Shown here piece after piece: positions 1 to 64,000 of a stretch of 64,000 nucleotides of DNA. Both the position numbers and the translations under genes were made by a program. Each line of letters opens with the position of its first letter. Positions within the stretch are counted from its first letter, which is position 1. The stretch covers positions 248,001 to 312,000 of the forward strand of contig CAJNOJ010000092.1 in the NCBI GenBank assembly GCA_905250025.1. The letters run 5' to 3'. This DNA comes from Adineta ricciae. Taxonomy: Eukaryota; Rotifera; Eurotatoria; Adinetida; Adinetidae. The notes below the pieces were generated by a model. It was not told the origin of the DNA and did not search any database. It saw only the letters and a list, made by a program, of their open reading frames with translations.

Positions 1-1
1 A

Positions 2-578
2 TGCAGTTCAAATAGTGTTCGACAGAAGATACTTGGTTATTTCGTGGAAATTATTGCCATTTATTACCTTTCGACACAACATCGTGAATTTTTTATCAGT
101 TCACGTTCAACAGACATGCTCTTTCCATATCCATCAGCGGCTTTAAGGTTTCGACAGAATTTTTCCATGTTTAATGATGCCAATTTCTTCTCTGTACTCT
201 TCTAGTTCTGAAGGATGTCACACTGGTCAAGATACATCTATATTTAGTAAATTTCTCCGTAAACTATTTGATAATGGTGAAGTTCATTTTGATATGCGAC
301 AAATAAAACTTCTTCTTCAATCGGATGCATACCAATTCGTCAATAAGAAGTTGGAAAGCAAAAAAATTGGCTTCATTAACTTTTTCGATACAATTATTCA
401 TTGTCAACAAGAAACATCCTGTGGAACATTGAAATCTCTCTGTCGTGTAAAAATCAAAATGCATGTGGAACACTTTCCGAACGATATCAAGCATTTTTCC
501 ATATATCCATCGATGACTGATCGTCTATTAACATATCTAACATACGAAAATAAGTATGCATTTGAATCCTACGTGTGA
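2..578 (+). CDS. SOCS-box protein, 5' end outside the window
   Basis: I read two exons, 2..147 and 206..578, joined across a 58-nt GT-AG intron (148..205) with a pyrimidine-rich 3' end; the join keeps the frame. The last ~45 residues match a SOCS box: a start of the CGTLKSLCRVKIK type (BC-box L-x-x-x-C), then a hydrophobic RLLTYLTYE end resembling the Cul-box side. In this family the SOCS box recruits Elongin B/C and Cullin 5, so the protein would be a substrate adaptor of an E3 ubiquitin ligase, as in ankyrin-SOCS (ASB) proteins. The substrate-binding part lies outside the window, so the subfamily is open. Codon 174 (ATG) is not the start; the frame continues upstream through the intron. Confidence 0.7.
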
Positions 579-959
579 TTTGACTCTCTTATTTTCATGT
601 TTCATTTTGTTCATATATAATAATTGTGAAGTTTTCTTTTCTCGTGACAATCAATGTATATGTTTGTGTGTATGTGTGTATTTATGAAATATATGAAAGA
701 AAAAGCAACGCATAAACGGGTGGGTAGATGAGAAAGTTTCTATGATATTCCATTTCTTTTGAATATTCACCATGGTGGATTGAGAGACTATAGAAATTAT
801 TTGCATGTTTTACTCCCACTTCTTTTCTTTACAAGAAAATCATACACTCTTGGGTCCCTTTATGTACTTAAAACGCTTAGAGAATGCGTCACAAAGTGTG
901 AATGATGAAATAGTCGCAGATTTTTTTTTCTCGTTTTACTTTTGATTTCTTTCTTTTAG
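579..959. other. Intergenic, 381 bp
   Basis: No coding signal. It holds the 3' flank of the SOCS-box gene, a TG-rich patch (655-685) and the presumed 5' leader of the F-box gene, ending in a pyrimidine tract. Confidence 0.6.
943..959 (+). promoter_or_regulatory. 3' splice-acceptor-like site directly before the F-box ATG
   Basis: A pyrimidine run ending in TTTTAG touches the start codon at 960. It could end a 5'-UTR intron or be a spliced-leader trans-splice acceptor; spliced-leader trans-splicing is established in bdelloid rotifers. The sequence alone cannot separate the two. Confidence 0.4.
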
Positions 960-2915
960 ATGTCTCTAACAGATTTACCCGATGTTGCTTTACTGAAAAT
1001 TTTTCGTACATTCGACCAAATCGAATTAGTAAATTTCTATCAAAATTTTTTGTCATCAAAACGTCTGCGGAATCTGATACATCACAATCCGTGCTTATGG
1101 ACATGTATTCATATAAAATCGACCGTTGATTACAATCTATTTACATGCTTCACTCGTTTGCTAACAGCTAATGCAGCAACAATACGACAATTGGTTATAG
1201 ATGAACTGGACATCATATGTCGAAAGATTTTACTTGAAAACGGGTTTTCATTGAAGAAGTGTTTACAACTTGAAGAACTAACCATTCATGATGAACACAT
1301 TGGAAATAGTTTACACTCGACGAAATTCTGTTCAGCAACATTGAGAACTCTACGTTTAACGAATGATCAGACTAATTTCACCGAAGTGAGTTCGTCAAAT
1401 CAACTGAGAACGTTACATTTAACAATGCATTCAACAGATATTCTCAAAAATCAATTACAATCACTGACTAACTTACATTTGAAAATCATGTTTGATTATG
1501 ATCATCGTTCACACGAGATATTCTCTCGTTTACCTACCTGTTCATTGCACACTTTCACACTTAAATTTCTTTTTGTCAATAACAATTCATCTTTTCCCAA
1601 TGAATTCCATCAATATGTAAACTCTTGCCATTATCTTCATACGTTACAGCTATCCTATTTACACGGCATGTGTCCGTTTCCCCTTCATCACACTCTGAAC
1701 TATCCAAAATATCGACGATTGATCCTAATGAATATCAGCCATCTAAACCAAACGGAAGAATTCATCACTCTGCATCAGTGTACATTGCCCCCTGTGTATT
1801 TCCAATTGAACTCCGCATCCAACCTTAATCGACACTCATCTTGTATTCAACAAACATATTGGCATACGAATCAATTGCTGTCTCTCGATTATATCCAATG
1901 TGTTACGACATCGGTCGAACTCCTCAATGAATACAATATCACATGGTCCGACAAGAATGGTAAAAGCCAATCATTCGAATCGTACTTTCTTCGTTCGGTA
2001 TATAATATCCCACATATAATAGTGCCTCTTCGTAAGTTAATTATCACTAAATTTGAATTAAGTCTTGATGGTCTGGTTACATTGATGACGAATTTATCAT
2101 TATTAACTGATTTGATTATATCAGATGGTAAAATTGATCAAATGGGATCAGGAATATGGGATTTAAAACGTATTCTGGATACTCCAATTGTTACAGTACA
2201 ATCGAATGTCAAGACAGTGATTATGAATAATATTCGCATGTCTCGACGGACAATCGTGAAATTTTCCTTTCTCACCCGACAATTAGCTTCTCTGACATTG
2301 CACAATGTAAACGTCTTGGATAGAACATTACAGTCAGATTTTCTGACTTTTCTCAAACAAGTTGCGCATCAAACCAGTCAGTTCCGATGGTCGCATTTGC
2401 AATCCTTGACGTTAGGTACGTGCGAAACGAGAAAATCTTTGTTTCATATAAGAAGAATCTTTCTTTTAGGAAAGAATATGATTAATCAACAAAATCTTTG
2501 TTCATTTATTCCGACACATCCTCATCAACTTTATTCGACAAATCTCGCTCATCTTCGTTTTATTATACATGATCAAACCTTGTTCGAACCGACAGACATA
2601 TTTTTGAAGTCGATGAAGAAACTCATCAGAATGTATTCGAATTTATCGTCATTTATCATCGAACTCACTCGGAAATACGATGCACATTTTCTTTTACGTA
2701 ATCAAATACAAACAGTATTCGAAAGCAATGTAAACAGGAGAGTTGATGTATTTTCAACGAACAACGACTGTGCCTTTCGGTTTTGTTTTGGTAAAAACAT
2801 CTCCGTTGAAGATGATGACGATAGTCAATCTTCTGTTAATCAAAAGAAACGAACATTCTGTGGCATTCCATTATTTCAATCGAATAAACAGCGAAAATTA
2901 AATGTTTTTTTCTAA
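960..2915 (+). CDS. F-box protein with degenerate leucine-rich repeats
   Basis: Single-exon ORF of 651 residues. Residues ~3-48 form an F-box (LTDLPDVALLKIF start, then a basic/aromatic segment with LRNLIHHNPCLW), the Skp1-binding module of SCF ubiquitin ligases. The rest is rich in spaced leucine motifs (LRTLRLT, LRTLHLT, LTNLHLK, LHTLQLS, LTDLIIS, LASLTLHNV), as in degenerate LRR arrays of FBXL-like substrate receptors. A short acidic run (EDDDDSQSS) and a basic tail end the protein. AT-rich sequence with AATAAA follows the stop. Start chosen because the F-box begins within three residues and an acceptor abuts the ATG. The target protein cannot be predicted. Confidence 0.85.
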   Translation: MSLTDLPDVALLKIFRTFDQIELVNFYQNFLSSKRLRNLIHHNPCLWTCIHIKSTVDYNLFTCFTRLLTANAATIRQLVIDELDIICRKILLENGFSLKKCLQLEELTIHDEHIGNSLHSTKFCSATLRTLRLTNDQTNFTEVSSSNQLRTLHLTMHSTDILKNQLQSLTNLHLKIMFDYDHRSHEIFSRLPTCSLHTFTLKFLFVNNNSSFPNEFHQYVNSCHYLHTLQLSYLHGMCPFPLHHTLNYPKYRRLILMNISHLNQTEEFITLHQCTLPPVYFQLNSASNLNRHSSCIQQTYWHTNQLLSLDYIQCVTTSVELLNEYNITWSDKNGKSQSFESYFLRSVYNIPHIIVPLRKLIITKFELSLDGLVTLMTNLSLLTDLIISDGKIDQMGSGIWDLKRILDTPIVTVQSNVKTVIMNNIRMSRRTIVKFSFLTRQLASLTLHNVNVLDRTLQSDFLTFLKQVAHQTSQFRWSHLQSLTLGTCETRKSLFHIRRIFLLGKNMINQQNLCSFIPTHPHQLYSTNLAHLRFIIHDQTLFEPTDIFLKSMKKLIRMYSNLSSFIIELTRKYDAHFLLRNQIQTVFESNVNRRVDVFSTNNDCAFRFCFGKNISVEDDDDSQSSVNQKKRTFCGIPLFQSNKQRKLNVFF

Positions 2916-2966
2916 AAAAATTTTTGTTTTTTTTCTTAATAATAAATTTTTTACTTGATTTTTTTA

Positions 2967-3248
2967 TCAGTATACAAGTAGATGTGCCAATCTTGTATTT
3001 ATTAGATTATTGAACGAATGAAAATTCTCCTTCTTTGATTTCAATTCCGTCCATAAGGTAAGCAGCTTTTGATCTACTTTTTTTTGACAGATAGCTTGAG
3101 TGTCATTGAACGAAATGGAAGCCAATAGGAAAACACGTTCTATGCTCGTTCGTTCGCTCGACAGAAATGCGACTGGAACATGTCTGTCAAAAGCAAAAAT
3201 AGCATAGGCCACCACAAAGTTTACCAATCTTTTCTCGCAAAAATGCAT
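2967..3248 (-). CDS. Hypothetical 93-aa protein, uncertain
   Basis: An open frame convergent with the F-box gene, 51 bp from its stop. The translation has balanced, protein-like composition (hydrophobic first half, Lys/Leu-rich helical second half) but no family I recognise. An in-frame stop lies about 13 codons upstream, and I could not connect an upstream exon in frame. It may be a small gene, a terminal exon or chance. Confidence 0.25.
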   Translation of the reverse strand: MHFCEKRLVNFVVAYAIFAFDRHVPVAFLSSERTSIERVFLLASISFNDTQAICQKKVDQKLLTLWTELKSKKENFHSFNNLINTRLAHLLVY

Positions 3249-3544
3249 TTTTCTTTCCAGAACATTTCGTAGAGAGTGTGTCTTTTCTTACGTTTATTTC
3301 TAAGAGATTATGCTCATTCGAGGAAATCTATGTTAGAGGAACGATGAAATCAACCTATTCTTTCTTTTTTTCACAGAATACATCAAATCATTTGCATGAA
3401 TAACGCATGCTTGATGTTCAGAAAGGAAAACTATAGAATAGATTGTAAGGTTTGAGTTAGTATGAGTTCTCTACACAACCGTGAGTATGAAAAGTTTCTC
3501 ACGATAATTTTCGCAATTGTTTTTCTTTGAAAGTCTTTTGCTGC

Positions 3545-5705
3545 ATGAAATCAAGAGAACCAAATTCAACGACGAATAATCCTACAACTATGAATTTTCT
3601 TCAGTTACCGGGAAAAACAGCAGCGGCGACAAATAAACCACGTGCTCAAGTAAAGTTTCCATTTGAACGCTGTGTAATCGATGTTTACTTTTTCGTTTAG
3701 GTCGCTTTAGCTCCTCAGCATGGTAAGCGAAATATTAGTTCAACGTCGTTTAATTTCTATATTGACAGGTTTAATGGATTGGATACGCAAAATGAATAAT
3801 ACTCCGAATATTTCGGGAACCAATGGGAAGTTATTGACTGTTACAGAAGAGGAACTAGCTAAACATAATAAGAAAACCGATTGTTGGGCAGCTATCAGCG
3901 GTAACGAATAGTCCTCGTCTGTCCCTACGCGAAAATCATTGTTAATCTTGTTGATTATTAGGAAATGTATACAATATCACTCCATATCTGGATTATCATC
4001 CAGGAGGGGTAGATGAAATCATGAAAGGTGCTGGTATTGATGCTACAGCACTTTTTCAAGAGATACATTCTTGGGTTTGTTAAACTATCTTGAACAGAAT
4101 TGTTTACAAACGAACTATTTTCAGGTCAACTTTGGTTCTATGTTAGAAAAATGTCTCGTCGGTCGACTAGTGACAAAACACGGTCCAATAGATGGAGCAT
4201 TAGCCAAAAAAAAGTCTTTACCTTCCCGACTCCGATTCGATTTTCGACAGCCGGATTCGAAAAGTTTGACTCTGTTCATATATACGACATGCTTGACGTT
4301 AACTGTTGAGAAAATCTTTGTTAATATTGAAAATGGCAAAAATCTTACTATTCTTATTTTTATTGATGGGTTCGTTCATACAATATCGATAGGTGAATAT
4401 TATTCTGATATTTGTAAAGCGCAAAAAACCTTTTTGATTGTTGTAGAATTACTTGAATTAGTTACAAATGATTTCAATGGTAAAAAGAAAAGAATTTGAA
4501 AATAAGTATGGAATGATTGTCTTTTAAAATAGTACGAATCTCATCGAATAAGCAAGATCAAATTGAAATTGATCTGAAAAAACAAACAGATCAAATGTGG
4601 AAATCTGTGGGAAAGTTTGCTTCGAACCATTTATCAATTTGTCCAATGCAAGATTTCGGTATGTTTATAAAGCGTATTCGATCAACACAATGTAAGATAT
4701 CTATTTTCATCTAGAGCCCATATACTTCAATGCCACGCTGATAAAACGAACATCAGTGACACATGATAGTGACTGGTACACATTCTCTCTTCCATCGAAT
4801 GTTTTCATGTTACCTCCGATTGGATACCACATTCGATTGCAGCGAACCAAAGATGGTTTGTTTTTCCTCTTGAACTCTTTCGTTTATGTCCATTCAATGA
4901 TTACATTTAGGTGTAATTATTACGAAACCATACACAGTTGTAAACAAATTAGACGAAGAAAACAAATCGTTATCTGAACATACAATTGAACTGCTAATCA
5001 AACATTACATTGATCGAACAATGACTCCAATGTTACAACAGCTATCTATTGGTATAGAAATACACATGCAATAACATGACTTTCAACAGAAGTTGTTCTT
5101 TTGCTAGGTGATACAATAGAAATGAGTTCAGCTGAAGGCGCTTTTGACACTGCTCGAATTGATATGTGTCGCACATTAGTTCTCATTGCAGCTGGTACTG
5201 GTCTGACACCAATGATCCGAATTTTGAACTACGCTACTAAGCAAATTGATAATGAACAGAATCGAGATATATTTCTACTGTTCTTTAACAAAACTCAAAA
5301 GGATATTCTGTGTGGTGCGGAGTTACAAGCAATGTCAGAAAAGTATAAGTAAGTAAGCATACAGAAAACTATCATGAACATTTCAAAACACACAAAATGT
5401 CTTTATGTCTACAGATTTACTGTCCATAATATTCTTTCGCGGCCGGAGTCGGATTGGACAGGTGAAACGGGCTATATACGTGGTGAGCTTCTCCATCGAT
5501 TGTTACCGGAACCACCTTCCAAAACCAACGTTACAAATACGCTTGTTTGCGTTTGCGGACCCGCACCATTTTCAAAACTAGCTTTCGAGTACGTTTTTCT
5601 CCAAGAACCAGGGCTCTTCACTCTCATAAATTGTTTTTTTTCCTTTCTAGTCTATTAAAAGAACATGGCTACAACGACAGTCATTTACATTTATTCCTGG
5701 GATAA
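3545..5705 (+). CDS. CYB5R4: Cytochrome b5 reductase 4 (NCB5OR)
   Basis: Twelve exons reconstructed: 3545-3649, 3701-3722, 3769-3900, 3962-4074, 4125-4392, 4447-4479, 4533-4658, 4715-4855, 4911-5051, 5108-5348, 5415-5588, 5651-5705, all with GT-AG introns of about 46-66 nt. Domain order is the family's: a short leader with the conserved LMDWIRK; a cytochrome b5 domain with both haem histidines (YHPGG and QEIHSW); a CS-like beta-sandwich after LVGRLV; then FAD- and NAD-binding modules with KPYTVV (RxYT-like) and AAGTGLTPM, ending in HLHLFLG. In animals this is a soluble NAD(P)H oxidoreductase linked to ER lipid desaturation and redox balance. The ATG at 3545 is the first in frame; 3590 is an alternative start. 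The gene looks intact. Confidence 0.95.
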
Positions 5706-5766
5706 TAACAAGCTCGAATAATTTAACAGCGAGATTATTTCCTTTTTTTTATAAACAAGAAAATTA

Positions 5767-6613
5767 CTATTTTGTTGGCAAACATAAATATTGAAGCGCG
5801 AACTGTTTTAGTTTGTCTTTTACTTCACCACGATGATTTGTCACACCGTGATTATCACCATCGTAGAGAACAAGCTCTTTCGGTTCACCGGCTAACCGAT
5901 ACAATTGTTCTGAGCATCGAAATGGCAAACACTGATCACCTTTCCCGTGAATGAACAAACATGCTTTACCCATTTGAGCTAATTGACTAACACTGTTTGC
6001 ACCGGCAGTTTGTGACGCAACCGTAGCTAATGATGAGCAAACGAGAATCGAGTTGCTTTTTGAAATGAATATGAAAAGAAATGTTTCGTCTCTCACCGAT
6101 CGCTCTGACGAGCCTATGCTGAACACCTGTTGAGATAACAACAGCACCGCCGAATGACCATCCTATAAGCACTACTCGTTCAATCTGATATTTGGATACT
6201 AGTAAATCAATGGTTTCGATAACATCTTGAACCTAATTAAAGTAAATCGTTTCTGTTTGCTATTGTTAATTGAAAATTGAAACTCACGCATGGTTCTAGA
6301 TCACCTGGATATCGATAATCCATCTGCACTGAAATTATATTTGGATATTCCTGCATTTCTTTTGCTAAATCAGGATAAATAGCCTATAGAATACGATGAA
6401 ATTCATTTCCTGTCGAATAAAGCGAACATACAGCGGGTCCTGTATAACCTAGAACAAAGCTAAAAACTAATTGTTTCAACTAATATCATCGAAAATTTTA
6501 CCTCCACCAGCTCCAGCAACCATAATCAAAGTACCACATGGGTAATTGCATTGTTGCACATTTTTCGATATGTAGACACGTATATTTGCATGACGCTCGT
6601 TAGTATTCATCAT
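5767..6613 (-). CDS. Alpha/beta hydrolase
   Basis: Spliced minus-strand gene of about five exons. The nucleophile elbow is GWSFGG (exon near 6150), the acid is probably in HGKGDQCLP and the histidine in DGDNHGV, giving a complete Ser-Asp-His triad; an early VAGAGGG loop fits an oxyanion hole. Length (~225 aa) and spacing resemble dienelactone-hydrolase/TEX30-like small hydrolases. Substrate unknown; no signal peptide. I start at the ATG at 6613 just after an acceptor-like CTAG. A possible upstream exon (6665-6760, containing MSPEHRA) is open but I could not join it in frame, so the N-terminus is uncertain. Convergent with CYB5R4, 61 bp between stops. Confidence 0.75.
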
Positions 6614-6819
6614 CTAGGAAATGCTTACTAATAGTGCAATTCAGATGCTTTCTTTTGCCCTTAATGACCTAAAACTAATGCGCGGTGTTCTGGTGACATC
6701 TTCAATTTTATGATCATTGATTGGTAGCATCTGATACCAATTAAAGTGTATCGCATTGTCGACCACTCTAGTTAATCAATTCATTCGGTTTTTCCTAAAA
6801 CTATCTACAAGATTGCACT

Positions 6820-7605
6820 ATGGTAATACATATCTAATCTTCATGGAATTCTCCCAAGTTCATTTTTAATTTCCATTTAGTCGTCATTCTTGAAAGACTT
6901 GCCTTGTCGAAATCCAGAGAGTTTTTCAAGGTTCCATGCTCCACCGGGCGCCGTTCGGCAGATGGTAAACTCATAAAATTTATATATCAATCTCAGTTTA
7001 ACAAAAACCAAGTTCTTTCTAGTCTGTCCGGCCGACATATACCGCCAAACTCGATACAAACGTTAAAGGTATTGAAGCATGGAGAACAATTTCACATAGT
7101 GTGATAAACAAAAAATAGATGAGACTATTTCTGAAACGTCTCATGTGAGAGTTCAGCTGCACTAAGATTAGAAAGCTTTCATCGTATTCACGCAAATGAT
7201 TGAAGGTCCTGAAAGACTGTTTGAGGTTAATCAATACAGACAAACAGACTACAAAAAACATTTCTCTATAGTAAATAGAGTTTCTCTTAATTGACTCAAG
7301 CGTTATAATGGTTTCACCTAGAATGAACTTGTTTTCTCATAGAAATTATCAATGATTCTGTTCCATTGCTTATTCACCGCTTGTCACAATTACCAGTAGG
7401 CAACAAAATCTGCATCTTTGATATTATTTTTCGGTGCTTTTTTTTCTAGAAAGATGAATCTCGAAAACGACCGATGCCCGATGATGAAAGCGAGGTGCCG
7501 TCCTTTTCGATCGAACAGTCCAAGCGAAGTAAACAAACGATATCGAACAATTCCAATCAAGCGCAAACATCGAATCCAATCGATGGTGACGAGGATTTTT
7601 CATAA
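6820..7605 (+). CDS. Small four-exon protein with acidic tail, unknown function
   Basis: No single frame shows this gene. I join 6820-6822 (ATG only), 6881-6964, 7023-7100 and 7450-7605 (TAA at 7603), all with GT-AG borders and phase-0 junctions, giving 106 residues. The body starts SSFLKDLPCRNPESF, the middle has IEAWRTISHS, and the tail is charged (SRKRPMPDDESEVP) ending in GDEDFS. No family recognised; the basic-acidic tail suggests a nuclear or adaptor protein, a guess only. The last intron (349 nt) is long for this window. Divergent from the hydrolase gene, with about 200 bp between starts. Confidence 0.5.
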
Positions 7606-7724
7606 TTTTATTATTTTCTTTCTTTATTTTTTCTGTCAAAAATCAGAAGAAAAAATAAATAGCTCTTTGTACAGTAAAAGATATCTAAACACACACATAC
7701 ATCACCGGTCATCGAGGCTTCTTT

Positions 7725-10662
7725 TTAACTGTTAATATTCAAAGTCACGATTTTGCTACTTGTCATTGACGTCAATGGACTTGTACATGGAATCATTGGT
7801 ATCGTTTCACGTAAATTATAACTTTCCGTTATGGGAACACGCTGATGTTCTAGCATTTGAAACCAATGATCACGATTGATTCCTTCGAAATGCGCGCCGA
7901 TTCCAACACAGCCGATTAGCTCATTTGAACCGACACGATCGTAATCGATGACTTTGAAAATCAGATCGGTATCCGACAGTGAATCAACAGCGACATCGAA
8001 CTCTAAACTTTCATTATATGTAGGATTGAGAGTGTTTGACAAAACCGACGTTTTCTTCTTGCGAATTTTTTTGCCATGGATAAGTAGAATAACTTTCACA
8101 TATGGATCTGATTTACCCGTGATATCCATGGGTTTCAATGAGCTTGCTTTGACAATTGTTACTGTGACCCGCTTTGCGTTTGGTAAATAACATAACGAAA
8201 CAGTTAATTCGCCGAGATCAGGGTCGCTCTAGAGAACACAAAGTAGAAACATTAGAAATGAGTCGGTCGAGTACAGAGAAAAAGAAAGAGTATTGATTAA
8301 TAATTGATCAAAAATTCATTAAAAGCAGCCGAAAGTAAACACTTTCGAACAAGGCTATATTTGATGATCAAAGAATATCGCATAACCTTTTTACGCAAGA
8401 AATGAGCGTGCTACGTCTAGTCATCTTACCTTCATTCATTTTCACTTCTCCATAAAATAAACCGCTTCTAATCATAGCTGTCTCTGCCGTCAGAGCCATC
8501 GTATCACAAGAACGAATCTATATTTAATTTCTTTTTTGCTAAACAGTCGTTTCCGATTTAACTTAGAGTGCTGATTTTCTAGTTTGTAAATAAGTCTTCT
8601 CGGAAAAGAAATTCAATCCCACGGAAAGCTGATCTTGAAACTTTCATGATAATCACATGAAAGTTCATTTGTGTTCTCAGCATAGACTGACATTCGAATA
8701 ATAATTATTCTTCTATTTAAAAATATCATGCATAAGTTTGCATTTTAAACACTATCATTAGTAATTATACGGAAGTTTTTTTTTCTTCTGTTCGATAAAT
8801 TTGTTTAATTTTAAGAAACACAAAGCAAGCGGCGCTTGTTTTTTCACTCTATGTATATATAGTTTATGTCGTTTGTTCTCACTCAGCTTACGATCATGTT
8901 GTTTGATTAGAATTGCATGTTATGTTACTCTCTTTATCAACTAAGTCTCGATGGAATTTCCTCAGCCTCGAACGGTCTCTTTTTTTATGTTCTCTAATGA
9001 ATGAGAGAGAGACGATGTTGATTGCTCGTCAAATGTTGTTATCGTATTACCGTTATTAATTTTCATTCAGGTTAAGCATACATGTGTGCATCCGACGATG
9101 ACAAGCGAATAAATACCTTGTTTTCTCTTTCGTCTTGTTTCCATTGTTACTCCTCACATTAGGATCTAATTAATAATGTAGACAGCAATAGTCTGTCAAA
9201 CGAATGTTGACATTCTATTTTTTTTCTCTCCTTCTCGTTTAGTTAACAAACAACGAATGATCAATAGACAAATAGAAATCGAGCTTGTTAGAATACAACG
9301 AGTGATTTGTCGTGTGAACGGACAGATCGGAACGGATGTTCACATCGACGAAAATTTGATAGAATATGTTCGATTACTAGTAGTCACCCTTTTTTGTTTT
9401 CTACATTCCCGGTTAATTTCCGGCATGTGCTATATTTATCCATAGACAAGCAAAAGAAAAGATGTTATGATTGAAAATCAACTTACTTCAGTTCCAGGAA
9501 CAATGCTTCGATTAAATGTTATATCTTGTGAGGTTATATCAGGAATGGATGAGACATCATCGATCTTGACTGTGCCGATGAGACTTCGTTTGCTTGGCCG
9601 ACCGAAATCGTAGACAGATAAAAGTAAGATTCGCCGACGTAATTCTTCATAGCCGATTTGAAATTGAAAAACTTCGTTAAATTGGGGCGATTGAGTTCGT
9701 TTGGAAACTTTCGTCTGAAACTTTCGGCGTCGGTCGGGTAACAAAACAACTTTGATGAATGGATCTGGCGGTATCTTCGAGTTGACATCTCGATATGGAA
9801 GATTATCAATCGATACAACATTGACAATTAGTGATGATGTTTGTTGATTATAATTGACTGTAAATGTTAGTTTTCCACAGCCATATGTTGGATCTGTTTG
9901 CGACGTTTGTTTTATGTAAAGATCTGGTTGAAGTTTGCCTAAGTTACCATTTAAGTAACGAAGTGCTTTAAGACCGTTCAAGCCGGGAATTTCGACTGTT
10001 TCAACCGATTCCATTCGACGCATTGGTCGTCGTATCGGATACGTACATGTCGTATCAGTAGATTGTCGGATAAGAGATCGTGATCGGCCGAGAAGTTTTG
10101 TCGTTACATCAGTTATCGTATTGCTATCATTGTTATCATTTGATCGAAAATTGATCTCCATTGTTGGATTATCATGATAGATTGGTTGAGAGAAGGATTT
10201 ATCTTCATTGTGGGAAGTTATTGGTACATCTGTTTGATTGGATTCGGAGACATGACGACGAAGAATACTCTGAGGGTGCGACAAACGATCGGTGATTGTT
10301 TTAAAGTTTGACAGAAGTTTCGGCGACGTTAGAGGTGATGTCATGGGTAAGAGACGCGAGATTTTCTGCGAATTGGGTGACGTTGATTGATTGGAGCGTG
10401 GTGTGGGTGTAGATTTGAGAGAATTTAATCGTGAATGATTTGTGTGCTCGCTAGATGAAACAGATGAGCTTGATGAAGATTCTGATGGACGTGCATTAAA
10501 TGCATCTTCATTAGTCGTCAAATCGTTAGTGGCAGTCGCCGAAAATGGTAATTTAATATTGTCAACTGTTTGACGAAATTTATCAACGAGAAGATTCTTC
10601 GGTGACGATAATCTTTCCACTTGATTTTCGACAAACGAACGTATATTAAACATGTCATTCAT
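7725..10662 (-). CDS. Synaptotagmin-like protein with tandem C2 domains
   Basis: Two exons joined in phase 0: 10662..9487 (392 codons) and 8228..7725 (167 codons plus stop), ~559 residues. The N-terminal half is Ser/Thr-rich and disordered with no membrane segment. C2A begins YGCGKLTFTVNYN; its first loop has acidic residues, but the second reads YDFGRPSKR where calcium-binding synaptotagmins have DFD, so one ligand is missing. C2B begins DLGELTVSLCYLP and keeps LKPMDITGKSDPYVK plus IDYDRVGSNE, so calcium binding is plausible. The family acts in calcium-regulated membrane fusion; lack of a membrane anchor resembles the SYT17/rabphilin side. Start: first ATG at 10662. An upstream acceptor-like site leaves room for another 5' exon. 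Confidence 0.85.
8229..9486 (-). other. Long (1,258 nt) intron between C2A and C2B exons
   Basis: About twenty times the usual intron length here. I see no convincing nested gene. A short minus-strand open stretch near 8430-8505 starts with an ATG (MALTAETAMIRSG) and ends at a good donor, but its phase (1) does not fit the phase-0 C2B exon. Confidence 0.6.
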
Positions 10663-10960
10663 AATTGAAAACAAAATTCTTTTATCTACAAGAAAAGCAA
10701 AGAATAAGAAGAAAAAAAGAAAATCATCGACGATCGACTATTGTCTAACGAATGAAAGAGGAAATTTATTCTTGAGGGAATCGTTTATTATGCATACTTG
10801 ATTGAAATCCAAAACAAAATAGAAGAGATGAGAAGGCAAAAAAAAACAAATAGACGATTAGTAAATCTATAGAAGGAAAAAACTGGTTGAGGGTTAATAG
10901 AAATGATAAGAATAAAACTGGTTTACTACTCATTCATGCTCTGAAATCGGAAACAATAGA

Positions 10961-11040
10961 GAGACGTGTCGAGAGAAAAGAGAGACAGAGAGGGATAGAG
11001 AGAGAGAGAGAAAAAGAGACAGAGAGAAAGGAAGAAAAGA
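10961..11040. repeat. Purine-rich (GA)n microsatellite
   Basis: About 80 nt almost free of pyrimidines on the plus strand, with interrupted GAGAGA and AAAGAGACAGAG units. Confidence 0.85.
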
Positions 11041-12028
11041 ATTGCCGAACATAGCTTGTGTTTTCTCATTAGAACAAAAGCGGAATTCCAATGATGCAAT
11101 TTTTAATAAAATTGATTGAATAGATTTCCAAAATTAGATTTTCTTACAAAGTCGAGGTACTTTCAAAGCATACCGGAGGAGAAAAAGAGATGTAGCTACT
11201 AGAAAATAAACCAAAGTACTTACTTATCTGGGTTGATAATTAATCCTTTTCGTCTTGGAACATAGTGAGCAGGAATGCGGTACATTAATAAGATAGGAAG
11301 TACTTCCACATTTTGAAAAAAAAAACTTGACTTATAAATTGATCAGACATCGGAAGACGCAGCGTGAAGAACGTAAATTCAAAGTCTCATCAACGTGTCG
11401 ATGAAGTTCTCTTTCAAACATGACTAATCTTCTCATGATCAGGCCGATTTATTGTGATGCGTGACATAACAGAAGAAGTCATGACCAGAGAATAGGAGGG
11501 GAAAGGAAGACAAAACATACTTTTCTTTCACTGCACACTTGCTTGGCTAACTTTCTATACTAGATTTGCTCTAGTAGAAGACTGTCGTTTCCTTTTGTCA
11601 TTTTAATTATCATTTCCTTATATTCATATTTCTTTTCTTTCTTTTCTTAAGTTACACATATTCATCTAGTATTTCTCTTCTTCATGTCGCATTTGGCCAA
11701 CAGCTTTTTGTGTAGATTCCGAATTCCTCCAGAGACATACTCACCAAAAAGAAACGCGAATGAAACAGCAAAACAACTTAGAGTAAACTATCATCATATT
11801 CGCAACTGCAAAATTATATGTCTCGAATCATGAAATGTTAACCTTTCTACTTCTTCGTACACGTATATAGAAATAATAACTCCATAACAATAGACTTTCT
11901 AGGAAACACGAAGAAAAGAAAAAGAAAAACATCAACTACTACCAGCGAAGAAGATGGAAAATAGTGCGTAAGGTTTCATTCGATGATTTGTTTATTTAAT
12001 CATGAACGTCTCTAATCTAGACCATCCC

Positions 12029-12062
12029 ATATATATATATATTTTTTTATATATATTTATAT
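12029..12062. repeat. (TA)n / T-run tract
   Basis: Alternating AT broken by a seven-T run. Confidence 0.85.
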
Positions 12063-13285
12063 TTATTAGAGAGAACGAAGAATTATATGTGCCAGCGATC
12101 GACAGACTCGAAGACATATGTCAATACGAAAGAAATATTTAAGTCGGAAGTCAGTCAAGTCTGGATAAAGCAGCAGGCGATCATAACGTTTGGTTATATT
12201 AGATTCTACGATGTATTTGTCTTCGGGCACACAATAGTTGATTATAGTGTTGAATATTTCATTTTGTCTCAAATCAAATCATAGGTCTATTATATCTAAG
12301 ATTGTTTAGATCGGTATAAATATTGAAGTAGTCATGTTCATTAATTGGCAGAAAAAAAAGTAACCGAAAAAAAAGACTTACTCTATTGAGTACACTCAAC
12401 TTGCTTCTTGGAGTATCTTGAGAAGCGAAGAAGAAAAAAAACAAGTGCCCTAACTAGCGAGTTTTCCTTTTCTTTCCTCAAGACATCATCAGTTAACTCG
12501 ACATTTTTCGTTCGAGAAACAAAGTCGGATGAGCGAGAGAATAACAACAACATTACTTTTTGTCAGATTTCTGACGGAAACTTCTTTTGAACATTGAAGA
12601 GTTCATTTGATTAGAAAAATCTCTGAAGAGTATCGCATCTTTCAATAATAACAATAACAAGAATAACGATACTGTTTCGTCGTCAGTGGATATGTCATGT
12701 CTCTGATCATTTTTCTAGCTCAATGAAGATCCAATAAATGTGTTAATTTATGTCCTTGGCCTGGGGAAATACATAATAAAATTGACGTCAGTCGGAAACG
12801 AAGAAATATTTTGAAAGTCAGGTATGCGTTTGTAGGAAATTCGATCACAATTGAATCTCACAACGAGTAAATTTAATTATTAGTCATTGGTTCATTTCCG
12901 GATTCGATCTAGAGCATAAATGACGATATTTGATTTCTATATTTTTCCGGTATTCAGGAAATTGATTGAAAATTAATTTCGAAAATAGCCATTAAATCTA
13001 CAACTCTATCATGATTGATTGTGAAACGAAGTACGAACTTTTCTTCCTTCTCCCACTCTCTTGGCTTATTTTTGGTTAATTAAGTATATTTCTCTCTCAT
13101 GACAAATATTCATTTAAATGATGAGGTTTCTTCATTCAAGTTAAGTACATTTGATGGATCGAGCTAGTTTTCTATTCAATGACAGTCGAATATGTCTCGA
13201 CCGTGCTTGTGCCTTCATGATACAATGAATTTGTTTTTGTATTTTGATCATCTATCTCTAGTCTTCACGATAGTAGAAGCTGTCG

Positions 13286-13320
13286 AGAAGAAGACGGAGG
13301 AGAAGAAGAAGAAGAAGAAA
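13286..13320. repeat. (GAA/GAG)n trinucleotide tract
   Basis: Imperfect then near-perfect GAA triplets; the accompanying short open frame (EKKTEEKKKKKK) is explained by the repeat and not called a gene. Confidence 0.8.
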
Positions 13321-14140
13321 GTTAATATTGTTCGATCGAGAGAAGTACTCATGCTGGCGTCGGTCCTACAGATCTATGTAATTGGAACGCGTGAATGGGT
13401 CAACAAAACCTTTAAAAAAAACGGCGCGCCTTGCCGTAGCAATCGGACTTTTCTTTCCAGGATGTGAAGAGCTCTTCTATTTGATTATTGATGAACGAAA
13501 TTGTATCTTCGGTTTGTTATTTGATCTATTTCTCAACTTGTGCTATTCTTGACGGAAAAAGAAACCAGACACTGTCTTTTCTTCTTGAGTAAATCAAGAT
13601 TTCTTTTTGTTCGAAGAACTTGAACGCCTCTCATGTGACCCAAACGAACTAAACTAGGTTCTAGTGACATCTGAACGTATTCGATTTGTTTGGTTAGACA
13701 CTATTTTTATCTTACCTTCGAGTAGAAATAGGAAAAAAATGCAATGAATGACTGATTAGTATGAAAATAGATGACATGGCACTAATCAATTGACAGTTGT
13801 CATTCATCTGAATGCAAATATCTTGTTGGACTATTCAGATTGAATTACTGAAAAACAAAGAAAAAGAGGTGATATCGACATTTCGTGTTTTCATATAAAA
13901 ATCACGTGTGAATTTACATAATCTAATCGAAAGGTTCGTATGAATAACGTCTTTTACCGTCTCTTTCTTTCTGTCACTTATTTATCTATTCAATTGGATA
14001 ATGATTCGACGAAGAGTATCTTTGAGACGGCGACGGGAGGTTAGTTCACTCATGAATCAAATGCGATGAACAAAAACTAAGAACGCTTTTGTTCTTTGAT
14101 TACATGTATACACTAATATCAATATTTATTATAGATAGTT

Positions 14141-17100
14141 ATGTCTACTTGGCAACAACATGCACTGCCGAATACAACTTTACTTAATAATTCCAGTCAA
14201 ATTGTGAATAATCCAAATACACATAGTAGAACAAATTCTGTGGAAGTACACGATAATTTAGGAGAAATTAATCATACATCGGCGCTTTCAGGAGACTTCG
14301 GTACGTGATATTTCTCATTGTTGGAAAATAAATAAACTAATGTCACGCTAGACTGTAAATCATAAATATCACTGCGAAAGCAGCGAAGGAAAAACGTTTT
14401 TTTCTAGTTAGTCAATGTTTTAAACAATAGGACGGAACGAAAAAGTAATAAACGAGACAGAAATTACTCGTTAATCAAGGATGTATCAAACCAATGTGTC
14501 CTTGACAGTTTACAAGGCTATAACCAGTCGGTAAATCGAAATTGTATCTGCGTAACATGCTTTTTCAATTGATCGACTTGTTCATCGAGGAAAAATCTAA
14601 TCTTCTTCGCTTATCTCCTAGGAAATCTCTTTAATAAATCAGATTACAGTGATATTGTCTTGATTGTTGAATATGAACAATTCTATGCACATCGAATCAT
14701 CCTAGCAGCACGGTCGGAATACTTTCGTGCTTTACTCTACGGAGGCCTTCGTGAATCTCAACATAGTCATAGTTCCATTGAAATTAAAGAATGTAAATCA
14801 GCGGCATTCCGAATTCTCCTACTGTATATCTACACTGGACGTATTAATTTACTCAAAGAAAAAGTAGATAGAATACATTTGTAATTTTAAAAAACCTGTA
14901 TTTTTTGTTTATTATCCTACAAGGAAGATATTTTACTTGATTTACTTGGACTTGTACACCAGTATGGGTTTCAACAACTCGAAACAAGTTTATCCACATA
15001 TTTGAAATCAATCCTATCATTAAAAAATGTTTGCACCGTCTACGATACGGCGTGTTTATACAATTTGAAGAATCTCAGACAACACGCAGCTCAATTCATC
15101 GATAATCATGCCAATGAAATCATCAAAACAAACGAATTTCTAACTCTATCATCGGTGAGTTTATTTCAAACGTTTCTTTTCAACATTTTTTATCAAAATC
15201 TGGTCCGACCATACAATGTATGGACTCTAGTATAGTTATGGGACAAAGTACAGGTCCACTCATTATTCGACCCCGGATAACCATCGGAGGTTGTAAACGA
15301 TTTTGTAGATTGTTTATCAATGATGGAAATGCCCATTCAACGCCAGGTGTGCGAATGTCTTTGAGTATTTGTTTAGTATTACATAGAGACGGGAGTCCGG
15401 TTTCGCAATGACATCGTGTCGTGTCGATACTCGCATGAACAATATGATCAAAGTCCGGCACTGAATGTATCTCATGCGCTAAGTAGACATGTTGAAAAGG
15501 TTTGGTATCTGCTGATGGTGACATGTCACGTGGATATGACAGATAACGTAGTTCAGGATAGTTTGGAATGAGTTTCGATTCGTTTAAGTAAACTGCAGTT
15601 GTTAACTCACGAACAGTTAGCGTAGCTAATGCTAATGGAATACGTTCATAGGAAGTATCAAATGATCCATTGTAAACGACACCTTTTAGTTCAGTTAACG
15701 TTCCTAATAGAAGATCATTGAGAGAAAATTCTGGTGGTGGTGTAATTGTATATTCGTATTCGACAAGATTATCTCGTGGAGGATATGGAATTGGTATAGG
15801 TTGAGGAGTAGGCTCTGTATTGAAGCACGCCAATGGTGTCAATAATCCATTGAGAATGATTTGAAAATTATGAGGAGAATCAGTCCAAAATTCAGGAACG
15901 TGATGAGAAAACCATGCTTGGACAGGCCCATCAGTCATATTTGTATCCCATGGTAAGATGAGCCAACCGTGAACAGACATTCGACCACCTGGTGGTGTCG
16001 GTACGGGATATTGAGCATTGACGATCAAAATACATGTGGTAAAGAGAATAGCAATGAATAAACGCTGCGAAGTCATGTTGAAAAGGATAATCGTAAAAAA
16101 CTATGCTGATACATTTTACTTTCTGTCATTTAAGTACTCGACTGATAAGAAGCGATGATGCTTTGTCATGTTTCAGGATGCATTCTCATCAATTATCGCT
16201 CGTGACTCATTCTATTGTCCTGAAATCGAAATCTTCTATGCAGTCAAGAAGTGGCATGAGTTTCATTACCGCGATGAAGATGCTAACTGGAAACCGTTGG
16301 AAAATATCGTTTCCAAGGTGCGTCTAACCTTAATGACCATGAACGAACTTCTAAAAATTGTTCGATATTCGAATTTATTTGATTTAAATCATTTAATGGA
16401 CGCGATCGATTCGATTAACGATGAGACGAAAACATCTGTTAATAATACGAATACGAGCGATGAAGTGACCAATCAGAATGAAAATAATAAAGATTTATAC
16501 ATAAAGCGCAGCAAAAACTATCGAGGAAGATTAAGTAAAATGATTGAGTTGTTTAGAACAGTAGCAAATCAATTTTCGTTGTTCATTTAGGATTAGACGA
16601 GAATATTGCTACAAAAACACACCATGCACAAGTAACAGATGGTAAATGAATCGTTTTTTTCCTGTTAAGATATCGATAAAGATAACAATTTGTTTTTCAA
16701 GGAGAAATGAAACATGCATTACTCGATGGAGATGTCACAAATTACGATTTGGTAAATAGAAATTTGGTTTAGAATGAGTACGTTCAATGCTTGTCTACAT
16801 AGGATCGTGGTTTTACTAGACATCCAATTGATGATATGCGTTGTATCTGTGTGAAATTAGATGGACCATCGATTATCAACCATATCAAATTATTACTGTG
16901 GGATAAAGATACTCGGTAAAAGAAAACTTTTATTCAATTTGTTGATTTTCATTTGTATTGTTCTTCAAGTGCATATTCGTATTATATCGAAGTATCGGTT
17001 GACGATGTGAATTGGACGAGAATCATTGACTACCGTGCATATCTGTGCCGTTCATGGCAAAAGTTATATTTTGCACCGATAGTTGTAACGTACGTTGAAG

Positions 17101-18141
17101 AGCGCCAAAGAAAAGAACTCATTCTTATTTTTCTTCTGCTATAGGTCCATTCGAGTGGTCGGAACACATAATACTGTAAATAAAGTCTTTCATCTTGTTT
17201 CATTAGAAGTCTATTATGTTCAAAAACCATTTGCATTAGTTGGAGATGTATATGGTAATAAAAACAAACGATGATCAATTTCTCTTATTTGCATTTTCTT
17301 CATTTAGCACCAGTTGATAATGTCGCAACATTAGAAGCGAGTGCGATCGTACCCGAAGGAGTAAGTCGTGTACGAAATGCATTGATCAATGGGGATTATC
17401 TGTCCTACGATTGGGATTCGGGTATGAATAAATTTACTGCTGATATTTAACGTTCGATTTCGATAATTAGGTTATACATGTCATCAACTTGGCTCAGGTG
17501 GTATTGTAATTCAATTATGTCAACCACATGTGATCAGTTCGATGAGGCAAGCATCGACGTATAAGCGATAGTGAAGAATTTTTATGTAAACTCATTGTAG
17601 ATTGTTGCTTTGGGATTGCGATAATCGTTCGTATTCGTATTACATCGAAACCTCGTATGACAATGTTACCTGGACAAAAGCTGTGGATAAACAAACAATT
17701 GAATGCAGGTACAAAATCTTTTCTTCTCACAAATTATGTCTTCGATTATCATTGATATCATCTAGTTCATGGGAAATTCTCACATTTTCTCCTCGTATTG
17801 TCGTCTACATTCGTATATGTGGAACACATAACACTGCCAACGAAGTTTTTCATTGTGTACATTTCGAATGTCCATGTCGGCCTGACGTACTCAAAACTTA
17901 TATGAATGAAGAAACATCGATTGATACAATAGACGATCAAGGAGAAAACAGTGTCACATACAAAGAATTCTACAAATTTTTCGAACCAGTGCTCAGTGCG
18001 TCGACAACGAACAGCTCTCAATTCATCACTGACAATGGTTCATTAATTCCAACACATACTTTATTACCATTTACGATCAGACCATCCTCGGCATCAGTCT
18101 TTCTTCTGGAAAAAAAAACTGACGAAAATAGTCTTCTCTAA
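14141..18141 (+). CDS. BTBD9: BTB/POZ domain-containing protein 9
   Basis: Exons include 14141-14300, 14622-14863, 14925-15154, then from 16177 a series to 18141. An N-terminal Ser/Asn-rich leader is followed by a BTB domain (SDYSDIVLIVE, HRIILAARSEYFRALLYGGLRES), a BACK region (VCTVYDTACLYNL; FYCPEIEIFYAVKKW) and two F5/8C (discoidin)-like beta domains with the signatures IINHIKLLLWD and LLWDCDNRSYSYYIE, each ending near a GTHNT motif; the second has NEVFHCVHFEC. Order and length match animal BTBD9, a Cullin-3 adaptor linked to neuronal and sleep phenotypes in other animals. The C-terminal ~100 residues are not conserved. The intron 15155-16176 holds an antisense gene. Convergent with CCDC148 at 133 bp. 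Confidence 0.95.
15180..16076 (-). CDS. Secreted protein of unknown family, nested in a BTBD9 intron
   Basis: Intronless 298-codon ORF lying wholly in BTBD9 intron 15155-16176, on the opposite strand; its stop is 25 nt from the host donor and its ATG 100 nt from the host acceptor. The N-terminus (RLFIAILFTTCILIVNA, then QYPV) is a clear signal peptide. The mature part has seven cysteines, including RCHCETGLPSLC and a terminal KKC, several N-glycosylation sequons (NMT, NGS, NES), a Pro-rich stretch near residue 90 and no membrane segment. It should be secreted and disulphide-bonded. I do not recognise the family. The long open frame with a clean signal peptide argues for a functional gene, perhaps a retrocopy or late insertion. 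Confidence 0.8.
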   Translation of the reverse strand: MTSQRLFIAILFTTCILIVNAQYPVPTPPGGRMSVHGWLILPWDTNMTDGPVQAWFSHHVPEFWTDSPHNFQIILNGLLTPLACFNTEPTPQPIPIPYPPRDNLVEYEYTITPPPEFSLNDLLLGTLTELKGVVYNGSFDTSYERIPLALATLTVRELTTAVYLNESKLIPNYPELRYLSYPRDMSPSADTKPFQHVYLAHEIHSVPDFDHIVHASIDTTRCHCETGLPSLCNTKQILKDIRTPGVEWAFPSLINNLQNRLQPPMVIRGRIMSGPVLCPITILESIHCMVGPDFDKKC

Positions 18142-18274
18142 ATCTTCTTTTTTTTTCATACTCGTTGAGTTTTGTACTAACATTTTTTTTATTCAATGAA
18201 ATCTTTTGACTAATTACATATCTTGTAAAAAATATAATTTTTGTAGAAATAAAAGCGATCTGATTCGTCAGTAA

Positions 18275-20704
18275 TTAACTATCCATGCCATAGAAGACCG
18301 GATGACTAATAAAATCGCGTTTGACTGGCTTTGAAACATTTCGTGAGTCAATTTCATTTGCTCTGAATGCGAAACCCGACCACATTTGATTCTCACGTGT
18401 ATCAATACGTTTAGGTGCTTGTTGCAAGGCGGCTAGAGCTTGTCGAGCATAATCCGTCTGAATCAATCCCGCGTCGCGTAAACGTTGTTCAAGACGAATA
18501 CGGACATCTCCATATAATTTCCGATCATTGAATGTATTTATAGGAAATAGTTCTTGTTGAATGTTCACATCATCATTGACGCTAGTTAGTAAACCACGAT
18601 GTGCATTGAATGCCTAAATGTATGTTTTTTTTATAAGAGAGAAATGATGATCTTTGGATGTTACTTACTTTCGTGGGTTTTAACACGCGTGCGTGATCGA
18701 TTTCAACGTGAGGTCGAACACGGTCAGCAAGAGCTTGAAGACGCTCTTCACGCTGAACCTCTTCGTATTCTTCATTTTGATTTCGATCACGCAACTCTTG
18801 CTGTTTTCGTTCGTACTCTTCTTTACGGTATTTAATACGTTCCCAATCTTTGCGCTGTTGTTCAGCAAGTATGACTTGCATCTCTTCTAAACGTTTCTTC
18901 TCCCTTTCATATTCAACTAATCGAGCTTCTTCTTTTTCTGTATGGTATTCTGCAAGCTAAATTAGTTCTTCAAAACGTTAAGGTAAAAAGATCGAAGAAA
19001 CCAACTAACTTTTTCTTTCGTTTGTTGTCGATGCTTTTGTAATCGTTCGTTTTCTTGTTGAATTCTTTCACGTTCAACTTCGCGTCTTGATTCTTCTAAT
19101 TTTCTCTTCATTTCGAATACTTCCAATTGTTTTTCTCTCCATTTTTGCACCTATTCACATAAAATAATAGCAATACCAACAAAAGTCATTCTCTACTTGA
19201 TTGGCTAATTGTTCACATAGTGCGCGTTGTTTCATTTTCTCTTCGTGCTGTTGTGCTAAACGTTCTTGCAGTTCGAAAGCTTGTTCAAACACTGATTGTG
19301 CTCTTAATTTCAATGCACTACGAGCTTGTTTCCTAGGTAGATCGAAAATTATCTCCGAGAACGAATTCATCATGTTTAAATACCATTCATAAAGAATCAT
19401 TCGTTTGTGTTTTTGGTAATATATTCGAGCATTATACCATTCTTCGTGGTTCAACTAAGGAAATGTCTAGGTTTATACAATGAAGAGTTTCAATCGTATA
19501 TGTACCATATCCTGTCTTGACCGATTAGGAAAATAGCGATGAAAATGATTGTAGATATGCGTTCGTCGTTTTTTCAAATCTGTTGGATATGTTTCATACA
19601 GATGAATCAACATTTCATGTTCATCTGTATCCCATCCGCCATTCTCTTGACTAATTACAAGAAAATTTCACTCTGGAAAGAAATATTTTGACGGAAAATC
19701 GTTTACCTAACAATCGGTAGGTAATTTGCATCTAAATCGACGAGATTCTCTCGGTATCGATGATCGATAATGAGAAATTCTTGAAGTATTGTCACACGTA
19801 ACTCATCATCTGGACATGGCAATTCTATAACTGAATCTGGTATTCCTTCCTCAATCATATTGATTTCTTCATCTTCATCAATCATTTGTTGAACTAAACA
19901 GATATAATACAATGAATTGCTATTCCGAACGTGAATTTAGTTGTTTTTTTTACATTCTTTCAATTCCTCTTCGAGTTGTTTCTGTTCTTGACCGAGTATA
20001 GCAATTAACTCTTGCTGCTCTTTTCCCACAACTCGAAGTGCATCGAGTACATGTGAAATATTATCCTGATTCACTTGGTTTGTTTGTAATTCTTCTCTAA
20101 ATCAAATATAAATTCTGATGATATTCTCTACATAAAAATCTTTCGAAATTATACAACATACTTCAACTGGACAATCGGTAAGATTGTTGTCTTGCGAAAT
20201 TCGATCGTATTTTCGTCTAACCAGATACGATATTTGGTGATTTCATGAAAGAGCGTTAATAAATCAGGATCGTGAAATGCTTCTGTCAACCATGCCCTAT
20301 GTTCCTGATCGTGCTTTCGATATTGTTGATTTAAACGATATTGTTCACTCAACCAATGTTCACGGCAGAGTTTCAATTCTGCTTGCTCGCGAATGAAGTG
20401 ACTGTCGTTTTGTAATTTGGAAACTAAATAGAATGAATCGATAGAAATAGATGAATCTTTTCATTGGTTACCTCGTTCTAATGCTTCTAGTCCACTTTGT
20501 TTTCGCTCGTGAATCAACTGTCTCATAGCGTTGTAATTAACTTGCCGATATTTCGGAATATTTTCATCCGTAACACGAACGACATCAGTCAGACCTAGAT
20601 AATTTCAAAACACAATGAACTTTGCTTCTTTTCGCAATGACTATCATACTATTTTCTCGTGTTCGATGAAGTTTATTCAATCGAAGATCTTTACTAGCAG
20701 ACAT
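18275..20704 (-). CDS. CCDC148: Coiled-coil domain-containing protein 148
   Basis: Multi-exon minus-strand gene; ATG at 20704 (MSASKDLRLNKLH), stop at 18275-18277. The product is dominated by Glu/Arg/Gln-rich coiled coil (segments at 18582-18881, 18962-19150, 19155-19454). Family-typical landmarks are the acidic IPDSVIELPCPDDELR region, the GGWDTDEHEMLIHLYETYP block in the exon near 19600, and a C-terminal DVRIRLEQRLRDAG motif. CCDC148 is a poorly understood animal protein; a ciliary role is plausible, not shown. All observed introns are short GT-AG. It looks intact; exact exon limits were not all verified. Confidence 0.8.
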
Positions 20705-21498
20705 GGAGCAAACAAGAGACGAGCAAAAGCGTTCCTCCTTAAATTGATTAGGCTTGTTGCTTAGAAACGAGCCGATTGACCAATAGCAATCGTCTTTCGA
20801 AAGACGTCATTCAAAGACGTTCGAATGCGATGAAGCACGTGTTCTCTTCTCAATCAAGCTTCCAATCGTGCTGGAATTATACTTTAACAAAATTCATTTA
20901 ACGATTGACTCATAGGTCAAAGAACGGTGATACGCACGTTTGAATGCAACTAACATTAAATATTATCTGTCTTCATTTAATTAACTTCTTTGTTCTGATT
21001 GATCTATCCGATAAGGACATACAAGGTAGATATACGTATGTGTGCATATGTGCATCGAGATGAATATGTCAAATAGTGTTGTATTCTTCTTTGAAATCAT
21101 CTGGTTTTTGTTTTACATTGGTCACGGTTGATTGAGGGAAAAATATGTAAATGAAGAGATTTCTTCTTTTACATTTTCGATTAGAGATTTTTTTTGTATG
21201 TATCTAGTCATTTATTTTAAAGGTGAAAGTCAAAAGAAAAAGAACGAACAAAGAATGAAAGTCATCTCGTTTACCGGGCACGATTTCGTGTTTAGTAGGA
21301 TCGAAAGGATAAACTAATGAGACACATGACGATTCGTTTTGCTGCTACTACTCATGAAATTGTCCACTAAGCACTTTTTGTCGAAAAACTCACTCTTGCA
21401 AAAGTCAATGGTAAGATTATATTGATTAGACAAAGGCTCTCTCTCGCCTTCGAAGACTGTCGATTGAGATGAGCTTTGTTTTTAGTTTGTTATTAATC
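20705..21498. other. Divergent intergenic region
   Basis: Separates the CCDC148 start from the CorA start. No coding signal. A short palindromic ATCGTCTTTCGAAAGACGTCAT-like patch lies near 20788-20806. A pyrimidine-rich TTTTAG lies just before the CorA ATG region, so a leader intron or trans-splice site is possible. Confidence 0.5.
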
Positions 21499-22905
21499 AT
21501 GGTGAAAAATTTTACGGGACGTAAAACAAGTTTTATACCATTTCGACGTACGAAACCTGGTATTGGACCAACTAACCATACTACAAGTAATGGCCGAATA
21601 TCAGCGAATCGACATCTCACACAATTCGCATTCGGCGCCTGTTCATCGGGCACATTAGTGCACTTTTCTGACCCAACGTAAGTCTAAGCATTCAATCCGT
21701 TTGTACCAATCTATCTTGTCTTCTCTTCAGAGCGACTGTTCAATTGAATGTCTTCACATATGATGAAAATTCGTTTACGGAAGGAAAATATAAGAAAGTC
21801 GACGACATTCCTAGTGTGCCTCTAACACCAATGGTTCCTATGTTATGTATGTATTTGAAATTCTTCTCTCGAACGTATGAAAGGACTTGCTCTGTGTCAG
21901 GGATTGATGTCGATGGTGTTCATCAACATGATATCATTGCTCAAATAGGTGCACGCTATGAAATTCATGCTCTTGTTCAAACAGATATAACAACGACCGA
22001 ACAACGTACGAAATTAGATGTTTTCGATGATGCGTTATTTCTTGTATGTAAATTAATTTTCCGTGATATTGGTCGAACAGGACATACAGTTATTGAACAA
22101 ATTAGTTTTTATATCAAAGATAATATTTTGATAACATTTCAAGAAACACCGAAAGATCTATTCGATTCGATAAAAAGTATGTATAGACAAGTTTTTTTTT
22201 CTTCGTCTTCTCCTCCAGATCTGTGATTTATTCTTAAAGATCGTATTCGACAAGGCAAAGGTCGTATAAGAAAATCGAAAATTGATTACCTCTTCTATTC
22301 ATTAGTTGATGTGATTGTTGATCATTATATGGACGTGTTGGATACCATGGGTACGAAAGTTGAATCGATTGATAATCAACTAATGAAAACACTCAAACGT
22401 GATACATTAGAATCGATTTATGATATGAAACGTGATATGCTATACCTTCGTGCGATAATATCTCCATTGAAAGAAATTATCATTAAATTACAAAAAGAAG
22501 AAGAAACGCAGATCATGCAGGAAAGTACAAATATTTATTTAAAAGACCTGTTTGATCACGTAGTGCAAGTCAATGACTCGATTGATACGTATCGTGAAAT
22601 GCTAGCATCATTTATTGATTTTTATATGATGCTGAATTCCAATGCCATGAATGAAGTAGTCAAAACATTGACAATCATATCCACGATCTTTATTCCCTTG
22701 ACTTTTATTAGTGGAGTTTATGGCATGGTAAACAAAGCTTTCTTTTGTTTTCGGTTTGAAAAAAACTTATCGAATTTTGTTTTTGTAGAATTTCCAACAT
22801 ATGCCAGAATTAACGTACAAATATGGTTATTATATTGTTTTGGGTGTTATGGCTTCACTGGCTATACTTATGCTTTCGTGTTTCAAACGTAAACGTTGGT
22901 TTTAA
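21499..22905 (+). CDS. corA: CorA-type magnesium/metal ion transporter
   Basis: Five exons: 21499-21677, 21731-21846, 21901-22176, 22240-22727, 22789-22905, totalling 392 codons in one frame. Family landmarks in order: GTLVHFSD, WIDVDGVHQHDIIAQIG (the W codon is split by an intron), RIRQGKGRIRKSKIDYL, a long helix, the stalk helix MNEVVKTLTIISTIFIPLTFISG, then YGMNF with the universally conserved GMN selectivity motif, a second membrane helix and a basic RKRWF end. CorA channels are pentameric Mg2+/Co2+ uptake systems. This sequence resembles bacterial/archaeal CorA rather than the mitochondrial MRS2 branch, so ancient horizontal acquisition with later intron gain is likely. An in-frame ATG at 21469 would add ten residues; 21499 fits bacterial N-termini. 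Confidence 0.9.
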
Positions 22906-23222
22906 CGTTCGATGTTTTTTTCCTTCAGTTTTTCCTCATTCTCTCTTCCCGGTATGAGATCATTGTTGCGCGATCGGGTATTCTCTATCTATAGGCGCTC
23001 AGTTTTGTATTGTTCTTGATGTGCGAAAGGCAAACAAAAGCGTCAATTCTTTTCTCATTTGATTGATTAAATTCGTTCTTTGACATGATGTCACTCATCT
23101 GTATCAACGATAATACCTTTGATACTTTTGTTATTTTGTCTATCGTACACACACGTGTACATTATGATACTTCGACTAACGATAAGAACAGCTAATCGAC
23201 GGTTTCTGAAAACATTCGTAGT
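22906..23222. other. Intergenic, 317 bp
   Basis: Nothing coding seen. Presumably the 3' end of CorA and the promoter of the downstream gene. Confidence 0.5.
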
Positions 23223-25260
23223 ATGGGACAAATTCTTAATAAGATCATCACGTCCTCCGATGATAATTTAGAAACATTCTCTCTTATTTGGCTCGATGCA
23301 TTTGTGAATAAAACAGATGATAATCAGCATACTCAAGATGAATTACGAGCTACGATTCATCAATTGAAAACATTCGAAGATTCCGAACGGTGTATGAAAC
23401 ATATCCTATCAACAGGTAACGGTGATCGAATTGTTTTGATCGTCAGCGGTTCATTAGGACGAACGATTGTTCCTCGTATTCACAATCTCGAGCAAGTTCT
23501 TTCCATCTATGTCTACTGTCAAGATCAAACTGCCAATGAACAATGGTCTAGTCGATATCCGAAAGTGATTGATCCACAAGAAAATCTCCTCAGAACATGT
23601 GCATCAAGTGTTTCTCTTCTAGGTCAAAGCTGTCGTTACCGACACGAAAGAATTGATTGTTCGAATCCAAATCGATCAAGAAAAACGCCAACAAAGTCGA
23701 ATCTATGAGCCCTTGCCTATCAGTATCTTCGACACAAAAATTGTCCATGCGAAATTAACGACTAATCTTCAAGGACATCTCGTACATAGCCAATTACTAA
23801 TCAATTGTCTTCTACAAATGCGAACTGAGACCACTGATAAGAATGAATTGATTTCGATTAGCAAGAAAATTTATCGAAAGAACCGTGCAGAATTGATGAT
23901 CATCAATGAATTCGAACAGAAATATTCATCTGATACAGCAATATCATGGTATACGAGAGATACGTTTCTGTCTCGGCTATTGAACAAAGCACTTCGAACG
24001 CAGAATATCGATGTTTTGTTTCTTTTTCAATTTTTTATCGTGGATATCCGACAGCAATTAGAAAAGCTTCGTTTATCCGTGCCCATTCGCGCTTATCGTA
24101 GTCAGTTGATGTCGAACGAAGAGTTGAAAAAACTGAAACATTCCACTGGACACTTTGTCTCCATCAATTCATTTTTTTCCGCCACCTTAGACCGAAATCG
24201 TGCTATAGCTTGCATAGAGAACACTGAGAACTTCGTACCGATCCTATTCGAAATCGATGCCGAGCCTAATCTAAGCACGGATAAGCCGTTTGCAAATATT
24301 AAGCATCAAACATTGAATCGTGATGAAGAAATTCTCTTCATGTTAGGCTCAATTTTCCAAATCATCGACATTTTCACTTATCAGCGAAGCATTTGGATAG
24401 TCAAATTGAAACTTTGTTCGGATAGTAGTCGACAGTTGGATATGATTGAAGACGAAAATCAATTACTCTCATTCGGACATGTCCTAATGACGATGGGTAA
24501 GATCGAAGAGGCGGAAATCTACTATCGACGCCTGTTAGAAGATTTCGAATCCAACAAACACGCCGATCTGGCACGTTGTTACGAAGCACTTGGCAATGTA
24601 GCTGATGAAAAATGTGATTATGACATGGCATTGCATTTCCACGACAAATCGCTGCGAATTAATCTATCTGAACCAAGCAAACGTTCGCTTGACATCGCAT
24701 CGAATTATAACAACATCGGAGAAATTCAACGGAAGAAAGGATATTTTAAAAAAGCTATTGAGAATTACGAAAAAGCATTAGATGTTTTAGGTGAATATCC
24801 ATTGGGCAAAGGTTTAGTGAAACAAGCGATATGTTTCAATAATATTGGTATTGCTTGTCAAGAACAACATGCTTACAAAGAAGCACTGAGTTATTATCGG
24901 AAAGCATACGAAATCCGCCGGAGAAACTTTCCACACGATGAAACATCTCTCGGCATGTCGTACAATAACATCGGCAATGCGTATTATCTTTTAAAACTTT
25001 ATACCGATGCGATTTATTACTATCAAGAAGCTTTACAATTGTACAAGAAAACACTTCCACCGCACCATCCAAAATACGCATCGACTTGTAATAATATCGG
25101 GGCGATTTATGATGATCAAGGCAAATATAACGAGGCATTGGGCTTCTATACTGATGCCGCGAAAATCTATCGAAATATCTATTCATCCACACATCCAAAT
25201 GTAATCAAAATCGAAGAAAATATTCAACGAGTTTTGACAAAAATTAAGCAAAAGAATTGA
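23223..25260 (+). CDS. ADP-ribosyltransferase-fold protein with C-terminal TPR array
   Basis: Two exons, 23223-23564 and 23623-25260, joined by a 58-nt phase-0 GT-AG intron; what looks like a frameshift at 23650 is this intron. 659 residues. The first ~180 are a domain I cannot name (VLIVSGSLG, IYVYCQ). The middle fits the arginine ADP-ribosyltransferase (R-S-E) fold: a VPIRAYR arginine, a SINSFFSAT serine motif, and RDEEILFMLG carrying the final acidic EXE-like motif. From ~residue 420 there are at least six kinesin-light-chain-like TPRs (YNNIGEIQRKKG, FNNIGIACQEQ, YNNIGNAYYLL, CNNIGAIYDDQ). Such ART-TPR fusions are numerous in bdelloids. Target unknown; enzymatic activity is plausible, not certain. 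No signal peptide. Confidence 0.85.
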
Positions 25261-25645
25261 TTCTCAGTTTTTTTTCCTATAAATAAATTGTGTCTAGTAA
25301 AAGTTTCAACATCTTATCGTGCATTGATGAGTTGAGCTAATCAAGGATAATGCACTGAATCATCGTTAGCTATTTGAATAGAAAGCAAACCTTGCTTGAG
25401 TATATTGGCGAAGGTTTGAAAAATAAGTTTTCGACCTTGTAGTTTATTGTTAAAATGTGTAAACATGAGTATGTTTTTACCGTATTATCAACATACGATT
25501 GGCTGTTGAATGCACTAGTACACTTGTGAAACGAGAGGTAGAAAAACATGGAAGATTATTCACAATTGATGAACTAAAAATAATGAATTTCAAGACATTT
25601 TTAACAGCAGAGAAAAGAAACATTCATGAACAATTATCTTCAGAT
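25261..25645. other. Convergent intergenic region
   Basis: Holds the AATAAA of the ART-TPR gene (near 25281). A plus-strand open stretch from about 25499 runs antisense into the NPF gene; it has no clear start or family. Confidence 0.5.
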
Positions 25646-27000
25646 TTAAAGTGTAATATCAAAACGAGCAAATTTCGATTTTCCTTTGTTGGAAGTCGTT
25701 TCTTTCTTTTCGGTGTCCGAGTGATCGCTGTTAGAATTCGATGGTCGACTTTCATTGACTATAACTTCATCGGCGAAACGAACTGTGCGTTCGTTTTCTC
25801 GACGTTGTGCTCGGATTTCGTCGGGCGATGGATAATGATATCGTCCATACGTTGCAGCAAATGGATTATCAGGACTCATGTTTAGCGACGTTTTGTCCAA
25901 TGGAAGTGATCCGTTTGCTTTCCGTGGCGAAGATTGTGAAGTTATCGTTGGTGCTGGTCGAGGTGATGGTAGTGATTGTTGCTGTGAAGGTGGAGGTAGT
26001 AGCGGTTGCTGTTGTTGACGAGGAGAACTTGGTGGTGGAACATAGGAAAGCTCATTGTGATTATAGTAATCCGCTGGTGGTCTTTGAACATGAATAGGTC
26101 GATAGGACAGTGGCGCAGGATTATTTCGCGTCCAATCAGCAATCGATGTGGTGACTGTACTGAGATTTAATTCATTTCCAATTTCACCAGCTGAATACTG
26201 ACGTATTAATGATGGTCGATAACTATAACTACTAAATGAATTCGAGTGCGCTAAACCATTCGATGAAAAGGATGAGTCGTTTATAGGTGAGAGTTCACTG
26301 AGACGTTTTTGAAAAGTCGATTGAGATGTCGTCGTTATCGTTGGTGGTGACGGTTTATAACGCTCATACGTAACTGCAAAAGGATTTTCATCCGACATAT
26401 ACAATGATTTACTGTCTGTAGAACGTGCTGATGAATTCTGTGTTGTGATTCGTTTCGATGGATCGACTTGCGTAGGATAACGGTAGTTTCCATAGACAGC
26501 GAAGAATGGATTTTCATCAGAGAGATTCAATGATTTATTTACAGCACCATCTGTTTTTCGTGGAGAAGTTATAGAAGTTATTGTACGTGTTGCACTGAAT
26601 TGTTGTTCGTAAGGACGAGCTGGATCAACAAATGGATTTTCACTGGACATCATATTTGTTTTTTCAATAGCACCGGTACTAGTTGATCCTGTACTATTCG
26701 TTCGTCTATGATTGCTGACGATAGAGAACCGTCCAGTATTTGGCGGAACATAACTAAACACGAGACGAATAAAAAATTATTTCCTTTTTTTTCTTTCTAT
26801 TGATTGACAACTAAATGAGCATATATTTACTTATTTGTTGCTGAACCGACTAATGATTGTTGGCCAGTAGTCGATCGATCGGTGTAGAGGGCAAAACGGG
26901 TTTGAGGTAACGATAGATCGAAGTTGTTTCTAGAACTCATTGGATAATCATAACCGTGATGTCGTGTTTTGAGAATGGGCGGTGGTTGGTTTGCATACAT
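25646..27000 (-). CDS. Disordered protein with four NPF repeats, EH-domain ligand candidate
   Basis: Two exons, 27000..26831 and 26753..25646, joined over a 77-nt intron; ~425 residues. Low complexity, rich in Ser, Pro, Asn, Gln and Tyr, with a poly-Gln/Pro part (RQQQQPLLPPPSQQQ). A degenerate unit recurs four times: SSENPFVDP, LSDENPFFAVYGNY, MSDENPFAVTYERY and MSPDNPFAATYGRY. Asn-Pro-Phe is the classical ligand of EH domains in endocytic adaptors; repeated NPF with a conserved trailing Tyr suggests multivalent binding. An SSPRK/SPRKT element recurs between units. A basic, Ser-rich tail ends the protein. No globular domain seen; the endocytic role is inferred from NPF alone. Confidence 0.7.
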
Positions 27001-28120
27001 GTTGTGCGAATAATGATTGTAATGTGTGGCAGATTTTACTTTTGCATTTGTTTAGTCAGGCAAACGAGATATTGAATTGAGAAGAAAACAAAACGGAGAA
27101 ATTTCATGCATGCATGAGAATGACTTGTCAATAATAATGGCAACAACATGCACACATCAGCAATTCTTCTCGTTGCTATGACTTTTCTTCTTCACAGATA
27201 AAAACAAAACGAACGAACGCCAATTGCTTTCTTGTTTTCTTACTCTTCGGTTAATCGAACAGTATGTGAATGTCATTCGAGTCAGACATTTTCTTCTTTT
27301 TCTATTTAATCAGAAAATTTTAAAATAGAAGTATAATGGATGCTAAACAGAAGGAAAAGAACAACATGATTGCTACGATTGTTTATAGTTTTGTTGATTT
27401 AAAATAAAATCTTCGACGTATTACTGTTAATAAATACTTCATCGGGTTGTTTTACTCATGCACCGATCGGGAAGAAAACACGTGTGACATGTTTCTTGTA
27501 AAAAGTACAAAATCTTCATTAACAACTTCCTCTTTTATTTGTTCTGCCTCGAAGAAATGTTCTATATAATCATAAGTTCAATAATTTTAGTTTAAGTTTA
27601 GATAAGATTGCTTTGGATGACGAATGGACGCAAAGTGCAGGACAGTCTTCCATGACATGCACCTTTTTCGTGTACCTAAAGCTAGAGTGGTAGTTGTTTT
27701 TTATCTTCTGAATGCGACTATTCAATTCGTGACATGAAGATTTAAGAAATAGAAATCTCAGCAGCGCTGCATGTACTTATACTTCACGTGTGTAGAAATT
27801 GGCTCTACATAGTGAATAATAGTACTTTATCATTGTTAATTGAATTTGTATGACTTTGCTCCGTTACATGTAGAGAAAGTTCTCACTGCTCTATTTTTGG
27901 TAATAGTTTCATTTTTCAACAATAGTATCTGTATATGAATGACATCTGGCAGGCAAACTTTCATTGGATCTACTCATTTTCAATCTAGAAATGTACGTTG
28001 CGTCCGTATCAGTAACGTACTGCTTGACATATCGACAACATCGAACGAACTAAAAACACACGATCATCGATAGTATATATAAACAGGTAAATAGAGTATA
28101 AAATATTTGTTGAAACAAAC
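27001..28120. other. Intergenic, 1.1 kb, no gene seen
   Basis: Divergent promoter region between the NPF gene and the DUF5519 gene. A TATATATAAA box-like element at about 28073-28082 lies roughly 40 nt upstream of the DUF5519 ATG. Confidence 0.5.
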
Positions 28121-28837
28121 ATGATCTTTTACGTTATTCTTTCATTATTAATTGTTGTATTGATCTCCATCAAGATACATTATAACAGATATGCACACGG
28201 TTTACGAGAACAACCCAGTTACTTCCTTTGGTTTCTCACATGTGTCGTCAATTTTCAAGGTTGGTCAAGAGAGAGTTGCTGTCTTTCTACAGCTCATTTT
28301 AAATCAAATGACCGATCGGGATATTTGAATGAGAAGGATATTCCCATGCGAAATCAATCGAGACCAAAAATGCTACGCGCTGTTCCTCATCGCCAATTAT
28401 CTCAACAGGCACCCGACGATATTATGCACCTAATGCATCAATATATCGAATCAATTTCAATTCCGCGATACGGTGGCGTAACAACTGACGATCAACTACT
28501 ATTACGTGGCAAATCTATCATTGAATACACAGGTGCTGATGGATTATTTCTACCGAACGCTGATCCAAAGTCGTTTGGTCGAGGCGAAATCGCGCATTTA
28601 CATTCGAATGATGGATCATTTCATATGCTAGTTCATCCGTTGGATGCAAAATTACTAATTGATAAACAATGGGCTGAACGATTTCCATTGGCAGGCATGA
28701 ATTTATTCAATAGAATCACTATTCCAGATACGTACATTTTGATTTACGCGCCACGTAATGAAAATGAAGTGGCAATATGGAAAACGATTTTAACTAGTGC
28801 TATTAAATATAATCGAGACAATCGATCTGCGTATTAG
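28121..28837 (+). CDS. DUF5519 (luciferase-like domain) membrane-anchored protein
   Basis: Intronless, 238 residues. Residues ~2-18 form a hydrophobic anchor or signal (FYVILSLLIVVLISI). The C-terminal ~140 residues match the DUF5519/'luciferase domain' family common in bacteria and fungi: the PHRQLSQQAP lead, GADGLFLPNADP, GEIAHLHSNDGSFHM, LLIDKQWAERFPLAG and YAPRNENEVAIW. Despite its name this family is not known to make light; its reaction is unknown to me. Patchy animal distribution and lack of introns suggest horizontal origin. Its stop overlaps the stop of the convergent gene. Confidence 0.75.
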   Translation: MIFYVILSLLIVVLISIKIHYNRYAHGLREQPSYFLWFLTCVVNFQGWSRESCCLSTAHFKSNDRSGYLNEKDIPMRNQSRPKMLRAVPHRQLSQQAPDDIMHLMHQYIESISIPRYGGVTTDDQLLLRGKSIIEYTGADGLFLPNADPKSFGRGEIAHLHSNDGSFHMLVHPLDAKLLIDKQWAERFPLAGMNLFNRITIPDTYILIYAPRNENEVAIWKTILTSAIKYNRDNRSAY

Positions 28838-29830
28838 ACAATATCATTCTTTTGTAACAAATGATTCACTTTCATAAAGTTTAATAAAGCTTGAACATAT
28901 TTTCGCGCGTACATTTTCGGTTCGAATTCATTGCGTACGACAAAGGAGAGTTCAGTCTGGATAACATTGATCTTCGACGAATAACGATTGGTGATATAAC
29001 CACCTCGATAGAATGTTTTATTCTCAGGTTTTGGATTGTTCAATGAAGGATAGGCGGTCCCCAAGCCGTTTGATTCAAGGAAAGTACCCAATGCCTTCGA
29101 GCCGAAAATACATTCACTTCGATTGTCGGGACACGAAAGTTCTATCAGACGTTCTATTGAAGTACAAGATAAATTATTCGTGTTCAACTGAACTCCTGAT
29201 AGACGCATTCCAACCATTGTGTATCTAATAGAGCAGAGGTACATGCTTTTTTAAATGATGATCCATTCGTTTTTTAACATACCTCCCTTGTGCATGTTGA
29301 TGAAGATCAATGAGCAAACCTTTTCCATTGAAATTTTTATTGATCTTCTTGACTGCTCGTTCGATATAGCCGTGATATCCATGATATGCTTTGATTGCAT
29401 TTGGATGCTGAAATGTTGCTTCTACGATTTCACGATTGAAATCGATCTTTTTACGATTCCAATTACCCACAACTACAAATGGTAAAACGTTATAGGTTTC
29501 ATACAATTCTTTGGCGAGTAGTTCAGCAAGTGGATCATAACTTGCGAAATCCTGCACGGTTGTGACAGGACAGCGAACGTCATCGGCGCATGTATCGTTG
29601 TAGTGAAATGTGCATGCGTTTGTAGAATTATGTCGGCATCCACCAGGGGTACGGTCGGGTATGCCATTTGGTATTTCACTACCGGCATGAGGTGATGAGA
29701 GAATAAGATTCAGATTTGCTAGATTAAGTGGTGTCATTTTAAATGATTTTTTGTATCCATAAGTATAAAACTTCGACAAAAACGGATCGGATACAACCGA
29801 ATTCAATAAGCAGAGCAGAAGAATCAACAT
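28834..29830 (-). CDS. Secreted N-formylglutamate amidohydrolase-family protein
   Basis: Two exons, 29830..29283 and 29224..28834, with a 58-nt intron; 312 residues. A signal peptide (MLILLLCLLNSVVS) is followed by FGase-family motifs: LSSPHAGSEIPNG (SPHAG), DFNREIVEA and LLIDLHQHAQG. In bacteria the family cleaves N-formylglutamate in histidine breakdown; some members act on other N-acyl or peptide bonds. The secretion signal and a Cys-rich insert (near CRHNSTNACTFHYNDTC) suggest a different, extracellular role here. No other histidine-degradation gene is nearby. A bacterial-type fold in an animal genome fits horizontal acquisition followed by gain of an intron and a secretion signal. Confidence 0.8.
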
Positions 29831-30138
29831 GGTGCTTTGTTTTTTCTTGCATTAAAAAGATAAAACCCAACTTCGAGCTTTATTTATACGTTATCAACAC
29901 CCCAATACCTTAATCTTCTTGCCCTTTACATAATCGATCGGTAAGACTCAAAAAGCTACCGACATCTTTGTTGGTTGAGAGAATGAAGAAACGAGAATTT
30001 CATTACTATGACAACGTAATTTACATATAAATGCAAATGTCTGCATAGAATCAACGAGAACAAGAAATTAGTTTGCACTGAACAACGGTATAAACAGAAG
30101 AAAGAAACATTTTGTACGAAATAGTATAAAGTTTCGCA
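29831..30138. other. 308-bp divergent promoter region
   Basis: Lies between the FGase-family ATG and the DNAH1 ATG. No coding signal; a TTTATTTATA stretch near 29880 could serve the minus-strand gene. Confidence 0.5.
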
Positions 30139-33100
30139 ATGCCTCAAGAGAACGGACGTCATGGAAATCGACAGAATTCTAGTCGATCCATACATTCCCG
30201 TGCTAGTACGGCTGCAAATGATGATGAAATCGATCGCAGTCGGCGAAATCGCGAGCTTCGAGAACGCGGATATTATTCCGAACTAGCAACCATTGATCCC
30301 GACACCAGATTTCAAGTAAAACAGCGGAAGTTTTCCTTTGTTGATATCGCTAAACTTTTGAAAATATAGATTTCACAACAAGCTCCAATTGCACACGATG
30401 ACGTTTTACGGGAAACGTTTCGTATGTCGAATTCAGCGCGAGGTATGCTCATTTCAAAATGTTCAATTCAATAATTTGAAAGGAATTTTGTGTAAATTAT
30501 AGCAAGTATTTTCGATTTGCAAGGAATCGATGTGGCACAAATCTTGGCCAATAGTAAAGAAGGAGAATTTACTACTGAATACAAACGCAGTGATATCTAT
30601 TTGGAAAAAACATACGAGCCAAAAGTTTTTATGCCGTTCTATACGGCACCGTATAAACTACCAAGAAAAGTCGAAATCGAACGGTAACTCTAATCGGCAG
30701 GTTATGGATGAGTAATACTGTCTCTTTGATTTTGTAGACGAAAACGTCTGTATCTATCACTGGATCTACCAAGTTTACTCGAGGAACGAAATATTGATAC
30801 AGATAAACTAATGCCAAAATATGTACCTGCTGATAAAATTGTCACATTGAATATTCCGAATGAAGTAAAATTGAAACATTGATCTCATATTTATCAATCA
30901 ATGCCACATATTTTCTTTTTTTAGGATCCAGCGCCATTCGATTCATTTTTACCATTATATTATTTTGACGATACAGATTTTGAAATTTGGACACCAGAAT
31001 CATGGCTTGCGCTAGGCCATGATCCATTTACCGGCTTAAATAAACCATTACCCGGTGTTGCTCTTTTACCGAACGTACCTGCCGATCAAATTAGTAAGCC
31101 CTCGTCTTTTCTCAGCAACTCTCAATGATGATTTACTGTAACATTTTAGCTGATATCAAAGATAGTAGTCTTCGTTTCCACTGGCATAATGTTAGTATCC
31201 ATGACTATGATGCGGAACAACAATTATGGCTTGTAACACCGGACGACCGAGAACATGATGTGTTCGATATGTATCGCTCAACAAAACGAAGTCGTAAAGA
31301 AATAGAAGCCACTGATAATGGTTCACGGTCCGGCGCTAGTTCCGCTACGAACGGTTTGTGCATCTATTTGAATTTCTCCTGCACATTAAAAGTTTTTGCA
31401 GGTCATCATCATAATTATTCACCTGATGGCACCCACGGTCGTTACTGGGTTCCTCGTATTCAATTACATTTTCTAGCCGAAGATCCACGTGTATTTGCTG
31501 ATCGTGTGGCAAAAGCCTATCATGATCGAAAACGTACGGAGGCTGAACTTCGCTCAACATTATTCATTGATTGTATGCCCACCGATGGTACCGGTAAACT
31601 TGACGACGAGCGTATCAAACGAATGATTGAATTAACTAAAACAAGTGCCATTTCGAAAACAATGTACGAATAAATCGGATGTTTTTTCAGCTGTTTCACT
31701 CTGATCTTTCTCTTTAGAAAAGACGAGTACGTTACACCAATTGTCGAAGAAGTCAATTTAGATTATGCACGGACGATGAATTCGATGATATTCGAAAATG
31801 TTACACAATCCGATCCGATTTCCTTTGCGTTTATTACTCTACCAATCAAACAACGTCGACCTGTACCTCGTTCTGGCTGTATTAGCGTTCCGGAATACTC
31901 TTTCAACGAAGTGTTCGATCAATTCAAAGTTTGTTGGCAACTTTCCTATTTACCACATTACGTTTAAATTCTTTTTTTCATTAGTTCATTTCCTTGTTAA
32001 CATCGAAATCAGCAATTGATGCGTTGAAACTCGTTCGAACCGAATGTGATTATGTAGTTAACAATTTAAGTTTATTGCAAAAGAATTTTCCGAAACATGT
32101 CAAACTCGATGAATTCGAAAGTATGCAAGTCAATCAAACATCAACTGTAAGTTTCTATCGATAATTATTTCATCGATTTTGAAAAAAAAGCACACTTCGT
32201 CTTAGACACATATGTATCTAACCGACACATGGAAAAACAATCTTCGACAAGGTATTAAAACACAATTCATCGATGTTGGACGCGGATGGTAAATGAAATC
32301 TAGATTTCTACATTTTTCTGAGAAAGAATTTGAATTGAAGGTACAATATCAACGAATCAGACTATCATATATATAAAGTATCAAAATTGAAGACGTTTAT
32401 CGAACGTGTGAAGTTCATGATGCAAGATACGCTTCGATTTCTTGTTCAAGATTCGTGTCAAAACTATGTTCGAATGATCGTCGATGCTTGTACGCCAGTT
32501 TTAGATATGAAAGAAGGCTTCAAATGGCCCAAAGATGACTTAATCACAACTCCTTATAAGTATGTATTCACATCAATATTTTTTCTCTGACTATTCGTTC
32601 CTTATTCCAGACCGCCGAAGAATCCATTATTTCATTTGGATTTAACTATTGATCAAGCTGGTCCACGTTACATAACATCGTACGAAAGTTTTCCAAACAT
32701 CATTCTTGGTGCCTTCGATCGTGCGATTTTACAAACACAAGCTATACCACAAATTGAAAAAGTAGCTGGCGAGCCTCATGCATCATGATGAATTCAATGT
32801 GAATATCTTGTTTTCTAGGATGTAATGGAGAATATCTTTTGGGGTGGTGAAATGTTACGATTAGAATCCGTTGCTTTACAAGAAAAGAAAGTGATCGAAT
32901 GGCGAGAGACATTACAGAAAGCTGTCTATGCATCGCTTGTTCCATTGAAAGCTTATGCTGATGGTAAGAATAGATCTTATTCGTGAACAAAGTTTTCACC
33001 CGTCGATCATTTAGCCTATGAATCATATGCGCCATTGATGAATCTGAACATCGATCAATATATCAAGTACGTGAAATGATCGTTGCAAAGTTGATAGGAT

Positions 33101-36100
33101 GAGAGTTTTGTTGATGGTTTTTTTTTAGAGATTTTGAGAAAACGGAAAAATCGATCGAAGAATATCGAAATGAAATTCTGATTCATATTCATGAAAAAGA
33201 TAAATTAGAGAAAAGTATTCCAACTTCGATCATTATTGGCCCTTATTTCATTTCCGCACAAAAACTGCGCGAAGCTTTGTCGAATAAACGAAAAGCGCTA
33301 GTCGAAGCTTTATTGGCAAGTCAAACACGAAAAGCACGAGCGAAAACAGAAGAAGTATGAGTTGTATTCAGCTAACGTCAATTTTCCTATGTGAATTTTA
33401 GCTCAATGATACCTTCCGTGACATTCAACGGAAGTTATACGAAAAGGCAAACAATGCAGAAGATCTATCTGAGCATCGTGAATGGATGAAATCAGTTCCC
33501 GAACAAGTTGATGATAAAAAAGTAAATTTTGTTCTCCATTGCTTCCGGTTGTATGTACATTCGATGATCTAGGATGATATTCAAAAAGTACTAGAAGAAT
33601 ATGTTGTACTTGATGAATTCATGTACAATTTAAGTAATGAAGATTTCGGATTGAAGTATGTCATGCGGATATAGAGCAAAAATTCTTCTTGCATGCTTAT
33701 TTTTGGTGCATTTTAAAGGTATGGTGTATTAGCATGGCCATGGAAAATTCGAACTATGCTTGAACAAGTTGAAGAACAGCATAAGGAAGATGAAGATCGT
33801 TTTAAGAAGCTGCAAGTTCAAGATACAGCTACACTTAACGATAAGATCGACCAACTTATAGTTCGTCTCATTATCATAGCATTATTTTTTAAACACGTTT
33901 TGTTTTATTTTTCCAAATTAGATGTCTGTTGCTGGTCTTTCGGGACATATGAGTATGGATCGCGCACATGAAGTGGCGAATGAATGTCGTAAATTGAACA
34001 AAGCACTGAAAGAATGTGTCGAAGCGTCACAAACATATAACAATCGCGAACGTCTTCTCGGTTTGCCTGTTACAAACGTAAGTAGATTCAATAATTTTGA
34101 ATACAGAAGAGTAATTTCCGTTGTTTGACTTTGCTAGTACGAAAAATTAACCCGACTTGTGAAAGATTTCGAGCCATATCGTATCCTTTGGTCGACAACT
34201 TCCGACTGGCTTCGTTCATATGACAGTTGGATGAATGATCCGATCATTTCAGTCAATGCCGAAGATATCGAAAAGAATGTTACTGAAATGTATGAAGTTC
34301 TCTGTTGAATTCTCCTGTCGAATCCACTCAACTTATCGTTCTAGGTACAAAAACACACACAAATCGATAAAAACCTTTGCGGACAATGAAGGTATGATGT
34401 GTGCAACGCTTCTTTTCGAGAATATCTCAATTATGTATAAATGTTTTCAGCGAAATTTATTCTACTCGCTAAAATTGATGACCCTGATACAATAGATATA
34501 CGAGGTTTTTCTATTTACATCGCTCTTTGTACTACGAGAACCTACCAGTGAAAAAACTCTTCCTTCTGATATTCTGTATCGCATGAATGTAAAGGATCGC
34601 ATGATTGTTGTGTACAAATAATATTGTATCCATGTGCTTTGAAGAAATTCTCGAGCGATGACGTTTAACATCGTTCTTATTTATTTACCTTAGGCATTCA
34701 GTTGGTAGCATTAACAATCAAAGGTCAGATCGAAGATTTCAAACCTTCAATTCCACTCATTCAAGCATTACGTGCACCTGGTATGCGTAATCGTCACTGG
34801 GAAGAGGTTGGTTTTTCCGATCGATATATTATTTTCATCTAAAGTTTATTTCGAACTGTTTTAGCTTTCGGAATTAGTCAAAATGGCTGTTCGACCAAAG
34901 AAAGAACTAACATTTGCCAAATGTCTCGAAATGGGCTTACAAAAGCATATCGATTTGATATCGAAAGTTGCAGAAAAAGCTGGCAAAGAATTTTCTATCG
35001 AACAACAACTCGACAAAATGGAACAAGAATGGAAACCTATTCGATTCGAAGTTTTACCCTACAAACAAACTGGTACATATATTATCAAAGCATCCGAAGA
35101 AATTTCTCAAATGCTCGATGATCATATCGTTGCTACACAATCAATGTCGTTTTCGCCATTCAAGAAAGCATTCGAAGAGCGTATTGCTCAATGGGAGAAT
35201 AAATTGAAAATTACACAAGAAGTACTTGACGAATGGCTTGCCTGTCAGCGTTCATGGCTGGTGAGTGTTATCTTCCTGTACTGATTGCTTTTCATTGCTT
35301 TTGTTTTTAGTATCTCGAGCCAATCTTTTCATCGGAAGATATCATTCGACAGTTGCCTGTAGAATCGAAACGATATCAAACAATGGAACGTATCTGGCGT
35401 AAAGTCATGAAACAGGCAAAGGAGAATCCCGAAGTAATTTCTTTATGTCCTGAAGCACGTTTACGTGATAATCTACGTGAAGCAAATAAATTACTCGAAC
35501 AAGTACAAAAAGGTTTGAGTGAATATCTCGAAACCAAACGTATGGCATTTCCACGATTCTATTTCTTGTCGGACGATGAACTTCTTCAAATTTTGTCACA
35601 AACTAAAGATCCGAAAGCTGTACAGCCACATTTACGTAAATGTTTCGAAAACATCACTAAAGTAATTCGATTTAGAACATAATCTGTTATTGTTATTTGG
35701 GTTTTGTCGCTCTCAACATAGGTTAAATTCGAAGACGATATGCGTATATCGAAAATGTATTCTGCTGAACAAGAAGAAGTCACTTTTCGCAAAGAGATCT
35801 ATCCTGTTGGTAATGTCGAAGACTGGATGTGTGAAATCGAGCGTGTCATGCGTGAAACATTACGACAAATTATCCGAGACGCTTTAGAAGACTATACATC
35901 AGTAAATAGAAGACATGAAATCTTGTCATTATGTGTTTCCATCCTATTTTAGCGACCACGTAAGCAATGGGTACAGTACTGGCCAGGTCAAATCGTTGTT
36001 GCTGGTTCGCAAACATTCTGGACTAGACAAGTCTCGGAATCCTTGGAAAAGAAAGAAATTATGAAATATCATAAACAACAATTACATGAGCTGGATGAAT

Positions 36101-39100
36101 TGAGAGAATTAGTACGCGGCGAATTAACTGATAATGCACGTGAAACATTGAAAGCATTAATTGTTATTGAAGTACACGCACGTGATGTGGTCATCAATCT
36201 CATCGAGGAAAAAGTTATGAATGTCAATGATTTTGAATGGATCTCACAAGTAAGATACAAGGAAACGAATTTCACTACAATTCTACTTCGATTTGATTAG
36301 TTACGTTATTATTGGAATGAAGATCATCTGTACATTCGTGCTGTCAACGCAGAATTTCGTTATGGTTATGAGTATTTAGGTAATACACCACGTTTGGTTA
36401 TTACACCGTTGACTGACCGGTGTTATCTGACATTAACTGGCGCTTTACATTTGAAATTCGGTGGTGCACCAGGTAAAATCAAAACTTCCGTAGAATTGAC
36501 TTGATAACCAAGTTATTCTTTAGCTGGACCCGCTGGTACAGGAAAAACGGAAACAACTAAAGATTTAGCTAAAGCGATGGCTGTTCAATGTGTCGTGTTC
36601 AACTGTTCTGATCAATTAGATTTTATGGTAATGATTATTCAAACTTAGTTGAATACTTATCTATTATTCTAGGCTATGGCCAAGTTTTTCTGCGGTTTAG
36701 CAAGGTGAGTACAGTTATGCATTGTATATCCACAACGAATTTTTATTCGTATATCATCACAACATGTAAAGTGCCGGAGCATTTGCGTGTCTTGATGAGT
36801 TTAACCGTATAGATATTGAAGTCTTGAGTGTTGTTGCTAACCAAGTTTCAACAATTCTTCGTGCATGTCAGTTACGGGTATAAACACATACAATACAAAA
36901 ACGTAGATTTCTTCTCTATTCTTGTGATTCATTTGGGATATAATCGAGTGATTCTGATGGGCTCTCTTGTGATTCAAATCTCTTAGCTCAGATTCAAGTA
37001 TTTCTGCTCTTTCTTTCTTCCTTCAGTGCCGGTGCATGGGCTTGCTTCGATGAATTTAATCGAATCGATATTGAAGTACTTTCGGTAGTTGCTCAACAGA
37101 TTCAAGTGATTAATCAGGCTTTAATGCAAAAGGTAATTTGATAATCGGTGTGGTGAACTGATTTGTTTTCGTATGATAATAACCGATTTTAATATATACA
37201 TCTTATCAGTTGTGGTTGTTGGTGTTGTTTGGATGAGTTTAATGTTAGTATACTAAATGAAACGGAATATCGATGATGATTTATAATCTATGATAGCGCA
37301 TCAACATTGAAGTTCTATCAGTAGTGGCAAACCAAGTGCTAACGATTCAACTAACTCTTCGAACTCGTGTATAGTGATTACGCTACTAACATAATTGATT
37401 TCTTTTTGCTGATTATTAGTTTTGAAAGATTTATTTGAATTAGTGTTCTAAACATGTTTTTGTTCGTCTAGGCTGAAAGATTCATGTTTGAAGGCAAAGA
37501 AATCGTTCTCAAATCCTCATGTGCCGTTTTCATTACAATGAATCCAGGTTATGCTGGACGGTATGCTAGACATTCTCATAGTTAATCTTAAACAATGATT
37601 TATTTTAGTACTGAATTGCCCGATAATCTTAAAGCTCTATTTCGACCAGTCGGTAAGTGACGGAGTAGTGCGTCTCTACGAAATTCAACTAATTATCATT
37701 TAGCTATGATGGTTCCGGACTATGGTCTTATTGCTGAGAATTCACTATTTTCGTTTGGCTTTTCCGATGCTAAACCTTTAGCGAAAAAGATTGTTCAAAC
37801 ATTCAAGTTATCATCAGAACAATTGAGTTCACAAGATCACTACGATTTCGGTATGCGTGCCGTCAAATCTGTCATTTCGGCAGCTGGCAATCTCAAACGA
37901 CAATATCCAAACATGAATGAAGTTAGTCATCGATCGATTTCTTTCGTATGATAATCTCCCTATACCTCCTTAGGATTTAATTTGTCTGCGAGCCATTCGT
38001 GACGTTAACATTCCGAAATTTCTCCAAGATGATTTGAAACTATTTACTGGTATCGTTTCTGATCTTTTCCCGAAGATTAAGTAAGACTTACTGGGTTATT
38101 AAGTAATAGCAATTGAAAGAATGCATGTATTTGTAGAGAGGAACCTATCGACTATAAAATACTGGAAGAAGGTTTACGCCATGCATGTCGTCAACTTAAT
38201 CTCAAAGATGTTGACGGATTTTTACTCAAATGTATCCAGTTATTCGAAACAACCATTGTTCGACACGGTAAGTTCAAGCGCAATGATCATAGAAGTTACT
38301 TAGTACATTCGGCTTGTCTAGGTCTGATGCTTGTCGGTCCAACAGGCTCTGGCAAAACGAAGAGTTATGAATCTTTACAAATAGCTATGACACATATGAA
38401 AGGAAAAATCAATCCGGCCGGTTCACCATTCAAACCCGTACACACCTATGTTCTCAATCCAAAATCCATTACTATGGGTCAATTGTACGGTGCATTCGAT
38501 GATTTGACTCATGAATGGTAAATTTTCTTGATAAACTTTGATTTGCAACATATGAGTGATGTTTAGGACCGATGGTATACTTTCTACTTTGATGCGACAA
38601 GGCGTAGCTGCCGAAAATGATGATAAACGGTGGTATCTATTTGATGGTAAATTCGAAGTTTTGTTTGTAGAGAGAGATCAAGAATATTCTACGAATTTTA
38701 GGTCCTGTCGATGCTGTATGGATTGAAAATATGAACACAGTACTAGACGACAACAAAAAACTATGTTTGAGTAGTGGTGAAATTATCAAAATGACTGAAG
38801 TATGATTTTTTTTTGAAAGAAATGGTGAATCTCCTAATATACAAAACAAACTACTTCTTTTCAGGCGATGACAATGATGTTTGAAGTTGCTGATCTGTCT
38901 CAAGCATCACCTGCTACTGTATCTCGTTGTGGTATGGTCTACTTAGAACCTTCAATTCTCGGTCTACAACCATTCATCGAATGTTGGATGAAAAAGTTAC
39001 CCGATGCAATCTTTAAATACTACGAACAAATCAATCAACTATTCACTAATTTTCTCGAAGTAAGTCATCAAATTCATCTTCACTTCAGCAAATCAATTAC

Positions 39101-42100
39101 TGATCTATCTTTCTTTAGCCATCCTTGAAATTCCTACGAAAGAATGTGAAAGAAATCATTCCAACATATGATAGTAATTTAACATTTAGTCTGATAAAAA
39201 TGCTCGATTGTTTCATCCAACCATTTCGACCGCGAGAAGTAAGTTAAAGATCAGATCTCTTTTAGATATTTCTTAAGCATTCTTATTACAAAAATAAGAA
39301 AACATTCACATAAATAATATCTTTTCTCACTTTTTATTTCATTAGAAAGGACAACGTCAGGGTCGTGTAAGTCACATTAGTTTGCTACGTTGTTTTACTC
39401 TATTAATTATCTTAGTAACAAATTAAATTGTTTTCGATTTTTGCTTCTGCATTATGCTTTGTCCATATTTATTGACTTTGACATATCTTTCAATAGTTCA
39501 TATGCATCTATGATCCTATCTTGTCATATTTAGTCTGACAAACCAGCTCCGCCCGAAGCAGCTGAACGTGTTGCTGAACTTATCGAACCGTGGTTCATTT
39601 TCTCGCTTATCTGGTCCGTTGGTGCATCATGTGATAATGACTCGCGTCGAAAATTCTCCGAATGGTTACGTCAAAAACTCGTACACAATCCGGTAGGTTC
39701 GCCACAGATAACTTGTCGTTTTTCTTTATTCAATGTTTATTCATAGATAAAACTTGCAATTCCTGCCGAGGGACTTGTTTACGATTATGTGTTCGACGAT
39801 GGTGGTATTGTTCAGCCAACAGAAGAACAAAAAGCTAATGAAGAAGAAGGCAGTGATGACAGTAAAAAGCGTCAACCGCGATGGAAACATTGGTTAGCCG
39901 ATTTACCGCCATTTCAAATATCGAACGATGCGAAATTTTCGGATATACTTGTGCCAACTATTGATAACATCCGTAATGCACATATTATTGAAATGTTACT
40001 TCGAATGGATCGACCAGTGCTCTGCGTGGGTCCGACAGGAACAAGCAAGACATTAACAGTTGCTGATAAATTAACGCGTTCTATGCCGAAAGAATTCAGT
40101 CCTGAATTTATTGTCTTTTCAGCGAAAACAAATGCAAATCAAACACAAGATTTAATCGATTCAAAACTAGATAAAAGGTTTGTTGACTAAAGAGCACTTC
40201 TTGAAGGTTTTCATACGTGTTTTTGTCTTTGAAGACGTCGTGGTATTTACGGTCCACCATTAGGCAAAGTATTTCTGTTCTTTATCGATGATTTGAACAT
40301 GCCAGCTCTAGAAACGTACGGTGCTCAGCCACCAATCGAATTGATTCGACAATACATGGACTTTAAAGGCTGGTACGATCGAAAAGTTGTCGGTGAATTC
40401 CGTACATTAGTTGATATCAATTTCATCTGTGCGATGGGTCCACCAGGGTAAGAAGATCTATTCATTTGACAAGAAAGATCTTTGTTCACGACAAAAATTC
40501 TCTCTTTGTTTAGTGGTGGTCGTAATCCAGTTACACCACGGTTGACACGACATTTCAATTTCTTATCATTCACTGAACTTGAGAACGATAGTATGAGAAA
40601 GATCTTTTCAACGATATTCAACTGGTGGACGAGACATAACGAGTTTGTCCTGGGTCTTAGCGAGAAACTGGTCATGTCGTCGATTGAAGTTTATAAAACA
40701 ATATGTGCATCGTTGCTTCCAACACCGAGCAAATCTCATTACACGTTCAATCTTCGAGATTTGTCCAAAGTTTTTCAAGGAATGTTGATGATGGAGGCGA
40801 AGAAAATTGATGTGAGATAGATTGTTAAGTTGAATTTGTTGGAATAAGGATTTGTCTTATAGAATGTCGAGAGTCTACTTCGTTTATGGTACCATGAGAA
40901 CTGTCGTGTGTTTCAAGATCGTTTAATCAATGATGAAGATCGAGATTGGTTCCGGAACTTACTGGCTGAACATATGAAATCGGATTTCAGTATGAATTTC
41001 GAGAATGTCGTACAAGAACCTGTGCTCTATGGTGATTTTGTTGCTCAAACAGCTGATAAATCTTATCAAGAGCTGAACGACGTGAAACTAGTAAATAAAT
41101 CAGAAAGAAAATTGTTCAGAAAATGTTCATATGCCTCTTTCTCTGTAGATGAAGAATCGTTTAGATGAATACTTAGAAGAGTACAATCAAATCAATGTTG
41201 CTAAAATGAACCTAGTGTTATTCATGGATGCCATGAAGCATATTTCAAGAATCATACGTGTTATCAAACAACCGCTTGGTAATGCACTGCTGTTAGGTGT
41301 AGGCGGTTCTGGTCGACAATCACTCACACGACTTGCTGCATTCATGTATGTGTCTATACTGAGAAAAGTTCAATAGAAAAGAAAATTTTTATTTGTAGTT
41401 CGGAATATGAACTTCGTTCAATTCAACTATCCAAAAGTTATGGTAAGTTAATTTGATGAAGATAACTGAATTGATACAGGAAAAAGACTTTTTGCAATCA
41501 TAGGTATGACGGAATGGAAAGATGACTTGAGAAAATTTATGCTACACGCTGGTCTTCGTAACACTCCGACGGTGTTTCTCTTCTCGGATACACAAGTATA
41601 CAAATGAATATCTTCGCTTTCTTTTGAATGATTTTTCTCTGATAGATCAAAAGCGAATCGTTTTTGGAAGATTTGAATAACATCCTAAATAGTGGTGATG
41701 TGCCAAATATTTATCAATTTGATGAACTCGAACAAATTTATACTGTCATGAAACCGGTTGTATCTGAAGCTGGCCTACCGCCAACTAAAACGAATCTTTA
41801 TTCAGCTTATACAAAACGCGTGCGACAAAATCTGCACACTGTCGTTTGTATGAGGTAAATATCAAGATTCAAAAGCGTTCCTCTAAACAAGAAGTAATCA
41901 CTTTGTTTTAGTCCTATCGGCGAAATTTTCCGTGCTCGACTTCGTCAATTTCCGGCTTTGGTGAAGTAAGTTAACAGCAGAAGATTTGTGTACTATCTCA
42001 GCGTGTGTTTTTTTCTAGTTGCTGTACAATCGATTGGTATTCCGAATGGCCAAAAGATGCTTTGGAAGCTGTCTCAGAAACTTACTTGAACAATATGCCA

Positions 42101-45100
42101 ACGTTAGAGGCCGATGCAAAAGTTGTCCAAGGTCTAGTCAAGTTATGTCAAGAGATACATCAATCTGCAGCTTTGATGACAACAAAATATCGTGAAGAAA
42201 TGAGTCGACATAATTATGTTACACCGACATCTTATCTTGAACTGCTGAATATCTTTTCGAAAATCTTCGGCAAGAAAAAAGATGAACTAGTGTTAGCTAA
42301 ACGACGTACGAAAACAGGTTTGGACAAATTGTTGTCAACAGAGAAAGACGTGGCGAAATTGCGTGTTGAATTGAATGAAATGCTACCGTTACTTGATCAA
42401 GCTGTCCAAGAAACGAACGAAACGATGGCGAAAATCGCTGAAGATACATCAAGCACGGAAGAAATCAAAACTAAAGTAGCCAGCGAAGAAGAAGAAGTAC
42501 AGAAGAAAGTCAAAGAAACTCGTGCTATCGCCAGCGAAGCATCAGAACGGCTTGCAGAAGCCATGCCTGCACTTGAAGCTGCATTACAGAGTCTTGAAGT
42601 TCTATCGAAAAATGATATCAATGAAGTACGTGCTCTACAACGACCGCCGCAAGGTGTCAAATTAACAATGGAAGCCGTGTGTATTCTAAAACAAGTTGAA
42701 CCACTGAAGGTGCCTGTACCAAATAAGCCAGGAAAGAAAGAAGATGATTATTGGGAACCTGGTCGTGGTTTATTAGCTGATGCCGGTAAATTTCTTCAAT
42801 CACTGCGAGAATTCGATAAAGAAAACATTCCGGAAATTGTCATACAGAAATTACAAAAACATATTGACAGTCCTGATTTTGATCCGATTAAGATTGAGAA
42901 AACGTCGAAAGCGTGCAAATCGTTATGCATGTGGTGTCGAGCAATGTACGCATTCTATATGATTAACAAAGAAGTCGCACCACGTAAAGAAGCATTAGCA
43001 AATGCTGAAGCCGAATTAGCTATTGTCAAAGAAGTATTGGCAACAAAGAAACGTGAATTGAAAAAATTGGAAGAAGGTTTAAGAACATTACAAGTCAAAT
43101 ATGAAGATGCTGTACGAAAGAAAACAGAATATGAAACTAAAGTCGACGAATGTAATCAACGAATTGCGCGTGCAGAACGAGTAAGTTTGCCTTTTCTTTA
43201 TATGGGTATGAATATGTAGACGTTTCTGATATTGATTAGTTAACAACTGGTTTGGGCGATGAAAAAATTCGTTGGCAGGAAAATGTTGCGATGTTGGACA
43301 ATTCTCTAGGAAATGTCATTGGCGATGTGCTCGTTTGTTCGGGATTTATTGCATATCTTGGTCCATTTACTGTAAATATTTAAATGAAAATCATTTTTCT
43401 CTTCTATTCAAAGCCCATTCCCTCATTCTAGGCTGAATACCGTGAAAATATGGTCCGAGAATGGATTACGAAGTTAACTGCATACAATGTACCACATTCC
43501 GACAATCCAGAATTAGTTCGAGTCTTGGGTGATGCTGTCAAGATTCGTAATTGGCAATTAGCCGGCTTACCAAAGGATAACTTATCCGTACAAAACGGTG
43601 TTATCGTTCAATATTCAAATCGTTGGCCGTTATTCATCGATCCACAAGGACAAGCAAATAAATGGATTAAAAATATGGTATAAGTGAAACTATGAATGAG
43701 AGATGAAATTCATTGTTGTTGTTATATTGAAATTTTAGGAAAAAAATACAGGTCTCGATGTGATGAAACTGTCGGATCGTGATTATTTACGAACATTAGA
43801 AAATTCGATTCGATTCGGTAAACCATGTCTATTAGAAAACGTAGGAACAGATATAGATCCTGGTATGTCTTACGCAGTTTCGTAAAGTTTGAGAGAAACT
43901 TATATTTTCTTTTTAGCTCTCGAACCCGTTCTACTGCGTCAAGTAAATATTTTAAACAACACTATTATAGTCATTACTCTTTTTCATTTAAACAGACTTT
44001 TCGTCAATCGGGCAGCACCGTAATCAAGCTGGGTGATGCTACTATACCGTACCATGATGATTTTCGTTTTTATATTACCACTAAACTGCCGAATCCACAA
44101 TATACACCAGAAATATCGGTTAAAGTAACACTGGTGAACTTCACGTTATCCCCAAGGTAAAAATAAAGATCATTTTCTCTAGAAGTATATCATTTGTTTG
44201 TTTGTTTGTTTTTAGTGGTTTGGAAGATCAAATGTTAGCACGTGTTGTTGCTGAAGAACGTCCTGATTTGGAAGAAATGAAAAATACACTGATTGTATCC
44301 AATGCCACTATGCGCAACGAACTGAAAGCGTTAGAAGATACGATTTTGGAAAAATTAAGTACAAGTGATAATCCAGTCGATGATATCGAATTAATCACAG
44401 CTCTCGAAGCATCAAAAGCTAAATCCACAGAAATCAAAGTTTGTGGTCATTGTTTGAGTAGCACAAAGATTTATTTCGCTCGTTTTGTTTAGACGAAAAT
44501 GCAAGCGGCCGAACAGACAGAAAAGGATATTGATATAACCCGCGCTGAATATGTTCCTGTCGCCGTGAATACACAAATTTTGTTCTTCTGTGTTTCCGAT
44601 TTGGCAAATGTTGATCCTATGTATCAGTACTCATTAGAATGGTTCACAAACATCTTCTTAACCAGCATTCAAAGTGCACCACGAGCAGGTAGAATGTTTT
44701 TCTCTTTCTATTGCTATTTCTCAACAAAAATGTTTGCTTATTTCTAGATAATTTGGAAAATCGCATCAAGAACATCAACGATTATTTCACGTTTAGCCTT
44801 TATTGCAATGTCTGTCGAAGTTTATTTGAAAAACATAAATTATTATTTGCATTCTTATTAACTGTACGAATATTAATGAATCAAAAGAAAATCCAAATGG
44901 TAAGTTCGATTCTGTTTCCTTTCATCAAGACAAGAGCGAACAAACAACAGAGATTATTTGTCTTTCCATATGTAAATTGAACTTGACATGATGATTATGC
45001 TAGTCTAATTCGATGCATTTTGTAATAAGAACTGTTCTGTATCATCTCAACGGTTGACTATTCAATAATGACTGACAATTTCGACTTATAAATCGTTATT

Positions 45101-48100
45101 TGTTATCAAGTCATTTTCCGAGATCTGTTTATATTCTTGTTTTCCTCGTCGTCGGCTTGATTCTTCTGTGCGTAAGTGATATGCGGAAATACATTGATTG
45201 GTTTGAGATACGGTCGATTGTAATGTTGCTGACGACATAGCGGAGGGTAATGTTCGATGTGGCGACGAGATGAGACCACAGAATAATTTCTCGTATCGAA
45301 AGGTTTTCTTTAACGTTGACAAAAATTTTTCGTTAAATGCACAATAGAAAAAGAAATTAATCGAATAGTTTAATAACAGCATAATGTTCGTGATTAACTT
45401 TTGTATACGAAAACCAACGTAGTAGTAATTTGGATATTTCTTTTTGGTTAAGGACCGTACGAGACCAGGGTACGAGATAATGGTAAATGTGTTACATATG
45501 AGAAAGACGATCACAACAGCCACGAGAGTTTTTGTTAAGCGATGCTCGTCGCGAAGACGTTTTTGTGCTGCAGCACTTACACCAGCGGTTGTTGAATTGA
45601 GATTCCGTTGTTGTCGGGCGATCAATTCTGCTAACGTGTAACGATTTGATGATTGTACACGTGTGATTAAACTTAAGTTCAAACAAAGTAATATGGCGAA
45701 TGGAATTATTTGATTGATACCTAACATAGTAGAGTAATAATAGTTTTTCAATGGCAGGAAACTTTCTTCTGTGTGACCGACTACGCAAAAGCATTGACCC
45801 ATATGAGAAGTATTTGTTGATGAGTATCGGATTTGAAATGGATGCGTGACGCAATTCGATGAGTTGAATTTCGTTTCGGTATCAATCTTCTTCTCAACTG
45901 TTTCAGTTAAAAATCTCGGAAGATTTAACAGGCTGCATAGAACCATGATAATAGCAATAACGCGACGTGCATAACTTGGTTTACAGAAACTCTGTGTACG
46001 TAATGGATAGGTTGTGAATAAATAACGTTCGACAGTCAATGCAACGGTAATCATGATACTAACTTGACCAAAGTAATTTGCCATGGGTACGAATAGTCGC
46101 GCTTCGAGACGCGTCAAAGTAAAGAAGATGTCTTCATGTCTAATATAATCACCGCGCACGACTGAAACAGGTGAAAAGGAAATTAATGTTAACATATCAG
46201 CTAATGCTAAGCCTGTGAGATAAGTATAGGGAGATTCTTTGAGACGACGTTGAACAAGAACACATAGATTAAGTATGTTACATACGACACCGAATATACA
46301 AATTGTTAACATCACATAACGATAACCAGCAACTTCGATATCATGTAGTGCATTCGAACGAATCGATCCATTGACGTTTAATAAACAAGGAGCTTTATAC
46401 ATGATGACAATATTCCTGTTTGTTTATCTAAAAACAATAACTATGAATGTTCTATTTAGAACGAATATCGATTCTTCTTGGCTGGTGGTTCAACGCGACC
46501 TGTTGATGTACCCAATCCCGCTCCTAAGTGGATAACGGATCGTATTTGGTCAGAAATACTTACACTTGAATCAATAAACGCATTCAAAGGTTTTGCACAA
46601 AATTTCCAAACTTATATCAAAGATTACAAGCAAATATTCGACAGCAGTGAGCCTGAAAAGTAAGTACAAGCATATATATATATATATAAAGATACTTTTA
46701 TTCGTTCGTACGGATGATCAGTCAAATCATTTATCAATCGAAAGAGTGCAGATTCGAAGAGAAAAACTAATAACTCAGAAAACAGCTTCGAGCGAACTAC
46801 TTAGTCAACGAGTAGCCTTCTTCATCTGTTTGTTAAATTTATGAGAAAAATAAGTAAAATTCGAATAAAAAGGAGATCTAGGCAAAAGATATGCGCTACT
46901 CAATTCAGTGGGGGTTAGTCTACATTATCTAATTTGTAATGGAAGATGCATTAAGAACAGTACGAATCTCCTACCTCATCTTGCCTATTGACGAAGAAGA
47001 AAAGAAATCGGTTGGTTGTCAGTATATGTAATGTTGAACACATCAACTACATTTAGCCTACAGGGCATATTTGTTTTCTTAAGAAAAAAAAAACCATTGC
47101 CTGTTAATGTTCTAATTCTTTAGCGTTAGATGAAAAAATCTGCGAGATTAGACAAGAAATTGTCAATATGCAAATCAATTGACTTTTTCAAAGGTAATCT
47201 CGAGATGTGTATGTGTAGGAGGAAGAAACAATATATTTGAAAACGAATAGAATAGATCGTACTATGCAGAATCACAAAATTCTTTTCCTTTATTTCTTCG
47301 TCGACTCAATCAATAGACAATGCTCGCAGCGATATAGTTCATTGAGTCAATGGATAAACCAGGAATGCAATTGTGTGGATGGTTAACATTATCGTGCGTT
47401 GTCTATCGTGATAATATTTCTCATATACTTGTTCTCATTGACAATTGACAAGAAGAAGTCTAATACAATAATTATGCCAATGATGAACTATGTGAAGAGA
47501 ATATATATATGTCTAGATATCTTTATTGAATATTACAATGAGCAAGAAGAGCGCGACTAGAGAAATCGGCAAGTGAATCAGTAATGCTTATTCTAAATGC
47601 AAAAGATGAAGGAACTTTATTACCTTTCAAGATCGATGTTGGTGTTAACATGCCGATACGATATCGAATACGACTTTTTTTACTCAGATCTACTCGACGA
47701 TATATCATGAGAATAAGATATCGTATGTTGTTGCTTATGCACATAAATGCTAACGATAGAGGAAAGAGAGACACAGAGGGAGAGAACTGTTCCTAGTATT
47801 CTCAGACATCTATATTTGACGTGCTTTATAGTCGTATTTGACGATGATCATGAGATCATTTTTATATAATATAGCAAAAAAAAGAATGGAATAGTAACGA
47901 GAAGACAGACATAGGAGCGGATATTCTTCCTCGGGGAGCAGCTATTTACTTTTTCGATTGCTACTTATGCCTATCCCAAATGGGCATATGATTTGACATG
48001 AACTTATTAGTTTTTCTTCTATTTATTGATGTATCTTATCATAGAGCTCATCTACCTCAAGAATGGGCTAATCGTTTGGATGACTTTCAAAAAATCATGT

Positions 48101-51095
48101 TCCTCAAATGTATTCGCCCTGACAAAGTGACAAATGCAATGCAGGATTTCGTGTCTCATAATCTCGGTCAAAAATTCATTGAGCCACAAGTACGTATACG
48201 ATTTATTGATCGATCTATCGATCTATCAAAATAGACACATTGATTTCGACCGAACTGATATATCACTCTTGAAACTGCATTGATATATGAAGAGATTTTT
48301 CTTGTTATGAATGACAGAAATTCTCAGGCAAATGAAAAACTCGCTGATAGTGTCAATTGTATCTGAATAATATCAATCAATAATCTATTTTGTCTTCTTC
48401 TTATGCATAGACGGCGGATTTACATCTTGTCTTTCGTGATTCATCAGCTACGACTCCTTTGATCTTTGTCTTATCTGTCGGCACAGATCCAGCCGCTGAT
48501 CTGTACAAGTTTGCTGAAGAAATGAAATTCGCTAAACGTCTCAACACCATTTCACTTGGCCAAGGGCAGGTACAAAGAAATAATTTTAAAAAATGAAAGA
48601 AAAAAGAGAAAGTTTCGTACATACATTGATTTCTGCTAGGGTCCAAGAGCTGAAGCAATGATGCGTGCAGCTATGGAAAAAGGACAATGGGTGTTTTTTC
48701 AAAATTGTCACTTGTCGCCATCATGGATGCCAACTTTGGAACGATTAGTCGAACAAGTCGATCCAGATCATGTAAGATAAATATATCGATGTCGCGAAGT
48801 GAATTCTATTCTATCGATATTTTCCTATCGAGTGAGGCTTATTAAATCATTTGATCTATCAAACGACAAATATCCGAGAAATAGAAATACAAGAGACTTA
48901 TAATGATTTCTTCTCGCTTCTTCCATTGTATAGAGAATAATAAGATAGCAGAGGAAAAAGGAAAGAAAATCTCATTTGACTATACTTCTCATTTGACAGG
49001 TGCACAAAGATTTCCGATTATGGTTAACAAGTATGCCGAGTCCTCAATTTCCTGTGATGATCTTACAAAATGGAAGTAAGATGACAGTCGAACCACCTCG
49101 TGGTATCAAAGCAAATCTTCTGCGATCATATGTCACTCTTAACGACGACTTTCTCACATCGTGCACTGGAAAGGTATGAAAATATTTCGATTACACAACA
49201 AGTCATTTGTCCATTCTGAACTTAGGTTGATGAATTCAAACATCTACTTCTATCACTCTGTCTGTTCCACGCTGTACTACTTGAACGACGAAAGTTCGGT
49301 AAGTTATTCGACTGATTTCAGTTTGGGATAGATCAATTTTTTTTTCAGGTCCACTTGGGTTTAATATTCCGTACGAATTCACCGATGGTGATCTACGTAT
49401 ATGTATGAGTCAATTACGAATGTTTTTGATGGAATATACAGAAATCGCTTACAAAGTATAGAAATTTTGTTATTGAATTCAGTTTTGCATCTCTCCGCTA
49501 TTTGTAGGTCTTGAAATATACAGCTGGTGAAATCAACTATGGTAAGTGGAATCGATAAGAAAGACGATAGTAAGACTCTATTTCTATTCCTATAGGTGGT
49601 CGTGTTACGGATGATTGGGATCGACGTTGCGTCATGAATGTTCTCGATGATTTCTATGCTCCAAAGGTACTCGATTCGAATTATTGCTACGATGAATCAC
49701 AGATCTACCATCAATTGCCACCCACTTCTGAACATCCAGCATATCTTGCATATGTTCGCAGTTTACCCATTAACGATACACCAGAAATCTTTGGCTTACA
49801 TGATAATGCGAATAGTAAGGCTTAATTGTAAAGAAAATTCCTGTTGAAAATGTACTCGTTTCAGTTACTTTTGCACAAAATGAAACGTATCGTACATTAA
49901 ACGATTTACTTGAATTGCAACCGAAAACAGCGACGGCGGGTGAAAATCGTGATGTTGTTATCGAAAAATTAGCTAAAGATGTTCTTTCGCGTGTACCAAA
50001 GCCGATACCATTAGCACCAGTAATGGAGAAATATCCGGTCTTGTACGAACAGGTAACGCTTAGAAACCAATCTGAGTAGAGAACATGTATGACACATTAC
50101 ATTGAGTTAACTAGTTCGAAAAAGAAGTTTTTTTCCCCAATTGACCATTTATTGTGATAAACGATAATTTCTTCTGACTTTTAGTCAATGAATACTGTGT
50201 TAACCCAAGAAATTATTCGGTAAGTAAAAAAATCTATATTCCAACGTTGAGTTTTGTTCAACCATTCCTTGTTTATTTCAGATACAACAAATTGTTGAAT
50301 GTTATTCACACATCTTTACAAGAACTGCTCAAAGCTATGAAAGGTTTAGTGGTGCTTTCTCAAGCATTGGAAGAAATGTCGAAAAGTTTATTCAACAATG
50401 CAGTACCGGTCATGTGGAGCAAAGCAGTATGTTTCGATATGTGTTTTTTCTTCGGTGATAGAAAACGAAAGATTTTAGGCTTATCCAAGTTTGAAACCTT
50501 TGGCATCGTGGGTTACTGATTTAATTCAACGTGTGGATTTCGTTCAGACATGGGTTGATAATGGCATTCCACCCATATTTTGGATCAGTGGATTCTTCTT
50601 TCCGCAAGCGTTTCTTACTGGTACACTTCAAAATTATGCTCGAAAATTCGTCGTTTCAATCGATACTGTCAGTTTCGGTTTTCAAGTATGTAGACAGAAA
50701 ATTTTCGAGAACAAGCAAGCATCGTTTCCATCTTCTAGATAATGAAACAAGCGGTGAAAGATATCACCCACGCGCCAACAGATGGTTGTTATATCCGAGG
50801 TCTTTTCGTCGAAGGTGCACGGTGGGATCAAGCGGCACACGTTCTTGGAGAATCTCGACCGAAAGAATTGTTCACTGATATGCCAGTTATATGGCTACAA
50901 CCAGAACAAAACCGACAAGTTCCAACGTCGGGTATTTACATGTGTCCTGTGTATAAAACGTTGACACGTGCGGGTACATTATCGACAACAGGACATTCGA
51001 CTAATTTCGTGTTTACAATTGAAGTACCTTCATCGAAACCACAAAAATACTGGATTAAACGCGGTGTTGCGCTCATATGTGCTTTGAATTATTGA
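30139..51095 (+). CDS. DNAH1: Axonemal dynein heavy chain 1
   Basis: Many-exon gene over 21 kb. The N-terminal tail has [24 protein letters not shown] and [14 protein letters not shown] motifs diagnostic of DNAH1. The linker includes LVQDSC and [11 protein letters not shown]. Then AAA1 ([12 protein letters not shown], 36.5 kb), AAA2 (GPTGSGKT, 38336-38359), AAA3 (GPTGTSKT, 40029-40052), AAA4 (GVGGSGR, 41296), the coiled-coil stalk with microtubule-binding tip (about 42.2-43.25 kb; [11 protein letters not shown]), AAA5/6 and the C-terminal domain ending [11 protein letters not shown], as in animal DNAH1. It is an inner-arm motor of cilia. Most introns are 50-70 nt; two exceed 1.3 kb. Special features are listed separately: three alternative Walker B cassettes, a 21-nt microexon, an altered AAA3 P-loop and a nested GPCR gene. 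Confidence 0.96.
36772..36877 (+). other. DNAH1: DNAH1 alternative AAA1 Walker B cassette A (106 nt)
   Basis: Open in the host frame, entering in phase 2 and leaving in phase 0. Encodes [15 protein letters not shown], ending [10 protein letters not shown]. Keeps the Walker B DE pair. The acceptor (ATGTAAAG) has a weak pyrimidine tract; donor GTATAA. Confidence 0.8.
37027..37132 (+). other. DNAH1: DNAH1 alternative AAA1 Walker B cassette B (106 nt), canonical
   Basis: Same phases and length as cassette A. Encodes [15 protein letters not shown], ending NQALMQK, closest to the sequence usual in animal dyneins. Strong acceptor (CTTTCTTCCTTCAG) and GTAATT donor, so probably the default exon. Confidence 0.9.
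37210..37368 (+). other. DNAH1: DNAH1 alternative AAA1 Walker B cassette C (34 + 72 nt)
   Basis: Two pieces, 37210-37243 and 37297-37368, separated by a 53-nt GT-AG mini-intron placed exactly between Asn and Arg of DEFN|RI. The spliced length is again 106 nt and the phases match. Encodes [12 protein letters not shown] then [13 protein letters not shown], ending TLRTR. The Cys-rich start is unusual. Donor GTATAG. Confidence 0.7.
39346..39366 (+). other. DNAH1: DNAH1 21-nt microexon
   Basis: Flanked by TTTCATTAG and GTAAGT; phase 0, encodes KGQRQGR between FRPRE and SDKPAPPE. It can be skipped without changing the frame, so it is a likely cassette microexon. Confidence 0.65.
45086..46402 (-). 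CDS. Rhodopsin-class peptide GPCR nested in a DNAH1 intron
   Basis: Intronless 438-codon ORF inside DNAH1 intron 44900-46459, opposite strand. Seven hydrophobic segments: TM1 [20 protein letters not shown] with the GN-type Asn, TM2 [16 protein letters not shown]3 ending [11 protein letters not shown] (ERY for DRY), TM4 [17 protein letters not shown]5 around [19 protein letters not shown]6 [22 protein letters not shown]7 [17 protein letters not shown], where NPxxY is altered to NYSINFFFY. The TM7 form and overall pattern fit the FMRFamide/sex-peptide-receptor-like group of invertebrate neuropeptide receptors. Extracellular Cys in loop 2 and an N-terminal NGS sequon are present. The Ser-rich C-terminal tail could be phosphorylated. 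Ligand unknown; a neuropeptide precursor lies 11 kb away, but linkage is not evidence of pairing. Confidence 0.88.
   Translation of the reverse strand: MYKAPCLLNVNGSIRSNALHDIEVAGYRYVMLTICIFGVVCNILNLCVLVQRRLKESPYTYLTGLALADMLTLISFSPVSVVRGDYIRHEDIFFTLTRLEARLFVPMANYFGQVSIMITVALTVERYLFTTYPLRTQSFCKPSYARRVIAIIMVLCSLLNLPRFLTETVEKKIDTETKFNSSNCVTHPFQIRYSSTNTSHMGQCFCVVGHTEESFLPLKNYYYSTMLGINQIIPFAILLCLNLSLITRVQSSNRYTLAELIARQQRNLNSTTAGVSAAAQKRLRDEHRLTKTLVAVVIVFLICNTFTIISYPGLVRSLTKKKYPNYYYVGFRIQKLITNIMLLLNYSINFFFYCAFNEKFLSTLKKTFRYEKLFCGLISSPHRTLPSAMSSATLQSTVSQTNQCISAYHLRTEESSRRRGKQEYKQISENDLITNNDL
46660..48044 (+). other. DNAH1: 1,385-nt DNAH1 intron without recognised nested gene
   Basis: Begins with GTAAGT and a TA repeat (46671-46689). 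Small open frames on both strands around 47523-47796 lack a signal peptide or family. It is the second-longest intron of the gene. Confidence 0.6.
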
Positions 51096-51801
51096 TTATA
51101 TTGCATTCCAAACTTATTCGTTTGCTTACTTTTGTTTGTGTATATGATAACAAAATACTGATGATATTTCTAAATGAAATATATTGTTCTTAGTACTAAT
51201 TGGTAACTGTTCCATTCTTTCTGTGACTAAAATAGCACATATGATTAGATAGAAGATTTGATTTCGTCAATGAGATCGGTTTTCACGTGAGAATGTGTCT
51301 CATTAGATTTTATATACGATACAGAAAAATATTTATCTGCGTTCATAGTCGCTAAAATGTCATCGCGTTTTTCAAATGTTTCTTTTTATAAACGTATATG
51401 ACTAAATGATTGAAGACCAATCGTTTAATCCAAATAAGATACTTTATGTGTTGTTTATCTACCATATACGTTTTGTAAACAGTAATTGAAGGTTAAAAAC
51501 AATCATAGGCCTTCATCAAACAGTAAACATCGCCTGTGTTCTCCTCTGTTTTGATTACGCATAGTACAATAAACAACGATTGCGTAGACTTTGACTATAG
51601 AAAACTGATCGATAACGAATATCATTCAAAAATCGATATAGAAGCTAAGACACGTTTTCGTTTCTATTTCTCTTAATAAAAAAAGAACATCATACAAAAA
51701 CGGTGGCAGACGTAGTAAATTCACACAATAAGATAAAGTAGAAGCGAAAAGAAGAAAGATAAAAGAAAAGTTATAAGCGCGCGAAAGTAAATATATGGAG
51801 T

Positions 51802-52561
51802 TTAATAAGGACGTGGTGGATAATTGGATGACGGTGGTGGCGGATAATTACTAAAACAAAGAAGGATAATGCATATAACTTATGTGACGATCGAGAGCTT
51901 ACGACTGGGGTTGGTTTTGATTGTACGGTGCTTGACCTGGAGGAGGTCCCTGATTGTATGGAGCGGGGTTTTGATTGTATGGTGCTTGACCTGGAGGAGG
52001 TCCCTGGTTGTATGGAGCGGGATTTTGATTGTATGGTGCTTGACCTGGAGGTCCTTGGTTGTATGGAGCAGGGTTTTGATTGTAAGGTGCTTGACCTGGA
52101 GGAGGTCCCTGGTTGTATGGAGCAGGATTTTGATTGTAAGGTGGCTGATTTTGTGGTGGTGGTGGATTGTTATAGGGTGGCTGATTTTGTGGCGGTGGGT
52201 TATTATAAGGTGGTTGGTTTTGAGGCGGTGGTGGGTTGTTGTAAGGTGGTTGATTATTATATGGAGGTGCTGGACCTGATGGTGGATTTCGTTGGAATTG
52301 ATCGAATTGTCCAGTATAAACACGGGCCATAAACTTCATGTATTCATCATAAGTAACATTTCCATCGTGATTCAAATCCATATTTGATATGACACGATCA
52401 ACTTCGGCGTCTTGGTATTGAATGTTTGACCGGCGAAGACATTCCTTCATTTCTGGAGCGGTTATAGCGCCATTGCGATTGCAATCAAATTCCATAAAAG
52501 CTGTCGTAATCTCTTGAACCTGATCAGGTCTTAGTTGAGCAACAACAGGATCGGTAGCCAT
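51802..52561 (-). CDS. EF-hand protein with Pro/Tyr/Asn/Gln repeat tail
   Basis: Two exons, 52561..51903 and 51850..51802, with a 52-nt intron; 235 residues. Residues ~15-90 form an EF-hand pair with near-canonical loops: DCNRNGAITAPE and DLNHDGNVTYDE. The rest is low complexity: PPYNNPPPPQNQ units, then four 17-18-residue units of the type NPAPYNQGPPPGQAPYNQ, ending NYPPPPSSNYPPRPY. The layout recalls penta-EF-hand proteins (ALG-2, sorcin) with their Pro/Gly/Tyr tails reversed to the C-terminus, but only two EF-hands are seen. It may be a calcium-responsive adaptor or phase-separating scaffold; function unknown. No signal peptide. Confidence 0.85.
51919..52131. repeat. Coding minisatellite, 54-bp unit, four copies
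   Basis: Units at 51919-51972, 51973-52026, 52027-52077 (51 bp, one codon lost) and 52078-52131. Nearly identical, differing at a few sites, so recently amplified. Encodes the 18-residue repeat of the EF-hand protein. Confidence 0.92.
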
Positions 52562-53515
52562 TTCGATATTTCGACGATAAAAATAATCACAAGTTTACCT
52601 TAGCGATACTCAATAATAATAATAACACTGTTTACATTTGATTTTAAACTATCATCATTCTATTTATCGTATCGCTTGGCAAATCAAGCGTAAATACAGG
52701 GATTACATATCCTTCTGCAACAAGGTAATCGCATAATGTTCGATTCGTGCGTTAAGTTATTGTACGTTATCTGCCAAAGACGTAGAAGGCAGTCACCACG
52801 TACACATAAGCACGGATGAATGATAAATTTTCGATGAATCATTCACTGAACGATAATTTGCCACATTAGAACTGCATCAGATATATTTTCCCCCACCCTT
52901 ATCTATGTACAACTCGACACACGTGTATGTCATATCTTGATTTACGGCACGTAATAGTACGAAAAAAACTTGAGCTGTTTTTAGAACGATACGTTTATAT
53001 TCGATTTACAAGCTAAGTACGTACTTTTCTCGTGCCCGTGTGTTTAAGCGTCATAGTGCGCAAAACTTTCTTATCGAATTAGTATCCCACGCAAAACAAA
53101 CGGGCAGGTCGAAAGTGTACTTTACAATAAACAAACAACAACAAAAAAACAGGTAACGTATCTGTGTTTTTCTCACATATCGAGCGCCTTTATGTCATAT
53201 ATGGAAAAGTCATTTTTTATTCATAATAATCTTATAAAAAAATAAGAACAATACTATGTATACATATCAGCAAAGAATCTGTCATTCACAAACCATCTGT
53301 ACATAAGCATTTTTTCATCTGAAAGATGCATACGCAAAGATCAATAAGGAAAATTATTTCTTTAGTACGCTACTTACCGTGATTAATATAGTTATCCATC
53401 TTTCGAACTGATCTATTTTCATAAGGATATCTGATAACGACAAATAGCTTGTAGGAAACGTATTTCATTGACGGCAAAGATAGTCGTGTCTAAACAATCA
53501 TCGACGAAGATGTTT
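52562..53515. other. Intergenic, about 950 bp, no gene seen
   Basis: AT-rich with no domain-like frame; upstream DNA of the EF-hand gene and 3' flank of the synaptotagmin gene. Confidence 0.5.
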
Positions 53516-55064
53516 TCACAATTTTAGCGGATGCCATACGATGACAGGACGTTGAAGCACACGTAACATTTGTTGCCAATGAGACATATGCTGTGTACGA
53601 TCATGATTACCGATGAGACAATGACCTATTTCGAGTGTTTTTGTTGTTGTCGACGATATCGATGGTACGATTTCATAGATCACAATGCGTATATACGAAG
53701 TAAGAAGATCATTACTCGAAACATTGAATACAGATGTTTCATTGAAGATAGGGTTTGCGTCCGTAGCATGATGATAGCTTGTTCGAGTTTTTCTTTTCAC
53801 TTGATGACGATGAAGCAAAGATATGGTCGCATAACACTCTGTCGATATCATACCAGTGATGATAGAGTCGCGTTTGTAGAAGGTCAAGTTTCGTGCTTGA
53901 ATTAATGAACAAGTTAAGCGATCGGCTGTAGGATGGTAACAAAGAGATATACTAATTTCACCACGATATAAATACGCCTAGAAGGTCAAAATTAGCCGAG
54001 AAAAGATTGATTTATTACTTTCATTTACTTTATCACTATCATGCAGATTTAACCATGTTGTTAATGGTTGATAAATGTAAATTTCACCGATTGTAAACGA
54101 ACATTCTCCAACGAGGGTTTCCGTTTGATTCTCCTGCTGAGCGTGTAGACTTGTGTGTAGAACTGTACTTGGTAACCGATCATCATCGACTTTCCATCTC
54201 ATTGACGAATGAAAGACTAACGGTTGATTTGGATGATAGGTAATTAACTACAAAGCAAAATACTAATGATTTTCACAGACAACAAATCAATTAGTCGAAC
54301 TTGTGTCTGTTGACTTTGCCGTCGTTCATGATCTAAGTATGCACTTATGTAAAGTTTGATTTGTTCTCGCTTTTCATTGCTTATGCTGATGTATCGTGCT
54401 TGCAGAAACAATATTTCGAAATATTCTTCCAAACTATAGAAAAACGATATAACTAGTTATCAGGACAACTCAACAAATTACGCGTTGTAATTAATTGTTA
54501 TCTGTAATTTGCCACATCCGAGATTCTCTTCAGTTAAATCATTGCCAATCGATTCTTCATCAGATTCGCATACGATGGTTTGTTTTAGCGTTGATTTGAC
54601 ATTGTTCGCAAAGGAAACAATATCATATGCACTGTCACTATTCGCTAGATTTGAGAAAAGAAAAGATAAGAGAAAAGAAACAAATTAACGCACGCATCGA
54701 TGTCGCATCACGTGTTGTGTCGTTGGTGACCAAGGATGAGACCGAACCAAAAGCTGGCGTCCATAAACTCACATTTTTAACTACGTCGTCAGTTGTATTC
54801 AGGTCAATGAATGACGTTCGCGGTTCCTTAAGTATCTAATTTAGATTTTTCCTATTGAAAAACTAATTTTACTTGAGTTGAATGTTCGCGAGCAGAAATA
54901 TTTGGTGTAGTTATTGAAGTTTTTCTAATTCGCATCCAATGGAAACAGCACTTACAAAAATGGAAATTGAGCCATCGACTGACAATGATGAGAATAATTA
55001 AAACAGTTGTTATCGATACAAATAAGATCGCTTTCAGATCTCGATCAGGTACATGCGTCGACAT
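53516..55064 (-). CDS. Synaptotagmin-like protein lacking calcium ligands
   Basis: About six exons. Exon 1 (ATG at 55064) encodes a membrane anchor (AILFVSITTVLIILIIVS) followed by a Cys/Arg juxtamembrane stretch (FHFCKCCFHWMRIRK), probably palmitoylated. C2A starts LGCGKLQITINYN and C2B starts RGEISISLCYHPTADRL, ending in the family signature SHWQQMLRVLQRP with VWHPL. The positions of the calcium-binding Asp loops are replaced (for example NLTFYKRDSIITG in C2B), so both C2 domains should be calcium independent, as in SYT12/13-type proteins. Joins checked: TSM|PNSDSAYD, NYNA|LEEYF, QQTQ|LITYHP, SDK|AYLYRG. An upstream ATG at 55148 would add residues before the anchor. Confidence 0.85.
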
Positions 55065-57407
55065 GTTTGCACACAACAATCTAAAGAAAACGAACAGAAT
55101 GTTATGGCATTCGCATGTACTTTCAAAGAGATAATTGAATAATGACACTGTGTGAAGCTTACTTCAAAAAACAATAATTTAATGTAACGATTAAGCTAAT
55201 ACATTTTCTTTTCTTCGATAGATAGTTTTTCTTTCTTTCTTCCTTATTCGTTTCAGTTTCTCTATCCGATGGGTAACGACAGAGATGAAACAGACGTATT
55301 ATATGTGTACCTTTTCCTTCTTGTCGGTTTTGTTCGCCATACTTCTTTCCTTACATATATGCTCTTCTGCTATCCGTTCTCTTTTCCTCTGCTGATAATG
55401 ATGAGGTAAACAGACCGGATCTCTGTACTCGTTAAATGAGCCTTCTTACTAAAGAAAAGAAGAAAAGGAATTAAGCACGCGAGCAAAACACATGGAGAGA
55501 GAGAGAGAGAAAACCGTGTATCTGACGATCTGCTACTCGACTTTCTCTATTGAATGGCAAACATTTCAAGCGCACCCATCCTGATTCTTTTTTTTATTCA
55601 CTTATCAAGTCATTATCTCAAGACGCTGATCGATGTACATTCTGTGTGCGCGCGTCCTTTTTTGCTTCTCAAAGATAAACAAACAGGAAATGATTGCATG
55701 ATAGATCTTCACCTTTGATTGCAAATCTCTGCTTATACTAGTCGATGTGATAATCAAAAAAGCATGAAATTTTTTTCATCAAAAGAAAAGAGAAGCACAA
55801 CACGCATATTGACGATACTTGATACAAAAACCTCACGAAGATGATTATTATTTGTTGATAAGAAAAAATATATATGTGCATGTTCTATCATTTTGCTAAA
55901 GGATAACTTTCCAGTAAAAACTCGAGCGTTGCATCGTTTTGCACGACAATGACGTTAAAAGAGAACTACCAACGTCATTATCGATTATTAAGGTGCGACG
56001 TCTACAGAACAAATCTTTTCATCCATAATCCTAATTAAATTAGTTCAACTAGGTTTCATTTCAAACGAATCGTAAGCAAATTTCAATGTCATATGCTCGA
56101 AGTTTATCCGTTGATCTGCTGTTACAAGTGCAAAGAACGACTCTCCTGATATGAATAGTAGAAATTGATCAACACTAACACGTTCTCGTTTATCTTTACT
56201 GTAATGTTTGACAAGTGAATGTGGTAGATATCATTGAACTATCTTTGGATAATTAGCTGAATTCATCAAAGGCTTATTGAAGCTTCGAAACAAATACCAA
56301 ATTAGCAATTTTCTGCCAGATATCAGAATGGCATTTGCTTTCCCACGGGTAGCTAACATTGATTAGAAGTATTCAGCATAGATATTTCTGTCATGGTGAT
56401 TAACATACTTCTTCGTACGGATGTTGCGGACCTGAAAATAGCCTGCGTCAGAGAAAGAAAAGTTTCGAGACAGTTGAAAATAATTACTAGTGAAGATTTA
56501 TAGACGTTATTCAATTAGCATCGAAAACATGTACTCGTGTGTTCCACTATCCTCGGTCCCAATTATCAATGAATTGTTCATTGAACCGAGGGAAAGCTTT
56601 TTGTTTCTATATATAAATCTTCGATGTCATTAATAAATTGTTATTGAAGAAAAATGAGCTAACATCTCCTATATGAATATTGGTGATAATTAAACTGTCA
56701 ACTTTAGATGAATAAATAGAAATGACAAAAAAGATTTTTTTTTCTCTTATTTCATTTATGATTATCTTGTCAAAATAAATAAGATTTACCGAGATTTGAC
56801 ATCAATTACCAGCGAACATTAGACGCACACCGTATATTTTGACTTTTCACAGTGGAAACAATAGTACTATTGTCTACTTGACGAAACTGAAGGTTAATTA
56901 ATAACCAAAGGCTAAAGCGTACATATTTGATTCGATGAAAACTCTAGCGATCACGTTCTGGAGAACTTCCAAGCAGCCATCACTCTTGTTATCTTCTTGC
57001 TCGAGGTCAACACAAACACGTCGACGTTCTCGCTCTTGTATTTGTATATGAAAACTTGATACAAACTCTCGCTCAAGGAAAACTTGAGATATTACTTCAA
57101 CGAATCATGCATTTGACGTGCGATACAGTCAACTTTCGTAAGAATTTAATCTGCTAGGAAGTGAATCAAACAAAATATAATCATGTGTTTTTATTCGATC
57201 TGTTTAATGACGAAAATAATTTAATTGTTGGCGAGTTTCGATCAACATGAGAGCCATTCGGTATGCAACTGTTCTTGGCAAATCTCAGAATAACCGTTTA
57301 GGAAACGAAGATGTTATATGTATGACAGATATAGAGATGACAAAGAGAAAAAAGATGAGAGAGAGGGAGAGAGAAACGATTGTTGTTTTAAAGTTCATTA
57401 GATCAAT
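55065..57407. other. Gene-poor stretch, 2.3 kb
   Basis: Contains a (GA)n run near 55496-55512 and a small inverted repeat. A minus-strand pair of open pieces around 56265-56430 (one containing YPWESKCHSDIWQK) can be spliced, but has no start or recognisable family and is not called. Confidence 0.5.
56551..56591. repeat. 41-nt imperfect inverted repeat
   Basis: Arms CCTCGGT/ACCGAGG enclose a second perfect stem CAATGAA/TTCATTG around a TTG loop, with an asymmetric bulge. Could fold as a hairpin; role unknown. Confidence 0.6.
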
Positions 57408-57749
57408 TTATTCATTTGAACGCTTCTTTTTGGAACCAAAATCATAAAAACGTTTCTTTGCGCCGAAATCATAGAAACGGCGAAGGCGATTGAACGCATC
57501 GTTGACTTCTTCCAATTCATCATTATGAACTGAGCGAGAGCCAAAATCATAGAAACGTTTGTGTTCTAATGAACGTTTAACACGCGTGTCAGCAAGTGAC
57601 GATGGTCGTTGCTACAACAAACTGTATTCGTTTATTTTCTCCAATAAATGTCTCATTACCTGATGAGTATTAATCGAAAGTGCATAAGTCATTGTCAATA
57701 AAGTTAAATAACCGACGAAGAACACGAGCAGAATATTGATCGGATGCAT
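57408..57749 (-). CDS. Neuropeptide precursor with three FYDFG peptides
   Basis: Two exons, 57749..57660 (30 codons) and 57611..57408 (67 codons plus stop), with a 48-nt GT-AG phase-0 intron; 97 residues. Exon 1 is a signal peptide (INILLVFFVGYLTLLTMTYA). Exon 2 has a prohormone pattern: VKR and HKR cleavage sites, then FYDFGSR; after an acidic spacer (NDELEEVNDAF) LRR-FYDFGA-KKR-FYDFGS-KKKR and a short end. The three copies are separated by mono-, di- and tribasic sites. Because Gly is followed by Ser or Ala and not by Lys/Arg, C-terminal amidation is not expected, so mature peptides may be short acids FYDFGS and FYDFGA. The YxFG core recalls allatostatin-A, but the family is not one I can name. 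Confidence 0.85.
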
Positions 57750-59627
57750 ATCGTTAGCTAATTTGCAGACAAATGTTGATTTGACGACGACGAGGAAATA
57801 TTAATCTGGAACGAAAAAAAGAGAAAGAAAACGATGAAGAAATTCAGCCCAGAAAATGTTTCATCCGTGTTCAATATTGCTACAAACTTATTCCACTTTT
57901 CCCGTTTTTGCTTCTCGCACTTGCGTATATTTTCCTCTTGCTGCTTGTAATAGCGTCCACTTTTGACAAATGAAGGCATTCGATTGTATAAGAGTAGATT
58001 TATTGTATTGACAAATCTAATATTGAATCCAATATTCCATCTCAAGCCACTCTTTTCTGAGGAAAAGAAAGTTTCCGATATGAACGAAGAGTGAGGCAAA
58101 AGATGATAAATCTGATCTTATTTTGATGCATATAGGAAAACAAAAGAACGAGTGAGAGAGAGAGGATCCGATGCCATCAAAAACAATTCGTAAAATCGAA
58201 TGATTAGAGTGACAAAAGAGAAAAACGAAGAGCAAATGCATGTTCAATTCTAAAAGCAACTCACAACATCCATCTCTTGCAATTAACAATCGATTGCAAA
58301 AGCAAAAAGCAAATGACAGAGGCGACACAAGCCTTTGGAAAGACTACAGTTTTTTTTCTACAGCATATTTTACGTTATAGAAAAGAAAAAAACTTTGTTG
58401 AGAAGAAAGAGAAAACAACACAGTGAGAAAATATGTTCGTAGTTACAAGATGCACTATTACATTTGAATCTGTTCTAGTCAGGGATGTCTCCAGAGGAGG
58501 AGATTGGAAGATCGATTTTCCCCTTTTGGTCTAAAGGTTAAAATACTTCGATGCGAATACAGCGGTTGAAATCTGCTTGGAAGACATTTGTGTCTCTAAA
58601 CGTGTCTAATTCTAGTTGCCGATCTAATCAAATTTGTTAGTTAAATCTTTCCGCTTAGTAGGACACCCGCTTGATTATTCAATCGAATACGCCTATATCT
58701 AACAATCTGCAAAATTCAATTGATTTGCTTTATCGAGTCGAGAACAAAAATTAACTGACGTTCTCTCTCTCTCTCTCTGTAGAAAAAATGCATGTGTTCA
58801 CATAATTTATTACTTTGTATGAGAACGTGGGTGTTCTAATTTTTGAGAGCATAGTGATAAGTTGTTACCTATTGTCTCTTGTTTAGTTTCAGGGGAATTT
58901 CTCATTTGTTGAATAGGTGAAAACTTTGCCGATAAAGCAGAAAAACAATCAATAGATGCTGGATCGTCTTCCTTCCGTTGCTTTCTTATCTCTTCGAAGT
59001 CGTGATTCATAAACGTTGAATGTATGCAATTTGTAGACATTTCCGTTGTAATGACATCCTGAGATATTCCCGTTTTTCGTCGAAGTTAGTGATCAAATGA
59101 GAACAAGAAAAGAAAATCTTTCTGATTATTTCCATCTGTTCGATTTATTGTTTTCTTAATCTAATTTGTTTGGATTGGTCTTCGTGACTGAAAAAATCTA
59201 TATGGTTTTTCTTTGTAGTTAATTGAGATAAACCGTGCAAAGATTTATCTACTAATTGAAATTCATTAGGACTTTTCGAGAGAAATCAGTCAGGAAAGAC
59301 TTGCTTCATTTTTGTATTCCATTCTGCACTGTACGACAAGCGATGCATGTAGATCAGATTTCGATCTATTCAGATCGATTTAGAAGAAAACGCGTCATTC
59401 ATGTGTTAAGTCATACTTCAGCTAATTTATAAAAAGTTCCTATACGTTCGTCTCCGAAAGCGATGAAGATAGGGATAATCTTAAGACTACGTCATTTCCC
59501 TTTCATGAACATGTCTATGGGAATCCGAAACACGATTTTAGCGCCGGCATCTGTCGAAATGAGAGGAAATCGTTTTGGGCCAATTTCATAATTGATTTTA
59601 TTAAAAAAAAATAAAAAAAACATAGAA
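57750..59627. other. Gene-poor stretch, 1.9 kb
   Basis: Upstream region of the neuropeptide gene and 3' flank of the fibulin gene. Long minus-strand frames at 57758-58328 show no domain and probably cover promoter and leader. A (TC)n tract lies at 58761-58779. Confidence 0.5.
58810..59040 (-). CDS. Hypothetical 76-aa protein or terminal exon, uncertain
   Basis: Open frame beginning MSTNCIHSTF, hydrophilic and Ser/Glu/Lys-rich. The frame stays open a few codons upstream to an acceptor-like ATATCTCAG at about 59060, so it could be a last exon. No family, no signal peptide, and no upstream exon found with confidence. Confidence 0.3.
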   Translation of the reverse strand: MSTNCIHSTFMNHDFEEIRKQRKEDDPASIDCFSALSAKFSPIQQMRNSPETKQETIGNNLSLCSQKLEHPRSHTK

Positions 59628-62600
59628 CTAAGGATAAAAAGCATATTGACTAACATGAATGAAAAGTTTCATAACAGCAATCGACGAGGAGAATTTATTG
59701 GTAAATGTTTTCATTTGAATATGTAATTCAATTTCGTCGAATGAATTCAATTCTTGAATAAGATATAAATGTGCATGATGCGCTGAGTAGGTTTTCAATT
59801 GAAATTTATCAAGCATACGCTGAGTAGAACTCGTTTGCGAATGATCTTTTGGTATGTATTGTAATTCAAATTCGACATGTTGATCTTTATTCAACTGACT
59901 ATTGCGTATGCGAAAGATTTCAGTCGGGATAGATATGTGCGCTAAAATTCGAGAAAAGTTGCATGCAGAACTGATTACTTTGTTAATTACCTGGTAATGA
60001 AATGAAAGAATATACGTATTTGACAGGTTTGTGACGTGTACAACGCAAATTATTGTCATTTTGGTGTTCAATGCACCATTGTGTATTCAATTGACACCGA
60101 CTATAGAACAAAAAAAACTCAGTTCATTAGATTGTAATGAGAGAAAAAGAAATGACTGCTTTTACTAATTTCCAATTTTGTCGTAACCGCTAGGACAATC
60201 GATGTAAAAACAGCGAAAGTCACCACGAGTATTTATACACGTCTGACCTGCAGAACAGTTATGTGTGTCAAGCTGACATTCATCTATATCTTGACATTGA
60301 CGGTTACGTTCAAGTAAGAATCCGGATGGACATGCACATTTATATGATCCAAGTGTATTCACACATTCATGTTGACATAATCTTGCGATCATAGAACATT
60401 CATCTAGATCTAAAGATATGATACAGTAGAGTGTGAGGAAAATTAGTCAAGCATTCCTTATACCTCGGCATGTCTGTTTGTCACTGTTCAGTCGGTAACC
60501 TTCTTTACATAGGCACTAAGTGATGAATAATAAGTTTGAGTCGTTAATTTGTGTGAAACTTACATAGTATGAACCTTGAACATTGACACATTTTTGTTCG
60601 CACACATTGGGTGAAAGTTCACACTCGTTAATGTCTTATATAATATAAATATAGTACCACAATAGAATTAAGGAACAAATTTACCTTCGCAAAAGTGTCG
60701 TTTATCTGACATTCTATAACCTGACGGACAATCACACTAAGATAAACAGAAGAACTGTTTTCATAAAACTCTAAATAACATATTACGTACGATATACGAT
60801 CCAGCCGTGTTTCGACAAACTGAATTTGTTGGACAAATTGGATTTTCTCTTGAACACTCATCATCATCTAATCAAATATTTTCTTCCTGTGATAACTCAC
60901 GTTGAATACAGTACGTACCGATACAAGCACCATTCTGATAGACAAATCCAGGTGGACATTGACACTGAAAAATAGAACGATTAAAAAAAAATGAACAGTA
61001 CAGAAATAAGTGGCATCTTACATAGAACGATCCATATGTATTTTGACATGTTGCTAACGAAGGACATGTATGGTTTCCAATAGCACATTCGTCAATATCT
61101 GTGGAAAATTTTCTCGATAAAATAATTCGAACGAGAAGTTTTTGAATCTACCTAAACATTCGAGATCTTTTATCTCCAAGCCACTTGGACACGTAAATGT
61201 TTGTACACAACGATAAGATCCAGGTGTATTATCACAACGTTCACCAAGCTTGCATGGACTTGGTTTTTGAGTACATTCGTTAATATCTATGTGAAATTCG
61301 AAATGTGTCCTATATTGAATGACGAGAATGTTCTCTACCAAGACATTTCCCTGTCAATGTAACATTGAAACCTTCACGGCACTGAATCTTTTCACAGCGA
61401 CCATAGAAAGCATTGAATTTTTCGCCCGACGTACAAGTTTGTGGCACGCATCTATAAACACTTTGAATTTCCAATCGCCGTGAATTTGATCACACATTAC
61501 CTGTATGTTCCTGGAACGTTTTTACAAATATAACCAGGTCTAGCAAAAACCAACGAAAAACGATGATCAAACTAATTCAAAACAGTTTACCTACCGACAT
61601 TCGTGAATATCTTGCTCACATTCATCAACATCTAACATACCAAGAAATAAACGGAAACATTCTTCTGTATCATACTTCCTACCTACACATGTTTGTGTTG
61701 TGGGATCGACTTGATATCCCGTTCCACAATTTCTTTCTCGAATACATCTACAAAGAATTCCATAGCTATTCATCAGATTACTATCTCAATTACCTAAATG
61801 ATCCTGGCATATTTTCACAGCGATGTCCAAAACTACAGTTATGCTTATGAATCGCACATTCATCAATGTCTAACATGAATCAATATGACAATTGAGAGAT
61901 AAATATGTTAACTTACCTCGACATTGGCCATGTTTTATTGACCAAGTATGACCAATTTGACATCCTTCGATACAACGAAAACTGCCTGGTGTGTTTTCAC
62001 ACAACATTCTGCTTGGACATGGATTCGAGAGACATTCGTTAACATCTGCATTAGAAATATTGTTAATAATATATAAAGTACGCATACATACCTCGACATT
62101 GATGATCCTCACTCATTTGAAAACCGACTGCACAATTCACTAGAAAAAAAAAGCAAAATTCTCAATTGATAGGCTGAACTCTGTTTCATTCTCATACGTG
62201 ATTTTGCCTTCTTACAACAATCATGAAATTGTTCACTGCATCTTTCATCAAGTACAGTCAATGGTTGACAATCTTCTTGCTCTCGGCCTGCTCGAACACC
62301 TAATTCACAACATTTGCAACAAATCTATGTACAACAAAAGAAACAAAGTGATTCACTATTCACATTATTCATAGTATCTTCCTAAAGACCTGATAAGAAT
62401 CTTTCGATTCGAGTTTTGTCTCATTGCATGGTAACAATTGAAGCGCGGTGTTTAAACCTTCCTCACAAAAGTAGCCGCGTAAATTCGTCAAACAGCAGAT
62501 ATGTGTCAAATATCGACAATGAGTAGACAAATGCATCTTATTTTCAAAAAGAAACACTTGCGATGCTATACTACATGTTTTCATCTGTTCCGCTTGTAGT

Positions 62601-62776
62601 TGACCAAGTTGACAGCATTCTTCAGCATAATTACGAAATGCATCTACTACAAATACTCTCGATACTGAATTCAATCTCTGTTGGCCCTAATAATAATTAT
62701 TACTATTACCTGAATGCGATAGATACATACTCAAATGTATGAGAAGAATGAAGATCATCTTACAAAACATATACAT
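59628..62776 (-). CDS. FBLN1: Fibulin-1-like extracellular matrix protein
   Basis: Many-exon gene. The first exon (ATG at 62776) gives a signal peptide ([16 protein letters not shown]). Next come anaphylatoxin-like Cys-rich modules with paired cysteines (EECCQLG, HICCLTN, then CCK- and CCE-type pairs), followed by a run of calcium-binding EGF modules with [34 protein letters not shown] and the [16 protein letters not shown] motifs, then a C-terminal fibulin-type beta module ([11 protein letters not shown] ... [16 protein letters not shown]). Order and number of modules match fibulin-1. It should be secreted and bind calcium and matrix proteins. The junction between exon 1 and exon 2 is unclear: the obvious intron there would be only 23 nt or change the frame, so the N-terminus needs a transcript. 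Confidence 0.88.
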
Positions 62777-64000
62777 CGTTCGATGTATAATGGGATATGT
62801 GTACAAATGAACGTTGAAGATATGCAAACAAATCAGTTAGTAGTATGTTATGAAAGCCTTCTCTCTTTTTTTGCCTTTTATCATCATCGTTGATATAATA
62901 TGATAACAGTTTGAGCAACAGTTTGATATATAACCTTCATCTTGATCCACATCGTTCATTTTCACAAATCTTCTTTACCATTAAATGATTGACAACACAC
63001 TTTAAACACTTTTTCATTATCGAAGACTCAATATTTACATCTGATTTGTTATCTTCTCAGTAGAAACTAATTGAGAAATCATTTGCGTACAAAAGAAACG
63101 TTTCAGTGCCAAAATTATTATGCAAGCAGCATCACCGGTACACCTAATTGTGTATGCCATTCGATCGAGTATATATATACATGAAAGAAAAGGAAATCTT
63201 CCTTTGCATAACTCTATTCTTAAGTTTTTTTCTTTCCCTCATTTCTATGACTGATCAAATAATAGTTTTTTTTTCGTAGATGCCAAGAACAAAACAATAA
63301 GAGATCGACATCCGTCGTTGTTTTTCTTCTGGATATATAACAGCATAAGAATGGCAAGGCATCTTCTTCTTTTTCTCCCTCTCGCTCTCTATCGAGAGAT
63401 AATAATAACAACAAGCATTTCGTATTATTTCACCAGCTGCTAAGAAAAGAACTAGAAAAGAAAAGAGGTGGAGGAGAGAATGGTACGGGCATATACTATC
63501 AATGTCGTTCGTCCGTATACATAAGTTTCCAGTTAATGCTTTTCTTTCGCTTGTCATCAGGGAACAAGCAACTTAGATCTCAACTATGCTCGAAAGATTC
63601 CATTTCCTGACTCAATTTTTTTTCCTTAATAATGTCTATCCGATCAGTTTGAACATGATAGTTTCCGTCTGTTTCCACTATTGATTGTTCTTTGCGATTC
63701 GGAATGTGTATCCATTTCTGCAGTACTTCTTTCAACGTTTTTATCTTTTAAACATTAACACCTCTCTGTTGCTTCTCGATGTATGGAGGGAAGAAGAAAA
63801 AGGCCTCACAACAAATAAATGCTTACGTATTCGTATACAAATACACACTTCTATATACACTAATAGATGCCGGCAGTAGAAATGAAATAACTTTCTGTTC
63901 TATCAGGACCTTTTTTCTTTCATTCTTTCCTCTTTTAATTTTATGACAACATAGAGAACATAAAAGGTAATAATAACAACGAAAGAAAATAAGTGCACAC
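62777..64000. other. Upstream region of the fibulin gene, no gene seen
   Basis: AT-rich, with a TATATATATAC stretch near 63170 and a CT/GA-rich patch at 63370-63410. Open frames at 63220-63557 are driven by this simple sequence. Confidence 0.5.

What the first reader, a model, noticed from the sequence alone, without database searches (positions are those of the whole stretch)
36705..37471. Three tandem, phase-locked alternative exons for the AAA1 Walker B segment of DNAH1
Seen: between the exon ending 36704 and the one starting 37472 lie three cassettes, each 106 nt of coding sequence (36772-36877; 37027-37132; 37210-37243 + 37297-37368), each encoding 36 residues with the DEFNRI Walker B core. 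106 is not a multiple of 3: joining A to B, B to C or A to C meets a TGA within nine codons, and skipping all three shifts the frame, so exactly one must be included. Differences in the shared core (IEVLSVVA) are mostly synonymous, pointing to selection on protein. Known: AAA1 is the main ATPase of dynein and Walker B drives hydrolysis. Inference: the motor's catalytic site is tuned by mutually exclusive splicing (F/W, L/F changes and three different following helices), perhaps giving cilia of different beat properties. I know of no such arrangement at this site.
Basis: partly seen in the sequence, partly recalled or inferred. Interest (0 to 1): 0.95.

Follow-up and report, generated by a model that had tools for sequence, protein, structure and literature searches.

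The report
Swappable motor exons in rotifer dynein
A gene for a motor protein of beating cilia in a microscopic animal carries three alternative versions of the exon that encodes part of its ATP-burning site, and all three look like protein-coding exons kept by selection, so the animal can probably build differently tuned motors from one gene.

Summary
The three cassettes are real. A (36772-36877), B (37027-37132) and C (37210-37243 + 37297-37368) are each 106 nt, in the same phase, open, with GT/AG borders, and homologous. They encode the AAA1 Walker B segment of DNAH1; B is the ordinary DNAH1 exon. The genome holds a second DNAH1 copy (contig C15, 94.5% identical) with all three intact. Differences between the copies are all synonymous (A 5/5, B 1/1, C 6/6; A+C about 1.6e-6 under a neutral model), so A and C are constrained as protein, not dead duplicates. 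The two introns flanking A are more conserved than any of 41 other introns of the gene. An Adineta steineri gene model contains the second half of C; an annelid model contains two different Walker B cassettes.

Splice-site scores suggest B is the default; A and C are weaker, presumably regulated. No transcript data could be examined. Mutually exclusive exons are known in myosin catalytic domains and a cytoplasmic dynein heavy chain, so this is a new variant of a known kind, at a striking site.

The parts
36673..36704 (+). exon upstream of the cluster ([10 protein letters not shown] + first two bases of the shared Ser codon)
36705..36771 (+). intron before A, 67 nt; 1 difference in 67 between the two gene copies, below all 41 introns outside the cluster; weak 3' splice site catgtaaag
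36772..36877 (+). cassette A: (S)[35 protein letters not shown]
36878..37026 (+). A-B intron, 149 nt; 4 differences in 146 aligned sites (3 more are gaps), also below all 41; holds CTTGTGATTC twice, 45 nt apart, in both gene copies; strong pyrimidine tract before B
37027..37132 (+). cassette B, the canonical DNAH1 exon: (S)[35 protein letters not shown]
37133..37209 (+). B-C intron, 77 nt; 4 differences
37210..37243 (+). cassette C, first half (C1, 34 nt): (S)[11 protein letters not shown]
37244..37296 (+). 53-nt intron inside cassette C, between DEFN and RI; 6 differences
37297..37368 (+). cassette C, second half (C2, 72 nt, in frame also directly after A or B): [24 protein letters not shown]
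   Evidence: homolog in Adineta steineri model P0004
37369..37471 (+). intron after the cluster, 103 nt; strong acceptor
37472..37560 (+). exon downstream of the cluster ([29 protein letters not shown]...)
36524..36627 (+). exon with the AAA1 Walker A motif GPAGTGKT (borders from my own gene model)

Best explanation
A cluster of three tandem alternative exons in the bdelloid DNAH1 gene, each able to supply the AAA1 Walker B strand and the segment after it. Shown: anatomy, phase, homology, two intact copies of the cluster, and protein-level purifying selection on A and C. Inferred: B, with the strongest splice sites, is the default; A and C have weak sites and would be chosen under splicing control; most double inclusions end in a stop, so essentially one cassette per working protein (mutually exclusive), with A+C2 or B+C2 as possible exceptions. 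Inferred further: every cassette keeps D-E-F-N-R-I, so all should hydrolyse ATP, but A and C change neighbours that DNAH1 elsewhere keeps (W5 to F in A; F8 to L and Q24 to N in both), and the last 12 residues differ in all three, which would alter the ATPase rate or its coupling in this inner-arm dynein.
For: Anatomy. Intact second gene copy. All 12 differences between the copies in the cassettes are synonymous third-position changes; a random change would be synonymous with probability 0.27-0.30, P about 1.6e-6 for the 11 in A and C. The rest of the gene between 32.3 and 42.1 kb has 195 synonymous and 25 non-synonymous changes, so A and C behave like ordinary coding sequence (Fisher P 0.61). 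Introns outside the cluster differ at 9.4% (238 of 2526); the five cluster introns at 22 of 446 (binomial P 0.0003, optimistic because intron rates vary from 3.2 to 19.1%); the two flanking A, at 1 of 67 and 4 of 146, lie below all 41 others (noticed after the fact). Splice sites against 64 short introns of the gene model: B acceptor 84th and donor 36th percentile; A acceptor below all 64, A donor 6th; C1 acceptor 9th, C2 acceptor 5th, C2 donor below all. C2 homolog in the A. steineri model P0004. DEFNRI is invariant in 181 of 181 cassettes tabulated. The changes seen in A and C are found in other dyneins: F5 in this genome's own DNAH5/8-like exon [14 protein letters not shown]; L8 in 5 of 305 tabulated cassettes, three of which also have C4 (P0203, P0210, P0256).
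Against: No transcript evidence was available. A's acceptor and C2's donor score below all 64 introns, which also fits poorly used exons. Six of 16 patterns are open, so exclusivity is not enforced by frame. No pairing between the cluster introns stands out (best z -1.2 of ten pairs, against simple letter shuffles), so no docking/selector mechanism is seen. Models from Rotaria (P0005) and Didymodactylos (P0188, partial) show a single B-like cassette. N24 of A and C was seen in none of 305 tabulated cassettes, and W5, changed in A, is unchanged in all 305 (EVLS-type cassettes only), which could mean weakened function.
Confidence: 0.74

Rival explanations
1. Functional alternative exons but not strictly mutually exclusive: C2 is also used alone as a 24-residue in-frame insertion after A or B, so that some proteins carry a doubled post-Walker-B segment.
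For: B+C2 and A+C2 stay open. The A. steineri model P0004 is exactly B followed by a C2 homolog.
Against: C1 keeps DEFN, the W and the C of Walker B and shows one change between gene copies, synonymous, which a C2-only role would not preserve; but C1 is only 34 nt. Apart from the double cassette of P0003 and the identical repeats of P0001 and P0002, no other of the 302 fetched proteins has a second EVLS segment. The P0004 model may be an ab initio guess.
Confidence: 0.13
2. Dead or dying exon duplicates that happen to remain open; only B is used.
For: Weak splice sites of A and C; A changes W5 and both change F8 and Q24, nearly or fully fixed in the tabulated DNAH1-type cassettes; Rotaria and Didymodactylos models have one cassette.
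Against: 11 of 11 differences between gene copies in A and C are synonymous (P about 1.6e-6); no stop or frameshift in either copy of A or C; the cassettes are near or at saturation at synonymous sites, yet the catalytic core is intact; introns flanking A are unusually conserved.
Confidence: 0.08
3. Regulated unproductive splicing: A and C serve mainly as poison exons whose joint inclusion with B triggers decay of the DNAH1 mRNA.
For: A+B, B+C1 and A+C1 give early stops.
Against: A poison exon needs no conserved protein sequence, but A and C are conserved as protein, and each alone gives an open frame.
Confidence: 0.05

Closest known systems
Mutually exclusive exon clusters in muscle myosin heavy chain (Mhc clusters 2, 3 and others; PMC3912159, passages read)
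   Same: Tandem alternative exons inside the ATPase core of a motor protein (P-loop, loop-1, switch-1), discussed as tuning its ATPase.
   Different: Myosin, not dynein; here the Walker B segment of AAA1 in an axonemal dynein.
[quoted passage not shown]
   Same: Dynein heavy chain; homologous exons of identical length with split codons at the borders.
   Different: Cytoplasmic dynein; one query exon and one candidate; its place is given only as the middle of the gene, so I cannot say whether it is AAA1. Here axonemal DNAH1, three cassettes, at the AAA1 catalytic site.
Two Walker B cassettes in the Paralvinella palmiformis DNAH1 gene model (P0003)
   Same: Same gene, same segment, two divergent cassettes; between them 23 residues that look like a translated pyrimidine tract (my inference, from protein only).
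   Different: Annelid. The second cassette ([36 protein letters not shown]) lacks the N24 shared by A and C, so it may be an independent event. No DNA or transcript was seen.

Membership tests
Cluster of mutually exclusive exons (criteria of PMC3228551) | very similar exon length | tested here: met
   106 nt each; C only as the sum of two exons of 34 and 72 nt
Cluster of mutually exclusive exons (criteria of PMC3228551) | compatible splice sites and reading phase, no in-frame stop | tested here: met
   splice sites of A and C are weak
Cluster of mutually exclusive exons (criteria of PMC3228551) | exons encode homologous sequence | tested here: met
   36-residue identities A-B 24, A-C 24, B-C 21; profile hits
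Cluster of mutually exclusive exons (criteria of PMC3228551) | exactly one exon of the cluster in each transcript | not testable with these tools
   no RNA data; frame allows 6 of 16 patterns
Mutually exclusive exons by competing RNA structures (PMC6071210, passages read) | docking site in one intron complementary to selector sequences in others | tested here: inconclusive
   ten intron pairs against 200 letter shuffles each, best z -1.2; only two close copies, so no covariation test
Mutually exclusive exons by steric hindrance | intron between exons too short to splice | tested here: not met
   A-B intron 149 nt and B-C intron 77 nt, while 54 of 59 introns of the gene model are 45-66 nt; branch points were not established
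DNAH1 axonemal dynein heavy chain | best match DNAH1, with AAA1 P-loop and Walker B | tested here: met
   three DNAH1 chains best (8j07_g6, 9d2f_U, 9fqr_X1); 57.6% identity over 4302 aligned positions to a macaque DNAH1, P0069

The most novel reading that the evidence does not exclude
The AAA1 Walker B exon of DNAH1 is an old site of mutually exclusive splicing in Spiralia (rotifers, and an annelid), so that a single inner-arm dynein gene yields motors with different catalytic sites. The cassettes differ from one another as much as separate dynein classes do: B shares 23 of 35 residues with A and 20 with C, against 24 with the genome's DNAH6-like exon. A and C share N24, seen in none of 305 tabulated cassettes, and keep T28, whereas the B-type cassettes of Adineta, Rotaria and Didymodactylos all have V28; by parsimony the duplication predates those bdelloids.
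Probability: 0.3. Interest if true: 0.82.

Novelty: new variant of a known kind. Interest (0 to 1): 0.66.

Why it matters
Animals diversify their ciliary motors mainly by keeping many heavy-chain genes (general knowledge). If these cassettes are used, one animal gets several versions of the main ATPase site of an axonemal dynein from one gene, as arthropods do with muscle myosin. It would offer natural, selected variants of a site that is nearly frozen in DNAH1 of other animals, at positions next to the catalytic residues that biochemists could test one by one, and a way to ask whether different cilia of one animal use differently tuned dyneins.

Tried and rejected
Other dynein genes in the same genome: reading the places listed (best candidates only, so lower bounds), the window and its C15 copy are the only places with two or more full-length Walker B exons within 1 kb, apart from C117:1207-1371 and 1401-1574. 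That pair is two near-identical copies with an N at the join, against a single copy on C25: an assembly artefact. The C71 and C14 pairs look like successive exons, judged by their query ranges only.

Other duplicated exons in DNAH1: a protein-against-window search listed none beyond A and B; three further overlapping hit pairs appear to be alignments running on through introns and were not looked at one by one. That search did not list C, so other short duplicates could have been missed.

Several-fold hits P0001 (Exaiptasia) and P0002 (Acipenser) looked at first like tandem cassettes (note) but are identical copies 335 and 791 residues apart: probably assembly or model duplications, not counted.

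Capture of A or C from another dynein gene: unlikely for A (DNAH1 best by over 10 bits); less clear for C (DNAH1 best by about 2 bits). Both queries included DNAH1 flanks.

Intron pairing: nothing notable. AlphaFold model of Ciona P0199 from 18 sequences: block pLDDT 28-51 over the cassette (mean 63.7 overall), not used. Scan of viral contigs: one stretch matched, no locus returned. Scan of bacterial genome contigs: 19 loci; the six translated show ordinary dynein cassettes. A paper on dynein phylogeny sought by a recalled DOI is not held. My first intron comparison counted gaps as differences in the cluster and included the cluster in the baseline; one search repeats it properly and is the one used. 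All ten paper searches are used.

Full report
What was checked first. The window belongs to a 130-Mb genome (G000, contig C92). A profile built from 148 distinct dynein cassettes finds A, B, C1 and C2, and nothing else with a positive score, in window 30001-52000 and in the 9.9-kb second copy. A search of the DNAH1 model against the window showed no other clearly duplicated exon, but it did not list C either, so short copies could be missed.

The gene. A simple gene finder of my own gave a long model in which B was chosen; its first part is another gene, and parts of the far end are unreliable. B with its flanks matches DNAH1 chains best among solved structures (8j07_g6, 111 bits). The protein is 90.7% identical to an Adineta steineri model and 86.4% to one from Rotaria magnacalcarata over the parts they cover, so the organism is a bdelloid rotifer, probably near Adineta; the species was not determined. 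That DNAH1 is a single-headed inner-arm dynein is recalled.

Frame logic. Of 16 inclusion patterns of A, B, C1 and C2, six are open: A, B, C1+C2, C1 alone, A+C2, B+C2. A+B, A+C1 and B+C1 stop at codon 55, the ninth codon of the second cassette; skipping all stops at codon 34; C2 alone stops at codon 20. The A. steineri model P0004 is B followed by a C2 homolog ([24 protein letters not shown], 20 of 24 residues as in the window). This shows that the second half of C exists in another species; it is not evidence of a transcript.

Selection. The genome has a second copy of the region on contig C15, 94.5% identical over 9.9 kb, with A, B and C intact. Between the copies A differs at 5 sites, B at 1, C at 6; all 12 are synonymous third-position changes, while read in the two other frames 23 of 24 would be non-synonymous. 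With the transition bias of the introns, a random change would be synonymous with probability 0.29 (A), 0.27 (B) and 0.30 (C); for A and C together P is about 1.6e-6. The rest of the DNAH1 coding region between 32.3 and 42.1 kb has 195 synonymous and 25 non-synonymous changes in 2165 codons. A and C are thus no less constrained than the rest of the gene (Fisher P 0.61). Between cassettes, residues 1-24 show dN 0.17 and dS 2.6 for A-B, and 0.21 and 2.1 for B-C; A-C has dN 0.28 with synonymous sites saturated. The last 12 residues are free or diversified (dN about 1 for A-B and B-C, 0.58 for A-C). With so few codons these values are rough.

What changes. Cassettes were tabulated from the best 120 listed hits of each search (120 of 3168, 120 of 183, 120 of 796; 302 distinct proteins). 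In 181 of the 182 proteins of the first two searches (P0004 left out, one cassette each), DEFNRI and most of the core are invariant. B agrees with the majority residue at all of the first 26 positions. A has F instead of the invariant W5; A and C have L instead of F8 (L in 1 of 181, from Brachionus) and N instead of Q24 (0 of 181). C also has Cys at positions 2 (3 of 181), 4 and 6 (0 of 181 each) and N15 (0 of 181). In 305 cassettes of the EVLS type from all 302 proteins, W5 is never changed and N24 never seen; L8 occurs in five, three of which also have Cys at position 4. Outside that type, F5 occurs in this genome's own DNAH5/8-like exon ([14 protein letters not shown]), so F5 is compatible with a dynein. 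No listed protein has a complete A or C cassette. The database is clustered at 90%, so isoforms that differ only in a cassette would be hidden.

Age. V28 occurs in the B-type cassettes of Adineta, Rotaria and Didymodactylos (P0004, P0005, P0188) and in one metagenome protein of unknown origin (P0267), while A and C keep T28. By parsimony the A/C lineage split off before V28 arose, hence before those bdelloids separated; Rotaria and Didymodactylos would then have lost A and C or have them unannotated. This rests on one residue. A and C share N24, so they probably share an ancestor. The annelid Paralvinella has a model with two cassettes, [36 protein letters not shown] and [36 protein letters not shown], separated by 23 residues that look like a translated pyrimidine tract (my inference). 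Whether that is the same ancient event or convergence cannot be told.

Splicing. Against 64 introns of 40-120 nt from the gene model, taken as constitutive, B has a strong acceptor (84th percentile) and a middling donor (36th); the upstream donor (56th) and downstream acceptor (91st) are good; A has an acceptor below all 64 and a donor at the 6th percentile; C1 acceptor 9th, C1 donor 19th, C2 acceptor 5th, C2 donor below all. The natural reading is that B is the default and A and C need help, which is expected of regulated exons but also of weak ones. Introns outside the cluster differ between the two gene copies at 238 of 2526 aligned sites (9.4%); the five cluster introns at 22 of 446 (binomial P 0.0003, optimistic because the rates of the 41 other introns run from 3.2 to 19.1%). 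The excess conservation lies in the two introns flanking A (1 of 67 and 4 of 146), both below all 41 others; the other three are unremarkable (looked at after the fact). CTTGTGATTC is present twice in the A-B intron in both copies, a possible regulatory element. Intron-intron pairing is unremarkable. The A-B and B-C introns are longer than the usual 45-66 nt, so steric exclusion is unlikely.

Known relatives. A paper on predicting mutually exclusive exons gives the cytoplasmic dynein heavy chain of Schistosoma as its first test case and states three criteria, length, splice sites with phase, and homology, all met here with C counted as one unit (PMC3228551: abstract, passages and section 9 read). 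Muscle myosin has such exons over the P-loop and switch-1 (PMC3912159, passages read). In humans 377 (60%) of the clusters contain exons with lengths not divisible by three (PMC5740500, passages read). Passages only were also read of PMC3583065, PMC7969005, PMC9741552, PMC6071210 and PMC2674883; none speaks of this site. None of the titles and abstract openings listed by the ten paper searches reports such exons at the AAA1 Walker B of an axonemal dynein; the library lacks most subscription journals.

Verdict. Real cassettes, constrained as protein, at the catalytic site of an axonemal dynein; use, strict mutual exclusion and function remain to be shown with RNA.

Noticed in passing
window 45086-46408, minus strand: An intronless 440-residue seven-transmembrane receptor gene (Pfam 7tm_1, 71 bits) lies in reverse orientation inside a 1.56-kb intron of DNAH1 (44900-46459).
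   Followed up: partly
window 44840-44980; protein P0004: The Adineta steineri DNAH1 model ends about where this long intron begins here, with a few unmatched residues; public bdelloid DNAH1 models may be truncated by annotation.
   Followed up: partly
window 46661-48045: A second long DNAH1 intron (about 1.4 kb, borders judged by eye) follows soon after, in a gene whose introns are mostly 45-66 nt; its content was not studied.
   Followed up: no
window 36921-36930 and 36966-36975: CTTGTGATTC twice in the intron between A and B, present twice in the second gene copy too; a candidate splicing element.
   Followed up: partly
L017 (G000:C117:1-3074): Two near-identical copies of a DNAH5/8-like Walker B exon with an N at the join; the other copy of the gene (L018) has one: assembly artefact.
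   Followed up: yes
L069-L073: Contigs filed under bacterial metagenome assemblies (Verrucomicrobiaceae, Bacilli) encode eukaryotic dynein heavy chains without introns in the matched stretch: apparent contamination.
   Followed up: partly
window 24109-25995: A gene with tetratricopeptide-like repeats (kinesin-light-chain-like by eye) lies upstream of DNAH1; my gene finder fused it to DNAH1.
   Followed up: no
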